Source: Actinomyces oricola (lineage in GTDB: Bacteria; Actinomycetota; Actinomycetes; Actinomycetales; Actinomycetaceae). Taken from it: a stretch of DNA of 64,000 nucleotides. How positions within the stretch are numbered: position 1 is the first letter of the stretch; the number at the start of each line of letters is the position of its first letter. The DNA lies in NCBI RefSeq assembly GCF_004104015.1, contig NZ_RYFV01000004.1:62001-126000 (forward strand), in the 5' to 3' direction. The position numbers and the translations under genes are program-made. Under the pieces are notes generated by a model. The model was not told the origin of the DNA, did no database searches, and saw only the letters and a program-made list of their open reading frames with translations. Below are positions 1-64,000 of this stretch, piece after piece.

Positions 1-98
1 GCCCAGTCATCCGGCTCGGGCAGGGCGGTGCCATCGGGGGCTACGGCAGTCGTGTACTTCTTCTTCGCTTCCTCCAGGGGTATCTGTACGTCACTCAC
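1..98 (-). CDS. 5' end of an unidentified protein gene (partial)
   Basis: Only the first 32 codons lie in the window; the gene continues to the left. Reading from a GTG at 98, the peptide starts MSDVQIPLEEAKKKYTTAVA and continues with an acidic, proline-containing stretch ending at a Trp-Ala. A second in-frame GTG at 116 would add six residues; neither has a clear ribosome binding site. An in-frame stop lies at 132-134, so the start must be one of these. It is downstream of birA on the same strand, 88 bases away, and could be co-transcribed with it. I do not recognise the family from this short fragment. Confidence 0.5.
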   Translation of the reverse strand, partial: MSDVQIPLEEAKKKYTTAVAPDGTALPEPDDW

Positions 99-186
99 CG
101 CGACAGAGTAGCGCACGTCACAGCCAAACGCTTACTGGGGCGCCCGGTGGCGGAAAACCTACCCATAACGCCCGGTCGCCGGCTTC

Positions 187-1110
187 TCAGGGCAGTGCGC
201 GCAGCAGGCTCACCTCACCGGCGCTCACCGTGGTGAGGGGCCTCCCGCCGTCAGCGCTCAGCACCAGCCCGGGACGCAGGTCCACGGCCAAACCGGTGCA
301 CTCCCCGGCCGGCGTAGTAACACTGACCTGCTGACCCAGGGTGGTGCAGGCCTCTCGCAGCCGCCGCCCTAGAGCACCGGCCCCGGCGTCCGGGTCGCCC
401 TGCGCGCTCTCCCACTGCCCCACGACGGCGGCGAGGGCGTCGGCCAGGACACTGAGCACCTCGCCCGACGCGGCCTCGACACCCAGGGAGGCCAGTGAGG
501 CGGCCCAGGGGACGGGAAGATCCTGGATGGGCTGAGCGATATTGACCCCGACGCCCAGGACGACGACGGGCGCCTCCTCGCGTCGCCGCGGCGCCCGTGC
601 AGCCGGCCCCAGGGCGGGGGCGATGAGTTCAGTCAGGATCCCGGCGAGCTTGCGAGTGCGTCCCCAACCGGGGACGTCCGCGGTCTTGGCGGTGGCACCC
701 GCCCCTTCACCGACTGGGAATGAGACCGGAATGGTGACGACATCATTGGGCCACTTGGTGCCCACCTCCCAGTCGGTTCCTCTCAGGAGAGGAGCCAGGG
801 CGTCGCACACTGCCAGCCCCGCCAGCAGCGGCAGCCAGTCCAGGCGGGCGGTGGGGACCAGGGGCCGCAGCACGAAGGAGACGGTCAGCGCGCCTTGGGC
901 GGGAGTGCGCCACACGCGGCCCGCCCGTCCTCTCCCCGCGGTTTGGTGGAGGGCGCGCAGGGCGGACAGGTGGGGCCAGGCGGCGGCGCCGGCGGGATTG
1001 AGGGCCCCGGTTGTGTCGGTCAGGGCTCGGCGCAGGTCCTCATTGGTGGAGCCGGTGCGCTCCACGGTGACCAGGCGGCTCAGTGCTGCGGGGGTCTCCT
1101 GGGGGCTCAT
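187..1110 (-). CDS. birA: Biotin--[acetyl-CoA-carboxylase] ligase (BirA), no DNA-binding domain
   Basis: Activates biotin with ATP and attaches it to the carrier lysine of biotin-dependent carboxylases in the cytoplasm. The 307-residue protein has the BPL/LplA catalytic signatures: GRGRAGR at residues 59-65 (biotinyl-AMP loop), KWPND at 119-123, KLAGILTE at 154-161 and GVGVNI at 186-191. There is no N-terminal helix-turn-helix, so it is the monofunctional type without a repressor role. The start is an ATG with no Shine-Dalgarno sequence; a TAGGCT box lies 6 bases before it, so the mRNA is probably leaderless. It is divergent from maf across a 223-bp gap. Confidence 0.93.
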   Translation of the reverse strand: MSPQETPAALSRLVTVERTGSTNEDLRRALTDTTGALNPAGAAAWPHLSALRALHQTAGRGRAGRVWRTPAQGALTVSFVLRPLVPTARLDWLPLLAGLAVCDALAPLLRGTDWEVGTKWPNDVVTIPVSFPVGEGAGATAKTADVPGWGRTRKLAGILTELIAPALGPAARAPRRREEAPVVVLGVGVNIAQPIQDLPVPWAASLASLGVEAASGEVLSVLADALAAVVGQWESAQGDPDAGAGALGRRLREACTTLGQQVSVTTPAGECTGLAVDLRPGLVLSADGGRPLTTVSAGEVSLLRALP

Positions 1111-1116
1111 GGGCCG

Positions 1117-1122
1117 AGCCTA
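1117..1122 (-). promoter_or_regulatory. Putative -10 box (TAGGCT) of birA, leaderless
   Basis: TAGGCT matches the actinobacterial TANNNT -10 pattern and ends 6 bases before the birA ATG, so transcription would begin at or next to the A of the start codon. No convincing -35 hexamer is seen. Inference from position and sequence only. Confidence 0.45.
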
Positions 1123-1260
1123 AAGGCGCTGTGGCGGAAGTTCGGGGATTGACTCCGGATTCGAACCGGCCCCGGGCCCCAAGGGCGCGGGCGGCGGCGG
1201 GCCGGGTCCGGGCCGCACCCCCGCCACGGCCCGGACCTCAAGGGCCCGGGCCGACGGCGC

Positions 1261-1312
1261 GGATCAGTCACCGCGGGCCGGCGGCCGGATCAGTCACCGC
1301 GGGCCGGCGGCG
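1261..1312. repeat. 26-bp tandem duplication in the birA-maf gap
   Basis: Two adjacent 26-bp units beginning GGATCAGTCACCGCGGG, at 1261-1286 and 1287-1312, differ only in the last base. They lie just upstream of the maf promoter box, in a very GC-rich divergent intergenic region that is otherwise featureless. Confidence 0.85.
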
Positions 1313-1321
1313 CGGGCCGGT

Positions 1322-1327
1322 TAAAGT
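1322..1327 (+). promoter_or_regulatory. Putative -10 box (TAAAGT) of maf
   Basis: TAAAGT fits TANNNT and ends 6 bases before the maf GTG. The bases between are GGAGGG, so a Shine-Dalgarno reading is also possible, but its spacing to the GTG would be only 2-3 bases. An in-frame TAA at 1322-1324 rules out any earlier start. Confidence 0.4.
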
Positions 1328-1333
1328 GGAGGG

Positions 1334-1969
1334 GTGATCTGCCTGGCCTCGAAGTCTCCCGGCCGCCTGGCCACCTTGCGCGCCGCAGGCGTTGACCCTC
1401 TGGTCCGGGTTTCGACCGTGGATGAGGCGGCCGTCCTGGCCGCCCTGGCGTCGAGCCGGGTCCAGGAGGGCCGCCCCGCCCCGGGGCCGGCGGAGCAGGT
1501 CCAGGAGTTGGCCCTGGCCAAGGCGGGCGAGGTGGCGGCCCGCACGCTGCCGACAGAGGCCGAGGTGGTGGTGGGCTGCGATTCCATGCTGGAGATCGAC
1601 GGCCGGGCGGTGGGCAAGCCCCGCACCCCTGAGCGGGCCCGCGAATGCTGGCTGGCAATGCGCGGGCGCAGCGGGGTTCTGCACTCGGGTCACGCCCTGG
1701 TGCGCACCGAAGACGGGGAGCGGGCCCTGGGGGTGTCCTCGACCGTGGTGCGCTTCGGATGCCCGACGTTGGAGGAGATCGACGCCTACATTGCCACGGG
1801 GGAGCCGTTGTGGTGCGCGGGGGCGTTCACCATTGACGGCCTGGGAGGGGCGTTCATTGAGGGCGTTGATGGGGACCCGCATGGGGTTGTGGGCCTGTCC
1901 CTGCCGCTGCTGCGCAGATTGCTGGCCGGGCTCGGGGTGCGTTGGACGGCCCTGTGGGCGCGGGACTGA
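1334..1969 (+). CDS. maf: Maf-family nucleoside triphosphate pyrophosphatase
   Basis: A house-cleaning enzyme that hydrolyses non-canonical or methylated nucleoside triphosphates to the monophosphate and pyrophosphate. The 211-residue protein has the N-terminal Maf signature (LASKSPGRLATLRAAGV, residues 4-20), the conserved aspartate in VVGCDSMLEIDG, a KPRTPERARE helix and the C-terminal GAFTIDGLGGAFIEGVDGD loop region, in the expected order and at family length. The start must be GTG 1334 because an in-frame stop lies at 1322-1324. In many actinobacteria maf is near carboxylase genes; here its neighbour is birA. The exact substrate cannot be told from sequence. Confidence 0.92.
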   Translation: MICLASKSPGRLATLRAAGVDPLVRVSTVDEAAVLAALASSRVQEGRPAPGPAEQVQELALAKAGEVAARTLPTEAEVVVGCDSMLEIDGRAVGKPRTPERARECWLAMRGRSGVLHSGHALVRTEDGERALGVSSTVVRFGCPTLEEIDAYIATGEPLWCAGAFTIDGLGGAFIEGVDGDPHGVVGLSLPLLRRLLAGLGVRWTALWARD

Positions 1970-2058
1970 CCCGGCGGGCCGGGTGGCGCGCAGGGAGTCT
2001 TCTGTGGCCAGGCCGGGCATGAGCCTCAGCCGGCATGAGCCTTGTCCGGGCATGGGCC

Positions 2059-3120
2059 TCATCGGCGCCGCAGGACGGTTCGCCCCCCGTGCCGCACGTC
2101 CCCGCCCACGGTGTCCACGACCATGCTCACCGGGGCGCCCCCTGGCCGCCCCGGTACCGGCAGTGGCGCGGTGAAGCGCATGTCGTAGGCGCCCGTCGGC
2201 CCCGGCGGGACGAGGGCCAGGGACAGGGCCGCCAGCATGAGCCCGTGGGCGACGACCTCATGGCCGGCGGCCGCCAGCCCGGCCCGCCTGGCGGCGCCCG
2301 GCTCCAGGTGGAGGGCATTGTCGTCCCCACTGGCCCGGGCCCACGCCGCCACCTGGGGGCGCCCCAGATGCAGCAGGCGGTCTGAGGATGTCAGTGGGCC
2401 TCCGTGCGCCTCATCCGCCCGAGCCCGGGGCCCTGTGGCCGCCGGGGAGCTCAGGGCGCGGGCCAGTTCGTGGGTGACGCTGAGGTTTCCCGTGGCCCGG
2501 CGCAGTGTCGTGCGGGCGGTCGTGATCTCCCAGCCGGCGCGTTTCAGCCGTGTGATCCTGACCCCGGGTTGCGCTGTGGCCGACCCGTCTTCACCGGGTG
2601 TCACCAGGCAGCGCCGGTGGACCAGCCCGTCCCACGGGGTCAGGCCCGGTTCGCCGCGCAGGCGCCCCAGGGCCTCCACGGCGGGGAGGATCGCTGCGGA
2701 CGCCCGATTGGCCGCCCGGTGCGCCTCCTCCCCCAGCACTGGGTCCAGGAGTGGGGTGAGGGCCCTTGTCAGGGCGGCGGCGTCCACCCCGCCCAACGGG
2801 CCTCGGGCGCCCATGGGGGCGCCGGGCCCATCGGCGGGGTCCGCGCCGACCCCACCGTCGGCACGGCCGGCACTGTCAGGACGGCCGGCACCGTCAGCAC
2901 AGTCAGCACCGTCAGCGCGGCCGGCGCTGTCGACCGGGCTGGTCCCGCTGCTTCCGCTGCCGCTGGCACGGCTTTCCCGCCTCCTGGGGCTGGTGTGAAT
3001 AAGACCGGCGGGCCCGTCGTCGGGGAGGGAGCCGTGGCCCGGGACGGGGGCGCGGCGAAGCCCCGACGACCACGGGCCGACGGGGCTTGCGTTCATGTCC
3101 CGACGCCGTCGGGAGGTCAT
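2059..3120 (-). CDS. MaoC-like hot-dog dehydratase with low-complexity linker
   Basis: Probable (3R)-hydroxyacyl thioester dehydratase. The C-terminal part carries the MaoC signature WARASGDDNALHLEPG followed by the conserved V-HG-M helix (EVVAHGLMLAAL); the Asp and His of GDDNALH correspond to the family's catalytic pair. The N-terminal half resembles the degenerate first hot-dog repeat of double-hot-dog dehydratases. Between the N-terminus and the first domain is a Gly/Ala/Asp-rich segment encoded by repeats near 2860-2935. It lies 14 bp downstream of rpmG, as in the mycobacterial rpmG-hadABC locus, so it may be the hadAB equivalent; no hadC follows. The start is either ATG 3120 or ATG 3096. 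No ribosome binding site is evident. Confidence 0.75.
   Translation of the reverse strand: MTSRRRRDMNASPVGPWSSGLRRAPVPGHGSLPDDGPAGLIHTSPRRRESRASGSGSSGTSPVDSAGRADGADCADGAGRPDSAGRADGGVGADPADGPGAPMGARGPLGGVDAAALTRALTPLLDPVLGEEAHRAANRASAAILPAVEALGRLRGEPGLTPWDGLVHRRCLVTPGEDGSATAQPGVRITRLKRAGWEITTARTTLRRATGNLSVTHELARALSSPAATGPRARADEAHGGPLTSSDRLLHLGRPQVAAWARASGDDNALHLEPGAARRAGLAAAGHEVVAHGLMLAALSLALVPPGPTGAYDMRFTAPLPVPGRPGGAPVSMVVDTVGGDVRHGGRTVLRRR
2860..2935. repeat. Short degenerate repeats encoding the MaoC linker
   Basis: Repeated variants of CGGCCGGCACYGTCAG run through this stretch inside the MaoC-like gene, giving an Ala/Gly/Asp/Arg-rich linker. The units are imperfect and in frame. Confidence 0.6.
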
Positions 3121-3134
3121 GGATGTCGCGGGGC

Positions 3135-3305
3135 TCAGCGGGTCTCGCGGTGCTCGGTGTGCTTGCCGCAGCGGGAGCAGAACTTTGAGATCGCGAGCCG
3201 GTCTGGGGTATTGCGGCGGTTCTTCTTGGTGATGTAGTTGCGCTCTTTGCACTCCGAGCATGCCAGAGTGATCTTAGGGCGAACGTCAGCGGACTTGCTG
3301 GCCAC
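3135..3305 (-). CDS. rpmG: 50S ribosomal protein L33
   Basis: A 56-residue component of the large ribosomal subunit. It has the L33 zinc-ribbon form, with CSEC near residues 15-18 and CSRC near 43-46, and the [20 protein letters not shown] segment between them. The start is GTG 3305, preceded by AGAGGAG with good spacing; upstream in-frame codons read into the tRNA gene. It lies directly downstream of tRNA-Met on the same strand and ahead of the MaoC-like gene. Confidence 0.95.
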
Positions 3306-3362
3306 GTGAGTCTCCTCTGATTGATCCTCGAGCAGGCGGGGTACTTTGCTCGAAATCTTGCG

Positions 3363-3436
3363 TAGCGGGGGAGGGACTCGAACCCTCGACCTCACGATTA
3401 TGAGTCGTGCGCTCTAACCAGCTGAGCTACCTCGCC
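3363..3436 (-). tRNA. tRNA-Met (CAT)
   Basis: A 74-nt cloverleaf on the minus strand. It has a 7-bp acceptor stem with one A-C mismatch, a D-arm (GCTCAGCTGGTTAGAGC), a CAT anticodon in the loop CTCATAA, and a T-arm with TTCGAGT. The D-loop and acceptor look elongator-like. No encoded CCA. Confidence 0.95.
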
Positions 3437-3477
3437 ATATGAGCACGAGAGGGGCCTTCCAGCCCCGTATGTGCGCG

Positions 3478-3550
3478 AGCCCCGAAAGGGAATCGAACCC
3501 TTGACCTTCTCCTTACCATGGAGACGCTCTGCCTACTGAGCTATCGGGGC
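3478..3550 (-). tRNA. tRNA-Thr (GGT)
   Basis: A 73-nt cloverleaf on the minus strand with a perfect GCCCCGA/TCGGGGC acceptor stem, a D-arm GCTCAGTAGGCAGAGC, an anticodon loop ATGGTAA (GGT) and a T-loop TTCGATT. It sits between tRNA-Tyr and tRNA-Met. No encoded CCA. Confidence 0.95.
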
Positions 3551-3663
3551 AACGAGCCGAATCCTAGGCAGATCCGAACTGCCGGAGCAATCCAGTCCGC
3601 CGTGGCTTCGCTCACTGCGGGTCCACCCCAGGGGGTGGCCTCGACCGCACGAGGCGGCCGCCG

Positions 3664-3745
3664 TGGCGGGTGAGGGATTCGAACCCCCGTAGCATTCCGC
3701 GGCTGATTTACAGTCAGCTCCCATTGGCCGCTCGGGCAACCCGCC
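3664..3745 (-). tRNA. tRNA-Tyr (GTA)
   Basis: An 82-nt class II tRNA on the minus strand with a GGCGGGT/ACCCGCC acceptor stem, an anticodon loop CTGTAAA (GTA) and a long variable arm. It is the first gene of the tRNA-Tyr/tRNA-Thr/tRNA-Met/rpmG array. Confidence 0.95.
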
Positions 3746-4048
3746 GTGCGCCACTCCGGCCCTGACGAGCCATCGCTTGGCGCCGTGGAAGAATAGCAAG
3801 CCAGTGACGACCCGCGCCAATCCCACCTGTAGGACCCTGCTCACACCAGGCGAAGCGCGCCGACGCGGGCGGCATTAGCCTCCCGGGAGCCCCCGGAGGA
3901 CTGCACCGCGCGCGGGGCGCGGGCAACCTGCCGCCCACCGGGGCTTCGGCCACCCAAGGACTGCGCCGCGCGCACGGGGCGCGGTCCGTGTACGAGAGCC
4001 CGCGCCTCATGGCCCTATTGCCTAAATTGCCTAAATTGCCTGATGGCC
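3746..4048. other. Gene-free region with an imperfect direct repeat
   Basis: No gene is supported here. It contains two near-identical copies of AGGACTGCRCCGCGCGC followed by GGGGCGCGG, at 3897-3922 and 3957-3984, and a short AT-richer run (ATTGCCTAA repeated, about 4016-4042) close to the end of ebgC. The promoter of the tRNA/rpmG cluster should lie in the part next to 3745, but I cannot pick it out. Confidence 0.6.
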
Positions 4049-7758
<3,710 letters not shown>

Positions 7759-7773
7759 TCACAGAGGTTGGGG

Positions 7774-8844
7774 ATGTTCATTACGATTCATGGCATGGAT
7801 CAGGACCACGTCGAGGGCGGCGCGGCCGGCTCGGCAGGCGGCCGCCCCACCATCGCCGATGTCGCACGCCTGGCGGGGGTGTCCAAGGCGACGGTCTCCC
7901 GGGTCCTCAACGAATCAGCGCGCGTCTCCCCGGACACACGCGCCGCAGTGCAGAGGGCCATTGGCTCAGTGGGCTACACCGAGTCCTGGCAGGCCAAGTC
8001 GCTGGCAACAGGGCGCGCGGGCGCAATCGGCGTGATCATTACCGAGCCCTTCGACGAGGTCCACATCGACCCCACCTTCGCCACCGTGCTGCGCGGCGTC
8101 TACGACCGCCTTGTGGACACCCCCCTGGTCCCGATCCTGTTGCAGGCCTCCTCGGAGGCCGAGCGCCACAAGGCGATGGAGTTCCTGCGCCGGGGCGGCG
8201 TGGATGCGGTCATTCACCTGACCCCCTATATTGACGAGGGCCTCTTGGCCCAGTTGGCGCAGCAGGGCTGCCCCACCGTCGTCGTGGGCCGCTTCGAGTC
8301 CGCCACGAGGCTGGGGTTCTCCTCGGTGTTCTCCGACGACATCCTGGGGGCGCGATTGGCCGCCCGTCACGCCGCGCAGCAGGGCCGAACCCGGCCCCTG
8401 ATCGTCGTCGGCCCCCGGAACAACCCCGCCTCCACCGAGCGCGTCGAGGGGTACCTGTCCGTCTACACGGCGGTGGCGGGCGAGTCCGTGGAAGAGCGGG
8501 TCCACTTCGGCGGCTGGGATGAGGATCATGGCTGGGCCTGCGTGGGAGGGGCGCTGGCGCGCGGGGTGAGAATCGACGTCGTCCTGGCCGGGTCCGACCG
8601 GATCGCCCGTGGCGCCCTGCGGGCGCTGGCCGAGGCCGGACTCGCGGTCCCCGAGGATGTCGCGGTCATCGGCTTCGACAACCACGCCGTGTCCCGTCGG
8701 ACGCTCCCCCCGCTGACCACCGTCGAGCAGCCGCTGCGCCATGAGGGGGGTGTGGCGGTCGAGCTCGCCCTGGAGCTGCTGGAGGGGGACGAGCCCCGCA
8801 CCATTGTTCTGCCCATGCACCTGGTTACCCGCCTGTCAGGCTGA
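7774..8844 (+). CDS. LacI-family transcriptional regulator
   Basis: A 356-residue sugar-responsive DNA-binding protein. The LacI helix-turn-helix is at residues 26-46 (TIADVARLAGVSKATVSRVLN), then the hinge and a periplasmic-binding-protein-like sensor domain to the C-terminus, which has the family motif VAVIGFDNHAVSR and LTTVEQPLRHEG. GAGG six bases upstream supports ATG 7774; ATG 7795 is an in-frame alternative. It is divergent from ebgA and convergent with the GH63 gene, whose 3' end overlaps its own by 9 bp. It probably controls both the ebg genes and the ABC transporter operon. The inducer is not known. Confidence 0.9.
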   Translation: MFITIHGMDQDHVEGGAAGSAGGRPTIADVARLAGVSKATVSRVLNESARVSPDTRAAVQRAIGSVGYTESWQAKSLATGRAGAIGVIITEPFDEVHIDPTFATVLRGVYDRLVDTPLVPILLQASSEAERHKAMEFLRRGGVDAVIHLTPYIDEGLLAQLAQQGCPTVVVGRFESATRLGFSSVFSDDILGARLAARHAAQQGRTRPLIVVGPRNNPASTERVEGYLSVYTAVAGESVEERVHFGGWDEDHGWACVGGALARGVRIDVVLAGSDRIARGALRALAEAGLAVPEDVAVIGFDNHAVSRRTLPPLTTVEQPLRHEGGVAVELALELLEGDEPRTIVLPMHLVTRLSG

Positions 8845-10524
8845 CCGGCGCCGGGCCGAGACCGCCATGTCCACGAAGAGCGCGGCGCTCCAGGCGAAGC
8901 ACGTGGTGGCTCCCGGCGGGCGCCGACGAGTCAGCGGGTCGAAGTACTCCGCGGGCCCCCCGGCCTCAATGACGAGCTTGAGCGTGGCCGCCTCCAGGGC
9001 CTCGGCCCGGGGGGCCCGCCCCTGGGTGCGCAGGCCGTGAGCCACGAGCCAGTTCGTGTTGACCCACACCGGTCCGCGCCACATGCGCTCGGCGTCGAAC
9101 GCGGGATCGGTGCGGGCCACGGTCGGCACCGGGGTCCTGATCCCAAAAGCGTGGGCGGAATCGAGCAGGGAGAGCAGGCCGGCGCGCAGCGCCGGGTCCA
9201 GGCCGGGGACGAGCAGGGGCATGAGGGAGACAATGGTGAGGTGGGCGCAGGGCCCGGCCGGGCCGGTGGCGGGGATGAAACCGGTGGCGGGGTCCAACTG
9301 GCGGGCCAGCCTGTCGCGCAGAGCCCGCGAGCGCGCCTCGTGGCGGTCGGCCGCAGCGGTATGACCGCGCTCGCGCGCCCAGCGGGCCAGGATTGTGTCT
9401 TGCACGCTGAGGTAGGCCGTCAGGTCCGGGGACTCCAGCGGGGTGCCGGCCGCGAAGACGGGCGAGTCGTCCAGGCCCGAGGAGTAGGGGTGCAGGTAGC
9501 ACGGGACTCCCCGGCCCTGCGGGTCGCAGTGGCTGAACCACCACTCCTGGCAGCACCGTATCGCCGGGGAGAGCTCGGAGACCAGGTCCCCTGGGTGGAC
9601 CTGGGCGACCGCCTCCACCGCCAGGGCCGCCAGCGGCGGCTTGGTCAGGGGCACCGGCCCCAGGTGGTCGGTGGAGGTGCCCAGGGCCCGCAGGGTCTCC
9701 TGGTCCGACTCCGGCAGGTCACCGCTGGAGGTCAGGACCCCGGCCTCATGGACGACGTCGGGGAGCTGGCCGTTGGGCAGCTGGTGGCCCAGCGCTATGC
9801 GCAACTGCTCGGCCGCCAGGTCGACGTCTCCGTGGCGCAGTCCAATGGCAATGAAGTAGGCGTCCCACTGCCACAGGCCCACGTAGCCGATCTTGGAGGG
9901 CACGACGACGCGGCCCCTGCCCTCCAGGTGCACGGTGTTGACTCCCAGCACCCACCAGCACAGCCAGGTCATGTCCTGATGCTCCGGCAGGACGCGGGGG
10001 CAGCGCCCCATCCATTCGTCGAAGCGGCGCAGGGAGGCCGTCATGTCCTCGTCCAGGCTGTGCGCCACCCCCGTTGATCCGCTGGAATGCAGGCGCACGG
10101 ACGCCTGCGGCAGGCAGGTGCGCACCACGGTCTGCCTGCTGGGCAGGCGGATCGCGCCTTCCATCTCCATGGTGGGGGCCAGCGGCCCCGGGACCCAGGA
10201 CACGGTCCAGTGGGCGGGCAGGTGGCCAATGATCACCTGTCCCTGGGGGCTTATGACCAGGGTGGGGCCGTCCTGACCCCAGGTGATCCTGGCCGGGTCG
10301 GGAATATGCCACGCCTGCGGGCGCCCGGTGGCGTCGCGCACAGTCAATCCCCGCAGCAGGGTGCTCTCCTCCAGGGGCACCTCATAGCGGGCCTCATGGA
10401 TGGACAGCCCCTGATCGTCTGCCCGAATCAGCAGGCGGGAGCCGGGCGCGGTGAAAGGAACCTCGTCGAGGTCAATGTGCGAGGCGATGGCCGCCCGGAT
10501 GGTTTCACGGCTCGATGCGCCCAT
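8836..10524 (-). CDS. GH63-like glycoside hydrolase, (alpha/alpha)6 barrel
   Basis: A 562-residue cytoplasmic enzyme related to the bacterial GH63 group (glucosidases and mannosyl- or glucosylglycerate hydrolases). There is an N-terminal beta-rich domain (about 1-160) and a helical barrel with WLCWWVLGVNT (187-197), VGLWQWDAYF (215-224), the HPYSSGLDDSP catalytic loop (345-355) and MWRGPVWVNTNW near the end, all typical of the family. It is the last gene of the transporter operon: its ATG shares one base with the permease stop (TAATG). The substrate is probably the sugar brought in by the transporter. GH37/trehalase-type activity is a less likely alternative. Confidence 0.75.
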   Translation of the reverse strand: MGASSRETIRAAIASHIDLDEVPFTAPGSRLLIRADDQGLSIHEARYEVPLEESTLLRGLTVRDATGRPQAWHIPDPARITWGQDGPTLVISPQGQVIIGHLPAHWTVSWVPGPLAPTMEMEGAIRLPSRQTVVRTCLPQASVRLHSSGSTGVAHSLDEDMTASLRRFDEWMGRCPRVLPEHQDMTWLCWWVLGVNTVHLEGRGRVVVPSKIGYVGLWQWDAYFIAIGLRHGDVDLAAEQLRIALGHQLPNGQLPDVVHEAGVLTSSGDLPESDQETLRALGTSTDHLGPVPLTKPPLAALAVEAVAQVHPGDLVSELSPAIRCCQEWWFSHCDPQGRGVPCYLHPYSSGLDDSPVFAAGTPLESPDLTAYLSVQDTILARWARERGHTAAADRHEARSRALRDRLARQLDPATGFIPATGPAGPCAHLTIVSLMPLLVPGLDPALRAGLLSLLDSAHAFGIRTPVPTVARTDPAFDAERMWRGPVWVNTNWLVAHGLRTQGRAPRAEALEAATLKLVIEAGGPAEYFDPLTRRRPPGATTCFAWSAALFVDMAVSARRRSA

Positions 10525-11384
10525 TACCGGCCCCCCAGTCCCGAGGTGGCCAGGCTGCTCATAATCTGCCGCTGGGCGAGCAGGAAGATGAGGAGCATGG
10601 GGATGGTGGAAATGGTGGTGGCCGCCATAATGAGCCCCTGGTTGAGGCCCCCGTACTGCCCCTCGAACTGTGAGAGCAGCAGGGGGACGGTGAACAGGTC
10701 CGTGGTATTGAGGACAATGAGGGGCAGCAGGAAATTGTTCCAGGAGTCCAGGGCCGCAATGATGGCCAGGGCGCCCAGGGCCGGGCGGATATTGGGCAGG
10801 ATAATGAAGAAGAAGGTTTTCCAGCGCCCGCAGCCGTCGATGAGTGCGGCGTCCTCCAGCTCGCGTGGAATCTGGCGGATGAACTGGCGCATGAGGAAGA
10901 CCCCGAAGGGGTTGACCAGCATGGCCGGCACAATGATTGCCAGATGGGAATCCACCCAGCCGAGCCGGGCCATGAGGAAATAGAAGGGGACCAGGGTGAC
11001 CTGCATGGGAACCATCTGCATGAGCAGGAAAAGCCCGAACAGGAGGTTCGCCCCGCGGAACTCGATGCGGGCGAAGGCGTACCCGGCCAGGGCGGACGTC
11101 AGCACCGTGCCCGCCACCGAGAGGACCATAATGTAGCCGCTATTGAGGTAGGCGCGGCCAAAGGGCAGGGCGTTCCAGGCGTCGGTGAAGTTGCCCGGCA
11201 CCCAGGGGTCGGGAATCAGGCTCGTGGGGTCGGCCAGGATCTGGGGAGTCCCCTTGAATCCTGAGAGGATCATCCAGATGAAGGGCCCCACCATGCTCAG
11301 GGATATGGTCAGGAGCACGAGGTGGCGCAGGGCCGTGGGGAGCAGGCGGCGGGCGGCGGCCAGGGGCGCAGTGGTGCTCGGCAT
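10524..11384 (-). CDS. Carbohydrate ABC transporter permease (MalG type)
   Basis: An inner-membrane permease of about 286 residues with six predicted membrane segments. The cytoplasmic EAA loop reads EDAALIDGCGRWKTFFFIILP, which docks the ATPase. ATG 11384 is preceded by GAGG with a 7-base gap; a TTG six bases earlier is possible but less likely. It starts 2 bp after the stop of the upstream permease. No ATPase gene is present, so a shared MsmK-like ATPase elsewhere in the genome probably powers it. Confidence 0.92.
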   Translation of the reverse strand: MPSTTAPLAAARRLLPTALRHLVLLTISLSMVGPFIWMILSGFKGTPQILADPTSLIPDPWVPGNFTDAWNALPFGRAYLNSGYIMVLSVAGTVLTSALAGYAFARIEFRGANLLFGLFLLMQMVPMQVTLVPFYFLMARLGWVDSHLAIIVPAMLVNPFGVFLMRQFIRQIPRELEDAALIDGCGRWKTFFFIILPNIRPALGALAIIAALDSWNNFLLPLIVLNTTDLFTVPLLLSQFEGQYGGLNQGLIMAATTISTIPMLLIFLLAQRQIMSSLATSGLGGR

Positions 11385-11386
11385 GG

Positions 11387-12313
11387 TCAATCCTCGTAGT
11401 GGACCAGGCGCCGCTCTCCGGCGAACTGGATCAGGGTTATGGCGACCGTGAGCACCAGGAGGATCACGGAGGCGGCGCTGGCCAGGCCGAATCGTGAGCT
11501 GCGGAACCCCAGGTCGTAGATGTGATAGACGATGGTGCGCGTCGCGTGGTCCGGTCCGGCGTTCGTCACCAGGATGAAGACCAGGTCGAAGGTCTTCAAG
11601 GAGCTAATGAGGGCAATGATCGTCTGGAAGAAGATCGTTGGGCTCAGCAGCGGCAAGGTGATGCTGAAGAAGCGGCGCACCGGGCCGGCGCCGTCAAGAG
11701 TGGCCGCCTCCATGACCGCGGGCGGGATGCTCTGAAGACCGGCCTGGAAGATGACGACATTGAGTCCTAGCGAGGACCAGACCGTCACCAGGCACACCGC
11801 GATGAGCGCCAGCCTGGGGTCGCCCAGCCAGTTCGGCGGCTCCACGGGGGCGATAGCGGCAATGGTCCGGCTCAGGAGGCCGTCCTTGCGGAGGATCTGC
11901 TGCCAGATGAGGGCCACGGCCACCGAGCTGGTAACCACCGGGGTGAAGATCATGACCATGTAGAAGGACTTGAAGCGCACCCCTTGAAGGAGCACCGCCA
12001 CAACAATCGACAGGCCCAGGCCCACCGGCACGGTAATGAGCGCGATCGCCAGGGTATTGAGCACCGCCCGGCGCAGGAGCGGATCGGCGAGCTGGTCGGT
12101 GAAGTTCGCCAGCCCGACCCAGCTCGGTACCCCGAATCCATTCCACTCGGTGAAGGCCAGGGCCAGCGCCACAGCGAACGGGACGACGGTGAAGACGAGC
12201 AGGCCCAGGACCTGCGGGGCGACGAAGCCGTACCCATTGCGCCTGTCCTTGACGCGCCAGCCCCGGCGCGCCCCCGCCGGCCGGGTCGTGGCGGGCAGGT
12301 CGGCCACGGCCAT
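11387..12313 (-). CDS. Carbohydrate ABC transporter permease (MalF type)
   Basis: A 308-residue inner-membrane partner of the MalG-type permease. It has a short cytoplasmic N-terminus, then six membrane segments. The EAA loop is EAATLDGAGPVRRFFSITLP near residues 210-230. Its ATG shares one base with the stop codon of the binding-protein gene (TAATG), so the genes are translated as one unit. Confidence 0.92.
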   Translation of the reverse strand: MAVADLPATTRPAGARRGWRVKDRRNGYGFVAPQVLGLLVFTVVPFAVALALAFTEWNGFGVPSWVGLANFTDQLADPLLRRAVLNTLAIALITVPVGLGLSIVVAVLLQGVRFKSFYMVMIFTPVVTSSVAVALIWQQILRKDGLLSRTIAAIAPVEPPNWLGDPRLALIAVCLVTVWSSLGLNVVIFQAGLQSIPPAVMEAATLDGAGPVRRFFSITLPLLSPTIFFQTIIALISSLKTFDLVFILVTNAGPDHATRTIVYHIYDLGFRSSRFGLASAASVILLVLTVAITLIQFAGERRLVHYED

Positions 12314-13626
12314 TAGGCCTGCGCCTCCTTGGCCACGAGGGCGGCTGCGTTGTCCAGCGCCGCCTGTGCCGTCAGCTTGCCCTGATAGAGGGGCAGCATG
12401 CAGTCGGTGGAGATCTTGCCCGACAGTCCCGCCACGGCGGCCTCGGTGCGGTAGTTCGTGTAGCCCTCGTCGCGCATGTCGAGCAGGGTTTGCGCGTGGG
12501 CGGGGAACCCGGCGTCGGTGACCAGGTCGTCGGCCCCGGCGATGGAGGGCACCGCTGTGCCCGAGGCCAGGCGGATGCGCTGCCCCTCGGCGCTGAGGAA
12601 GTCGCTGAAGAAGGTGTAGGCCGCCTCGACGTCGGCCGCCTTGGCGTTAATGGCCAGGAAGGAGGCGGCCAGACCGGTGGGGGCCGGGGTGCCCTGGGGG
12701 GTGGGCCAGCAGACGACGTCGTAGCCGCTCAGGTCCACCCCGGCGCTGGTGAGGGTATTGGTGGTGTAGCGCCCCTGGGCGAAGAATGCCAGCTTGTCGG
12801 TGAGGAAGAGGGTGTCGGCGTCGCCGCCCTCGGGCAGGTCGTCGGCGATAAGGAACTCCCCCGCCTGGCAGCGGGCGGCGAACTGCTCCATGGCCGCGAC
12901 GCTGAGCGCATCGGTATTGGCCACGTAGTGACCCTGATCGTCGTAGACGGCGCCTCCTTGGCTGGTCATCCACGAGGCGTGGGTCGCCCAGTAGTTCCAG
13001 AAGGCCAGTGTGCTCAGGCCCGCCGCCTTAATGGCGCTGCTCATGGCCAGGAAGGCCTCAGTGGTCCACTTCCCCGAGGCCGCGAGCTCGGCCGGATCCT
13101 CGGTGACGCCCGCGGCTTTGAGGACGTTCTTGTTGTACCACCAGGCGTCCGGGTTGACGTCGTTGGGCAGGGCGTACAGAGCGCCGTCGAGTTCAGCGAT
13201 GCCGTAGACCTCAGCGCTGAAGTTCTCCTTGGTGATGGGTGAGCCCGCTGCGGTCAGCTGCGCGTCAAGGGGCTGAAGCACCTTATTGGGGATCACGGAG
13301 GCGACCCGGTCGTCGCCAATGTAGAACACGTCCGGGGCGGTCCCGGAGGACAGCTGGGCGAGCAGTTTGGTGTGGTACTCCTCGTAGGAGGCGACTGGCT
13401 GGAAGGTGAGGGTGATCTTCGGGTGCTTGGACCTGAAGTGGTCATTGAACTCCTCCAGGAGCGTCAGCTCTTCAGGCGATCCCCAGGTGGACCAGGTCAC
13501 CGACCCCTTGCCCCCCGAGGAGTTGGATGACCCGGAGCAGGAGGTGGTGGCGGCTGTTGCGCCCAGGGCCGCCGTCAGTGCCGACAGGCGCATGAGGTTG
13601 CGGCGGGTCAGGAGAATGGTGTTCAT
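12313..13626 (-). CDS. Sugar-binding lipoprotein of ABC transporter (SBP family 1)
   Basis: A 437-residue extracellular solute-binding protein. The N-terminus has a Tat-like RRNLMRL start, a hydrophobic stretch and a lipobox ending at Cys30 (ATTSC), followed by a Ser/Gly-rich linker, so it is anchored as a lipoprotein. The rest is the two-lobed fold of sugar-binding proteins. ATG 13626 is chosen because AAGGA lies 7 bases upstream and the signal peptide begins there. It is the first gene of the SBP-MalF-MalG-GH63 operon. The ligand is unknown; the neighbouring glycosidases suggest an oligosaccharide. Confidence 0.92.
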   Translation of the reverse strand: MNTILLTRRNLMRLSALTAALGATAATTSCSGSSNSSGGKGSVTWSTWGSPEELTLLEEFNDHFRSKHPKITLTFQPVASYEEYHTKLLAQLSSGTAPDVFYIGDDRVASVIPNKVLQPLDAQLTAAGSPITKENFSAEVYGIAELDGALYALPNDVNPDAWWYNKNVLKAAGVTEDPAELAASGKWTTEAFLAMSSAIKAAGLSTLAFWNYWATHASWMTSQGGAVYDDQGHYVANTDALSVAAMEQFAARCQAGEFLIADDLPEGGDADTLFLTDKLAFFAQGRYTTNTLTSAGVDLSGYDVVCWPTPQGTPAPTGLAASFLAINAKAADVEAAYTFFSDFLSAEGQRIRLASGTAVPSIAGADDLVTDAGFPAHAQTLLDMRDEGYTNYRTEAAVAGLSGKISTDCMLPLYQGKLTAQAALDNAAALVAKEAQA

Positions 13627-13744
13627 GGCTGTGTCCTTACCTCGTTGATAATGCCGTTGCTGACGTTGTTGTGTTGGTCGGGTGGAATCGTTGAGATGGC
13701 CCTCGGGCGGGCGAGGCGGCGGGTGAGGGACTGGAGGGGGTGAC

Positions 13745-14626
13745 TCAGGGGTCTGCTTCGCAATACCGCCACGATGGGCGCGCGCCGAGCTCCGCCATGA
13801 GCATGGCACCCACAATGAGCGACCCGCCAAGAACAAGGCGCGGGGTCACCGGCTCGTGACCAATGATGGTGGCGAAGAGGGCCGCGAAGACCGGCTCGCA
13901 GGTCATGATCACCGCCGCACGCGTTGAACTCATCCGCGCCTGGGCCCAGGTCTGTAAGAACATGGTGGCAATGCCCGAGGCCAGGACCATGTAGAGCAGG
14001 GGGCCCCAGACCCTGGCGGTCGAGGGAATAGCGACGCCCCCCGGGAGGGCGCTCAGGGAGCAGATGCCGGCGATGCCAATCATCTGCGTGGCGGTCAGGG
14101 CCGCCGCATCCTGGTCGCGGGACAGCGCGCCGAGCAGGACAATGTGCAGGGCGTAGACGAGGGAGCCGCCGAAGGTGATGGCGGCCCCGCCGGAGAACGC
14201 GAACCCGCGCAGACTCAGGACCCCCAGGCCCACCAGCGCCATGACACTGGCGGTCAGGGCGGTTCGGCTCATGGGCGTGCGCGCAATGAGGAACAGCAGG
14301 AGGGGGGTGAGCACCACGTACATGCCGGTGATGAAGCCGGAGACGGCGGCGTCCGTGGTTTTCAGGCCCACGGTCTGAAGGATCTGGGCCAGGCCGTAGA
14401 CGGCCCCCAGAAGCACCCCTCGTCCCCACTGCCCTCCGCTGAGCTGACGCAGGCGGGGTGCGGTGGCGCAGACCATGATCAGGGCTGCGAGGGTGAAGCG
14501 CACAGCCAGGAAGTCCGTGGCCGCGACGTAGTTCAGCGTGTCTTTGAGGACAATGAAGGTCGAGCCCCACACGGCCGTGACGACCAGCAGCGCCGCGGCG
14601 GGCGCAGCAGCTGCAAGTCGGTGCAT
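13745..14626 (-). CDS. EamA-family (drug/metabolite) transporter
   Basis: A 293-residue membrane protein with ten hydrophobic segments in two EamA repeats. The first repeat begins with AVWGSTFIVLKDTLNYV, and the second contains the conserved glutamate in MTCEPVFAALFATIIGHEP. AGGAG before the ATG supports the start. It lies 118 bp from the sugar-binding protein gene on the same strand, so it may be separate from that operon. The substrate cannot be inferred. Confidence 0.88.
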   Translation of the reverse strand: MHRLAAAAPAAALLVVTAVWGSTFIVLKDTLNYVAATDFLAVRFTLAALIMVCATAPRLRQLSGGQWGRGVLLGAVYGLAQILQTVGLKTTDAAVSGFITGMYVVLTPLLLFLIARTPMSRTALTASVMALVGLGVLSLRGFAFSGGAAITFGGSLVYALHIVLLGALSRDQDAAALTATQMIGIAGICSLSALPGGVAIPSTARVWGPLLYMVLASGIATMFLQTWAQARMSSTRAAVIMTCEPVFAALFATIIGHEPVTPRLVLGGSLIVGAMLMAELGARPSWRYCEADP

Positions 14627-14959
14627 GACGGGCTCCTGGCAAGCGGGATGTCGGGGGAGAATCAGCTCCGCAACAGGAATGGTACCGGTTTCACAGAGCG
14701 TTGGGGAGATTATGCAGCGCTGTGCCGCCCCAGTACAAGGGCGCGACCGCGGGATCGCACTCCCCCGGGCGGCGCCCCGATCGGGCCGCCACGGTTCGCC
14801 GCGGTTCGCCGCCGCCCAGGCGTACTCAGGGGATGGGTTGGGCCGGGCGCGCCAGGGGCGGGCGCCGCCGCACTACCCGGCTGCCCCCGGGGGACGAAGT
14901 CGGGGTGTTGAGCGATCCCGTCAGTAGCGTCTCAGTAGCGTCAGTGCCGTCAAGTGCCG
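14627..14959. other. Gene-free region with short repeats
   Basis: There is no supported gene between the EamA gene and htpX. Near the htpX end (14930-14962) are short direct repeats, TCAGTAGCGTC twice and AGTGCCGTC twice, running into the htpX stop codon. The EamA promoter should lie near 14640-14700; I cannot define it. Confidence 0.5.
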
Positions 14960-15826
14960 TCAGTACCCGGCCATCTGCTCCAGACGGCGAATGCGCTGAT
15001 CCATGGGCGGGTGCGTGGCGAAAAGATTGCGGATCCCGCCGAAGGGGTTGGCGATCATCATGGCGCTGACCGGCTCAACGCGCGGGTCATGAGCCATGGG
15101 GGCCACTGCGATGCCGCCGTCGATCTTGCGCAGGGCGCTGGCCAGGGCCAGCGGGTCGTTGGTCAGAACCGCGCCGTCGTGGTCGGCGTCGTATTCCCTG
15201 GTACGTGAGACGGCGAACTGAGTCAGGGAGGCGGCCAGGGGCGCCAGCAGCGCCATCAGGAGTACCGCGATCGGATTGCCCTTGTCCCGGTCGCGGCCCC
15301 CTCCCCCGAACCACAGGATCATGGTGGATACCGAGGAGATGACCCCGGCAATACCGGCGGCCACCGAGCCGGTAAGAATGTCGCGGTTGTAGACGTGGGA
15401 GAGCTCATGGCCCAGAACCCCGCGCAGTTCACGCTCGTTGAGAAGCTGAAGAATGCCCTGGGTACAGCACACGGCGGCATGGGCGGGATCGCGCCCAGTG
15501 GCGAAGGCGTTGGGACTCATGGTCGGGGCGACGTACAGGCGTGGCATGGGCTGGCCGGCGGCTGTGGACAGCTCCCGCACAACCGCGTGCATGACGGGCT
15601 GCTGGGCCTCAGTGACCTCAATGGCGCCCATGGAGCGCACGGCGAGCTTATCGGAGTTCCAGTAGGTGTAGGCCGTCTGTCCAATGCCGATCAGCGGCAT
15701 AATGAACAGCCAGATCGACGACCCGGTGCCCTCGGCGAGCACCCAGCCGAGCAGGAGGAGCAGGGCCCACAGACCGCCCATGAGAATGGCGGTCTTGAGC
15801 CCGTTGTGGTGGTTTGTACCCGTCAT
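14960..15826 (-). CDS. htpX: Membrane zinc metalloprotease HtpX
   Basis: A 288-residue M48B protease that degrades misfolded membrane proteins. Two membrane segments lie at about 14-30 and 37-53, the zinc site HELSH is at 140-144, two more membrane segments follow, and the third ligand lies in SRTREYDADHDG. The ends and length match the family. There is no ribosome binding site before ATG 15826; a promoter with its -10 box 7 bases upstream suggests a leaderless transcript. It probably belongs to the envelope-stress response, as in other bacteria. Confidence 0.93.
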   Translation of the reverse strand: MTGTNHHNGLKTAILMGGLWALLLLLGWVLAEGTGSSIWLFIMPLIGIGQTAYTYWNSDKLAVRSMGAIEVTEAQQPVMHAVVRELSTAAGQPMPRLYVAPTMSPNAFATGRDPAHAAVCCTQGILQLLNERELRGVLGHELSHVYNRDILTGSVAAGIAGVISSVSTMILWFGGGGRDRDKGNPIAVLLMALLAPLAASLTQFAVSRTREYDADHDGAVLTNDPLALASALRKIDGGIAVAPMAHDPRVEPVSAMMIANPFGGIRNLFATHPPMDQRIRRLEQMAGY

Positions 15827-15833
15827 AACGGCG

Positions 15834-15863
15834 ATCCTAGATGTTTTCGCTGAGGGACCGTAA
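15834..15863 (-). promoter_or_regulatory. Putative htpX promoter, leaderless
   Basis: On the minus strand TTACGG (15858-15863) and TAGGAT (15834-15839) are 18 bases apart, and the -10 box ends 7 bases before the htpX ATG. Transcription would start at or one base before the start codon. Two copies of AATAATCGTG lie just upstream (15862-15881). Confidence 0.5.
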
Positions 15864-15894
15864 TAATCGTGAATAATCGTGATAAAGGGCGCTC

Positions 15895-15937
15895 GGAGCT
15901 GGTCTCACCGCCCGGGACGAGCGGTAAGACCAGCTCC
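15895..15937 (-). terminator. Long hairpin between the TAP-like gene and htpX
   Basis: Left arm 15895-15911 (GGAGCTGGTCTCACCGC) and right arm 15921-15937 pair at 16 of 17 positions around a 9-base loop. It lies 32 bases after the stop codon of the TAP-like hydrolase gene, read on the minus strand, where a terminator is expected. Only a short T run (CTTTAT) follows about 10 bases later, so termination strength is uncertain. Confidence 0.55.
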
Positions 15938-15969
15938 GCAGTACTTATGCGCCTCTGTCTCAGCCGGTC

Positions 15970-17698
15970 TCAGCCGGTCGTGGTAGCGGCCGCGGCGGCG
16001 GGCTCGGCCTTGCAGGTCGTCCCCTCATCGGGGAGCTCACCGCGCAGGAGGTAGGAGTCCACGGCGTTGTCGACGCAGGCGCCCTTGAGCCGGTAGGCGC
16101 CGTGCCCGTTGCCCTCGACGGTCAGCAGCCGGCCGGACTCCAGCTGTGAGGCCAGCGCCTGAGACCAGTGGTAGGGCGTGGCCGGGTCGCCGGTGATGCC
16201 CACGACCAGAATCGGGGCGGACCCCTCGGCGCGCACGGCTGCGGGCTCGTGGTCGGTGCTGTGCCCCCAGCCCTGGCAGAAGGCGTCACGGTACCCCAGG
16301 CCCTGACCGACGGTAGGAGCGGTCTCCTTGATCGTGGCGGCCTGCTCGTCCCACTGCGCCTGGTCGCCGCGCACCGGATAGTCGAGGCAGTCAATAGCGC
16401 TCATGGCGGATTCATTGGCGGCCTTCTGCGCCTGGGCCTGAGCGGCCTTCTCCGGGTCCTGCTCGGCGTCGCCCCCGCCTTCGGCGGCAGTGGCCAGGGT
16501 GGACAACTCGGTGCCGTCGTTGTTCCTCATGGCGGCGCGCAGAGCGGAAGTCAGGGTGTCCCAGGTGGAGTCGTCGTACATGAGCTGGACCAGGGTGCTC
16601 GAGATGGTGGCGCCATCAACGGTCACACCCTCCTGGGAGGTCGGCAGCGGGGTGGCGTTGGCATTGTCAATGAGGGTGCGCAGCTGGCTCAGGCCCTCGT
16701 CAGGGGTTCCCGTCAGCGGGCAGTCCTCACCGGCCTGGCAGTGCTACGGGATAGGCCATTGTGCCCTGGTAGTCCCAGGGGCAGTCCTCACCGGCCTGGC
16801 AGTGCTCGACGTAGGTGCGCACGCTGCCCTCGATTGCCGCGGCCTGGTCCAGGCCGATCTGCGCGTTCTGCAACGAGGGGTCCTGGGCGGAATCCAGGAC
16901 CATGCGCCCCACATTGGCGGGGAACATCTCAGCGTAGCGAGCCCCGAGGTAGGTGCCGTAGGAGGCCCCCATGAAGTACAGGCGGGGGTCCCCGGACGTC
17001 GCTCGCAGAATATCGAGATCCTGGACGACCGAGGCGGTGTCCATGTGGTCGATAATGCCGGGAACCGACGAGTTCTGCTCGCACTTGGCGGCCGTCTCCT
17101 GGCCGTCCTGGATTGAGGCCTGGACGGACTCCTCCTTGTTCCGCTTTGACGCGCTGTCGTCGGCCGACGAGGCGGCCTGGCCGGTTGCCGCCTTGGCCGC
17201 CTGATCGATCTCCTCGGGGCTCAGACAGGTCAGGGGCGCAGAGGCCCCCACACCGCGAGGGTCGAAGCCGATAATGTCGAAATTGGAGCGCAGGTCGGCG
17301 GAGAAGGCCGCCTCGCCCGCCGAGACGTGCTCCACTCCGCTGCCGCCGGGACCGCCGGGGTTAACGAACAAGGTGCCGATCGGCTCACCCGAGGTCGAGG
17401 GCAGCTTCTTGAGGGCGATGTCGATCGTCTGCCCGGTTGGATTGGCGTAGTCGAGGGGCACTTGAGCGGTGGCGCACTGGAAGGAGGCCTCGTCCTCGCA
17501 GGCGCTCCAGTCGATCTTCTGCCCGTAGAAGGACTCCAGTCCGGCCGGAATCGGCGGGGCCGACGTCTCCGCCACAGGGGTCGCCCGAGCCGACGAGTTG
17601 GATGAGGTGCTTGCGGTGCACGCTGAGAGGGCCAGACAGAAGCTTGTTACAGCGACCAGCGGCAGCGCCCCGGTACGGAATCTGTTCATCGATATCAT
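15970..17698 (-). pseudogene. TAP-like alpha/beta-hydrolase lipoprotein, disrupted by a 61-bp insertion
   Basis: Remnant of a secreted serine peptidase of the tripeptidyl-aminopeptidase family. The first 322 codons encode a lipoprotein signal (lipobox LSAC, Cys27), the oxyanion loop GTLFVNPGGPGGSG (108-121) and the nucleophile elbow GASYG (Ser246). The C-terminal TAP-like domain, with its Asp (GITGDPATP) and His (GNGHGAY), lies in another frame. The frames are separated by a 61-bp insertion marked by a 28-bp direct repeat; removing 61 bp gives a continuous frame of 555 codons. As it stands, translation stops at 16727 and the catalytic Asp and His are lost. An assembly error or a switchable gene is possible. 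No Shine-Dalgarno; a TAAAGT box precedes ATG 17698. Confidence 0.85.
16718..16806. repeat. 28-bp direct repeat flanking a 33-bp insert in the TAP-like gene
   Basis: Identical 28-bp copies at 16718-16745 and 16779-16806 (beginning GGGCAGTCCTCACCGGCC) are 61 bases apart. The 33 bases between them contain a perfect short hairpin, CCCTGG-TAGTC-CCAGGG (16763-16780 region). One copy plus the spacer equals 61 bp and shifts the reading frame. Confidence 0.9.
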
Positions 17699-17705
17699 GA
17701 GGGTG

Positions 17706-17711
17706 ACTTTA
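17706..17711 (-). promoter_or_regulatory. Putative -10 box (TAAAGT) of the TAP-like gene
   Basis: TAAAGT fits TANNNT and ends 7 bases before ATG 17698, which has no Shine-Dalgarno sequence. This is the same arrangement as at htpX, birA, arcA and menB. Confidence 0.45.
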
Positions 17712-18008
17712 AATATGGCGCTCGATCGTGTTGATCCTCCTATTGGTTGATCCTGTGCGAATCCGCGCCTTTTCCACTAGAAGGAGGGGTCTCCGCCCGA
17801 ATGCGGCCGAACGCTCACGCCCGTCTCATCCGCCGCGCACCGGCCGGCACCACCCGGGGACGCCGACGGCGCCGGCGGGCTGCTGGGGCAGCCGTGACCC
17901 GACCGGGGCCCGGCACTCCGGCGGGCGACCCGGCCCGCGCGAGGTGATCGCGGTGCCAGACGCCCAGGCCCGGTCCTCCGGCGGGCGACCCGGCCCTTGG
18001 GAGGGCGC
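17712..18008. other. Gene-free region with a 30-bp direct repeat
   Basis: There is no supported gene between fprA and the TAP-like gene. Two 30-bp copies (28 of 30 identical, core CTCCGGCGGGCGACCCGGCC) are at 17907-17936 and 17967-17996, the second ending 12 bases before the fprA stop codon. Confidence 0.7.
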
Positions 18009-19496
18009 TCAGCCCTCCAGCCGACCGGCGACGCGTGCCGGAACCCGATCGGCCTCGGGCTGGCCAATGAGGTCGCCGGGGGCTTCCTGACCGCGCGAAA
18101 TCGCCGTCATCGCCTCGCGGGAGACGACCTTGACCCGCTCGCGCGGCTTGGCAGCCCCGCTGCTCACCGTAACGTCGCCGTAGGCCTCGCCGAGCTCGCG
18201 CTCGTAGGCGTCGAGCAGCTCCCAACCCTCCCAGGTGGTGAAGGGCACGCCGCGCTTCTTGAGCAGGGTCATGACCGCCTCGTGACCGATCTGGGACTCG
18301 TCGGCGGTGGTGGCGTGCAGCAGACCCGCACCGGCGTCGGCCACGAGGTTGGTAATGGTCTCCTGGGCGTCGGATTTGGTGGAGCCAATGAGTCCGACGG
18401 GACCGCGCCTAATCCAGCCGGTGGCGTACACCCCGGTGACCGGCTCCCCGTCCTGGTCCAGGACGCGCCCACCGGCATTGGGGATGACGTGGTGCTCGTT
18501 ATCGAAGGGCAGGCCCTCAATGGGGCTGCCGGCGTAGCCAATGGCGCGGTAGACGGCCTGGACGGGCCAGTCGTGGAACTCACCGGTGCCCACAACCGTG
18601 CCGTCGCCGGTCAGGCGAGTGCGCTCGGTGCGCAGGGCGCGCACATGGCCGGCCTCGTCGGTGAGAACCTCCGCCGGGGCCTGGAAGAGATGGATGTGGA
18701 TGCGGCGCGAGGCGGTGAGGTCCTCGGGCTCCTGCATGGCGTAGCCCTCCAGGGCCTTAACCACCTGGCGCTGCTGGTTGGAGGAGCGAAGCGCCTCCTG
18801 ACTTCCGGCGTCGTACTCGAAGTCCTCCTCGTCGACCACAACATCGACGTCGGGCTGCTTCCCCAGCTCGCGCAGCTCCAGCGGGGTGAACTTGACCTGG
18901 GCGGGGCCGCGGCGGCCGAAGACGTGGACGTCCCTGGTCGGTGCTGCTTTCAGGATTTCGGCGACGTTCTCGGGGACCTCGGTGACCATCAGGTCCTCGG
19001 CGTGCTTGGCCAATATGCGGGCAATGTCCAGGGCGACATTGCCGACCCCAATGACGGCGACCTCCTTGGCCGCCAGGTCCCAGGTGCGGGGGTGGTCGGG
19101 GTGACCGTCGTACCAGGAGACGAAGTCGGCGCCACCGTGGCACTCGGGGGCGTCTACGCCGGGAATGTCCAGGGGCGCATCGACGTCGGCGCCGGTGGAG
19201 AAGATGAGGGCGTCGTAGTGCTCGCGCAGTTCCGCCACGGAGATGTCGCGACCGACCTCCACATTGCCCACCAGGCGGATGTCCCCGCGCTGGAGGATCT
19301 TGTAGAGGGCCACAATGATCTGCTTAATGCGCGGGTGATCGGGGGCGACGCCGTAGCGCACCAACCCGTAGGGGGCGGGAAGGCGCTCAAAAAGGTCGAT
19401 ATTCACCGCCAGCCCGGATTTGGACAGGATGTCGGAGGCGTAGATGCCGGCGGGACCGGCACCGATGACGGCGACACTGAGAGGACGTGCGTTCAC
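18009..19496 (-). CDS. fprA: NADPH-ferredoxin reductase (FprA, adrenodoxin-reductase type)
   Basis: Transfers electrons between NADP(H) and ferredoxin. The 495-residue flavoprotein has the N-terminal FAD-binding motif GAGPAG (12-17), ERLPAPYGLVRYGVAPDHP, the NADP-binding motif VIGVGNVALDIARIL, the FGRRGPAQVKFT segment and the C-terminal YATGWIRRGPVGLIGSTKSDA block, all diagnostic of the adrenodoxin reductase/FprA group. GTG 19496 is chosen because the FAD motif starts right after it; AGGAAA lies about 10 bases upstream. It stands alone on the minus strand. Confidence 0.92.
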   Translation of the reverse strand: MNARPLSVAVIGAGPAGIYASDILSKSGLAVNIDLFERLPAPYGLVRYGVAPDHPRIKQIIVALYKILQRGDIRLVGNVEVGRDISVAELREHYDALIFSTGADVDAPLDIPGVDAPECHGGADFVSWYDGHPDHPRTWDLAAKEVAVIGVGNVALDIARILAKHAEDLMVTEVPENVAEILKAAPTRDVHVFGRRGPAQVKFTPLELRELGKQPDVDVVVDEEDFEYDAGSQEALRSSNQQRQVVKALEGYAMQEPEDLTASRRIHIHLFQAPAEVLTDEAGHVRALRTERTRLTGDGTVVGTGEFHDWPVQAVYRAIGYAGSPIEGLPFDNEHHVIPNAGGRVLDQDGEPVTGVYATGWIRRGPVGLIGSTKSDAQETITNLVADAGAGLLHATTADESQIGHEAVMTLLKKRGVPFTTWEGWELLDAYERELGEAYGDVTVSSGAAKPRERVKVVSREAMTAISRGQEAPGDLIGQPEADRVPARVAGRLEG

Positions 19497-19596
19497 TGCT
19501 CTTTCGTTTCCTAAGCGGCGGGATGAGACTGGGCGGACCGGGGCCGGGCGGCACCGGCAGTAGCGCTGCCTTAGTTTAGGGGGCGGCCGCATCACG

Positions 19597-19926
19597 GCCT
19601 CATGGCGTCCGACACACGTGCGGGGCCAACAGCGCCTCCCCGACCTAACCGGGTGGTGCGCCCCGGGGCTCGAGCCGTGTCGCGTCCGAGAAGTCGCCGC
19701 CCGGCACCCCCGTGGCCGAGTTCTGTCGAGTTCGGCCGGGTTCGCCCGGGTTCCGCCGAGTTCGGCCGAGTTCGATCGTTGCTCGCGCCGAGCTCGCCTC
19801 CTGACCGTGAGTGCGCTGCGAGCCCGATGTGAGCCCCTGCGCCGACGCCGGGCGATGTGTTCGCCCGGCCTCGGCGCAGGGCGGCTCAGGCCCCGGGTCA
19901 GCGCATCCTCATGACATCCGGCGTTC
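19597..19926. other. Gene-free region upstream of fprA
   Basis: No supported gene. The notable content is a 10-bp-period tandem repeat at 19716-19775. The rest is GC-rich sequence between the start of fprA and the end of the lipoprotein gene. Confidence 0.55.
19716..19775. repeat. Six tandem 10-bp units (CCGAGTTCGG-like)
   Basis: Six successive decamers, variants of CCGAGTTCGG (CCGAGTTCTG, TCGAGTTCGG, CCGGGTTCGC, CCGGGTTCCG, CCGAGTTCGG, CCGAGTTCGA). The period of about one helical turn would place any bound protein on one face of the DNA. It lies 220 bp upstream of the fprA start codon. Confidence 0.8.
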
Positions 19927-21276
19927 TCACCACTTGGTCGCAGGGATGAACAGCTCGGAGGCCTCGGGCTGGCCGTTCACCTGCTTGGACAGCGCCACGA
20001 AATGGTTGAGGGCGCGCAGCTCCGAGGCGGGGTAGGGGGTGGTGGAGATCTTCGATCCGTCGCTAAGGGACAGCAGGTGCAGCGTCTTGTCGGAGTTCCG
20101 GTACGTGGCGTAGATGGTGCTGCCGTGGACCACGGCGCTGTCCGGGATATCCTCGCCCCTGGCCCCGTTCAGCGTGAACAGCGGCTCCGCGGCCCCGGGC
20201 TCGCGCACCTCGAAGGCGTCGATTCCGCAGGTGACGAGGTACCCGTTGGCCAGGGACGTGAAGGCCATGCCCTGACCGACGGAGGTGAGCGTCATGCTGT
20301 CGGGGGGAGGGGTCTTGACCGGGGTGAGGGCCCCGGACGTGAGGTCGACGGCATTGAGGGCCTCGATGTCCATGACCGCCAGGCCGGTGCCCTTCGTGCC
20401 GACGTAGGCCCAGGTGCCGAAGACCGCCAGGAGCACGGAGCCGGCGGGGACGCTGTAAGCGACAGAACCATCGGTCAGGGAGACGATGTCAGTGGCATCG
20501 CCGTTGCTGACGGCGAGGTACCGGCCGACCAACTCGTCAGAGGTCTTAATGTCCCGCTCGTGGAGGACTGACAGGTCCGCAGTGGAGACGGCCACGCAGC
20601 GATCAGTAGTCATCACGATGACGGCGGCGCCGTCATCGGACAGGAGCACCTCGTGCTGGTCGACCGAGGAGGCGTCAACGTCGGTCCACAGGGAGGTGCT
20701 GGACACGGCGGCGGTGGCGAGCTCCACCTTGACCAGGTCCACGCTCTGCGTGGCGGCCTGCCCGTCCTTTGAGGCGGCGCTCAGCCCGGCCAGGAAGTAG
20801 GCCGCCTCCTCGGTGACGACCGCGCGTCCGGCGGTCATGGTGTAGGCGGCCCCCGGTACGGTGGCGACGGCGCTGGCGTCCTCGTCCTTGAGAACGACCA
20901 CCCGGTACTCGCCGGTGCCGGCATCGGCCATGAGGAGCGAGGTGGTCAGGTCTGCGAGGTCGACGTACCCGGAGTAGTTAGAGTGATCGATCATGGAGGG
21001 GCTGGTCCAGAAGACCGCGAACTGCGACGACATCATCTGGTTGAAGCAGCAGCCGGTGATGAAGGGGCTAAGGGTCACCGGCTCGCCGAAGGCCGTGGGA
21101 GAGGACTCGGTGTCTGAGGCCTTGACCGGCGTGTGCGTCGTCGGTTCGACGCTGGCCGATGCGGTGCTCGCACCCGTGGAGGAGGTGTTGTCGGAGGACC
21201 CGCAAGATGCCAGGGTTACGGCTCCGGCAAGGCCGAGCGCGGAGGCAGACAAGGACAGGAAGGCGCGACGCTGCAT
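19927..21276 (-). CDS. Tat-type lipoprotein, predicted beta-propeller, function unknown
   Basis: A 449-residue exported protein. It begins with twin arginines (MQRRAFLSL) and a hydrophobic stretch ending in a lipobox with Cys25 (LASC), then a Ser/Thr-rich linker. The remainder is a run of short beta-strand segments with repeated DG/DS turns, like a WD40/PQQ-type propeller, though no diagnostic repeat can be named. A vicinal Cys pair (ITGCCFNQMMSS) near residue 75 is distinctive. GGAG before the ATG supports the start. Its neighbour upstream is the end of the nuo operon. I do not recognise the family. Confidence 0.75.
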   Translation of the reverse strand: MQRRAFLSLSASALGLAGAVTLASCGSSDNTSSTGASTASASVEPTTHTPVKASDTESSPTAFGEPVTLSPFITGCCFNQMMSSQFAVFWTSPSMIDHSNYSGYVDLADLTTSLLMADAGTGEYRVVVLKDEDASAVATVPGAAYTMTAGRAVVTEEAAYFLAGLSAASKDGQAATQSVDLVKVELATAAVSSTSLWTDVDASSVDQHEVLLSDDGAAVIVMTTDRCVAVSTADLSVLHERDIKTSDELVGRYLAVSNGDATDIVSLTDGSVAYSVPAGSVLLAVFGTWAYVGTKGTGLAVMDIEALNAVDLTSGALTPVKTPPPDSMTLTSVGQGMAFTSLANGYLVTCGIDAFEVREPGAAEPLFTLNGARGEDIPDSAVVHGSTIYATYRNSDKTLHLLSLSDGSKISTTPYPASELRALNHFVALSKQVNGQPEASELFIPATKW

Positions 21277-21568
21277 GACACTCCAGGAGGTGAATATGGG
21301 GAAGGGTCTCGAAAACTCGCCCTATACCGGGTCGGGATGGGGCGAGACCGGAGCCCCAGCGCCCGGGTAGGGCAGTCCTCCCCATTGGGGGCGCGGTGGC
21401 ATCGAACGCACGTCCAGGGCCACCAGCCCCTCCCGCCCCTCCGGCCCCTCCAACAAAATCCTCACAGCACAACGTCCACGGAAGGTGTGCTGTGAGGATT
21501 TTGTTGGGGGTGGGGGTGCGCCAGTTGGGGGGTGGGGGCGCCGGGGGACGAGCGGGGGACGTTGCGGC
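21277..21568. other. Intergenic region carrying palindrome copy 1
   Basis: It separates the lipoprotein gene from the end of the polyprenyl synthase gene. It holds the first copy of the long palindromic repeat, with pyrimidine-rich sequence on its left and G-rich sequence on its right. No gene is seen. Confidence 0.6.
21450..21507. repeat. Long palindromic repeat, copy 1
   Basis: Arms at 21450-21471 (CCAACAAAATCCTCACAGCA plus CA) and 21486-21507 are perfectly complementary over 22 bp around a 14-base centre. It lies 62 bp after the stop codon of the polyprenyl diphosphate synthase, at the very end of the nuo operon, where it could end transcription. There is no T tract. Two more copies are at 43709-43774 and 54340-54407. 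Confidence 0.95.
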
Positions 21569-22675
21569 TCAGGCGGCGCGGTTGACGAGCAGGCGCGCCA
21601 GCTCCTCCATGGCTGAGTGCACCTGGGCTACCCGCTCGCTCGCGTCGGCCAGGGCGGCCCGCCGGTCGGCCCCGGTGACGCCCTCGGCATCGAGGCGGGC
21701 GGTTGTTCCCTCCAGGACCGCCTCCTCCAGGCCGTCGAGGGCGGCGACCGCATCATCGGCCCACTGCGCGGCCATGGCCCGGGTGCGCGCCAGCACCGGG
21801 TGGAGGCGCAGCCGCCCCACGACGTCGGCCAGGACCGCATCATCGGACAGGCTCGCGCTGGAAAGGGTGGACAGGATTGACTGGCCCGCCGCGTCGAGCT
21901 CGCCGGCCGCCAACGCCTGGCGCAGGAGGAGGACGGGCATGGTGTCCACGCCCTCACGCAGGTCGGTGCCGGGGGTCTTGCCGGTGATCTGGGAGTCACT
22001 GGTGAGGTCAATGACGTCGTCGGCCAACTGGAAGGCCACCCCCAGGTGCTCCCCGAACTCCTCAACGATCTGCTCCGTGCGCGCACCGGCCTGGGTGAGC
22101 ATGGCCCCGTAGCGGGCGGATATGGCAATCAAGGATCCGGTCTTATCCGCCAGGATCTGGAGGTAGTGCTCGACCGGGTCGGTGTCCGCCGGGCGCGGAA
22201 GAGTCTCACGGAGTTGGCCCATGCACAGGCGCTCAAAGGTCTTGGCATGGGAGTGCATCGCCTGCGACCCCAGCGCCACCACCAGCTGGGAGGCGCGCGC
22301 CACTAGCACGTCGCCGGTGAGGATCGCCGCGGAGTTGCCCCACACTTTTTGGGCGCTGGGGGCGCCGCGGCGCAAGGGGGCCTCATCCATGACGTCGTCG
22401 TGGTAGAGGGTGGCGATATGGGTGAGCTCGACGGCGACGCCGGCGTCGCGGACCTTCTCGCCCACGGCCAGGGCCGGGTCGCCCAGTTGAGCCGTCAGCA
22501 GGGTCAGGATCGGCCGCATGCGCTTGCCCCCGGCTGCCGCCAAATGGGAGGTGGGCGGGTTAATGGTCTCATCGGCGCTGCGCACGACCTGGAGCAAACG
22601 CTCTTCAATGGCCTCAAGAGCAGGATTGATCCGGCCCTCCAATTGGGGGGCACCAAGCGAGAACGATCCGATCAC
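21569..22675 (-). CDS. Polyprenyl diphosphate synthase (menaquinone side chain)
   Basis: A 368-residue trans-isoprenyl diphosphate synthase that extends allylic diphosphates with isopentenyl diphosphate. It has GGKRMRP (49-55), the first aspartate-rich motif DDVMD (93-97), the CMGQLRE helix (151-157), and the second motif DDVID (219-223). The first motif lacks bulky residues just upstream, which fits a long-chain product. It is the last gene of the nuo operon; its GTG start overlaps the nuoN stop (GTGA). This position suggests it makes the menaquinone tail. Confidence 0.9.
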   Translation of the reverse strand: MIGSFSLGAPQLEGRINPALEAIEERLLQVVRSADETINPPTSHLAAAGGKRMRPILTLLTAQLGDPALAVGEKVRDAGVAVELTHIATLYHDDVMDEAPLRRGAPSAQKVWGNSAAILTGDVLVARASQLVVALGSQAMHSHAKTFERLCMGQLRETLPRPADTDPVEHYLQILADKTGSLIAISARYGAMLTQAGARTEQIVEEFGEHLGVAFQLADDVIDLTSDSQITGKTPGTDLREGVDTMPVLLLRQALAAGELDAAGQSILSTLSSASLSDDAVLADVVGRLRLHPVLARTRAMAAQWADDAVAALDGLEEAVLEGTTARLDAEGVTGADRRAALADASERVAQVHSAMEELARLLVNRAA

Positions 22676-24234
22676 GGCACGAGCATAGCGGCGTTACTCA
22701 GCAGCATCAGAACCGCCTGGGGCACAACGCCCAGCACCACGGTGAGGATCACAGCCATACCGATCGCCGACAGGGAGGGGCCCATGGACTCCACCACGAC
22801 CACCCGCCCGTCCTGCGGGGTGTGGAAGAACATGAGAACAATGAGGCGCATGTAGAAGAAGGCTGTAACCGCACTGGAGGCTATAGCCAACACCACCAGA
22901 CCGGTGGCCCCCCCGCCCACACCGGAGACGAAGAGCTCGAATTTGGCGATAAAGCCGCTGGTCAGGGGGATGCCGGCGAAGGACAGCAGGAATACGGTCA
23001 TGGCGCCGGCCAGCCAGGGGTGGTGACGGCCCAGCCCCTTGAAGGACTCCAGGTCGGTGGCTTCGGCCCCGGCGGCGCCGTCGTGACCGACCCGCACCAG
23101 GGCGACCACGCCAAAAGCCCCAATGGTGGCCACGCCGTAGGCCAGGGCGTAGAAGAGCAACGACTGGATGCCGGCGACGCTCAAGGCGAGCAGGCCGATG
23201 AGCATGTACCCGGCGTGAGCGATCGCCGAGTAGGCGAGCATGCGCTTAACGTCGCCCTGCACAACGCCGACGACGGTGCCCACCACCATGGTCAGTGCGG
23301 CCACCGCCCACAGGAAGGGGGCCAGGTCCCAGCCCAGATTCCCCGCAATGACATAGTAGAAGCGGATGAGGGCCAGAAAGGCGGCGGCCTTGACGCCGGC
23401 GGCCATGAACCCGGTGACGGGCGTGGGAGCACCCTGATAGACGTCCGGGCTCCAGGCGTGGAAGGGGGCGGCCGCCACCTTGAACAGCAGGCCAACGGTC
23501 ACGAGTACCACACCGGCCAGGAGCAGCCAGTCCATGCCCGCCACGGATCCCATGGCAATGGCGCCGGCAATATCGGAGTAGGTCACTGAGCCGGAGAAGC
23601 CGTAGAGGAGGGCGGCCCCCATGAGCAGGAAGGCCGAGGCGAAGGCGCCCAGCATGAAGTACTTCAGGGCCGCCTCCTGACTGAGCAGGCGGCGGTGGCG
23701 GGCGGTGGCCGTCATAATGTACAGGGGCAGGGAAATGAGCTCCAGGGCGACGAACAGGCTCACGAGGTCACTGGCCAGGGCGAAGAGCATCATGCCGGCC
23801 AGGGAGAACAGCGTCAGGGGGAAGACCTCGGTGGTTCTCCACTGGGCATGGATGGACTCGCTCTCCTCGGCGCTGCCGGGCCGGTCCGCGGCCTGGGCGG
23901 TGAAGGCGGAGTCGCCGACGGTGGTGGGGTCGGCCATGACGAGGACGGCCAGGAAGCCAATGATCAGGAGGATGCCTTGGGCCGCCAGCGCGAAGGGGTC
24001 CTCGGTCAGGCCGGCGATCGGCGCGCCGTCGCCGGGCAATGACAGCCCGTCCCAGCGCACGACGACGGCCACCCCTGCGGCGAGAATGGCCAGCACCGCC
24101 AGGGTCGCCTGGGTGATCAGGCGAGCGCGCCGGGCCACGAAGGTCTCCACCAGGACGCCGAGTACCCCGGCTCCCAGGACAATAATGGCCGGGGCGAGTC
24201 CGGCCCAGTTGATCGGTGGGGCGGTGACGTTCAC
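22672..24234 (-). CDS. nuoN: NADH-quinone oxidoreductase subunit N
   Basis: A 520-residue antiporter-like proton channel of complex I with about 14 membrane helices. The conserved lysine-bearing helix region KVAAAPFHAWSPDVYQGAP and the following GFMAAGVKAAAF segment identify it. GTG 24234 overlaps the nuoM stop (GTGA), and its own stop overlaps the polyprenyl synthase start. Confidence 0.95.
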   Translation of the reverse strand: MNVTAPPINWAGLAPAIIVLGAGVLGVLVETFVARRARLITQATLAVLAILAAGVAVVVRWDGLSLPGDGAPIAGLTEDPFALAAQGILLIIGFLAVLVMADPTTVGDSAFTAQAADRPGSAEESESIHAQWRTTEVFPLTLFSLAGMMLFALASDLVSLFVALELISLPLYIMTATARHRRLLSQEAALKYFMLGAFASAFLLMGAALLYGFSGSVTYSDIAGAIAMGSVAGMDWLLLAGVVLVTVGLLFKVAAAPFHAWSPDVYQGAPTPVTGFMAAGVKAAAFLALIRFYYVIAGNLGWDLAPFLWAVAALTMVVGTVVGVVQGDVKRMLAYSAIAHAGYMLIGLLALSVAGIQSLLFYALAYGVATIGAFGVVALVRVGHDGAAGAEATDLESFKGLGRHHPWLAGAMTVFLLSFAGIPLTSGFIAKFELFVSGVGGGATGLVVLAIASSAVTAFFYMRLIVLMFFHTPQDGRVVVVESMGPSLSAIGMAVILTVVLGVVPQAVLMLLSNAAMLVP

Positions 24235-25778
24235 TGGCGGGTCCCTTCGGCGGTGGGGACGTCCAGGGCGGCGCTGGCGGCCTGTTCCTGGCTCGTGACG
24301 GTGGAGATCTGCTCGGCGACGCCGTCGAGGGTGTCGGTCACGACGGCGGGGGCCAGGCCCAGGGCGAGCATGGCGGCGATGACCGGGACCAGGACGAGTT
24401 TCTCGCGCCCGTCAAGGTCGGTGCCGCCCACGCGCTCGGGCGCCGGAGCGCCGGTGAACACCCGCTGGTAGGGCAGGAGCACGTAGACGGCGGCAATGAC
24501 CACCCCCAGGGCGGCCACAACCCCCAGGGGCACCGAGACGGAGAAAGTACCGGTCAGGACCATCCACTCCGGCACGAAGCCGCTCAGGCCCGGCAAGGCG
24601 ATGGAGGCCAGGCCGGAGACCAGGAAGGTGCCGGCCACCAGGGGCATGACGCGGGCAATACCACCGAGTTCGCTTATGGACACCGTGCCGGTGCGCCGCG
24701 CCAGGAAGCCGGTCACCAGGTAGAGCCCGGCAATGGACAGGCCGTGGGCGACCATGTAGACCATGGCCCCGGTGGCCGCCACCCGACTGCCCACGAAGAT
24801 CCCCAGCACCATGAAGCCGAAGTGGCTGATGGAGGTGTAGGAGATGAGCCGGTAGAGGTGGTCCTGGCCAATGGCGGCCAGGCCGCCGTAAATAATGCCG
24901 ACCACGGCCAGCACCACAATGACGGGGGCCGCCCAGGCGGAGGCCTCGGGGAAGAGCGGCAGCACGAGGGAAATCATGCCGTAGGTGCCGATCTTGTCCA
25001 GAACGCCAATGAGGAGGACAGAGGTGCCCGGGGTGGCCTGCTCAGCGGTGTCGGGCAGCCAGGTGTGCAGGGGCACCATGGGGGCCTTAATGGCGAAGGC
25101 GATGAAGAAGGAGGCGAAGATCCAGCGGCGCACGCCCGTGGGGGCGGCAATGCCGGCGGCCAGGGTGTCCAGGTGGTAGGCGGTCTCGCCGCCGGGGCCG
25201 TAAACGAGCAGGGCCATGACGCCCAGAAGCATGACCAGGCCGCCGGCCAGGGAGTACAGGAGGAATTTCAGGGCGGCACGGCGCCGTCCGGGTCCTCCGA
25301 AGCCCCCGATGAGGAAGTACACCGGGATGAGCATGGCCTCGAAGCAGATGTAGAACAGGAAGACGTCGCGAGCGGCGAAGATGACGACCATGAACGCCTC
25401 CAGGACCAGCACCAGCCCGGAGAAGAGGGCTTGACGGTCGGCGGGCACCTCGCCCCAGGAGGCCAGGAGCACGATCGGCACCAGGAATGCCGCGAGCAGA
25501 ATCATGGCCAGGCCCAGGGCGTTGACCCCCAGGGCCCAGGATGTGCCCAGCGCGGGGATCCAGGGGCGGGCTTCGGCCAGCTGGATGGTGGCGCCCCGGG
25601 TGGTGTCGAAGAGGCACAGGGCCCAGACGCCGACGGCGAGCGCAGCCAGGGAGAAGACCAGGGCCACGGCCCGGGCCTGACGGCGCAACGGGGGCACCGC
25701 CCACAGCAGGGCCGCCCCGGTGAGGGGGACGAGCACCATGATGCTCAGCACGGGCAGCGATGCGGGAAGGGACTGCAT
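24231..25778 (-). CDS. nuoM: NADH-quinone oxidoreductase subunit M
   Basis: A 515-residue antiporter-like subunit with about 14 membrane helices. The signature segments are ICFEAMLIPVYFLIGG (conserved glutamate of helix 5), FIAFAIKAPMVPLHTWLPDT and SHFGFMVLGI. It starts 12 bp after nuoL and ends in a GTGA overlap with nuoN. Confidence 0.95.
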   Translation of the reverse strand: MQSLPASLPVLSIMVLVPLTGAALLWAVPPLRRQARAVALVFSLAALAVGVWALCLFDTTRGATIQLAEARPWIPALGTSWALGVNALGLAMILLAAFLVPIVLLASWGEVPADRQALFSGLVLVLEAFMVVIFAARDVFLFYICFEAMLIPVYFLIGGFGGPGRRRAALKFLLYSLAGGLVMLLGVMALLVYGPGGETAYHLDTLAAGIAAPTGVRRWIFASFFIAFAIKAPMVPLHTWLPDTAEQATPGTSVLLIGVLDKIGTYGMISLVLPLFPEASAWAAPVIVVLAVVGIIYGGLAAIGQDHLYRLISYTSISHFGFMVLGIFVGSRVAATGAMVYMVAHGLSIAGLYLVTGFLARRTGTVSISELGGIARVMPLVAGTFLVSGLASIALPGLSGFVPEWMVLTGTFSVSVPLGVVAALGVVIAAVYVLLPYQRVFTGAPAPERVGGTDLDGREKLVLVPVIAAMLALGLAPAVVTDTLDGVAEQISTVTSQEQAASAALDVPTAEGTRQ

Positions 25779-25790
25779 GTCTGTGTCCTC

Positions 25791-27803
25791 TCAGATCCTG
25801 GTGGCCAGGACGGCAATGAGTGCGAGCACCGTCCCGCCGAGCATGTAGCCGGCGTAGGAGCGGACGTACCCGGACTCGGTGCGGCGGACGAGCCGCCCGG
25901 TAGCGGCCGTCCCCCGGGCAAGGCCCTCAACGGCGCCGTCGACCACGTAGTGGTCGGTGAGGCTCGCGGCGGTGACCAGGCCCTGGCCCGGGCGCATGGC
26001 GATGGCCTCGTTGACGGTGTCTTGATGCATGTCCTTGCGGGCCGCCTCGACCAGGACATTGCCGGGCTGGACCACGGTGGGCACCGGCCGGCGGGCGTAC
26101 ATGAACCAGGCGACGACGACGCCAATAAGCACCAGTGCCAGGGTGGCGCCCATAATGGCGGTCACCGGCAGTACGGGCTCGCCGTGCTCGACGTGGCCGG
26201 TGACCGGCTCCAACCAGGTGGTGAAGCGCTCCCCCATGGCCAGTAGGCCTCCCAGGGCCAGGGAGAAAAGGCTCAGGATGACCAGTGGGGCGGTCATGAG
26301 AACACCGGACTCGTGCGGGTGGACCTCCCCCTCCAGGTCCTCGGCGGTCGTCCACCGCTTGGTGCCGTGGAAGATCATGAAGAACAGGCGAGACATGTAG
26401 AAAGCGGTCAGGCCCGCGCCCAGCAGGGCGATGGTGCCCAGAATCCAGGGCTGGGCGCCGTGACCGACGAAGGCCGCCTCAATGATCTTGTCCTTGGACC
26501 AGAACCCCGAGAAGGGCGGGATACCCAAGATGGCGAGCCAGCCAATGCCCATGGTGGCCCAGGTGATTCTCATGTGGCCGTGCAGGGCGCCGAAACGGCG
26601 CATGTTGACCTGGTCGTCCATGGCGTGCATGACGCTTCCGGCCCCGAGGAAAAGCTGGGCCTTGAAGAAGCCGTGGGTGAGCAGGTGGAAGATGGCGAAG
26701 GCGTAACCAATGGGGCCGAGGCCCGCGCCGAGCATCATGTAGCCGATCTGGCTCATGGTGGATGCGGCCAGGACCTTCTTCATATCGTCCTTAGCGGCGC
26801 CAATGACGGCCCCCAGCAGCAGGGTGATGGCGCCGACGACTGCCACGGCGAGCTGGGCATCAGGGGCACCGGTGTAGATGGCGCCCGAGCGCACCATGAG
26901 GTAGACGCCGGCAGTGACCATGGTGGCGGCGTGAATGAGGGCGGAGACTGGGGTGGGGCCCGCCATGGCGTCACCCAGCCAGGCCTGGAGCGGGAACTGC
27001 GCGGACTTGCCGCAGGCGGCTAGCAGGAGGAGGAAGCCGATGGCGGTGAGCCAGCCGGTGGACACCGAGCCCCCGGCGGCGAGCTGGAGCACGTCGGAGA
27101 AGCGCACCGAGCCCATCTGGGCCACCATGGCCATCATGGCCAGCAGCAGTCCGAGGTCTCCGACTCGGTTCATAATGAAGGCCTTCTTGGCGGCGGTCGC
27201 ATTGGAGGCACTGGCGGCCTTGGCGGCGGGAGGGGCGTCGGCGTCGGCCGTGTTCCAGAAGCCGATGAGGAGGTAGGAGGCCAGGCCCACACCCTCCCAG
27301 CCCACGAAGAGCACAATGTAGGAGTCGCCGAGGACCAGGGTGAGCATGGCGGCGATAAAGAAGTTGAGGTAGGCGAAAAAGCGGCGCCGATCGCGATCGT
27401 GACTCATGTAGGCCACCGAGTACAGGTGGATGAGGAAGCCCACGAAGGTCACCAGCATGACGAAGGTCAAGGAGAGCGGGTCGATCTGGAGGCCCACGGT
27501 GACGTCGAGGTCGCCCGAGGAGAACCAGCGCCACAGGCTGAGGTAGATGGTGCGCTGGTCGGCGCTCAGGCCCAGGACCTGCATGAGGATCGCCCCGCCC
27601 AGGCAGGCGTCGAAGAGGGCGGCGGCCAATCCCAGCCAGTGCCCCCAGGAATCGCAGCGGCGTCCGGCCAGGAGCAGGATGGCGGCGCTGACGGCGGGCA
27701 CGGCAATGAGGAGCCAGGACCAGGCGGCCGGACCGGTGGGGTCGGTGAGCAGGCCGGTGGCGTGCCCGGCCAGGAGCGCGGCGGTAGGCGGTGCGGTGGT
27801 CAT
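25791..27803 (-). CDS. nuoL: NADH-quinone oxidoreductase subunit L
   Basis: A 670-residue, largest membrane subunit of complex I. It shows the antiporter core (FVGWEGVGLASYLLIGFW, CGKSAQFPLQAWLGDAM, SALIHAATMVTAGVYL) and the long C-terminal extension that forms the lateral helix. ATG 27803 has GGAG upstream and fits the first membrane helix. It begins 10 bp after nuoK. Confidence 0.95.
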   Translation of the reverse strand: MTTAPPTAALLAGHATGLLTDPTGPAAWSWLLIAVPAVSAAILLLAGRRCDSWGHWLGLAAALFDACLGGAILMQVLGLSADQRTIYLSLWRWFSSGDLDVTVGLQIDPLSLTFVMLVTFVGFLIHLYSVAYMSHDRDRRRFFAYLNFFIAAMLTLVLGDSYIVLFVGWEGVGLASYLLIGFWNTADADAPPAAKAASASNATAAKKAFIMNRVGDLGLLLAMMAMVAQMGSVRFSDVLQLAAGGSVSTGWLTAIGFLLLLAACGKSAQFPLQAWLGDAMAGPTPVSALIHAATMVTAGVYLMVRSGAIYTGAPDAQLAVAVVGAITLLLGAVIGAAKDDMKKVLAASTMSQIGYMMLGAGLGPIGYAFAIFHLLTHGFFKAQLFLGAGSVMHAMDDQVNMRRFGALHGHMRITWATMGIGWLAILGIPPFSGFWSKDKIIEAAFVGHGAQPWILGTIALLGAGLTAFYMSRLFFMIFHGTKRWTTAEDLEGEVHPHESGVLMTAPLVILSLFSLALGGLLAMGERFTTWLEPVTGHVEHGEPVLPVTAIMGATLALVLIGVVVAWFMYARRPVPTVVQPGNVLVEAARKDMHQDTVNEAIAMRPGQGLVTAASLTDHYVVDGAVEGLARGTAATGRLVRRTESGYVRSYAGYMLGGTVLALIAVLATRI

Positions 27804-27813
27804 GCCGGTCTCC

Positions 27814-28119
27814 TCAGTTCTTGAGCAGGTTCGCGTCGTCAACCGACGTGGACCTGCGGGTGCGGAAGATGGACACGACAATGCTCAGGCCCACGACGAC
27901 CTCCGCGGCAGCGACGACCATGACGAAGAAGGCGAAGACCTGCCCGGTGAGGTTTCCGTGGAGACGGGAGAAAGTCACCAGGACCAGGTTGACGGCGTTG
28001 AGCATGAGCTCGACGCCCATGAGCTCAATAATGGCGTTGCGGCGCAGCAGAACGGTCAGGGCCCCCAGGGTGAAGAGCACGCCGGCCAGGACGACATAGG
28101 CGGTCATGGGAAGAGTCAC
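27814..28119 (-). CDS. nuoK: NADH-quinone oxidoreductase subunit K
   Basis: A 101-residue, three-helix subunit. The signatures are [21 protein letters not shown] (conserved glutamates in helix 2) and the C-terminal [17 protein letters not shown] typical of actinobacteria. GTG 28119 gives the same GTGA overlap seen at other junctions of this operon; ATG 28107 would give a four-residue shorter protein and cannot be excluded. Confidence 0.94.
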
Positions 28120-29534
28120 TTCTTCCTCCCCTTCCTCTTTTTCTTGCTGGACCGGGCCGGCCGGGCCGCCTTCGCGGTGGGTCTCCTGGTCTTCTTGGCA
28201 GGCGTGCGCTTGGCCGGCTCGGCCTGCGCGGGGGCCTTGGCCGCCGGCTCATTCCCAGCTGGGGCCTTGGCGGGCTCATCGTCAGCCGGGGCCTTGGCCG
28301 CCGGCTCATTCCCAACCGGGGCCTTGGCCGGCTCATCGTCAGCCGGTTCGGCCTGCACCGGGGTGGGGGCGGTAGAACCGGCCCGCACCTGCGCGGGAGT
28401 CGCCGACTCGGCCTGCGCGGGGACCTCGGCGGGCTCGGTCGCCGGCTTGGCTTCTGCGACCGCCGACTCGCCCTCCGCCGGGGCCTTGGCCGGCTCATCG
28501 TCAGCCGGTTCGACCTGCGCGGGGGTGGGGGCAGTGGTAGAACCGGCCCGCACCTGCGCGGGAGTCGCCGACTCGCCCTCCGCCGGGGCCTCGCCCGGCC
28601 CAGAGCCTGCCGGTGGCGCAGCCTTCGCCTTGGCGGGGGCTGTGGGCTGGGCGACGACCGGCGCCGGGGCACCGGGCATGGAGGCCATGCCGGAGCGGCC
28701 CACGGAGGCGTTCTCCCGCTGCGTCATGCGCCCGGCCCGCTGGGCGGCGCCCACCTCCGGGGAGACCTCGGAGAGCTCGAGCGCCTGGCCGCGCACGCGC
28801 AGGACACGGGGGACGGACTCGTGGACCTCGTCTCCCGAGGCGTCCAGGGCGGGGGCGGCTGCCGTATTGGTGGAGGCGTAGACGCCGGGCATGGGCCGTT
28901 GGCCGGGGTGGGCCCCCGACTGGGCGTAGGCGCGCATCTTGTCCTCGGCGATCTGCCGTTGGGAGCGCTTGGCCCGTACCCGCTGACGATGGGTGAGGGT
29001 CAAGGCCCCCAGGGCGGCAATAATCAGCAGGACGCCGGTGAGCTCCATGGCTGCCACGTGGTTGCCGAACAGGGTCAGGGCCAGCGCCTGGGGGGTGGCC
29101 GCCGTGGAGTCGGCCAGGCCCTGGGCGGCGGGGAAGGTGTTGCGGACCACGGCGGCGGTCAACACCGCCACCAGGCCGACGCCCAGGGTGACAACAAGTG
29201 GCTTCTGCGCCGGCCAGGTGGTGCCGCCCATGGGCTCCTCGCCACCGACCCCGACGAGCATAATGACGAAGAGCACCAGGGTCATGACCGCCCCGGTGTA
29301 GACGACCACCTGGGTAATGCCCAGGAAGGGCGCCTCATTGGCGACATAGAGGACCGCCAGGCCGATCATGATGACGATCATGTTGATGGCGGCGCTCACC
29401 GCCCGTTTGGCGGTGAGCAGGCCCAGACCGCACAAGACGGTGACCACGGCGACGACGCCGAAGAGGATTGTCTCCCCCGTCGACATTGCGCCCGAGGCGG
29501 TCATGGTGGGGAGTGCGTGCGCGAGGGGGGTCAC
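28116..29534 (-). CDS. nuoJ: NADH-quinone oxidoreductase subunit J with long C-terminal extension
   Basis: The core is residues 20-182: five membrane helices with the NuoJ segment [20 protein letters not shown]. The protein is 472 residues, far longer than the usual 160-280. From about residue 290 it is a low-complexity tail rich in Ala, Pro and Glu with near-repeats such as [17 protein letters not shown], ending in a strongly basic stretch ([20 protein letters not shown]). The tail would be soluble, probably cytoplasmic. GTG 29534 overlaps the nuoI stop (GTGA); an in-frame ATG follows at residue 11 or 17. The tail is intact and in frame. Confidence 0.93.
28220..28590. repeat. In-frame repeats encoding the NuoJ tail
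   Basis: Two near-identical segments of about 100 bp (around 28316-28412 and 28478-28577, sharing CTTGGCCGGCTCATCGTCAG) and several shorter related units (28238-28320) encode the Pro/Ala/Glu tail of NuoJ. All units keep the reading frame. Confidence 0.85.
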
Positions 29535-30223
29535 CGGGCCGCCTCCTTCTGAGGGACCGGGGCGGGCACGGCCTTGGCGGTGGCCACCGTGGGATCCTCC
29601 GGGCGCGCCGAGCGCACCCAGTCGATCTGGGCCTGGGTGGGTCCCTTGACCGCCCCGCGGTAATAGTCGACGTCCTCAGTGCCCTCGGCCATGGGGTGAG
29701 GGGCGGCCAGGGCCCGGGGGGGGACGGGGGCCAGCAGGTCGGCCTTCTCATAAATCAGGCCTGTACGAGTAGGACCGACCAGCTCGTCAATCTCATGGGT
29801 CATGGTCAGGGCGCGCGTCGGGCAGGCCTCAATGCACAAGCCGCAGAAAATGCACCGCAAATAGTTGATCTGGTAGACGCGCCCGTAGCGCTCCCCCGGC
29901 GAGTACTGGGCGTCCGGCTCGTTGGAGGCAGCCTCCACGTAGATGGCGTCGGCGGGGCAGGCCCAAGCGCACAGCTCGCAGCCGATGCACTTCTCCAGGC
30001 CGTCGTCGTAACGGTTGAGTTGGTGGCGCCCGTGATAGCGGGGCATGAGGACGGGCTTCTCAAAGGGGTAGAGCTCGGTGACCGTGGGGCGGAACATTGA
30101 GGAGATGGTCACCCCGTAGCCGGCCACCGGCGCAAAGGCGCGGGCCAGCGCACTGGGCGATCCGCGCAGCCACTGGTCGTGGTCGCTCCCGCCCGGAGCA
30201 GGGCGGTCAGTGCGGTCAGTCAT
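29531..30223 (-). CDS. nuoI: NADH-quinone oxidoreductase subunit I
   Basis: A 230-residue iron-sulfur subunit on the peripheral arm. Two 4Fe-4S clusters are bound by C79, C82, C85, C89 ([12 protein letters not shown]) and C124, C127, C130, C134 ([12 protein letters not shown]). These pass electrons to NuoB. ATG 30223 lies inside the 3' end of nuoH (8-base overlap), with GAGGGAA upstream. Confidence 0.96.
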
Positions 30224-31652
30224 CAGTTCCCTCCTGGGCCTCGGCGCCGGAAGCGGGGGTTGTCGGGGTGCCCGCGAGGGCGGTCGCGCTGGCGGTGCCG
30301 GCGGTGCTGGAGGGGGCCGTGCCCCTGGCGCGCGGCGACGGCGGCAGCACCTGGCCGGGAAGCGGTGGAACCGGGAAACCGCCGGCGAAGGCGTCCAGCG
30401 GCCCGTCCTCGCCTTGGCCCATTCCACCGGGGCTGGCGTCACCGGCGCCGTTGCCCGGCTCCTCTCCCGACTCGGCTTCGGGCGCGAAGTAGAAGACGAG
30501 TGTGGCCACCAGGAAGACAGCGGCCAGAACCAGCAGCAGGCTCTGCGGAGAGCCCCCGGAGAAAGCGCGATAGCCCTGGACAATGACCACGAGGACGAAC
30601 CAGACCAGGCCCGCGGGGATAAGGACCTTCCAGCCCAGTTTCATGAAGTGGTCGTAGCGGATGCGCACCAGGGTGCCGCGGGTCCACACCATGAGGAACA
30701 TGACCGCCCACACCTTGCCAATGAACCAGAGCATGGGCCACCACCCGGAATTGGCGCCCTGCCAGAAAGAGGCCAGGACCACCGAGCGCCAGCCGCCCAG
30801 GAAAAGAGTCACGCACACGGCCGAAACATTGAACATATTGATGTACTCGGCCAGGAAGTACCAGGCGAACTTCATGGAGGAGTACTCCACCATGTGGCCG
30901 GCGACCAGCTCGCCCTCGGCCTCGGGCAGGTCGAAGGGCAGGCGGTTGACCTCCCCCACCATGGACACCACGTAGATGAGGAAGCTGGGAACCATGCCAA
31001 TGGCCCACCACAGGCGCTCCTGGGCGCTGACAATCCCGGAGGTGGACATGGTCCCTGAAACCAGGAACACGGTGAGGATGGACAGGCTCATGGCCAACTC
31101 GTAGGAGATGACCTGGGCGGCGCTGCGCACCGCGCCCAGCAGCGGGTAGGTGGAGTGGGCCGACCAGCCGCCCAGGATGGTGCCGTAAACCCCGAAGGCG
31201 GTGATCGCCAGGATATAGAGGACGGACACGGGGAAGTCGGTCAGCTGCAGGGGCGTGGAGTGGCCCAGGATGCTCACATTGGGGCCGAAGGGGATGACCG
31301 CGTAGACCATGAAGGCGCTGAAGGCGGCGATGACCGGGGCCAGGATGTAGACGAATCGCTCAGCGCCCTTGAGCCAGAAATCCTCCTTCATAATGAGCTT
31401 GCCGGCGTCGGCGATGGCCTGGAACAGGCCGAAGGGGCCGTTGACGTTAGGGCCCGGGCGGGTCTGCATGCGGGCCAGACCGCGACGCTCGACCCACAGC
31501 ATCATAATGACGCTGACAATGAGGAAGGCGACAATGAAGACGGCTTTGATAATGGTGAGCCACCAGGTCTCCTCAGAGAAGTCGGCGGTCACACCCCCAT
31601 TGGCCGGCAGGACAGCGCCCAACCGGGCTACTGCGTGAGTCGCGGTGTTCAC
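30216..31652 (-). CDS. nuoH: NADH-quinone oxidoreductase subunit H with Pro/Ala tail
   Basis: A 478-residue membrane subunit that forms the quinone chamber with NuoB and NuoD. It has eight membrane helices, with the loop signatures [22 protein letters not shown] and [20 protein letters not shown]. The last 85 or so residues are a low-complexity Gly/Pro/Ala/Ser tail after the final helix, as in NuoJ; actinobacterial NuoH often has some extension here. GTG 31652 overlaps the nuoG stop (GTGA). Confidence 0.95.
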
Positions 31653-34384
31653 CGGACCACCTCCGCGGGGATCGAAATGCTGACATGGGAGCCGTGGTGG
31701 GCGCCCAGGGTCTGGCGCACGGTAGAACCCGGGGAGCACTCGGGCAGCCACACGACGCCGTCGGCCACGCCGCCGACCCGGACCGGCAGGGCAATGGAGC
31801 CGGTGGCGGTGGAGACCTCAACGATCTCCCCGTTGCTCACGCCCAGGCGCGCAGCCAGATCCGCTCCCAGGCGGGCCACCGGGGCCAGGGCGGTAGCGGC
31901 CAGGAAGGGCTCGCCGTCTTGAAGACGGCCGGCGTCGAGCATGGGCTTGTGCGTCGCCAGGAGAGCGTCCAAGCCCGAGACGGTGGAGGCGCCCGGGGCG
32001 GTGGACTCGACAATGAGCTCCTCGTCAATGTCCTCATCGCTGAAAGCGACCTCACCGCGCGCCCCCGCCCACAGGCCCAAGGAGGCGAGCTCGGCGTGAA
32101 GGACCTCCAGGTCGGCAACGCCCAGGTCGATGCCCATCTGGGCGGCCAGCATGTCCAGGACCTGGCGGTCGGTTCGGGCCCGGGAGACGTGGGCCTGCCC
32201 GAAGGGGCGCACCCGCCCCTCCCAGTTGACGAAGGTGCCGTTCTTCTCCACCGGTGGGGCCACCGGTAGAACCACGTCGGCGTGCTCACTGACCTCCGAG
32301 CGGCGAACCTCCAGCTGGAGGGTGAACCCTGAGGCGGTCAGGGCGGCGCGGGCCAGGCCGGGGTCGGGGAAGTCGCGCAGATCCACTCCACCGATGACCA
32401 GTCCGCCGAGCTCGGAGTCGGTCAGGGCGGTGAGGATGCCGGTGGTGTCGCGGCCCGGGGCCTCCGGCAGGGCCGGTGCACTGCTGAAGCCGTCGGCGCG
32501 CGGGCCCCAGACGTCCTGCACCTGGGCGCGGGCGGCGGCGTCGGACACCGGGCGCCCACCGGGCAGAAGGAAGGGCAGCAGGCCGGCCTCAATGCCGCCG
32601 CGCTCGCCGGCACGGCGCGGCACCCAGGCCAGGCGCGCCCCGGTGGCGGTGGCCAGGGCGTCCACGACACTGAGCAGGCCGGGGACGGCGCTGGCGCGCT
32701 CCCCCACCACAATGGCCGCCCCCTCACCCTTGAGGGCTTCAATGAGCCGGGGGTGGGTGTGGGGCAGCAGGGCGACAGCGCGGGCCTCCTGGCCGGGGGC
32801 GGCCACAATGGTCTCGGCGTCCATCTTGGAGCTGCCGGCCGTCCGGACGGCGGTGACGGCGGCGACCTTGACCCCTCCGGCGCGCACGCCCTTGCGCAGG
32901 CGCAGGAACAGGGAACCACACTCGTCTTCAGGCTCCAGGCCCACCAGGAGCACCTGCCCGGCCCTCTCCAGGGCGCGGTAGGTGACCGCGCCCAGCCCGG
33001 TGCCGGCGACCCGCTTGGCCAGGAACGTGCCCTCCTCCTTGGAGTGGTCGCGCACGCGCTGATCAATGTCATTGGTGCCCAGCGCCATCCGGGCGAAGCG
33101 GGACCAGGCCCAGGCGTCTTCCAGGGTTAGACGCCCCCCGGGCAGGAGACCAACACCGCCGTCGGCCACGGCGCCGGCCAGCCCCACGGCGGCGATCTCC
33201 AGGGCCTCCGACCAGCTGGTGGACACCAGCTCGCCGCTGTCCTCGTCGCGCACCAGTGGGGTGGTCAGGCGGTCGGGGGTTGAGGCCCAGGTGAAGGCGA
33301 AGCGGTCCTTGTCGGTGATCCACTCCTCGTTGACGTCCGGGTCGTTGCCGGCCAGGCGGCGCAGGACGACGCCGCGGCGCATATCCACGCGGATGGCTGA
33401 ACCTGAGGCGTCGTGCTCGGTGACCGAGTCGGTGGAGACCAGGTCCATGGGGCGGGCGCGGAAACGGTAGCGGGCGCTGGTCAGTGCCCCCACCGGGCAG
33501 ATCTGGACAATGTTGCCCGAGAAGTAGGAGGCGAAGGGTCGCCCGGAGACGTCCAGTTCCTCCCCGGCGGGCCCGTGGGCCAGGCCGTCGACGACGCCGG
33601 GGGCACCGCCGGGGCCGGCCAGGTCCGCCTCGGGGACCAGGCCCGCCCCGCCTCGGATGGTCATGGTGTCCAGGCCGTCGGCCGAGGCCTGGGCGGCGCC
33701 CCCGGCGAAGTCCAGCACCCCGGCGTCAAAACGGCCCACCTGCTCGGAGTACAGGCCCCCGCAGTGCTCCGGGTTTCCGTCCATGTCGTAGGCGGGGTGG
33801 CCGCCGCCGCGCCCCTGGAGGGCGATGAAGGGGTCGCCGGGGATCTGGGCGGCGAAGCGCACGCAGCGCTGGCACAGGATGCAGCGGTCCCGATCCAGCA
33901 AGATGTTGCTGGTCAGCCGCAGCGGCTTGGGGAAGGTGCGTTTGACGTCGGTGAAACGGGTGGCGGCGCGGGCGCCGGTGGCCATGAGCTCCAGGGCCTG
34001 GTTCTGCAGGGGGCACTCCCCGCCCTTGTCGCACACCGGGCAGTCCAGGGGGTGGTTGACCAGGAGGAATTCCATGGTCCCGGCCTGGGCCTTGGCGGCC
34101 ACCTTACTGGTGGCCTGGGTGGAGACCTCCATGCCGTCCATGGCGGTCATGGCGCAGGAGGGCTGCGGCTTGGGCATGGGCCGCACCACGCCGTCGCGCC
34201 CGGGCATGGCCACCTCCACCAGGCACTGGCGGCAGTTGGCCGACGGCTCCAGCAGGGGGTGGTCGCAGAAGCGCGGGATGCGCACACCAATCTTCTCGGC
34301 GGCACGGATGAGCAGCGTCCCCTTCTCCACCTTGACGGGCACGCCGTCAATGGTGAGGGTGACGAGGTCGGCAGTGGCGGTCAT
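31649..34384 (-). CDS. nuoG: NADH-quinone oxidoreductase subunit G
   Basis: A 911-residue peripheral iron-sulfur protein. The N-terminus binds a 2Fe-2S cluster (C40, C51, C54, C77), the His/Cys site is H111, C115, C118, C124, and a further cluster uses C168, C171, C174 and later cysteines (EHCGG; IVQICPVGALT). The rest is a molybdopterin-oxidoreductase-like scaffold without cofactor. It is longer than many NuoG, mainly in Ala/Gly loops. It starts 3 bp after nuoF. Confidence 0.95.
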   Translation of the reverse strand: MTATADLVTLTIDGVPVKVEKGTLLIRAAEKIGVRIPRFCDHPLLEPSANCRQCLVEVAMPGRDGVVRPMPKPQPSCAMTAMDGMEVSTQATSKVAAKAQAGTMEFLLVNHPLDCPVCDKGGECPLQNQALELMATGARAATRFTDVKRTFPKPLRLTSNILLDRDRCILCQRCVRFAAQIPGDPFIALQGRGGGHPAYDMDGNPEHCGGLYSEQVGRFDAGVLDFAGGAAQASADGLDTMTIRGGAGLVPEADLAGPGGAPGVVDGLAHGPAGEELDVSGRPFASYFSGNIVQICPVGALTSARYRFRARPMDLVSTDSVTEHDASGSAIRVDMRRGVVLRRLAGNDPDVNEEWITDKDRFAFTWASTPDRLTTPLVRDEDSGELVSTSWSEALEIAAVGLAGAVADGGVGLLPGGRLTLEDAWAWSRFARMALGTNDIDQRVRDHSKEEGTFLAKRVAGTGLGAVTYRALERAGQVLLVGLEPEDECGSLFLRLRKGVRAGGVKVAAVTAVRTAGSSKMDAETIVAAPGQEARAVALLPHTHPRLIEALKGEGAAIVVGERASAVPGLLSVVDALATATGARLAWVPRRAGERGGIEAGLLPFLLPGGRPVSDAAARAQVQDVWGPRADGFSSAPALPEAPGRDTTGILTALTDSELGGLVIGGVDLRDFPDPGLARAALTASGFTLQLEVRRSEVSEHADVVLPVAPPVEKNGTFVNWEGRVRPFGQAHVSRARTDRQVLDMLAAQMGIDLGVADLEVLHAELASLGLWAGARGEVAFSDEDIDEELIVESTAPGASTVSGLDALLATHKPMLDAGRLQDGEPFLAATALAPVARLGADLAARLGVSNGEIVEVSTATGSIALPVRVGGVADGVVWLPECSPGSTVRQTLGAHHGSHVSISIPAEVVR

Positions 34385-34387
34385 GTC

Positions 34388-35722
34388 TCACCGTGCGCTT
34401 TCAAGGATGGAGGAGGCCGCGTAGGGGAAGAGCTCGGCGGCGGCGGTGGTGTACCCGGCCTCGAACTCGGAGCGGAATCTCGCGATGCCGGTCAGGACGG
34501 GCGTGGCGGAGGCGTCGCCCAGGGCGCAGAAGGAGCGCCCGGCAATGTTGGAGGCAATGTCCTCCAGCTTCTCGACGTCCCCGGGCAGGCCCCTGCCCGC
34601 CTCCAGGCGCAGCAGGATCTGGCGCATCCAGTAGGTGCCTTCGCGGCAGGGGGTGCACTTGCCGCACGACTCGTGCTGGTAGAACTCGACCCAGCGGGTG
34701 ACGACGCGCACCGCGGAGACGGTCTCGTCGAAAACCTGCAGGGCGCGGGTGCCCAGCATGGAGCCCGCGCCGGCGACCGACTCGTAGTCCAGGGGGACAT
34801 CGAGCTCCTCGGGGCCGAAGATCGGGGTGGAGGAGCCCCCGGGCACCCAGAACTTCAACTGGTGCCCGGGGCGGACCCCGCCGGCCAGTTCAATGAGCTC
34901 GCGCATGGTAATGCCGAAGGGGGCCTCGAACTGGCCGGGGTTGACCACGTGCCCGGAGACGGAGAACAGGCCGTGCCCCCGGGATTTCTCGGTGCCCATG
35001 GCGGCGTACCACTGGGCGCCCCGGGCCACAATGCCGGGCACGGAGGCAATGGTCTCAACATTGTTAATGACCGTCGGCCGGGCGTAGAGGCCCTGGGCCG
35101 CCGGAAAGGGGGGCTTGAGGCGGGGGTGGCCGCGACGCCCCTCCAAGGAGTCCAGCAGGGCGGTCTCCTCACCGCAGATATAGGCCCCGGCCCCGGCGTG
35201 GGCGGTAATGCGCAGGGGCTGGGCGCCATCGAGGCCGAAACCGGTGTCCAGGTAGCCGGCCTCGCGGGCCTCGCGCACGCCGGCCAGAAGGCGGCGGTAG
35301 ACGTGGGCCACTTCCCCGCGCAGGTAGACGAAGGCGTGATCGCAGCCAATGGCGCGGCTGGTGATGGCCACGCCCTCAATGAGCGCGTGGGGGTTGGCCA
35401 AGATGGTGGGAATGTCCTTGCAGGTGCCCGGCTCGGACTCGTCAGCGTTGACCACCAGGTAGCGGGGGCCGCCGTCGGGGGCGGGGAGGAAGGACCACTT
35501 CAGCCCGGTGGGGAAGCCCGCGCCGCCACGGCCGCGCAGACCCGACTCCTTGACCAGGGCGACCAGGTCCGCCTGGCTCATGGTCTTGGCCCGCTCCAGG
35601 CCCCTATAACCGCCGTGGGCCAGGTAGGTCCCCAGGGTCCAGGAGTCCCGGGCGTCCCACAGGTCGGTCAGGACCGGGGTGAGGGTGCCCGGAGGGGTGA
35701 AGGAGGGGGTGGTTGGGCTCAC
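34388..35722 (-). CDS. nuoF: NADH-quinone oxidoreductase subunit F
   Basis: A 444-residue NADH- and FMN-binding entry point of complex I. The FMN/NADH loops are GLRGRGGAGFPTG (61-73) and GAYICGEETALLDSLEG (179-195). The 4Fe-4S ligands are C353, C356, C359 and C399. GTG 35722 overlaps the nuoE stop (GTGA). Confidence 0.96.
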   Translation of the reverse strand: MSPTTPSFTPPGTLTPVLTDLWDARDSWTLGTYLAHGGYRGLERAKTMSQADLVALVKESGLRGRGGAGFPTGLKWSFLPAPDGGPRYLVVNADESEPGTCKDIPTILANPHALIEGVAITSRAIGCDHAFVYLRGEVAHVYRRLLAGVREAREAGYLDTGFGLDGAQPLRITAHAGAGAYICGEETALLDSLEGRRGHPRLKPPFPAAQGLYARPTVINNVETIASVPGIVARGAQWYAAMGTEKSRGHGLFSVSGHVVNPGQFEAPFGITMRELIELAGGVRPGHQLKFWVPGGSSTPIFGPEELDVPLDYESVAGAGSMLGTRALQVFDETVSAVRVVTRWVEFYQHESCGKCTPCREGTYWMRQILLRLEAGRGLPGDVEKLEDIASNIAGRSFCALGDASATPVLTGIARFRSEFEAGYTTAAAELFPYAASSILESAR

Positions 35723-36417
35723 TTCGTCTCCTCCTTCGGGGCGGTCCAGTCCTGGTTGCGGGCAATGCGCAGGCCGCGCAGGCTGGGCTCGCCGGCGCCG
35801 CCGCCCTCGCCGGCACGGCCATCCTCGAAGCCGGCGAGCAGGCGCTCGTTCTCCCGGAAGGTCGGCAGAGTCTCAGGGCCGCGGGTGGGGGCGACGTCCT
35901 CGCCGCGCTGGAGGGCCTTAATCGTCTCCACGGCGGAGGCGGGGGTCTGGTTATCGAAGAACTCCCAGTTGATCATGACCACCGGGGCGTAGTCGCAGGC
36001 GGCATTGCACTCAAGGCGCTCGACGCTAATGACGCCGTCCTCACTGGTCTCATCGGGGCCCAGGCCGGTGTACTCGGCCACGGCCCGCCAGATCTCATCG
36101 CCGCCCATGACGGCGCACAGGGCGTTGGTGCACACCCCCACGTGGTAGGTGCCCACCGGGTGGCGGCGGAATTGGCTGTAGAAGGTGGCCACGGCGCTGA
36201 CCTCGGCGCGGGTCAGGTCCAGCTCCTGGGCGCACAAAGCAATACCGGCGGGCGAAACGTAGCCGTCCACAGACTGGATGAGGTGGAGCATGGGAATCAG
36301 GGCGCTGCGCTCGCGCCCCACCGGGTAGCGGGACTTGATCTCAGCAATGTCAGCAGCCAGGCGGGCATCCGCCTCGGGGCTGCGGCCCGGGGCCGCGGGG
36401 GTTCCAGTGGTGCTCAT
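35719..36417 (-). CDS. nuoE: NADH-quinone oxidoreductase subunit E
   Basis: A 232-residue thioredoxin-like 2Fe-2S subunit. Cluster ligands are C96 and C101 (GVCTNALC) and C137 and C141 (LECNAAC). ATG 36417 shares one base with the nuoD stop (TAATG). Confidence 0.95.
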   Translation of the reverse strand: MSTTGTPAAPGRSPEADARLAADIAEIKSRYPVGRERSALIPMLHLIQSVDGYVSPAGIALCAQELDLTRAEVSAVATFYSQFRRHPVGTYHVGVCTNALCAVMGGDEIWRAVAEYTGLGPDETSEDGVISVERLECNAACDYAPVVMINWEFFDNQTPASAVETIKALQRGEDVAPTRGPETLPTFRENERLLAGFEDGRAGEGGGAGEPSLRGLRIARNQDWTAPKEETK

Positions 36418-37796
36418 TAGCGGTCCACGCCTCCCAGGACGGGGTCGATCGAGGCCAAGGTGGGCACGAGGTCGGCGATCATGCCGCCCTCGGCCATGAG
36501 GGCCAGGGACTGCAGGTTGGAGTAGGAGGGGTCGCGGAAGTGGACCCGGTAGGGGCGGGTGCCGCCGTCGGAGACGGCGTGCACGCCCAGGGTGCCCTTG
36601 GCGTGCTCCACGGTCTGGAAGACCTGTCCGGCGGGCACGCGGAAGCCCTGGGTGACCAGCTTGAAGTGGTGAATAAGGGACTCCATGGAGGTGCCCATAA
36701 TCTCGCGCACATGCTCCAGGGACTGGCCCTGACCATCGGTGGACAGCGCCATGCGGGCGGGCCAGGCAATGGTTGGGTCGGCCACCATGAAGGCATTGTC
36801 CGCCTTGGATCCGTGTTCAGCGATCTCATCAAGGCGCTCCACGCACTGGGAGACGATCTTAAGAGACTGGTAGCACTCGTCCATGCGCACCTGCAGGCGG
36901 GTGTAGCAGTCCGAGCGCTGATAGGTGGGCACGTCGAAGTCGTAGGTCTCATACCCGCAGTAGGGGGTGGTGCGGCGCATGTCCAGGGGGTAGCCGGCAG
37001 CGCGCAGGCACGGCCCGGTCAAGCCCATGGCCAGCGCGCCGGCTAGGGTGATCTCGCCAATGCCCTGGAAACGGGCTTTGAGGATCGGGTTCTCCATGAG
37101 CAGCAGCTCCAGTTCATGGAGGTCCTGCTTAATGTTGGGCATGGCCGAGCGCACGAAGTCGGTAAAGCCCCTGGGAATGTCCTGGGCCAGGCCGCCGGGG
37201 CGAATATAGGCGTGGTTCATGCGCAGGCCCGAAGCCATCTCGAAGACCCGCAGAATGTTCTCCCGGCAGCGGAAGGAAATGGTCATGAGGGTGGTGCCGC
37301 CCATCTCATTGCCGGCTGAGCCCACGGCCACCACGTGGGAGGCAATGCGGTTGAGCTCCATGAGCAGCACGCGCACGACGGTGGCCTTCTGCGGGACGTC
37401 GTCAGTGACGCCCAGAAGCTTCTCCACGGCCAGGGCGTAGGCGACCTCCTGGAAGAAGGGGGCCACATAGTCCATGCGCGTCACGAAGGTCTCGCCCTGC
37501 ACCCAGGTGCGGTACTCCATGTTCTTCTCAATACCGGTGTGCAGGTAGCCGGTGCCCACGCGGACCTCGGTGACCCTTTCGCCGTCGATCTCCAGGACCA
37601 GGCGCAGCACCCCGTGGGTGGAGGGGTGGACCGGGCCCATATTGACCACAATGCGGTCGTGCTCCAGGCGGTCGGCCTCGTCGCGCGCAGCAATGGCGGC
37701 AACGACCTCATCCCAGTCGCCACCCGTCAGGGTGTACTGGGGGGCGCCCGCGGACAGCTCGTCCGTGGCAGGGCCGGTGGCGTGAACAGTGCTCAT
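36417..37796 (-). CDS. nuoD: NADH-quinone oxidoreductase subunit D
   Basis: A 459-residue 49-kDa subunit lining the quinone site. It has the N-terminal [22 protein letters not shown] and [15 protein letters not shown] signatures and the C-terminal [22 protein letters not shown] block. About 30 extra residues precede the usual N-terminus. The junctions with nuoC and nuoE are one-base TAATG overlaps. Confidence 0.96.
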
Positions 37797-38551
37797 TAGC
37801 GGTAGGACCTCCGGGTGTCAGCGGGCGGGGTGACAGCCCCCTTGTACTCCACGGGGATGCCGCCCAGCGGGTAGTCCTTGCGCTGGGGGTGGCCCACCCA
37901 GTCGTCGGGCATGGCCGAGCGGGTGAGATTGGGGTGGGAGTCGAAGACAATGCCCATGAGATCCCAGGTTTCGCGCTCGTGCCAGTCGTTGCCGGGGTAA
38001 ACCGCCACAATGGAGGGCACGTGGGGGTCGGAGACGGGGCAGGCGACTTCCAGGCGCAGCATGCGCCCACCGTGGGTCAAGCTCATCAGGTGGTAGCAGG
38101 CGTGGAGTTCACGCCCGGCCAGGTGCGGGTAGTGCACGCCGCTGACCCCCAGGCACAACTCGAAGCGCAGATCCTGGTCATCGCGCAGGGGGGCCACGAC
38201 GTCGAGCAGGTGTTGGCGGGCCACGAAGATGGTCAGCTCGCCGCGCTCGACAACAACCTTCTCAATGGCGGCGGCCGGGTCCACCCCGGCGGCGGCCAGG
38301 TCTTCAATGAGGTGGTCGACGGCGTCGTCGAACCAGCCCCCGTAGGGGCGCGTGGCGGCCGGGGCCAAGGCGGTGGCGCCCTGGGTGAGCCCGTAGCCGG
38401 TGGTGTCGCCGGCGTCGGGGGCCCCGAAGTGGCCCGTGTGGCGCGAGACGACCTCGACCCGCAGTTCGGGGCGCACCGCAGTCCCAGCGATCTCCGGAAC
38501 TGCGGGGGTGCCCGCCTCCTGGGCGCCGGGAGCGGGGGTGTTCTCACTCAT
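37796..38551 (-). CDS. nuoC: NADH-quinone oxidoreductase subunit C
   Basis: A 251-residue 30-kDa subunit. The diagnostic block is [25 protein letters not shown] followed by [16 protein letters not shown] 38551 overlaps the nuoB stop (ATGA), and its TAA shares a base with the nuoD ATG. Confidence 0.95.
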
Positions 38552-39168
38552 GCGAGCTGACCCTTCATCTCGTGGGTGGGGGTGGCGGCCAGGGCGGCCG
38601 CCTCGACGGCTCGCGCAATATCCTCGCGGTGCTTGAAGATCGGCTTGTGCTCGATGAGACGGGTGAGCTCGAGCATGGCGTTAATGAGCATTTCGGGGCG
38701 CGGCGGGCAGCCGGGCAGGTAAATGTCCACCGGCACAATGTGGTCCGCGCCCTGGACAACCGCATAGTTGTTGAACACTCCGCCGCTGGAAGCGCAGGCG
38801 CCCATGGAGATGACCCACTTGGGCTCGGGCATGGAGTCGTAGACATTGCGCACCACGGGGGCCATCTTGTGGGAGACGCGCCCGGAGACGATCATGACGT
38901 CGGCGTGGCGCGGCGAGGCGCGAAAAACCTCCCAGCCGAAACGGGCCATGTCGAAGCGGGGGGTGCCGGTGGCCATCATCTCAATGGCGCAGCAGGCCAG
39001 GCCCATGGTGACCGGCCACAGGGAGCGGGCCTGGGCCAGGTCCGTCAGCTTCTCGACACTGGTGAGCATGAAGCCGGGGCCCTCCACGGCGGCGAGCGCC
39101 TGAGCGCGCAGGTCGTCGCGCTTGGAGGGGATGTGGCGCATTTTCTCGTTGTAGTCCTTCATGTCCAT
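38548..39168 (-). CDS. nuoB: NADH-quinone oxidoreductase subunit B
   Basis: A 206-residue subunit that carries the last cluster (N2) before quinone. Ligands are the vicinal pair C59-C60 ([10 protein letters not shown]), C125 (GACASSGG) and C154 (LPGCPPRPE). ATG 39168 or ATG 39162 could be the start. It is 31 bp downstream of nuoA. Confidence 0.96.
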
Positions 39169-39199
39169 GCGCGTTGGCCTTCCTTCCCGACGTATCCGC

Positions 39200-39559
39200 T
39201 CAGTCCCAGTCCAGCCCGCCGCGGCGCCACTCCAGAATGTAGGGCACCGTGATCAGAGCAATGAACAGCAGGGCCGCGCTCAAGCCGAAAAAGCCCAGGC
39301 GCCCGAACGCGGTGGCCCACGGGTAGAGGAAGACGACCTCCACGTCGAAGATGATGAAGGTCATGCCCACCAGGTAGAAGGACACCGGGAAGCGCCCGTG
39401 CTCCACATTGGCGGGGGTGGGGTCAATGCCGCACTCGTAGTTGGCGACCTTGACCTTGTTACGCCGGCCCGGGCTGACAATAGCGCTCAGGGTCAGGCCG
39501 CCAATGGCCACCAGGAGGGCCAGGGCGGCCATTATGAGCAAAGCGGCGTAGGGATTCAT
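39200..39559 (-). CDS. nuoA: NADH-quinone oxidoreductase subunit A
   Basis: A 119-residue, three-helix subunit with the invariant YECGIDPT and [15 protein letters not shown] segments. ATG 39559 overlaps the menJ stop (ATGA), which links menJ to the nuo operon. Confidence 0.95.
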
Positions 39560-40893
39560 GCTGCCGGCACCATCCTTGTGAGGAGCTGGATGAGGTGGTC
39601 GAGGCCGTCGCCGCCGCGACGCTCCCAACCATCAGAGAGGAGCTTGGTGACGAGCCTCATGAGGCGTTTGCGCGGCAGCCCGTAACGAGTGCACAGGCGC
39701 ATGACCTCGGGGTGCTCGATAAGGGAGACGAAGACGCGGCCCAGCGTGTAGTACCCGCCCATCTGGGCCCTCAGGGCCGCAGGGTACTGGGACAGGGCGC
39801 GCTCACGACCCAGCGCCGTGGAGCGGGCGGCCCCTTGTGCGGCGGCCTGGGCGGCCAGGCGCCCGGACATGAGGGCCTGGGCAATGCCCTCCCCGTTAAA
39901 GGGGGAGACCATGCCGCCGGCGTCGCCCAGCAGCATGAGGCCGTCGGCGTAGTGGGGTTTGCGGTTGAAGGCCATGGGCAGGGCGGCGCTGGCCAAGCGG
40001 CCGACCTGGTTGTCCTTGGTGAAGCCCCAGGAGTCCGGGGCATTGTCTATCCAGCGGGAGAAGACGGCCTTGTAGTCAATACTGGCGGCTGCGGCCCGTG
40101 AGGAGACCGAGCCCACGCCCACATTGACCAGGCCCTCGCCCACGGGCCAGACCCAGCCGTAGCCGGGCAGGAGGTCTGAGGCCCCCACGGGCCCGTCCCA
40201 CAGCTCCAGCTGGGACTCCATCCAGGCGTCGGTGGCGCGCGGGGAGCGGAAGTAGGCGCGCACCGCCACCCCCAGGGGTTTGCGCTCGTCCTTGGTGCGG
40301 CCCACGGCAGTGGCCAGGCGGGCGGAGACCCCGCCGGCATCAATGACCAGGGGGGCGGCAATAGTGGTGGGGGCCTCAACACCCGGGTAGGCGACCCGGG
40401 GCGTGGGCTTGACCTCGATGCCGGTGACGCGTCCCGCGGCGGAGGTGCGGGGGGCGGTGGCGGTCACCCCGGTCAGGAGCCGGGCCCCGGAGGCGGCGGC
40501 GTGCTCGGCCAGGTCGCGGTCCAGTAGGGCGCGGGGGCGAGCCATCCCGTAGGAGGGCAGGGAGAGCTGCTCAGGCCAGGGGATGTGGAGGCGGTGCCCG
40601 CCGCCAATGACGCGCAGGCCGGTGTTGCGCTGCCAGCCGGTGGTGTCCACGCCCATGAGGATGAGTTCGCGCACGGCCGCGGGGGTCAAGCCATCACCAC
40701 AAACCTTGTCCCGGCCGAGCTCCTGCTTCTCCAGGAGGATGACATCCAGACCCAGGACGGCCAGGTGGTGGGCGGCGCTGGACCCGGCGGGCCCGGCGCC
40801 CACCACGACGACGTCGGCGCTCAGGGGGGTGGTGCGGCGCACCGCGGTGGAGGTGGCGGGCAGGGCGGCCGTTTCGGTGGCCTTGTCCATCAT
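39556..40893 (-). CDS. menJ: Geranylgeranyl reductase family flavoprotein (MenJ-like menaquinone reductase)
   Basis: A 445-residue FAD enzyme. It has VVVVGAGPAGSSAAHHLA (FAD Rossmann motif, residues 28-45), the CGDGLTPAAV motif and LLGDAGGMVSPFNGEGIAQAL, all typical of the family. In mycobacteria the homologue MenJ reduces one double bond of the menaquinone side chain. Its place as first gene of the nuo operon, divergent from menG, supports that role here. ATG 40893 has GGGAGGAGG about 7 bases upstream and is preferred to an upstream GTG that would lie in the binding site. Confidence 0.85.
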   Translation of the reverse strand: MMDKATETAALPATSTAVRRTTPLSADVVVVGAGPAGSSAAHHLAVLGLDVILLEKQELGRDKVCGDGLTPAAVRELILMGVDTTGWQRNTGLRVIGGGHRLHIPWPEQLSLPSYGMARPRALLDRDLAEHAAASGARLLTGVTATAPRTSAAGRVTGIEVKPTPRVAYPGVEAPTTIAAPLVIDAGGVSARLATAVGRTKDERKPLGVAVRAYFRSPRATDAWMESQLELWDGPVGASDLLPGYGWVWPVGEGLVNVGVGSVSSRAAAASIDYKAVFSRWIDNAPDSWGFTKDNQVGRLASAALPMAFNRKPHYADGLMLLGDAGGMVSPFNGEGIAQALMSGRLAAQAAAQGAARSTALGRERALSQYPAALRAQMGGYYTLGRVFVSLIEHPEVMRLCTRYGLPRKRLMRLVTKLLSDGWERRGGDGLDHLIQLLTRMVPAA

Positions 40894-41200
40894 TGGGCGC
40901 CTCCTCCCCACTGAGTCCTACGACAGCCACGAAGCGGGCCGAAGGGTCATCCGGGCACGGAAGACCGCATCAGACTCTACCGACGGTATCCGCCGGTCTT
41001 GACAACCCCGCATTTCCCTCTATTTTTCCGCATTCTGGCCTCGTTTGGGGCCGGGTTCCGCCATTGATCGCGCCTGGAGGACGAACACGAATTAGGTATG
41101 TTCAACCTCACGAATATCGGTTGTGGTTCCTGGGACACAGGTCCCGGGTGGGGGTCGGGTGGCGCGGTTGGGACCGTCGGGCACCTGGGATGATGGGGGC
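40894..41200. promoter_or_regulatory. Divergent menJ-nuo / menG regulatory region
   Basis: This 307-bp gap must hold the promoters for the 16-gene nuo operon (minus) and for menG-menF (plus). It is less GC-rich than its surroundings near 41010-41110. On the minus strand TTGTCA (41000-41005) and TAGAGT (40974-40979) resemble promoter hexamers, but the 20-base gap is too wide for confidence. A short hairpin (GGGAC-ACAG-GTCCC) lies near 41131-41144 in the menG leader. Confidence 0.45.
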
Positions 41201-41896
41201 ATGAGCCGAGCCAGCCTCACCAAGGACCCCCATGAGGTCGCAGGCATGTTCGACGCCGTCGCGCGCCGCTATGACCTGACCAACGACGTGATGAGCCTGT
41301 GGCAGGTGCGCATGTGGCGCGCTGTCACCCGGGCCGCCGTCGGAGCCGGCCCTGGCGACCGGGTCCTGGACCTGGCTGCGGGCACCGGCACCTCCTCAGT
41401 GGAGTACGCCGCCGACGGCGCCCAGGTGGTGGCCTGCGATTTCTCGACCGGCATGGTCGCCGCGGGCAAGCGGCGCCACCCCCGGACCGTCTTCGTCGCC
41501 GGGGACGCCATGGCCCTGCCCTTCGCCGACGACTCTTTCGACGTCGTCACCATCTCCTACGGGCTGCGCAATGTGCAGGACACCAGCGCCGCCCTGCGGG
41601 AGATGGCGCGGGTGACGCGCCCCGGCGGGCGGGCGGTCATCGCCGAGTTCTCCACCCCGGTGGGCGGGCCACTGCGCACCGCCTACCGCTTCTACCTGGG
41701 TAGAGTGCTGCCTGCCGCAAGCCGCCTGATCTCCTCCAACACCGAGGCCTACGACTACCTGGGCGAGTCCATCCTGGCCTGGCCCGACCAGAAGACCTTG
41801 GCGGCCCTCATGCAGGAGGCGGGGTGGCGCCAGGTGGGGTACAAGAATCTCTCGGGTGGGATCGTGGCCGTCCACCGCGCTACCAAGCCCTCATGA
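41201..41896 (+). CDS. menG: Demethylmenaquinone methyltransferase
   Basis: A 231-residue SAM-dependent methyltransferase for the last ring step of menaquinone synthesis. It shows the UbiE/MenG signatures [16 protein letters not shown] (17-32), SAM motif [10 protein letters not shown] (56-64), YGLRNVQD and the [15 protein letters not shown] segment. ATG 41201 fits the family N-terminus. Its stop overlaps the menF start (ATGA), so the two genes form an operon. It is divergent from menJ. Confidence 0.94.
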
Positions 41897-43758
41897 TCAG
41901 GCCCGTGGAGGACGGCGCCAGGCGCCAAGGCCCCGACCGCGCGCCATTGAGGGCATCCACTGATTCCCCCAGCGACGTGGGGCGCCTTCGCCTCACGGCC
42001 GGTGCGGCGGCCCTGGATCCGCCGCGCCTGAGCTGGCGCACCACGGCGCTTGCGGCCACAGACCTGGCCCGCCTGGCCGCCGGCGCCATCTCCTCGACGG
42101 CGGGCGCCGCCAACGGGGCAGGGACTTCCTGGGGGGCGCCCGGCCCGGTCGATGCGGGCGCCCCCGTCCCCCACCGGGCGGGGCCCGGTGGGCGTACCGG
42201 TCTCGGCCTCGCAGGCGCCGCGCCCGTCCCCCACCGGGCGGGGCCCGGTGGACGGTCCGGTCTTATTGACCTGCTCGCGGGGCGGGACGATGTCTGCTCC
42301 TGGGTTCGCGACGGTCAAGGCCTGGTCGGATTCGGGCGCATTCTGGAATTGGACGCCCAGGGCGAGGGGCGCATTGACGAGTTGCGCTCGGCCTGGCGGG
42401 CGGTGGTCTACGCCTCCTGGTGGTCCGACCCCCTGGTGCGGCCCGGGACCGGGCCGGTGGCCCTGGGAACTATCACTTTCTCCCCCGACTCCGCAGAACG
42501 CTCGGTACTGGTGGTGCCCGCCGTCCTCATTGGGGTCGACCAGGAGGGGGCCTGGGCGACCACCGCCGTCCTGGCCGGCCAAGAGCACCCTGGTCCGCAG
42601 GCTCTCATCGACGAGCTCCTGACGACAGGCCGGGCGTCGTCGTCCCCAGTCGGCCTCCCCCACCGCGCGCCTGCGCGCAGGCGCGCACCTGAAAGCGCCG
42701 CCGGCGAGTCTTCCGCCCGCGCGCAGCGCCCTGGAGCGGCGTCCAGGGGCGCCACCGGGTCTCCCGCTCAAGCACCGCCGTCCGGGTGCGCCCCCGGGGG
42801 CGGCGCCAGCCCCTGCGAGGCCGGGTCCGCCCGCGTGGGCGCCGGGGCCCTCTCCGCCCGGCAGTGGTGCGGGGCCGTCAAGCGCACGCAGGAGCGGATG
42901 CGCAGCGGGGAAGCGGCCAAGGTGGTCCTGGCCCGCGACGCCCTCGTCAGCCCTGATGAGCCGATGCGCACTGGGGACCTGCTTCGGCGCCTGGCCGTCG
43001 CCTACCCCTCCTGCTGGACCTTCGCTGTCGACTCCATGGTGGGCGCCAGCCCCGAGCTCCTGGTGCGCCTGGAGGGACGGTGCCTATTCAGCCGGGTGCT
43101 GGCCGGCACCGCCCGCCGGCGTGTTGGCGCCACAACCGAGCAGGACGCCGCCCTAGCGACATGGCTGGAGGGGTCGGAGAAGAACAATCGGGAGCATGCT
43201 CTGGCCCGTGCCTCCGCCCTGGAGGCCCTGGAGCCGCTGTGCTCGGTGGTGGAGGCGCCACCGCGCTTCGTGCTGGAGCTGCCCAATGTGCTGCACCTGG
43301 CCAGCGACATCACCGGCGTGGTTGCCGGTGACACCGGGGCCCTGTCCCTGGTAGGCGCCCTGCACCCCACTGCGGCCGTGTGCGGGACCCCCACCACGGC
43401 GGCGGCGCGGATCATTGCCGAGGTCGAGGGCATGGACCGGGGGCGTTACGCCGGGCCCGTGGGCTGGGTGGACTGGCACGGAGAGGGTGAGTGGTGCATT
43501 GCCCTGCGCAGTGCCCGCCTGCCCGCCGGCGGGGTTGGACCAGGGGCTCCCGCACGGGTGTTCGGCGGGGGCGGCATCATGCCCGACTCCGATCCGGCCG
43601 ACGAGTTGGCTGAGACCCGCGTCAAAATGCTCCCCATGCTCCAGGCCCTCGGCGCCACCGCCCCCTCCCCCGCCCTCCCGCCTCCCCTCCCTCCCGCCCT
43701 CCAACCTCCCCTCCAACAAAATCCTCACAGCACAACGTCCATGGATGGTGTGCTGTGA
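41893..43758 (+). CDS. menF: Isochorismate synthase, enlarged by low-complexity inserts
   Basis: Converts chorismate to isochorismate, the first menaquinone step. The C-terminal chorismate-binding domain has [55 protein letters not shown] and [17 protein letters not shown]. The protein is 621 residues against a usual 400-480; the excess is Ala/Gly/Pro-rich, at about 70-125 (with a 60-base direct repeat) and 245-325. The last 15 residues and the stop codon come from the palindromic repeat at 43709-43774, after a proline-rich tail. ATG 41893 overlaps the menG stop. Salicylate synthase is excluded by context, not by sequence alone. Confidence 0.88.
42163..42251. repeat. 29-bp direct repeat inside menF
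   Basis: Two identical 29-bp copies (starting CCCGTCCCCCACCGGGCGGG) at 42163-42191 and 42223-42251 are 60 bases apart and in frame. They encode the doubled [12 protein letters not shown] segment of the menF N-terminal insert. Confidence 0.9.
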
Positions 43759-43774
43759 GGATTTTGTTGGAGGG
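43709..43774. repeat. Long palindromic repeat, copy 2
   Basis: Arms 43709-43734 and 43749-43774 pair perfectly over 26 bp; five more pairs and one G-T pair continue into the centre around CCATGG. It lies between the convergent menF and htrA genes, and the menF stop codon (43756-43758) is inside the right arm. The core matches copy 1 over the full 22-bp arm. Confidence 0.95.
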
Positions 43775-43807
43775 CGGGTGGGCGAGTGGCGAGGCGGTGG
43801 GGGGCGC

Positions 43808-45412
43808 TTAGGAGTCCTTGCGCTCGGCCAGGGTCACCTGGATCTCCTGGCTGGTGTTGTCGCGGATTACCGTGAGGGTGACGGTGTCCCCCGCAGAGTA
43901 CTGACGCACAAAACCGGTCAGAGCGGCCGCCTGACTGGTGGCCTTGCCGTCAATGGCGGTAATGACATCGCCAACCTCAATCCCGGCGTCGGCCGCCGGG
44001 GAGTCGGACTCGACATTGCCCACCTGCGCCCCGGCGCGCAGCACACCGTCGGCCTCGCCGCCGCCGTCACCAATGGACACGCCCAGGTAGGCGTGGGTGG
44101 CCGTGCCCGTGGAGATGAGCTGGTCGGCGACCTTCTTGACGAGGTTCACGGGGATGGCGAAGCCAATGCCAATCGAGCCTTGGGCCTCCTTCGAGGAAGA
44201 GCCCATGGAGGCAATGGAACTGGTAATGCCAATGACCTGGCCGGTCTCATTGAACAGGGGCCCGCCGGAGTTGCCGGGGTTAATGGCGGCGTCAATCTGG
44301 ATGGCGTTGGTGTAGACCTGCGAGGTCGTGCCCTGCTCCTGCCCCAGGAGCCCGCCGGGCGAATCCGGGGACCCATTCTGATCATCGGAAGACTGTTGGC
44401 CGCCGTCCTGCTGGGTGGTGACCACGGGACGGTGCAGGGCGGAGATAATGCCAGTGGTCACCGTCGAGGACAGTCCCAGCGGATTGCCAATGGCCATGAC
44501 GTCCTGGCCGGTGATCAGCGTGTCGGAGTCGCCGGTCTGGGCGACTGTCAGGTCGCCAGGAGAGTTCTCAAGTTCAATAACCGCCAGGTCGGTGGCCGGG
44601 TCGGAACCGGTGAGCTGGGCGGAGTAAATACGTCCGTCGGCCAAAGTCACCTGGATCTGTGAGGCTCCGGCGACCACGTGGTGGTTGGTAATGATGTGTC
44701 CCTGGGAATCGTAGATGACGCCCGAGCCCACTGAGGTCTTGCCGTTGATGGCCACGGTAATGGACACCACGGAGTTGGCGACGGCGGCCGTGACGGCCTC
44801 CCAGTTAGGTGCGACGCCGACGGCGTCAACGGTCTGGGTGGTGGCGCCGGTGGCTATGGCGGTGGGGACGGTGTCGGTCTTCTCGTTCCTGGCGTTCATG
44901 GCGGTCACGGCCGCCACCCCGCCACCGGCGCCCAGCAGCGAGGCGATGAGGGTGACAGCCAGGAGGGCGCTCCAGCCCGGTCCGCGGCGCCGCTCCTTGC
45001 CGGCAGCCGGCTTGGGGGCGGGGAAGCGGGGAGGCTCTGGCGCGGCCCCCGCGGTCGTCGCGGGCACCGCCCCCGGGCCCGTCGCCGGCGTCGCCCCCGG
45101 GCCCGTCGCAGGAGCCCGGGTGGAGTTGGCGGACATAGCCGGCCCAGCGGCACTCCCGGAGCCCGAGGAGAAGTTGTACCCGGCGGGTGTGGCGGGCACC
45201 GAGGTGTAGGGGCCTGAGGGCCGAGTGGCGCCAACGGCCTCATACGGGTTGGGGGACGGACCATCGCCGCCGGAGGGGGAACTGGAGCCGGCGGCGGGCC
45301 CACCGGAGGAGGGGCTGGAACCGGCGGCCCGCCCACCGGGGTTGCCCCAAGCGCTGTGCGGGTCGGGACTCTCCGCGCCACCGGATCCGGGGACGTGGTC
45401 GTTGTTGCTCAT
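43808..45412 (-). CDS. htrA: HtrA/DegP-type serine protease with PDZ domain
   Basis: A 534-residue envelope protease. A long Gly/Ser/Pro-rich cytoplasmic part (1-145) precedes one membrane helix (148-170). The trypsin-like domain has His245 (NHHVVAG), Asp275 (DPATDLAVIE) and Ser382 (NPGNSGGPLF), and the single PDZ domain runs from about 430 to 525. The active site is outside the membrane. AGGAGGT before ATG 45412 is a strong ribosome binding site. It is convergent with menF, separated by the palindrome. Confidence 0.93.
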   Translation of the reverse strand: MSNNDHVPGSGGAESPDPHSAWGNPGGRAAGSSPSSGGPAAGSSSPSGGDGPSPNPYEAVGATRPSGPYTSVPATPAGYNFSSGSGSAAGPAMSANSTRAPATGPGATPATGPGAVPATTAGAAPEPPRFPAPKPAAGKERRRGPGWSALLAVTLIASLLGAGGGVAAVTAMNARNEKTDTVPTAIATGATTQTVDAVGVAPNWEAVTAAVANSVVSITVAINGKTSVGSGVIYDSQGHIITNHHVVAGASQIQVTLADGRIYSAQLTGSDPATDLAVIELENSPGDLTVAQTGDSDTLITGQDVMAIGNPLGLSSTVTTGIISALHRPVVTTQQDGGQQSSDDQNGSPDSPGGLLGQEQGTTSQVYTNAIQIDAAINPGNSGGPLFNETGQVIGITSSIASMGSSSKEAQGSIGIGFAIPVNLVKKVADQLISTGTATHAYLGVSIGDGGGEADGVLRAGAQVGNVESDSPAADAGIEVGDVITAIDGKATSQAAALTGFVRQYSAGDTVTLTVIRDNTSQEIQVTLAERKDS

Positions 45413-45587
45413 TCGTACCTCCTGGGCGGTCAGCCCACTCATCACACGCCAAAGCCAATACTGACGGCCTGGACCGTGCCCGACCCTGATCTGAGACTTC
45501 GCTGAGAATCCTATGCGGCTGCCGCCTGTGATAATAGAGCGGTGTGCGCCCCGGTGACAGGCTCCACTCCCAACCGGGTGGAGGTTC

Positions 45588-47543
45588 TCACAGGCTCAGG
45601 TGGACCACGCTCAGGCCGCGAACCGGCTCGGCCAGCACCTGCTCGAGCTCGTCGAGCGTGGCCGGGGTGTGGGCGACGGCGCCCAGTGCGGCAGCGAGCG
45701 GCCCCACGGCGACGCGCTGGGGGGTGGTGAAAAGACGAGCGAAGCGATCCTCCCCGGGCACCTTGGCGTACTCCAGGCCGGTGAAGATCGCGCCCCCGGC
45801 GTCGTCGAGAACGATGACCTGGAGGTCGGGGACCTCCTCCAGGCGCCCACAGGCCAGGGACATGGCGTCGTGAAGGAAGCTGAGATCCCCCATAACAGCG
45901 CGCACGGGGCGCCCACGGGCCAGGGCCAGGCCGGCGGCGGTGGCGACGGTGCCGTCGATCCCGGCAAGACCCCGATTGGCGACGGCGCACGGGGCGCTCT
46001 GCCCGGTGGGGGCCAGGCGGTCCAGGCGGCGGATGGTCATGGAGGAACCGACCATGAGCGAGGGGGCGCCCTCGCCCATGCACGACTCCCACACGGCCAG
46101 GGCCGCGGTGTCGGCGCTCAAGCGCCTGGGCTCCACGGCGACGGGCAGGGCGGCGACGGCGCTGCGCCACGCCCGGGCCCAGTCGGCCCCGGCCGGTCCC
46201 ACGCCCAAGGCCTGAGCCACATGCCGGGCCTGGCGTCGACGTGCGGCCTGGTCGCGGCCGGGAGCCAATGGCTGCAGGCGCGTGGCGGTCCCGGCGACGT
46301 CGGTAATGCGGGCGCGCTCGGCGAGGACGGTGATGTCAAGATCGGTGCGGGCCAGCAGGGCGCCAATAGCCCGGCTGAGGCTGGGGTGCCCCAGGACCAC
46401 CGCGTGCGTGGCGCGGGCCGCCAGGGTTGAGCCTGCGGGCGCATCCAGTAGTTCGGCGTAGCGGGGCAGGGCGCTGGCGGCGCCGCGGGCCTGGGAGGTG
46501 GGCTCGGCCAGCAGAGGCCAACCCATGTGTTCAGAGAGCTCGGCGGCCAGGGCACCCAGGGCCGGGTCGGGGGCGTCCCCGGCAATGACCAGGCCCCGGC
46601 TGGGCCCCTGACCCGGCCCGCCCGCGACTGTGATGCGCTCTCGCACCGGCGGCTCATGCTCGCAGTCCCCGCCCTCTCCGGCACGGTGCCCGCCCGTCTG
46701 GGGCGGCATTGAATCGGCGGCTAACACCCCGCCCTCTCCGGCACGGTGGGCACGGTGCCCGCACCCCGCCTGCACTGGCCCCTCGCCCCGGCTCCGCAGG
46801 GGCGGCGCCGGATCGAGGCGGGCGGGGCCCCCGCCCCCGGAGGCACTGGGGCACTGGACCCCATGGCCGCCGCTCCCGGGGGCCGGGCCCCACCCTCTGG
46901 CATCGGCGTCGTCGGCGCCCTGGAGGCGGCCGGTGCCGCCAACGCTGCTGGGGGCGAGCGGAGGGCGGAAGCGGACATTGATCTGGGCCGGTCCCGGGTC
47001 GTTGCTCAAGGCGCCGCTGGCCGCCAGGACGGCGCGACGGACCTGCCCCGCCAGTGCCGCCGCCGCTGCCGCCTGCCCGAGGTCGGCGCTCAGGTCCGCG
47101 GGGAGGTCGACGACCACCCGGGGGGCGTCCCCCAGGATCCGGGTCTGTTCGGTGGTCTGGTTGGCCCCGGTGCCTACCAGCTCGTGGGGGCGGTCGGCGC
47201 TGAGGACCAGGAGAGGCACCCCGGCGGCGTCGGCCTCAGCGACCGCCGGGTGAAGGTTGGCCACCGCAGTCCCCGAGGTGGTCACCACCGCAGCGGGGCG
47301 GCGCCGGCCCTCCAGGAGGTGGGCGCGCCCCATGCCCAGGGCGATGAAGGCGGCGCTGCGCTCGTCGAGGACCACCCGCAGGCTCATGCGGCCAGCGCAC
47401 TGCGCCTGGTGAAGGGCGTAGGCCAGGGGGGCACTGCGCGAACCGGGGCACAGGACGGCCCGGCGCACACCGGCGTCAATCAGGGCCGCAACAATGTCCT
47501 GGGCTCCCCGCTGAGAGGCCGTCCCCACGGCGGGGCGGCTCAC
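45588..47543 (-). CDS. menD: 2-succinyl-5-enolpyruvyl-6-hydroxy-3-cyclohexene-1-carboxylate synthase
   Basis: Thiamine-diphosphate enzyme that joins isochorismate and 2-oxoglutarate. It has the N-terminal GVRRAVLCPGSRSAPLAYAL, TSGTAVANLHPAVAEA and SADRPHELVGTGANQTTEQ segments and the C-terminal ThDP motif GDLSFLHDAMSL with LQVIVLDDAGGAIF. The 651 residues exceed the usual 550-580; the extra stretch is a Gly/Pro/Ala-rich insert around residues 200-310, between the first and middle domains, containing a 22-bp direct repeat. GTG 47543 overlaps the menC stop (GTGA). Confidence 0.92.
   Translation of the reverse strand: MSRPAVGTASQRGAQDIVAALIDAGVRRAVLCPGSRSAPLAYALHQAQCAGRMSLRVVLDERSAAFIALGMGRAHLLEGRRRPAAVVTTSGTAVANLHPAVAEADAAGVPLLVLSADRPHELVGTGANQTTEQTRILGDAPRVVVDLPADLSADLGQAAAAAALAGQVRRAVLAASGALSNDPGPAQINVRFRPPLAPSSVGGTGRLQGADDADARGWGPAPGSGGHGVQCPSASGGGGPARLDPAPPLRSRGEGPVQAGCGHRAHRAGEGGVLAADSMPPQTGGHRAGEGGDCEHEPPVRERITVAGGPGQGPSRGLVIAGDAPDPALGALAAELSEHMGWPLLAEPTSQARGAASALPRYAELLDAPAGSTLAARATHAVVLGHPSLSRAIGALLARTDLDITVLAERARITDVAGTATRLQPLAPGRDQAARRRQARHVAQALGVGPAGADWARAWRSAVAALPVAVEPRRLSADTAALAVWESCMGEGAPSLMVGSSMTIRRLDRLAPTGQSAPCAVANRGLAGIDGTVATAAGLALARGRPVRAVMGDLSFLHDAMSLACGRLEEVPDLQVIVLDDAGGAIFTGLEYAKVPGEDRFARLFTTPQRVAVGPLAAALGAVAHTPATLDELEQVLAEPVRGLSVVHLSL
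46667..46748. repeat. 22-bp direct repeat inside the menD insert
   Basis: CCCCGCCCTCTCCGGCACGG plus TG occurs at 46667-46688 and 46727-46748, 60 bases apart and in frame, within the low-complexity insert of MenD. Confidence 0.9.
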
Positions 47544-48763
47544 AGCGGCAGACCCGCGACGGCCTGACGCGGGTCACGCCGCTCGCGCTCACGGCGGGCG
47601 CGCAGGGCGCCAATGAGGTGCCCCATGCGGGCCTGCCAGCGCGCGGTGAGCTCCTCCCCGGCGGCGGCAAAGCCCAGCAGGGAGCGCGAGACCCGCAGGG
47701 GCTGGAGAGTCAGGATCCCGGCCCGGGGCGCCAGTGAGGGCACGGCGACGTCGCGCCCCAGCAAGGTGATGGTGCCCAGGCCGCAGGCGCGGTCGAGATC
47801 AGGCAGGGCTGCCGCCAGGGTGAGGCCGGCGAAGATGCCCACGGAGGTGTCCAGGGCCGAGGAGACGACGGCGGGCAGCCCGAGGCGCTCGGCCAGGGCC
47901 AGGGTCCGGGTGACCCCGCCCAGGGGCGCGACCTTGAGAACGGCGATGTCGGCGGCCCTTAAACCCACCACGGCCAGGGGGTCGGCCGACAGGCGAATGG
48001 ACTCGTCGGCGGCCACCGGCAGGTTCATGGTGCGGCGCAGGGCCGCCAACTCGGTGGCGCTCGCGCAGGGCTGCTCGACGTACTCCAGGCCGGAGGCGGC
48101 CTGGTTCATGAGGGGCAGGTTGGTGCGGGCGGTCTCCACATCCCAGGCGCGGTTGACATCAATGCGGATGCGGCCGGCCGGCCCGAGGGCGTCGCGAACG
48201 GCCTCGAGGCGCCGCAGGTCCTCCTGGAGCGCCCCGGGGCTACCGGCGACCTTGACCTTGGCGGTGGCGGCGCCGCTGAGGCGCACCAGGACACGGGCGC
48301 GGTCCGCAGGAACCTCGGGGATAGTGACATTGACCTGGATCTGGTCGCGGCGGACCGCCGGCGGGGCGATGGCTCTTCCGCCGGGGCCGACGCCGGTGGC
48401 CGCCTCCAGGGCGGAGGCCAGCCAGGGGGCGGAGGCCTCGGCATCGTAGTCCCAGAAGGGGGCGACTTCCCCCCACCCGGCGGGGCCGTGCAGAAGGACG
48501 CCGTCACGGCGGGTCAGGCCACGGAAACGGTTGCGTAGAGGTATTTCCCAGACCACGGCGCGGTCGATACCATCCAGGAGAGCGCTGCGGTCGAGGGCGC
48601 GCAGGGCGTCGAGGTCGAGCTCACCGCGGGCCCGGACATGGTCGGGCAAAGATGCGGTCACAGGAACAGAATAGAACCCGATACGGCGTCGGACCGCGAA
48701 GGGCTCGGCCCCGCGCGGCGTCCAGGGCCAATAGGCAAGCCCTTCTGGGGTGATAATGGACAC
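47540..48763 (-). CDS. menC: o-Succinylbenzoate synthase
   Basis: An enolase-superfamily dehydratase of the menaquinone pathway. The catalytic lysines are K169 and K171 (AKVKV) and K277 (VLKVAPLGG); metal ligands are D202 (IDVNRAWD), E230 (EYVEQPC) and D253 (AADESIR). The GTG start at 48763, with AGGA upstream, gives 407 residues, about 60 more than the usual start, which is close to residue 60-70; the true start may lie further in. It is followed by menD with a GTGA overlap. Confidence 0.9.
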   Translation of the reverse strand: MSIITPEGLAYWPWTPRGAEPFAVRRRIGFYSVPVTASLPDHVRARGELDLDALRALDRSALLDGIDRAVVWEIPLRNRFRGLTRRDGVLLHGPAGWGEVAPFWDYDAEASAPWLASALEAATGVGPGGRAIAPPAVRRDQIQVNVTIPEVPADRARVLVRLSGAATAKVKVAGSPGALQEDLRRLEAVRDALGPAGRIRIDVNRAWDVETARTNLPLMNQAASGLEYVEQPCASATELAALRRTMNLPVAADESIRLSADPLAVVGLRAADIAVLKVAPLGGVTRTLALAERLGLPAVVSSALDTSVGIFAGLTLAAALPDLDRACGLGTITLLGRDVAVPSLAPRAGILTLQPLRVSRSLLGFAAAGEELTARWQARMGHLIGALRARRERERRDPRQAVAGLPL

Positions 48764-48940
48764 ATTCCGGTCCTGTGCGGCGTCCGGGGCCGACCCGGGG
48801 CGGGCGACTCGCAGACGCGGCTACTGGAGCCGGGAGGGCCCCGGGCAGCGCCCGGACCCCGGGCGGCGCCCCGGGCGGGCGCTCGGGTTCTGCGGGCGCT
48901 CGGGGCCCGGGTGCTTGCGGGGGCCGCCCGGGCCCGGCGG

Positions 48941-49972
48941 TCAGCGTTGGACGGTGGCGACCATGACGGCCTTAATGGTGTGCATTCGGTTCTCGGCCTG
49001 GTCGAAGACGATGGAGGCCGGGCCCTCGAAGACTTCGTTGGTGACCTCCAGGCCGTCGATGCCGGTGGCCTGGTAGATCTCCTCGCCGATGATGGTGTTG
49101 CGGTCGTGGTAGGAGGGCAGGCAGTGCATGAACTTGGCCTGGGGTCCCGCCTTCGCCATGAGGGAGGCGTTGACCTGGTAGTCGCGCAGCATGGCGATGC
49201 GCGAGTCCCAAACCTCCTTGGGCTCCCCCATGGAGACCCAGATATCGGTGTGGACGAAGTCGACTCCGGCCACGCCGTCGTCCACGGACTCAGTAAGGGT
49301 CAGGCGGGCGCCGGTCTGCTCCGCTACCCGGCCGGCGGCATCGACGCACTCCTGGTCGGGCCACAGCTCCTTGGGGGCGACAATGCGCACGTCGGCACCA
49401 ATGAGGGCACCGTTGACGAGTAGGGACCGGCCCGTGTTGAAGCGGGCGTCGCCCACGTAGGCGTAGGAAACCTCTGACAGCGGCTTGCCGGCGTGCTCCA
49501 GCATGGTCAGGGAATCGCAGAGCATCTGGGTGGGGTGCCAGTCATCGGTCAGCCCGTTCCACACCGGCACCCCGGAGAGTTCAGCGAGGGTACGGACCTT
49601 GGCCTGCTCGTCGCCACGGTACTCAATGCCATCGAACATGCGACCCAGGACCCGGGCGGTGTCAGCCACGGACTCCTTGTGCCCCATCTGGCTGCCGGCG
49701 GGGTCCAGGTAGGTGGTGCTGGCGCCCTGATCGTGTGCGCCGACTTCGAAGGCGCAGCGGGTGCGCGTGGAGGTCTTCTCGAAGAGGAGGGCGATGTTCT
49801 TGCCCACCAAGCGCGGGATCTCCCGGCCCGCTTTCTTATCCGCCTTGAGGCGGGCGGCGAGGTGGATGAGGGCCAGCCACTCCTCAGGGGCGAAATCGAG
49901 TTCGCGCAGGAGGCTGCGGCCCTTGAGCCTGGCCAGGACGGCGGCGTCGGGGGCGGGGATCTCGTGAGTCAT
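48941..49972 (-). CDS. arcB: Ornithine carbamoyltransferase
   Basis: Interconverts ornithine plus carbamoyl phosphate and citrulline. The 343-residue protein has the carbamoyl-phosphate site [14 protein letters not shown] (64-77), HPTQ in [11 protein letters not shown], and the HCLPSYHD cysteine loop. Sequence style ([40 protein letters not shown]) is that of catabolic or E. coli-type enzymes, and arcA is 3 kb away, so a role in arginine deiminase fermentation is likely; argF is the alternative. GAGAGGACC precedes ATG 49972. Confidence 0.88.
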
Positions 49973-50147
49973 GCGGGTCCTCTCGGTGGCGGTGGGCGCT
50001 GTGCTGATCGTAGGCCGACCCCGCGGGCTCACGCCCCGAGCCCCACCCCCGGACCAGGAGGGCTTGCCCACACGGGCCCGAGGGTGCGCGCTGCCCGCCC
50101 GACGACGCCGGATTCGGTGTGACGTTTCCGGTATGGCAGTGATGGAG

Positions 50148-51521
50148 TTAGCCCTCGTGCTCCTTCTGCTCCTCCGCCGTCCTGGCCAGGGCGGGGTCGA
50201 GGCGGAGCGTGGCCCCCACGGATGTGGGCCCGCCGGCCGGACTGTTCACCACCAGGCCGCCGTCGAAGGCCGCCAGTCGACGCTCGATCCCGCGCAGGCC
50301 GCTGCCGGAATTAGGGTCGGCCCCGCCGACGCCGTCGTCGTCCACCCTGATCCTCAGCTCACCGTCGACAACCCGCAGATCAATGGTGACGTGGCTGGCG
50401 CCGGCGTGCTTGACCGCGTTGGCCAGCAGCTCGGATACGGCGAAGTACGCCGCCGATTCAATAGCGGGCCCGCACCGCTCGGGGATGCTGACGCCCACCC
50501 GGACCGGCAGGGGGCAGTCCTGGGCCAGCGCCCGCACGGCGTCGCCCAGGCCCCGGTCGGCGAGCACGGGCGGGTGGATGCCGCGCACCAGGTCGCGCAG
50601 CTCACTCAGCGCCTTGGCGGAGGTGTCCTTGGCCTCGGCCAGCAGTGTCTCCGCCATCTCCGGGTCGGAGCGCAGCACGGCCTGGGCGGCGCTGAGGGTC
50701 ATCCCCATGGCCACCAGGCGCGCCTGGGCGCCGTCGTGGAGGTCGCGTTCAATACGGCGCAGCTCGGCGGCCGAGGAGTCCAGGGTCTCGGTGCGGGTAC
50801 GGGAGAGCTGCTGGACCCGGCCGGCGAGCCGGGTCCGCTCGGTCGGCCCCAGGGCCCAGGCGATGTAGCGGTTGTACGCCTGCAGGAGGCCGGGGGCCAG
50901 GGCCAGCCCGATGGGCAGCAGGAGCAGGCCGCACACGACCACGGCAATCATCTCCGGCCCGCCCTGGACGTGGATGAACAGGTACCAGACGCCCGACCAG
51001 TTCTTCATGACGGGCTCGTACAGAACTGGCAGCACCACCATGCCCCACAGTCCGCCGGCAATAATCCCCGGGGCGATAATGACAACCACCACACCGATCA
51101 GCATGTCCATGAACAGCCAGGCGATGTCACGCCAGGTGCTGGGGTCCTTCAACAGCCACCAGGCCTCAGCGACCCGCCCCGTGAGGCCGGGCCGCAACTC
51201 GGGAGTCGGCAGGTACGGGACCTCGACCGTGCTGCCCGACCACTGGCCGGCACGACGGCGCTTCATATTGGCCACTGCGCGCAGGGCGCTCAGTGCGGTT
51301 GGCACCATGAGGAAGCCGACCCCGATCGGGATGAGGCTGAGCGAGACGCAGACCAGCACCAGGATCAGGACCTCCAGGGGGTAGACGGCCAGTAGGAGGA
51401 GGGATCGGCGCAATGCCGTCAGGCCGCTGGAGACCAGCCCGCCACCGTCCGACCGTTCTGACTGCCGGGGGTTCCCGGGTTGCCGGGTGCTGCTCCGCAC
51501 CTCGCCGAGTTGGATACCCAT
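50148..51521 (-). CDS. NarL/DesK-type sensor histidine kinase
   Basis: A 457-residue membrane kinase. An N-terminal sensor region has four or five membrane segments (about 38-72, 135-165, 190-212), then a HisKA_3 dimerisation domain with phospho-acceptor His262 ([19 protein letters not shown]) and a HATPase domain with N-box [19 protein letters not shown] before ATG 51521 is a good ribosome binding site; although the reading frame stays open for 142 more codons upstream, that part is a repeat array without codon-like character. Its likely partner is the response regulator at 52266, encoded on the opposite strand. Confidence 0.9.
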
Positions 51522-52000
51522 GATCCTCTCCTGCCTTTTCAGTAATACCCGTCGTGGCCCCCTCCTCGGGTGACCACCTTGATTCTGCATAGATCCGGCC
51601 GTGAGGTCAGTGGAGAAAAAACCACCTTCTCGGGTGAGGCGCCGGCGGGTCCGACGCCGTGCGAGGCTCCCGCGTCCCGCAATCGGCTCCGACTCTGGGG
51701 CCGGTCCTGGCCCGGCGACCGGCTCCGGCTCTGGGGCCGGTCCCAGCCCGGTGACCAGTCCCCGCCCGGCGACCGGCTCTGGCCCGGTGACCGGCTCCCG
51801 TTCCCGGATCGGCTCCCGTTCCCGGATCGGCTCCGGCCCCGGATGCCCCTGCTGTGGCGGCCCGGGCGACCTGGCCGCCACACCCCCCAACCTGGAAAAG
51901 GTGGACTTGGCACCACTGTCCTGCCGCTCGTTCACCGGCAGGATCAAAGCGGGCCGGAACCCCTGCCCCAGCCGAGTGCCCGCCCTGGAAGGACAGTCTC
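51522..52000. other. Divergent region with an 18-bp repeat array
   Basis: A gap of 479 bp between the kinase gene (minus) and the small membrane protein gene (plus). It should contain both promoters. Its middle third is the repeat array at 51684-51843. Open frames cross it on both strands, but they have only repeat-derived composition and I do not call them. Confidence 0.55.
51684..51843. repeat. Degenerate 18-bp tandem repeats upstream of the histidine kinase
   Basis: About eight units built on GGCTCYGGNCCCGGTGACC and GGCTCCCGTTCCCGGATC, the last type present twice exactly (51793-51810 and 51811-51828). The 18-base unit keeps frame, so a reading through it would encode hexapeptide repeats, but its position upstream of a good ribosome binding site suggests it is non-coding. 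Confidence 0.8.
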
Positions 52001-52210
52001 ATGCCGTACCGAACTCTCCCCACGACCAACAGGGTCGCCCTGTGGTGCGCCCGCCACCAGCGCCTGGTGCACCTGGCCCTTCTACTCCTCATCCTTTTCC
52101 TGGCCTTGACCCCAGCATTTATGGTCATGGCCGGTATTGACCAGCCGCGTGCGCGCCTTATTGGGCTGATCGTAATATGGTCGTGGATCCAGCAGTGGTT
52201 ATGGTGGTGA
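52001..52210 (+). CDS. Small membrane protein upstream of the response regulator
   Basis: A 69-residue protein with a basic N-terminus and two hydrophobic segments (about 23-43 and 52-66), ending in a Trp-rich tail (SWIQQWLWW). ATG 52001 has GGAAGGA with good spacing. It ends 55 bp before the response regulator on the same strand, so it is probably in that operon. I do not recognise it; it may modulate the kinase or be an output of the system. Confidence 0.55.
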   Translation: MPYRTLPTTNRVALWCARHQRLVHLALLLLILFLALTPAFMVMAGIDQPRARLIGLIVIWSWIQQWLWW

Positions 52211-52265
52211 GGCCCGGACCGGCCGGAACGACCCTCTGACGCGTACTCCTGATTGGTGGACCACA

Positions 52266-52940
52266 ATGCGTGTGCTGATTGCCGAGGATCAGTTCCTTTT
52301 GCGCGAGGGTTTGAGCCGTATGCTCCAGGCCCTGGGGTGCGAGGTGGCAACAACCGTGCAGACCGGGCCGGAGTTGCGCCACGCCCTGCTCACCGAGGCT
52401 CTTGATATCGCCGTGGTTGACGTGCGCCTGCCTCCCACCTTCACCGATGAGGGCCTGCGCGCCGCCATTGAGGGCCGCCGACACCGGCCGGGCCTGCCAG
52501 TGCTCGTGCTCTCCCAGTACGTTGAGACCCTCTATGCGCGCGAGCTCATGGAGGATCAGCGCGGTGGGGTGGGTTATCTGCTCAAGGACCGCGTCTTCAA
52601 CACCGAACAGTTCCTTGACGCCATGGAGCGCGTATCCACCGGCGGAACCTGCCTCGACCCCGAGGTCGTCTCCCGGATCATGGGGCGCCGGCGAGAGAGT
52701 CTGCCACTGGACCGTCTTACTCCCCGGGAGGCGGAGACCCTGACGCACATGGCCGAGGGGAGGTCGAACGCCGCCATTGCCAAGGTGATGTTCGTGACCG
52801 AGAAGACCGTGGCCAAGCACGTCAATAACATCTTCTCCAAGCTCAACCTGCCGCCCTCCGAGGATGACAATCGGCGCGTCATTGCCGTGCTCCAGTACCT
52901 GGAGGCCTTCAACGTCGATGCTCCCGCCGCCCCCCAGTAG
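52266..52940 (+). CDS. NarL/FixJ-type response regulator
   Basis: A 224-residue DNA-binding response regulator. The receiver domain has the acidic pair E7-D8, phospho-acceptor D52 (VVDVRLPP) and K107 (GYLLKDR); the C-terminal LuxR helix-turn-helix reads LTPREAETLTHMAEGRSNAAIAKVMFVTEKTVAKHVNNIF (about 149-188). The recognised partner is the divergent histidine kinase. It is convergent with arcA, 35 bp away. Confidence 0.92.
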   Translation: MRVLIAEDQFLLREGLSRMLQALGCEVATTVQTGPELRHALLTEALDIAVVDVRLPPTFTDEGLRAAIEGRRHRPGLPVLVLSQYVETLYARELMEDQRGGVGYLLKDRVFNTEQFLDAMERVSTGGTCLDPEVVSRIMGRRRESLPLDRLTPREAETLTHMAEGRSNAAIAKVMFVTEKTVAKHVNNIFSKLNLPPSEDDNRRVIAVLQYLEAFNVDAPAAPQ

Positions 52941-52975
52941 GGTGCGACGATAGCGCCCCGCCGCTCCTGCCCCGC

Positions 52976-54310
52976 TCAGGCGGCGTCGCGGGTGACGGGG
53001 CAGGTCATGCAGTGGCCGCCGCCGCGACCACGGACCAGTTCGACACCGGGGGATTCAATGACTTCGACTCCAGCGCGACGCAGGGTGTCGTTGGCGCGCT
53101 GGTTGTGCGCGTAGCCAATGACCCGCCCGGGGGCGATCGCCACCACATTGCACGAATCCCGGGCGAGCTCGCGCAGGGCCTCGGCCTCGTCGGACATGTC
53201 GGGGCTGATAATGCGGAAAGAATCAATGCCGGCGGCTCGGGCCAGCACTTCGTCCATTTCAGCCCCGTCGTGGACAGTGACCTTGAGAGCCTGACCGTTA
53301 GTGCCCGGTTCAATCTCCACGGTGGTGACATCGTTGAAACCGGAGAAACGTAAATAGGTGTCTGGGGAGACCATGGTCATGAGGGTGTCCAGGTGCATGA
53401 CCGCGTCAAGCTCGGTGTAGAAGGCGCGGTCGGGCATGTGCACGCCAATGACCCTGTCGGCGACGCCGTCGGCGAAGAGCCGGGTGGCCAGGCGCTCCAC
53501 CCCAGCGGCGCTGGAGCGGTGGGTCAGGCCCATGACCAGGGCGCGGTTGCCCAGGACCTGGAAGTCGCCGCCCTCGACGGTGGCGGTGGAGGCTCCGTGT
53601 CCCTCGGACCACAGGAGGCTGCGCCCACCATCGTTCAGGCGGCTGGTGAAGACCGGGTGGTAGCGGTAAACGGCCTCATAGTTGACAGCCTCGCGGCGGC
53701 GGGGGGCCAGGGCCATGGTGTTGACGGAGACCCCGCCGTAGAGCCACGCGGAGGTGTCGCGGGTGAAGAGGTGGTTGGGCAGGGGGGTGACGACGAACTG
53801 CCCCTCCAGGGTGGACAGGTAGGTGGTGTTGAACAGGGTGGCGGCGTCGGCGGGGGTGAGGCGCTCGTGCAGTTCGGCGCGGGTGATGCCGGCTAGGAGC
53901 ACTTCGGCGAGCTCGGCGTCGGGCAGGGACTGGAAGTAGTCGATGAGAACCTCGGAGGTGGACACGCCCACCGCGTCGGGGCCGACGGTTTCAGTCAGGA
54001 CTAGGGAGCGGGCCTCGGGGTTGGCCAGCGTTTCGGTGAGCAGGTCGCGGAAGTCGTGGACGATGACGCCCTCGGCGCGCAGGATGGCCGTGAAGGCGTC
54101 GTGCTCGGCCTGGGCGCGGGCAATGTTGAGGGCGTCGTCGAAGAGCAGGGAGTTGGCGTTGATCGGGGTCAGGCGGGAGATCTCGCGGCCGGGCCGGTGG
54201 ACGATGACCTCGCGCAGCCGGCCTGTCTCAGAGCCGACACGCCCACCGCCGTCAGCGCGGAGGATGAAAGGGCGGGCCTGCGGGGAGGCGAGGTCGGGTG
54301 TCGTCGTCAT
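52976..54310 (-). CDS. arcA: Arginine deiminase
   Basis: Hydrolyses arginine to citrulline and ammonia, the first step of ATP-yielding arginine fermentation. The 444-residue protein has the family motifs [50 protein letters not shown] and the catalytic cysteine in [14 protein letters not shown] near the C-terminus. There is no Shine-Dalgarno sequence; a TACCCT box 6 bases upstream of ATG 54310 suggests a leaderless transcript. A perfect 68-bp palindrome lies 29 bp upstream. Confidence 0.94.
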
Positions 54311-54316
54311 GGGGCC

Positions 54317-54322
54317 AGGGTA
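54317..54322 (-). promoter_or_regulatory. Putative -10 box (TACCCT) of arcA
   Basis: TACCCT fits TANNNT and ends 6 bases before the arcA ATG. With a 17-base spacer, the -35 position would fall at 54340-54345, the left edge of palindrome copy 3. Confidence 0.45.
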
Positions 54323-54339
54323 ACGGGCCCGGCCGCCTC

Positions 54340-54407
54340 CCCCTCCAACGAAATCCTCACAGCACAACGTCCGCGGACGTTGTGCTGTGAGGATTTCGTT
54401 GGAGGGG
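54340..54407. repeat. Long palindromic repeat, copy 3 (perfect over 68 bp)
   Basis: The sequence equals its own reverse complement from 54340 to 54407, centred on CCGCGG at 54371-54376. Compared with copies 1 and 2, the arms read CCAACGAAAT/ATTTCGTTGG in place of CCAACAAAAT/ATTTTGTTGG, a paired change on both sides. It lies between the divergent starts of arcA and menB, so here it cannot serve as a simple terminator. Confidence 0.97.
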
Positions 54408-54448
54408 AGTAAGGTCCGGCGCATTGGGCCGAGAGGCGGGCGCCGGCC

Positions 54449-54454
54449 TAGGCT
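54449..54454 (+). promoter_or_regulatory. Putative -10 box (TAGGCT) of menB
   Basis: TAGGCT, identical to the box at birA, ends 6 bases before the menB ATG. A TTGGGC at 54424-54429 is a possible -35 with a 19-base spacer. Confidence 0.45.
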
Positions 54455-54460
54455 GACGCC

Positions 54461-55576
54461 ATGCCAGGCTCTCAGGCGGATGCCGCCCGCTACCCCGTGC
54501 CCGCATGCGTCTCGGAGGTCTTCGCTCCCGCTCGCTGGCGGGAGGTTGAGGGTTTCACTCACGGCCCCGGGGGCCTGGCCGATATCACCTACCACCGCGG
54601 CTGTGTGCGCGACGGCGACGGCGTCTGGGTGCGAGATCTGCCGGTGGTGCGAGTGGCCTTCGACCGGCCCGAGGTGCGCAACGCCTTCCGACCCCGAACC
54701 GTTGACGAGCTCTACCGGGTTTTGGACCACGCGCGTATGAGCGGGGATGTTGGCGCCGTCATCCTCACCGGTAACGGCCCTTCCCCGCGCGACGGCGGCT
54801 GGGCCTTCTCCTCTGGGGGCGACCAGCGCGTCCGAGGGCGCGACGGCTACCGCTACGAGCGCGAAGAGGCCGCACTCGACGCCGCCGGCGAGCAGGCGGG
54901 CGCGGCCGGGGCGCCCCCCGGGCGGGCAGCCGCCGACGGCGCCGTCGTCCACGACGGCTCTCACGCCCACGATCACGCCGCTGACGTAGTAGCGGTCCGC
55001 GAGCGCATTGACGCCGCCCGCGCCGGACGGCTGCACATCCTGGAGGTCCAGCGCCTCATCCGCACCATGCCCAAGGTTGTCATCGCTGCGGTGAGCGGCT
55101 GGGCGGCCGGCGGCGGACACTCCCTGAACGTCGTGTGCGACTTGTCGGTGGCCAGCGCCGAGCACGCCCGTTTCAAGCAGACCGACGCCGACGTGGGCAG
55201 CTTTGACGCCGGCTACGGTTCTGCTCTGCTGGCGCGCCAGGTCGGGGACAAGCGCGCCCGCGAGATCTTCTTCCTGGCGCAGGAGTATTCGGCGGCCGAC
55301 GCCGTGCACTGGGGTGTGGTCAATGAGGCCGTGCCGCATGCCCAGCTGGAGGACAAGGCCCTGGAGTATGCGGAGATCGTGGCCGGCAAGTCGCCCCAGG
55401 CGATCCGCATGCTCAAATTCGCCTTCAACCTGGCCGACGACGGCCTGGCGGGACAGCAGGTGTTCGCCGGGGAGGCCACGCGCCTGGCCTATATGACTGA
55501 TGAGGCCGCCGAGGGCCGTGACGCCTTCCTGGAGCGCCGCACCCCGGACTGGTCGCCCTTCCCCTACTACTTCTGA
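54461..55576 (+). CDS. menB: 1,4-Dihydroxy-2-naphthoyl-CoA synthase
   Basis: A crotonase-fold enzyme that closes the second ring of menaquinone. Recognised by [44 protein letters not shown] (active-site Asp/Gly loop) and the C-terminal [16 protein letters not shown]. The 371 residues are longer than usual (about 290-315) because of an Ala/Gly/His-rich insert around 140-175. No Shine-Dalgarno sequence; probably leaderless. It is divergent from arcA across palindrome copy 3. Confidence 0.94.
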
Positions 55577-55709
55577 ACTTCTGACTACTTCTGAGCGCCG
55601 CTGTTCGCCGCCGAGGGGTGGGGAGTGTCGCAGCCTGTCGAGAAGGTGTCTTGGACGACGGTGGGGCTGGTCGCCTCCACGGCGATCCGCCCCACCGACT
55701 CGGTCGCTG

Positions 55710-56375
55710 TCAGTGCGGTCGTGCTGTTGTCTGCGCCTGGCTGCCGGGGTCTTCGAGCAGCGCGGCCGCCTGCCGCCTGGCCTGCTCCTCCTTGGGCTTG
55801 ACCAGCTCCCGGTAGAGGCCGGACTCCGTGGTGCATCCGCGTTTGATCCCCCAAGTCCACACCTCGTCAAGCTGGGCGTTGATCGCCGCGAGCATCTGCG
55901 GTATCTGCTCACGCGTCCCAATGTGAATGACCCCCGGGAGTTGGCGGGCTTGGCCGTCATTGCAAGCCTGGCAGGCGGCCACGGACCACTGGTTGGAGAA
56001 CCTGCGCACGACCGGGTAAAAGCTCGAACGGGTGGTCGGCCAGGGCAGGCGGCGGGTGAACATGCTGACGCAGATCAGCCCTTGGCGGGTGACTATGGTG
56101 CGCGCCACCGAGTAGCCCAACGCAAAGGCCAGCAGAATGCCCAGTAAGGGGAGTTGGACGGCGATGAGCAGGAGCGACACGGGGACCGCCCAGCTCGGTG
56201 GGTTGGGGTTGAGCACGACGGTGAGTGTCAGGAAGCAGCCTAGAAGCACCAGCATTGCCATGCTGTTGATCGCCAGGATCACGTATGTGCGCCGGGCCAG
56301 ACCGGCGACTTCCCTCGGCGGTTCCAGGAGCAGCGCCTCTCGCAGGTCCGTTGCCGCCCGCGGCGCTTTGGCCAT
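55710..56375 (-). CDS. Two-helix membrane protein, paralogue of the protein at 59545
   Basis: A 221-residue protein with two hydrophobic segments (about 31-57 and 63-90), then a basic cytoplasmic domain. Its C-terminal half matches the pattern of the protein encoded at 59545-60468: RTIVTRQGL ... [10 protein letters not shown] against RTVLDSRGV ... PWPESRTGIF, and [18 protein letters not shown] against IWAWAVARGY..TGRYTPL. The layout resembles membrane-anchored PH-like domains, but I do not assign a function. AAGGAGGAG before ATG 56375 is a strong ribosome binding site. Confidence 0.75.
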
Positions 56376-56784
56376 GTTGTCTCCTCCTTGCCCCCTACTG
56401 AACTGTAAGGGCTCGCCGCAGGCATGGGAATGGGGCCACCTCCCCATGGTGCGGAACAGGTGAGCGGTGCCGGGCCCGACTGCTGACAGGGGCCCGGATG
56501 CAGCTTTTGCACAGATCACCGAGTGCGGCCAGGACACCGCACCTATGGGGTCATACGGTAGTGACGCGAGCCCGCCCGTGCCATGAAGACGCGCAGGTCA
56601 ATGAGTGCAATTGGGTTGTTGCATGTGGCTGTGGGCCGGGGTGCCCCTGTTGACTGTGATGCTGCCCGGCTCCTGGGGGCGCGCGAGGCCGCCCGTGTCG
56701 GCCTGGATCCTTAAGAGAGGTGTTGCCCGGCTCCCGGGGATTCGCGCCGTCCGAGATCCCCTAGCGCGCGCCCGGGTCTGGAGG

Positions 56785-56878
56785 TTGCACATTCTTTCTG
56801 CCCTCGAGGAGTGGAGAGGCGCGGAATCCTGCGGATCTGCCCGGGGTCCGAGGGCCCAGGAAGAAGATGAATGTGCAA
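56785..56878. repeat. 94-bp inverted-repeat element A
   Basis: Bounded by TTGCACATTC (56785-56794) and its exact reverse complement GAATGTGCAA (56869-56878). The matching extends a few bases inward with near-complementary CTT and AAG. The inner part contains short self-complementary stretches such as CCTCGAGG. Twelve bases separate it from element B. Confidence 0.85.
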
Positions 56879-56890
56879 ATGGGTACTCCG

Positions 56891-56984
56891 TTGCACATTC
56901 ATCCTTGTCGAACCAACCTTCTGCGGCGAGGAATCGTTGAAATACCAACGATCCCTCACAAGCCGATGCAAGAAGAATGTGCAA
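56891..56984. repeat. 94-bp inverted-repeat element B
   Basis: Same length and same ends as element A: TTGCACATTC (56891-56900) and GAATGTGCAA (56975-56984). Internally it has a strong stem, ATCGTTG-AAATAC-CAACGAT, extended by GAGG/CCTC and CGGC/GCCG, so the whole element could fold as one long hairpin. Its inner sequence differs from element A. The facing ends of A and B also form a perfect 13-bp inverted repeat around the 12-base gap (56866-56903). Confidence 0.85.
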
Positions 56985-57185
56985 CACTGCCAATCCCTCC
57001 GGCCACCCGCCCATCGATGAGGCCGGGGGCAGCGATCGAGCACAGCCACTGCCTTCTCAGCGCTGGCAAGGCTCGGTCAGGGCCCCGACGGCGCGGTGCT
57101 CAGCGCACCGCGAGGCTCGGCCGGTGACCTCGCGGCGTCGCCGCGCCGATCATTCCGCCGGTCCGAGGCGGCAGTGCGTGTCGCG

Positions 57186-57569
57186 TCATTGATCGGCGGG
57201 GACCGACAGTTCGATGAGGTTCCGGTCCGGATCGCGAATATAAACGCTGCGAATCGGACCTCGGGCTCCGGTCCTGGTCACCGGACCGAGTTCGAGGTCA
57301 ACCCCGTGGGATTCAAGCCGTGCCATCGCCGCTTCCATGGGCACCGTGAGGATGAAGCACAGATCTGCGCTCCCCGGTGCCGGGTGCTCCGCATGCGGGG
57401 CGACGGGACGTTCGACATGATGCAGGTTGATTTTCCATCCCGCCCCCACCAGTGCGGTGCGTCCGTCATGGAGGTCCCGTCTCTCAAGGCCCAGCACGTC
57501 GCAGTAGAACCGCGTGCTCGCCTCGAGGTCGCGTACCGTTAGCACCAGATGGTCCACGTGGCTCAGCAC
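57186..57569 (-). CDS. VOC (glyoxalase/bleomycin-resistance) family protein
   Basis: A 127-residue, single-unit VOC protein. The first beta-strand has the metal-ligand His in HVDHLVLTVRDLEAS, then RFYCDVLGLE; the C-terminal strand SVYIRDPDRNLIELS has the conserved glutamate. The start is GTG 57569 with no obvious ribosome binding site. Neighbours do not indicate a substrate; a metal-dependent dioxygenase or thiol transferase role cannot be distinguished. Confidence 0.82.
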   Translation of the reverse strand: MLSHVDHLVLTVRDLEASTRFYCDVLGLERRDLHDGRTALVGAGWKINLHHVERPVAPHAEHPAPGSADLCFILTVPMEAAMARLESHGVDLELGPVTRTGARGPIRSVYIRDPDRNLIELSVPADQ

Positions 57570-57666
57570 GGTGACACCGGTTTCTGACGCCGAGGGGCTA
57601 ACCGGCCTGTTTTTCCCGCATCACTCCCGCGCCATCGGCGACCCATCCCGCACGACCGAGGAACTC

Positions 57667-58332
57667 ATGTCCGCCACTGCCGCCAGCTCACCCCCGCCTC
57701 ACGATGGGGCCGCAGCCCGATCCGACCCGGCCACCGACGGCAACGGCGTCGTCATCGGCCCGGATGGTCTCGCCCGCCCCGCGTGGGCGAGCAGCGATCC
57801 CCTGCTGCGTGAGTACTACGACACCGAATGGGGGATGCCCGTGCGCGACGAACAGGGCCTCTACGAGCGCATCAGCCTCGAGGCCTTCCAAGCCGGGCTG
57901 TCCTGGGCGACGATCCTGCGCAAGCGCCCGGCCTTCCGGGCCGCCTTCGACGACTTCCACCCCGAGACCGTCGCCGCCTACACCGAGGAGGACGTCTTGC
58001 GGCTCCTCGCCGACCCCGGGATCGTCCGTAACCGGGCGAAGATCAAGGCCGCGATCACGAATGCGAGGGCCACGATCCAGCTCCGCGAGAAGAGCGGTCT
58101 CGTGGATTTCGTGTGGAGCTTCCAACCGGCAGACACGCCCCGCCCCACACGGTCCTCCGACATCCCCACTCAGTCACCCGAATCGGTCGCCCTGTCGAAA
58201 GCGCTGCGCAAAGAGGGGTTCACCTTCGTGGGCCCAACCACCATGTACGCCCTGATGGAGGCGATCGGCATCATTGACACTCACCTGATCGCCAGCCACC
58301 GCCGCGGCAGCTCCGGCATCTGGCCGCGATGA
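57667..58332 (+). CDS. Tag-like DNA-3-methyladenine glycosylase I lacking usual zinc ligands
   Basis: A 221-residue protein of the Tag (HhH-like) family that removes 3-methyladenine from alkylated DNA. The family blocks are clear: YYDTEWGMPVRDEQGLYERISLEAFQAGLSW, FHPETVAAYTEEDV, GIVRNRAKIKAAITNA and FVGPTTMYALMEAIGIIDTH. In E. coli Tag a zinc ion is held by Cys4, His17, His175 and Cys179. Here the N-terminal Cys is absent (RPAW), the first His is Tyr (YYDTEWG), and the final Cys is Ser (LIASHRR), so only one ligand remains. About 30 extra N-terminal residues precede the domain. GAGGAACTC precedes ATG 57667. Confidence 0.85.
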   Translation: MSATAASSPPPHDGAAARSDPATDGNGVVIGPDGLARPAWASSDPLLREYYDTEWGMPVRDEQGLYERISLEAFQAGLSWATILRKRPAFRAAFDDFHPETVAAYTEEDVLRLLADPGIVRNRAKIKAAITNARATIQLREKSGLVDFVWSFQPADTPRPTRSSDIPTQSPESVALSKALRKEGFTFVGPTTMYALMEAIGIIDTHLIASHRRGSSGIWPR

Positions 58333-58466
58333 CGCCCGTTACCCTGTTGGCGGTCCTGGATGCTCCGGGGCCGGACCGACCTGTGCCGGCATAATGTCTT
58401 GCCCCTGTCTCACCGAATGATCCGGGGGCGAAAGTCACTTGCCGAGGCTTCTCGCTGACGCTCGAC

Positions 58467-59432
58467 TCAGCGGGTGACGGCCACCACCGCCATCGCGAAG
58501 GCGACGCCGTAGACCAGTTCTGTCAGTCCGGCGTCGCGCAGCACGGGGATGAGTGCGCGCCCCGACGCGCCGCGCCACACCGGCGCCGCCGCCCGGCGGA
58601 CCATAGCGGCCACGGCCACTATGAACACTATGAAGGCGCCGACGGCAACGGTGTCCACCGACCTGGGGGCGCCATCGCCGTCGGCCCAGTGCGCCCAGCC
58701 CAGGGCCACCGCCCCCAGCGGCAGCGGGGCGACAAGAAGAGCGATGAAGGCGGCCCGGGCTCGGCGCTCCCCCAGGCGTACGGCCAGGGTCCGCTTGCCA
58801 GCGGCAGGATCAGTGCGGATATCGCGCAGGTTGTTGACCATGAGCAGGGAGCAGGCCAGCAGGCCAATGCCTGTGGCCGCCACCCACGCCCACCCGGGCA
58901 CGGCGCCGCTCTGAATGTAGAGGGTGCCGCAGGCGGCCACCAGGCCGAAGAACACGAAGACGAAGACCTCCCCCAGGCCCGCATAGCCGTAGGGGCGGGG
59001 GCCGCCGGTGTAGAACCAGGCGGCGGCAATCGCCCCGGCCCCCAGCACCAGCATCCACCACTGCCCGCTTAGAGCCAGGATCACCAGGCCCAGCACGGCG
59101 CCGACTCCAAAGCAGCCGAAGGCAGCGGCCTTGACAGCGCCCGGGGCCACCTCGCCGGAGGCGGTCAGGCGGGGCGGACCGGTGCGCTGGTCGTCGGTGC
59201 CGCGGACGCCATCGGAGTAGTCGTTGGCCAGGTTGCAGCCGATCTGCAGAGCCAGGGCGACCCCGGCCGCCAGCAGGCTGCGTGGAGCGGAGAAGGCGCC
59301 CTGGGCGGCTGCGGCGCCGGCCCCCAGAATGACGGGGGCCACAGCAGCCGGCAGGGTGCGCAGGCGCACGACCTCCACCCAGCTGGTTGCGCGCGGCTGC
59401 ACGCCCGCCGCCTGCCCGCCGGTACTGCTCAC
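58467..59432 (-). CDS. menA: 1,4-Dihydroxy-2-naphthoate polyprenyltransferase
   Basis: Attaches the polyprenyl tail to dihydroxynaphthoate in the membrane. The 321-residue protein has about eight membrane helices and the two UbiA aspartate motifs: NLANDYSDGVRGTDD (67-81) and NNLRDIRTDPAAGKRT (around 200). GGGAGG before GTG 59432 supports the start. It is convergent with the Tag-like gene. Confidence 0.94.
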   Translation of the reverse strand: MSSTGGQAAGVQPRATSWVEVVRLRTLPAAVAPVILGAGAAAAQGAFSAPRSLLAAGVALALQIGCNLANDYSDGVRGTDDQRTGPPRLTASGEVAPGAVKAAAFGCFGVGAVLGLVILALSGQWWMLVLGAGAIAAAWFYTGGPRPYGYAGLGEVFVFVFFGLVAACGTLYIQSGAVPGWAWVAATGIGLLACSLLMVNNLRDIRTDPAAGKRTLAVRLGERRARAAFIALLVAPLPLGAVALGWAHWADGDGAPRSVDTVAVGAFIVFIVAVAAMVRRAAAPVWRGASGRALIPVLRDAGLTELVYGVAFAMAVVAVTR

Positions 59433-59544
59433 GTCGCCCTCCCAGGTTGTCGGCTAAGCGCCCGCACCCTAGCAGTGCGACCGCTGGGGGCGGAACCTGG
59501 GGCAATGGCAATGGGCCGGGCGCGGCCGTCAAAACGCGTCGCCG

Positions 59545-60468
59545 TCAACGCAGGAGGTACCGGCTCTCCTGCTCCTCGCGCGCGCTTTGCAGCAGCGCAT
59601 TCCCGCGCAAAGGCGTGTAGCGGCCGGTCTCGCGGGCGTATCCGCGCGCCACCGCCCAGGCCCAGATCCGTGAGCACTCCTCCACGGCGGTGGCCTCGGT
59701 GTGCGCCAGGACCGGGCCGGTCCACCTCAGGGCGGCAATGGGCACGAGGCCGCCGTCGGGATCGACCATGCAGGCCTCACAGCTATGCATGGCCTTCGCA
59801 CTGTGGCTCTCCTTGGTGTGCACGAAGATCCCGGTGCGCGACTCCGGCCAGGGCACGGTCCGCTTGCTGCGACCACCCACCCTGAGGGTGACCCCGCGGG
59901 AGTCCAGGACAGTGCGGATTCTCGACGCCAGGTACAGCACCCAGTCAATCAGGAGGGTGAACACCAGTGTGAACAGCGTGGCGGGCAGCGAGTTGCTTCT
60001 TTCAACCAGGGCGACAATCAGACCCGCGTTCAGGAAGATCGCGAACACCACCACAATCCCGAACGTGATGGCACCGGAGGTGGTCGACCACATGGCCAGG
60101 ACCAGACGATCCGAGTTCTGCCCGCCGACGAGCCTGGTGCCGACGCCTCCATGGACCGGACCCTCCGACCGCGGCCCCGGGGCCGCCTGGGGGCCCGTGC
60201 CGGCGGCGGCACCGGCGGCTCCAGACGGCCAAGGTCCGCTAGTCGGACCGCCCGCGGCGGGGCCCGCCTGGACGACGCCGTACCCGCCGGGGCCCGCAGG
60301 GGCGCCTTCGGCGGCCGGGGCCCCATACCCCGGCTGCCCCTGAGGAGCCCCAGGATGCTGGTATCCATACGACGCCCGCCCGCCGACCGGCCCTTGGGGC
60401 GCCTGGTGGGCTGCATCTTGACCGTACTGACCGTATCCGCCGGAGTTCTCCGGCATGGGCTGAGTCAT
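59545..60468 (-). CDS. Membrane protein with Gly/Pro/Gln/Tyr-rich N-terminus
   Basis: A 307-residue protein. Residues 1-105 are a low-complexity G/P/Q/Y/A-rich region, then two membrane segments (about 128-150 and 158-178) and a soluble domain with RTVPWPESRTGIFVHTKES, a conserved-looking Cys pair (HSCEACMV) and IWAWAVARGYARETGRYTPL. The soluble part is related to the protein at 55710-56375. GGAGG lies 9-13 bases before ATG 60468. Function unknown. Confidence 0.78.
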   Translation of the reverse strand: MTQPMPENSGGYGQYGQDAAHQAPQGPVGGRASYGYQHPGAPQGQPGYGAPAAEGAPAGPGGYGVVQAGPAAGGPTSGPWPSGAAGAAAGTGPQAAPGPRSEGPVHGGVGTRLVGGQNSDRLVLAMWSTTSGAITFGIVVVFAIFLNAGLIVALVERSNSLPATLFTLVFTLLIDWVLYLASRIRTVLDSRGVTLRVGGRSKRTVPWPESRTGIFVHTKESHSAKAMHSCEACMVDPDGGLVPIAALRWTGPVLAHTEATAVEECSRIWAWAVARGYARETGRYTPLRGNALLQSAREEQESRYLLR

Positions 60469-60604
60469 TACTATGCGCCTCCTGTCAGCATGGCTGCCCA
60501 GGAGGGTAATGCTCCCCCTGGGCAGGACGCACGGTGTAGAACTCTCCATCGCGCTGTCGCGCCCCGTCGTTGAAGCGCGCGCGGCCACTGACGCCCGCCT
60601 CGCT

Positions 60605-62227
60605 TCAGCTCCCGCCTTCTTCTCCGGGTCGACCCAGGGCGTCCTGGAGCATGGTCTGCACGGCGCGGCGGTCCGGTTTTCCCGGTCCTCGCACGGGCAG
60701 CGCGTCAAGAGCGATCACCTTCTTCGGGCATGATGGCCCGTCGAGGAGGGTGCGTGCGGCGGCCCGCAGCGCGGCGGGGTCCGGGTTGGCCCCTGCCTTG
60801 AGGACGACGGCGGCGACCACGGCGCGGCCCCATTGCGGGTCCGGGACGCCGACGACGCAGGCCTCGGCGACGTCGTCAAGCCCGATCAGTGCCGCCTCGA
60901 CCTGGTGGGGGTCGACCTTGACGCCACCGGTGACAATGATGTCGTCGACGCGCCCCAGGACCGTCAGGCGCCCGTCGGCCTCCATGCGCCCGCGGTCGGC
61001 GGTGACCAGGACGCGGTGGAGAAGACCGTCGGGCCCGCGTTCGGTGTGGAAGCCGGGGGCACTGCTGACGCCTGCGGGGGCGAGTCGGCCGGGCCCCGAC
61101 GGTGCGCCACCACTCCGCGCATCCTCTAACGCCCTGCCCTCACCGTTCCCCTGCGCTGAGGCCTGCGGGTCGTCGTCGGCGTAGCCTTCGGCCAGGACCG
61201 GCCCGCAGAGCACGACTCGACCGTGGGCATTCACCCGCACCCGGACACCGTCCAGGGGCAGGCCGTCGTAGATGCAGCCACCGCCCGTCTCGCTCATGCC
61301 GTAGGTGGTGACCACCCGGATCCCGGCCGCACTGGAGCGCTTCAGCAGCCCGGGCGGCGCCGAAGCGCCCCCGAGCAGGACGGTCTCGGCCCGCGCCAGG
61401 GCTTTGGTCGCGGCGGAGTCATCCAGGACGCGCTGGAGCTGGGTGGGGACCAGGGAGACGTAGAGGCGCGAGCCCGGCCCGACTTGGGCGGAGTCCGGGC
61501 CGAGGCGACCATGACCGTGGGGGCCCCGGCCTGCCCTCACAGCACCATCACGACCACCTGCGCCGACGGCGAGGGCCGTCAGCACGGCCTCGGCCAGACG
61601 CGCCGGATCGAAGCCCGTGCGCGTGTCCACAACCACCGGCTCGGTACCGGCCAGGAGGGAGCGCGTGAGGATCTGCAAGCCGGCCACGTGGTGGGCGGGC
61701 AGGGCGAGCACCCAGGTGCCGGGCCCGCCCAGCCGGGTGTGGGTGGCCCTGGCCGAGGCCGCCAGGGCGCCGGCCCCCATGGCCACGAGCCTGCCGGTCC
61801 CGGTGGTCGAGCCGCTGGTGCGCACTATGAGGTCGGTGGCCGCGTTGAGCCGGTGTGCGCGACGCTGGAGATCAGCGTCGACCTGCTCAGGGTCCTCCTG
61901 GGGGCCAATGGGCACCAGCAGTGGTAGGGCCGTGCAGCGGGCTCGGACCGGCGCCCCCGGTGGCGGCCCGGCTGGACCGCCCTGAGGGGGAAGCAGGCCA
62001 CGGCGGGCCAGGCGCTGCGCGAGGGCGGCGCGCAAGGCGGCAACGTCGGCGGGGGCGGTGCCGCCGACAAGGAGCCGGAAGCGGGCGGAGGGTGCGCGCA
62101 CAGAAGGCCATGGTGCCACGGCGCCGGGACTTGCGCCGCTCCCATCAGGCGGTGGGATCCAGGGGCGAGTCGGCCGGGCCCGGGCGCCGCCCGCATTATG
62201 GGCCCGGGCGCCGCCCGCGCGGCCCAT
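60605..62227 (-). CDS. menE: o-Succinylbenzoate--CoA ligase
   Basis: AMP-forming ligase that makes succinylbenzoyl-CoA. Motifs in order: P-loop TSGSTTGTGR (137-146), LALPAHHVAGLQ, TYGMSETGGGCIYDG, GRVDDIIVTGGVKVDPHQVE and the C-terminal catalytic lysine in GPGKPDRRAV. At 540 residues it is larger than typical actinobacterial MenE (about 370-420) owing to Ala/Gly/Pro-rich inserts and a low-complexity N-terminus. The start is uncertain: ATG 62227 is used, but a later GTG near residue 38 would better fit the family. It is divergent from the PLD-N gene. Confidence 0.88.
   Translation of the reverse strand: MGRAGGARAHNAGGARARPTRPWIPPPDGSGASPGAVAPWPSVRAPSARFRLLVGGTAPADVAALRAALAQRLARRGLLPPQGGPAGPPPGAPVRARCTALPLLVPIGPQEDPEQVDADLQRRAHRLNAATDLIVRTSGSTTGTGRLVAMGAGALAASARATHTRLGGPGTWVLALPAHHVAGLQILTRSLLAGTEPVVVDTRTGFDPARLAEAVLTALAVGAGGRDGAVRAGRGPHGHGRLGPDSAQVGPGSRLYVSLVPTQLQRVLDDSAATKALARAETVLLGGASAPPGLLKRSSAAGIRVVTTYGMSETGGGCIYDGLPLDGVRVRVNAHGRVVLCGPVLAEGYADDDPQASAQGNGEGRALEDARSGGAPSGPGRLAPAGVSSAPGFHTERGPDGLLHRVLVTADRGRMEADGRLTVLGRVDDIIVTGGVKVDPHQVEAALIGLDDVAEACVVGVPDPQWGRAVVAAVVLKAGANPDPAALRAAARTLLDGPSCPKKVIALDALPVRGPGKPDRRAVQTMLQDALGRPGEEGGS
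62176..62220. repeat. Tandem GGGCCCGGGCGCCGCCCGC repeat at the menE start
   Basis: GGGCCCGGGCGCCGCCCGC occurs twice with a short spacer (CATTAT-like) at the very start of the menE reading frame. This favours the idea that the real menE start is further in. Confidence 0.7.
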
Positions 62228-62264
62228 GACCCGGGCTCCGGGGAACTGGTCGGCGCGACTCGGT

Positions 62265-62270
62265 TATGGT
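62265..62270 (+). promoter_or_regulatory. Putative -10 box (TATGGT) of the PLD-N gene
   Basis: TATGGT fits TANNNT and ends 6 bases before ATG 62277; an alternative GTG start lies immediately after the box. No -35 is evident. Confidence 0.35.
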
Positions 62271-62276
62271 GTGCCC

Positions 62277-62657
62277 ATGCGCGCTGTCGTCATCGTCCTC
62301 GTCCTAGCCCTGACGATCTATTCCCTCCTGGACTGCGCGCGCACTCCCGAGGAGTCAATGCCCGCCCGGATGCCCCGGTTCCTGTGGATTGTCCTGATCG
62401 TCCTCGTCCCCACCATCGGCCCCGTTGCCTGGATTATTGTCTCGCGCGTCAAGGCAGCCGAGGAGCGTGGAGGCGTGGTGGAACCGACCGTCTGGTCCTC
62501 CAAGGAGGGCACCCAGTTCCGCCGCCCTGAGCGCCCGCGTGCTCTCGGCCCCGATGACGACCCCGAGTTCCTGCGCAACCTTGAACGCGATATTCGTCGC
62601 CGCCGCGAGCAGGATCAGAATAATAAGGACGGGGAGGAGCCCGCCTCCGACTCCTGA
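62277..62657 (+). CDS. PLD-nuclease N-terminal domain membrane protein
   Basis: A 126-residue protein with two membrane segments (about 1-19 and 34-54) separated by a short loop, in the PLDc_N pattern: Y-LLDC, then P-FLWIVLIVLVPTIGPVAWII. A charged, Arg/Glu/Asp-rich cytoplasmic tail follows (57-126). Genes of this type are common next to menaquinone genes in actinobacteria. It is probably leaderless. Confidence 0.82.
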   Translation: MRAVVIVLVLALTIYSLLDCARTPEESMPARMPRFLWIVLIVLVPTIGPVAWIIVSRVKAAEERGGVVEPTVWSSKEGTQFRRPERPRALGPDDDPEFLRNLERDIRRRREQDQNNKDGEEPASDS

Positions 62658-62701
62658 TCGACCCGGCAGGAGGCGGGTAATCGACCCGGCAGGAGGCGGG
62701 G
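62657..62701. repeat. 23-bp tandem duplication after the PLD-N gene
   Basis: ATCGACCCGGCAGGAGGCGG followed by GTA occurs at 62657-62679 and again at 62680-62701, overlapping the PLD-N stop codon. Smaller repeats (GGCGGGCCCTCA twice) follow up to 62773, at the end of the next gene. Confidence 0.85.
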
Positions 62702-62768
62702 CGCCCGCTGCTCACGGGCGCCCGCGCTCACTGGGCGCCGTGGCGGGCCCTCATTCCTCGGCGGGCCC

Positions 62769-63554
62769 TCACTCAGGGGCCGGGCGCGGCCAGAGGGTCG
62801 TGTCAATGTCGTAGCCATGGGCGGCGGCGTGCAATAGCCAATCGCCGGGCAGCCAGGTGCGCCCCACCAGTTGGGGGTGCTCGGGCAGGTACTGGACGGC
62901 CCAGAGCACGAGCACGAGTTCAGCCCACTGGACGCGCAGTTTCCAGCGCGCCGATCCTGAGGCGTTGGCGGCGGCCACAATGATCTCGCCGGTGCTGGTG
63001 TGCTGGATCTCCTGAATATCGTGGAAGCCGACCGGCATAATCCCCTCCCCCGTGCCCAGGTAGATGCCGTGGGTGGAGACGGTGAGGCGGGCCCGGGCCA
63101 GGTGGCGCCACTTCTCAATGGCGTCAGCCTCGGCGGCCCTCTTGCGTCGGGAGTTGACCCAGGCCTGGCCGCCGAAGAACGCGGCCGTGAGCGCGAGCCC
63201 GACCGGACCGCCGGCCAGGAAGAAGCCCCGCGAGGGGTTGTAAGCGGCGTCGCCGCGGCGCCACATGAGCAGTTCGGCGTCGCAGCTGGCGAGCATGACC
63301 TCACCGGCGCCCAGGACGGGTCGCACGGGGTCGATCACTGGGGAGACGGGGTTGGGGCGCCGTCCCTGGCGGGTGGCGGTGAGCACGGCGGCAGTGTTCC
63401 ACCACACGAAGTCCTGGCCGGTCCAGGGGCGCTGAGGCTTGGGCCGCAGGCCCTGGGCGTGGGTGAGCCCCTGTTCGGCGCCGGGAACGAGCTCGCCTGC
63501 GGGCCGCCCCTGATGGGGCTCCGCCCGCGGCATGGTGGGACCTGGTTGGGTCAC
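62769..63554 (-). CDS. Hypothetical protein with one membrane segment
   Basis: A 261-residue protein. A polar N-terminus of about 45 residues, a WTGQDFVWWNTAAVL segment and a beta-rich part are followed by a hydrophobic stretch around 110-127 and a C-terminal domain (ARLTVSTHGIYLGTGEGIMPVGFHDIQEIQ, then YLPEHPQLVGRTWLPGDWLLHAA). The pattern hints at a PH-like or sensor domain, but I do not recognise it. GTG 63554 overlaps the stop of the histidine phosphatase gene (GTGA), so the two are coupled; ATG 63533 is an alternative. Confidence 0.72.
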   Translation of the reverse strand: MTQPGPTMPRAEPHQGRPAGELVPGAEQGLTHAQGLRPKPQRPWTGQDFVWWNTAAVLTATRQGRRPNPVSPVIDPVRPVLGAGEVMLASCDAELLMWRRGDAAYNPSRGFFLAGGPVGLALTAAFFGGQAWVNSRRKRAAEADAIEKWRHLARARLTVSTHGIYLGTGEGIMPVGFHDIQEIQHTSTGEIIVAAANASGSARWKLRVQWAELVLVLWAVQYLPEHPQLVGRTWLPGDWLLHAAAHGYDIDTTLWPRPAPE

Positions 63555-64000
63555 GCGGGCGTCTCCGCCCGGCCCGCCCCCGCCTGTAAACCGGCCTGTG
63601 AATCGGGGCCCGGCTCATCGGCCCGCCCTGCCGGGGAAGCCTGCTCCGCCGGGGAGGCGGGCCCGGCCGGCGCAGCCGCCTGGGCCACCGGGGCCGGCGG
63701 GGGCTCCTCCTTCAACGCGCCGGCCCGCCCCATGGTGACGGTGGCGGCGGAGGTGCCCGGCACCATGTCCTCGGCGCTGCGCAGCAGATCACCGGCGGGC
63801 TCCCAGTAGGCCAGCCCCACCAGGGTGCGCCCCTCAAAAGTCAGTGAGGTCAGGGAGGCCAGGGAGCACTGGCGGCGGCGCGGGTCGTGGGCCAGCCAAC
63901 GACCCTCCAACCACAAGCGCAGGGCCCACACGGGCAGCTGGTGGGAGACCAGAAGCGCCTCACGGCCTTCGGCCTGTCTAATGGCGGAGGCGACGGCGTC
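63551..64000 (-). CDS. Histidine phosphatase family protein, 3' end (partial)
   Basis: The gene enters from the right edge. The visible 149 codons begin with ASAIRQAEGREALLVSHQLP, the second conserved His block of the phosphoglycerate mutase-like superfamily, and continue with VWALRLWLEGRWLAHDPRRR and the LTSLTFEG strand. The last 55 residues are a Pro/Ala-rich tail. In other actinobacteria this gene precedes a cytochrome-biogenesis cluster close to men genes; that cannot be checked here. Confidence 0.82.
   Translation of the reverse strand, partial: DAVASAIRQAEGREALLVSHQLPVWALRLWLEGRWLAHDPRRRQCSLASLTSLTFEGRTLVGLAYWEPAGDLLRSAEDMVPGTSAATVTMGRAGALKEEPPPAPVAQAAAPAGPASPAEQASPAGRADEPGPDSQAGLQAGAGRAETPA

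Follow-up and report, generated by a model that had tools for sequence, protein, structure and literature searches.

This locus raises the question of what three related long palindromes are doing in a stretch of 64,000 nucleotides from Actinomyces oricola (the window, which lies within contig C34 of a genome, G000, of 2,930,686 bases in 78 contigs), where each of them adjoins a gene that looks like part of the menaquinone pathway. All three palindromes reported by a first-pass annotation are present. Copy 3 (54340..54407) is a perfect palindrome, identical to its own reverse complement over 68 bp, with overlapping arms of 36 nt that are 100% complementary, and copies 2 (43709..43774, 66 bp) and 1 (21450..21507, 58 bp) carry mismatches in the inner stem; none of the three is assigned to a strand. 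The paired A/T to G/C difference that sets copy 3 apart from copies 1 and 2 is real. Folded as RNA, copy 3 (54331-54416) reached -72.1 kcal/mol (z -13.4) and copy 1 (21441-21516) -52.1 kcal/mol (z -8.3). A 20-nt arm pattern, with up to three mismatches allowed, matched six times in the window, each time with 0 mismatches, and had 0 matches in each of 100 shuffles. Across the whole window, Rfam models at gathering score found three tRNAs only and left the palindromes unmatched.

Two of the palindromes are set in skirts of biased composition. Copy 2 has a C/T-rich stretch on its left (43660..43708), starting at about the position of the MenF-like stop in five related loci, and a G/A-rich stretch on its right (43775..43807) that reaches the stop codon of an HtrA-like gene, while the C/T-rich (21427..21449) and G/A-rich (21508..21530) stretches left and right of copy 1 belong to an extended inverted repeat (21427-21530, 76%).

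The claim that each copy lies beside a menaquinone gene held for all three neighbours. Copy 1 follows a polyprenyl synthetase gene, about 61 bp beyond its stop codon, among tandem genes on the minus strand, and copy 2 lies where a MenF-like and an HtrA-like gene converge. Copy 3 separates a MenB-like gene (54461-55576, plus) from a divergent gene for arginine deiminase (52976-54310, minus), about 30 bp upstream of the deiminase start, a second neighbour that counts against the pathway link. The link to the pathway itself was not borne out once copies elsewhere in the genome were surveyed. We scanned 40 flanking proteins, which cover 28 of the 30 copies on at least one side (many on one side only; C1:29191 and C77:10966 are the two without a scanned neighbour), and 36 of the 40 matched a Pfam family at E <= 0.001. 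These families are largely unrelated; the only menaquinone-type neighbours among the scanned proteins are the three in the window, and those outside it include Clp ATPases, LuxS, NUDIX, HAD, permease and P5C reductase. One copy, on contig C31, follows a gene for undecaprenyl diphosphate synthase. With 27 more copies elsewhere, and with largely unrelated neighbours at the 25 of those that were scanned, the survey refutes menaquinone regulation, and we regard a control site for this pathway as extremely improbable despite the three adjoining genes. The repeat family deserves annotation as a repeat, not as a pathway switch.

That the palindromes form a family became clear from the genome-wide search, in which a 21-base arm with up to three mismatches gave 29 forward and 31 reverse matches, compared with 0 for a reversed control. 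Arms and partner arms resolved to 30 full copies across the 2.93 Mb and one lone arm, which upholds the dispersed-repeat part of the earlier suggestion of a repeat family. The full copies form a gapless alignment of 66 columns and are near-perfect palindromes of roughly 50 to 78 bp. The lone arm (G000:C67:77624-77644, TGTGGTGCTGTGAGGATTTGG, plus strand) lies near a called gene start without a partner and is either a remnant or a chance match; we left it out of the alignments and the context test.

Outside this genome the family was not found. A 22-base arm with up to three mismatches was present in 1 of 49 genus genomes, its own, and absent from the other 48 searched, and the exact two-arm pattern occurred in 1 of 200 family genomes, again its own. 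No second two-arm copy appeared in named genome contigs, viral contigs, phages or plasmids, sets that may omit the genome itself. Lone arms in three other contigs (one genome, two viral) had no second arm and look like chance. A phage or plasmid origin was rejected, as an 88-base query had 0 matches in 50,697 phage and 72,556 plasmid records at E <= 1. The restriction to a single genome suggests that the family was probably gained recently in one lineage.

Placement relative to genes is strongly biased. Genes were called by a simple codon-usage script on fetched stretches, and the location null was drawn from those stretches, all of which carry copies; the context test covers 29 copies, with C25:27179 dropped because the contig ends before any gene is called to its right. 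Of these, 24 are closer to a stop codon than to a start codon, against a null mean of 12.1 and with 0 of 20,000 trials as high. Ten copies are in convergent gaps (5.0 expected by intergenic length), 14 in tandem gaps and 5, copy 3 among them, in divergent gaps (9.7 expected). Every one of the 14 tandem copies is closer to the stop of the gene upstream: 12 lie 16-86 bp past that stop and two overlap it. Three copies overlap the 3' end of a called gene by an equal amount, with the stop codon inside the element. In element-free gaps, taken from the stretches that carry copies, unique hairpins with a stem score of at least 10 occur in 11/21 convergent, 13/87 tandem and 0/32 divergent cases. These hairpins fill the same slot, and thus the element sits at a position that in this genome is often taken by a unique 3'-end hairpin.

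We think it somewhat probable that the family is a lineage-specific, bidirectional hairpin repeat of 3' ends, serving as a terminator or as a protector of mRNA ends. This reading draws on the symmetry of the element, its 3'-end placement, the slot it has in common with unique hairpins and the conserved pairing of its outer stem; the very stable folds of copies 1 and 3, and a different palindrome family with copies at matching loci in two other species of the genus (see below), also speak for it. Transcribed from either strand, the element would fold as a long hairpin at the mRNA 3' end, where it may help to halt RNA polymerase, protect the mRNA end from exonucleases, or both; at convergent genes a single hairpin could serve both directions. 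Copies would have spread within one lineage through some copying route.

Several features bear on the terminator half of this reading. The divergent setting of 5 of 29 copies, including copy 3, counts against it, since a terminator is unexpected there. A weak T run counts against it as well: on the listed strand, 11 of 30 copies have a run of TTTT or more and 19 have TTTCG or TTCCG, and the T run lies inside the full stem, not after it, where it can pair with upstream A. A scan for a consensus terminator picked out copy 1 only among the three window copies, with totals near those of shuffles (6 vs 3.8, 2 vs 1.2). Judged by eye, the unique hairpins in element-free gaps also mostly have no U run.

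The anatomy of the stem, with pairs numbered d outward from the centre, shows two zones. Across the 30 copies, d11-d28 are nearly invariant except for d24, and d3-d10 are variable except for d6. Changes relative to consensus numbered 56 in 540 inner sites (d2-10) and 13 in 1020 outer sites (d11-23 and d25-28; Fisher P 6e-16), so that the outer stem without d24 has about 8 times fewer changes per site; including d24 the outer count is 37/1080, as d24, the pair by which copy 3 was seen to differ from copies 1 and 2, departs from consensus at 24 of 60 sites (16 copies have G-C there, 10 have A-T, 3 set A against C and 1 sets G against T). Within d11-23, five copies carry paired double changes, representing four distinct events, and there is one unpaired change, at d20. 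The paired changes comprise the same change at d11 in two copies 10 kb apart, different changes at d13 in two copies, and a change at d23 in one copy. Changes in the inner stem are almost all one-sided.

The first-pass annotation had raised selection on the stem and had proposed that unpaired changes in related copies would speak against it, and the answer differs between the two zones. The inner stem (d3-10) has many unpaired changes, which does not fit selection on the stem, and in d11-23 there is only one in 13 pairs, which does. The near-invariant outer arms and the paired double changes also favour it: cells changed on both sides numbered 22, compared with 10.8 after shuffling (0/500 as high), pairs having a both-sides change 9 compared with 5.5 (12/500), and further pair types 23 compared with 19.2 (16/500), though this control can be exceeded without structure because the copies are related and their cells are not independent events. 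Altogether 93.4% of cells were able to pair, compared with 39-51% when partners were slid. Paired changes can reflect selection on the stem or template switching inside the palindrome. The outer stem keeps its sequence beyond what pairing asks of it, and so it may be specifically recognised by something.

Such conservation invites a second explanation, in which the element is a DNA site where a symmetric protein (nucleoid, partition or regulatory) binds two half-sites, each some 20 bp long, that are a fixed distance apart. Near-invariant half-sites, and a length that is fixed in 30 of 30 copies though the inner 20 or so bp vary, are what such a site would present. However, the half-sites of a dimer should vary independently, and d11-23 has four paired events against one unpaired; moreover, placement so strongly at 3' ends is unusual for a regulator, and a perfect stem of 68 bp exceeds what a binding site needs. 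We consider a protein site quite unlikely.

At the foot of all 30 hairpins stands CCAAC...GTTGG, or this motif with one base changed. Beyond the core, most copies have a C/T-rich left and a G/A-rich right skirt, with pyrimidines at 78% for distances of 35-45 nt from the centre across the 30 copies, and this bias fades to background by about 60-80 nt. The sub-motifs CCTCCAAC/GTTGGAGG recur outward in several copies. An in-register stem beyond about 33 pairs was rejected, as pairing there is near composition level. A strand-specific element was likewise rejected, as the orientation of the inner variable arm was, judged by eye, independent of gene direction. The consensus inner arm occurs exactly once in 20 of 30 copies, twice in 4 and not at all in 6, a weak sign of an excess of copies with exactly one.

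The 3'-end bias could alternatively arise because selection removes insertions near promoters, and this is central to a third explanation: a selfish REP- or MITE-like non-autonomous repeat with no host function, copied by an enzyme of the lineage, that survives behind genes as insertions elsewhere are purged and acquires paired changes when one arm is switched as template onto the other. Presence in only 1 of 49 genus genomes and, as the exact pattern, 1 of 200 family genomes would suit such an element, as would the five copies within divergent gaps. Sequence similarity is unlinked to location on the same contig (P 0.30), which is also compatible with a selfish repeat; copies on one contig being no more alike than others, local spreading was rejected. 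The MenF-like gene adds a further point in its favour: comparison with the loci of five relatives (L160, L161, L169, L178, L179) suggests that its native stop has been lost, and its frame runs on into the element. A search for one such enzyme family weighs the other way, with no PF01797 (the REP-associated transposase family) in four genomes, this one and three relatives, and a control positive in 5 of 14 genomes. Inspected by eye, the edges of the 30 copies revealed no direct target repeats, and in most copies the two flanks are of opposite bias, C/T-rich and G/A-rich. The roughly eightfold difference between inner and outer stem is unlike free decay, and a family of unrelated sequence but comparable layout has copies at corresponding loci in two species (see below). 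We treat a selfish repeat as possible but doubtful. The MenF-HtrA junctions of L161, L169, L178 and L179 and the deiminase-MenB junction of L161 have no copy, but the nearest relatives match the MenB gene at only about 80% identity (82% at best), too distant for exact insertion points to be read.

Other members of the genus carry palindrome families of their own. Long hairpins sampled from seven relatives (400 kb of G185 and 200 kb of each of six others) clustered into real-looking families in G174, G205 and G185, while two clusters in G124, one in G152 and some of those in G185 and G174 look like GC-rich matches that arose by chance or pieces of larger repeats; no family emerged by clustering from the G166 or G208 samples. 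A pattern search in G208 nevertheless found a second family (arm CACGACCTTGGGGTACGTT), which is multicopy in 7 of 49 genus genomes and has a single match in G038 and 0 in the window's genome. Like the window's family, it consists of dispersed hairpins with paired variants and repeated outer sub-motifs, its tandem sub-motifs extending the arms outside the core, but it is unrelated in sequence. Five of 11 G208 copies are in gaps called convergent. We compared 9 G174 copies (of 13 listed; L313-L321) with 19 G208 stretches (L294-L312) and found that three lie at a G208 copy locus by both flanks (L315, L319 and L320, with the right flank of L319 offset by about 0.6 kb), one by one flank (L314) and one loosely (L313), with no match for four. 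Part of the CACGACCTTGGGGTACGTT family is thus inherited in place between these two species.

A more far-reaching scheme would have each lineage of the genus maintain its own sequence-specific 3'-end palindrome, grown outward from short sub-motifs, copied without REP transposases, read at its outer stem by a dedicated protein or RNA, and replaced wholesale as a signal between species; we consider this unlikely. Together with the other families of the genus, the window's family offers natural replicate hairpins with paired mutations, through which to study transcript ending or mRNA-end protection in high-GC actinobacteria and the spread of near-identical hairpins to many gene ends within a single lineage.

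Smaller sets of palindromes were also seen in these relatives. A third palindrome (CCGTTGGACCGC...) has three copies in 200 kb of G174 (L244, L247, L252), one with nested outer arms, and G185 has two further families (GACGTACCTT and GGATGAATGTGCAACG), each seen twice in 400 kb (L198:5867-5935 and L194:18704; L196:19106 and L197:6757). In G208, a perfect palindrome at L214:18165-18222 is single-copy in its genome at up to two mismatches; its arms contain AAATCCTCGCAG, in the orientation opposite to the AAATCCTCACAG of the window's element, which is probably a coincidence.

Dispersed stem-loop repeats at 3' ends are a known kind, and the window's palindrome family was not met in our searches; among the matches listed for Actinomyces, for REPs and convergent genes, and for palindromes, no title or abstract opening described it. 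In Mycobacterium tuberculosis, another high-GC actinobacterium, TRIT and other sequence-conserved intrinsic terminators reportedly form a repeated, conserved hairpin at gene ends. The window's family recalls these in having a repeated hairpin of conserved sequence at gene ends in a high-GC actinobacterium, but the organism is different. A TRIT model is named in PMC3526491, and PMC8269248 reports bidirectional transcript ends for Streptomyces clavuligerus.

Closer in general layout are the stem-loop (SLS) repeat families Bor, Ype and Efa (PMC1590033) and those of a catalogue of 92 families (PMC2267715). According to these two papers, Ype and Efa members favour the 3' ends of coding regions, an RNA-level function has been suggested and some families are species-specific. 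As depicted there, SLS families resemble the window's family in being dispersed, largely intergenic and able to fold as stem-loops, with tens of copies and a 3'-end bias; here we found many similar copies (30), stable folds (copies 1 and 3) and intergenic clustering at 3' ends (24/29). By the same descriptions, the window's family differs in host and presumably in sequence, in its long, nearly perfect stem and in its C/T and G/A skirts.

REPs are described as frequent between convergent genes (PMC1525189) and as associated with RAYT transposases and defined by a GT(A/G)G head (PMC2817692). On those accounts the window's family is like REPs in consisting of extragenic palindromes of species-specific sequence that are frequent between convergent genes, and unlike them in its palindrome of roughly 50-78 bp, compared with about 20-40 nt in the REPs listed, and in having no GT(A/G)G head at the hairpin foot in any of the 30 copies. 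It also differs from REPs with RAYT in having 30 copies in a genome where no PF01797 transposase was found, and membership in that class was rejected on the missing transposase and head.

Two further observations concern individual copies. Four copies lie within about 10 kb in L077 (G000:C1:29191-39230), and two of them have the same rare paired G-C swap and look as though one gave rise to the other. In the window, the MenF-like ORF (41824-43758) ends inside copy 2 at the element's own TGA, with a proline-rich tail whose codons come from the C/T-rich skirt together with the palindrome, and the called genes for a prolyl oligopeptidase-like protein (L077:12375-14723) and a DeoC/LacD-like protein (L095:4331-5110) end at the same place within a copy.
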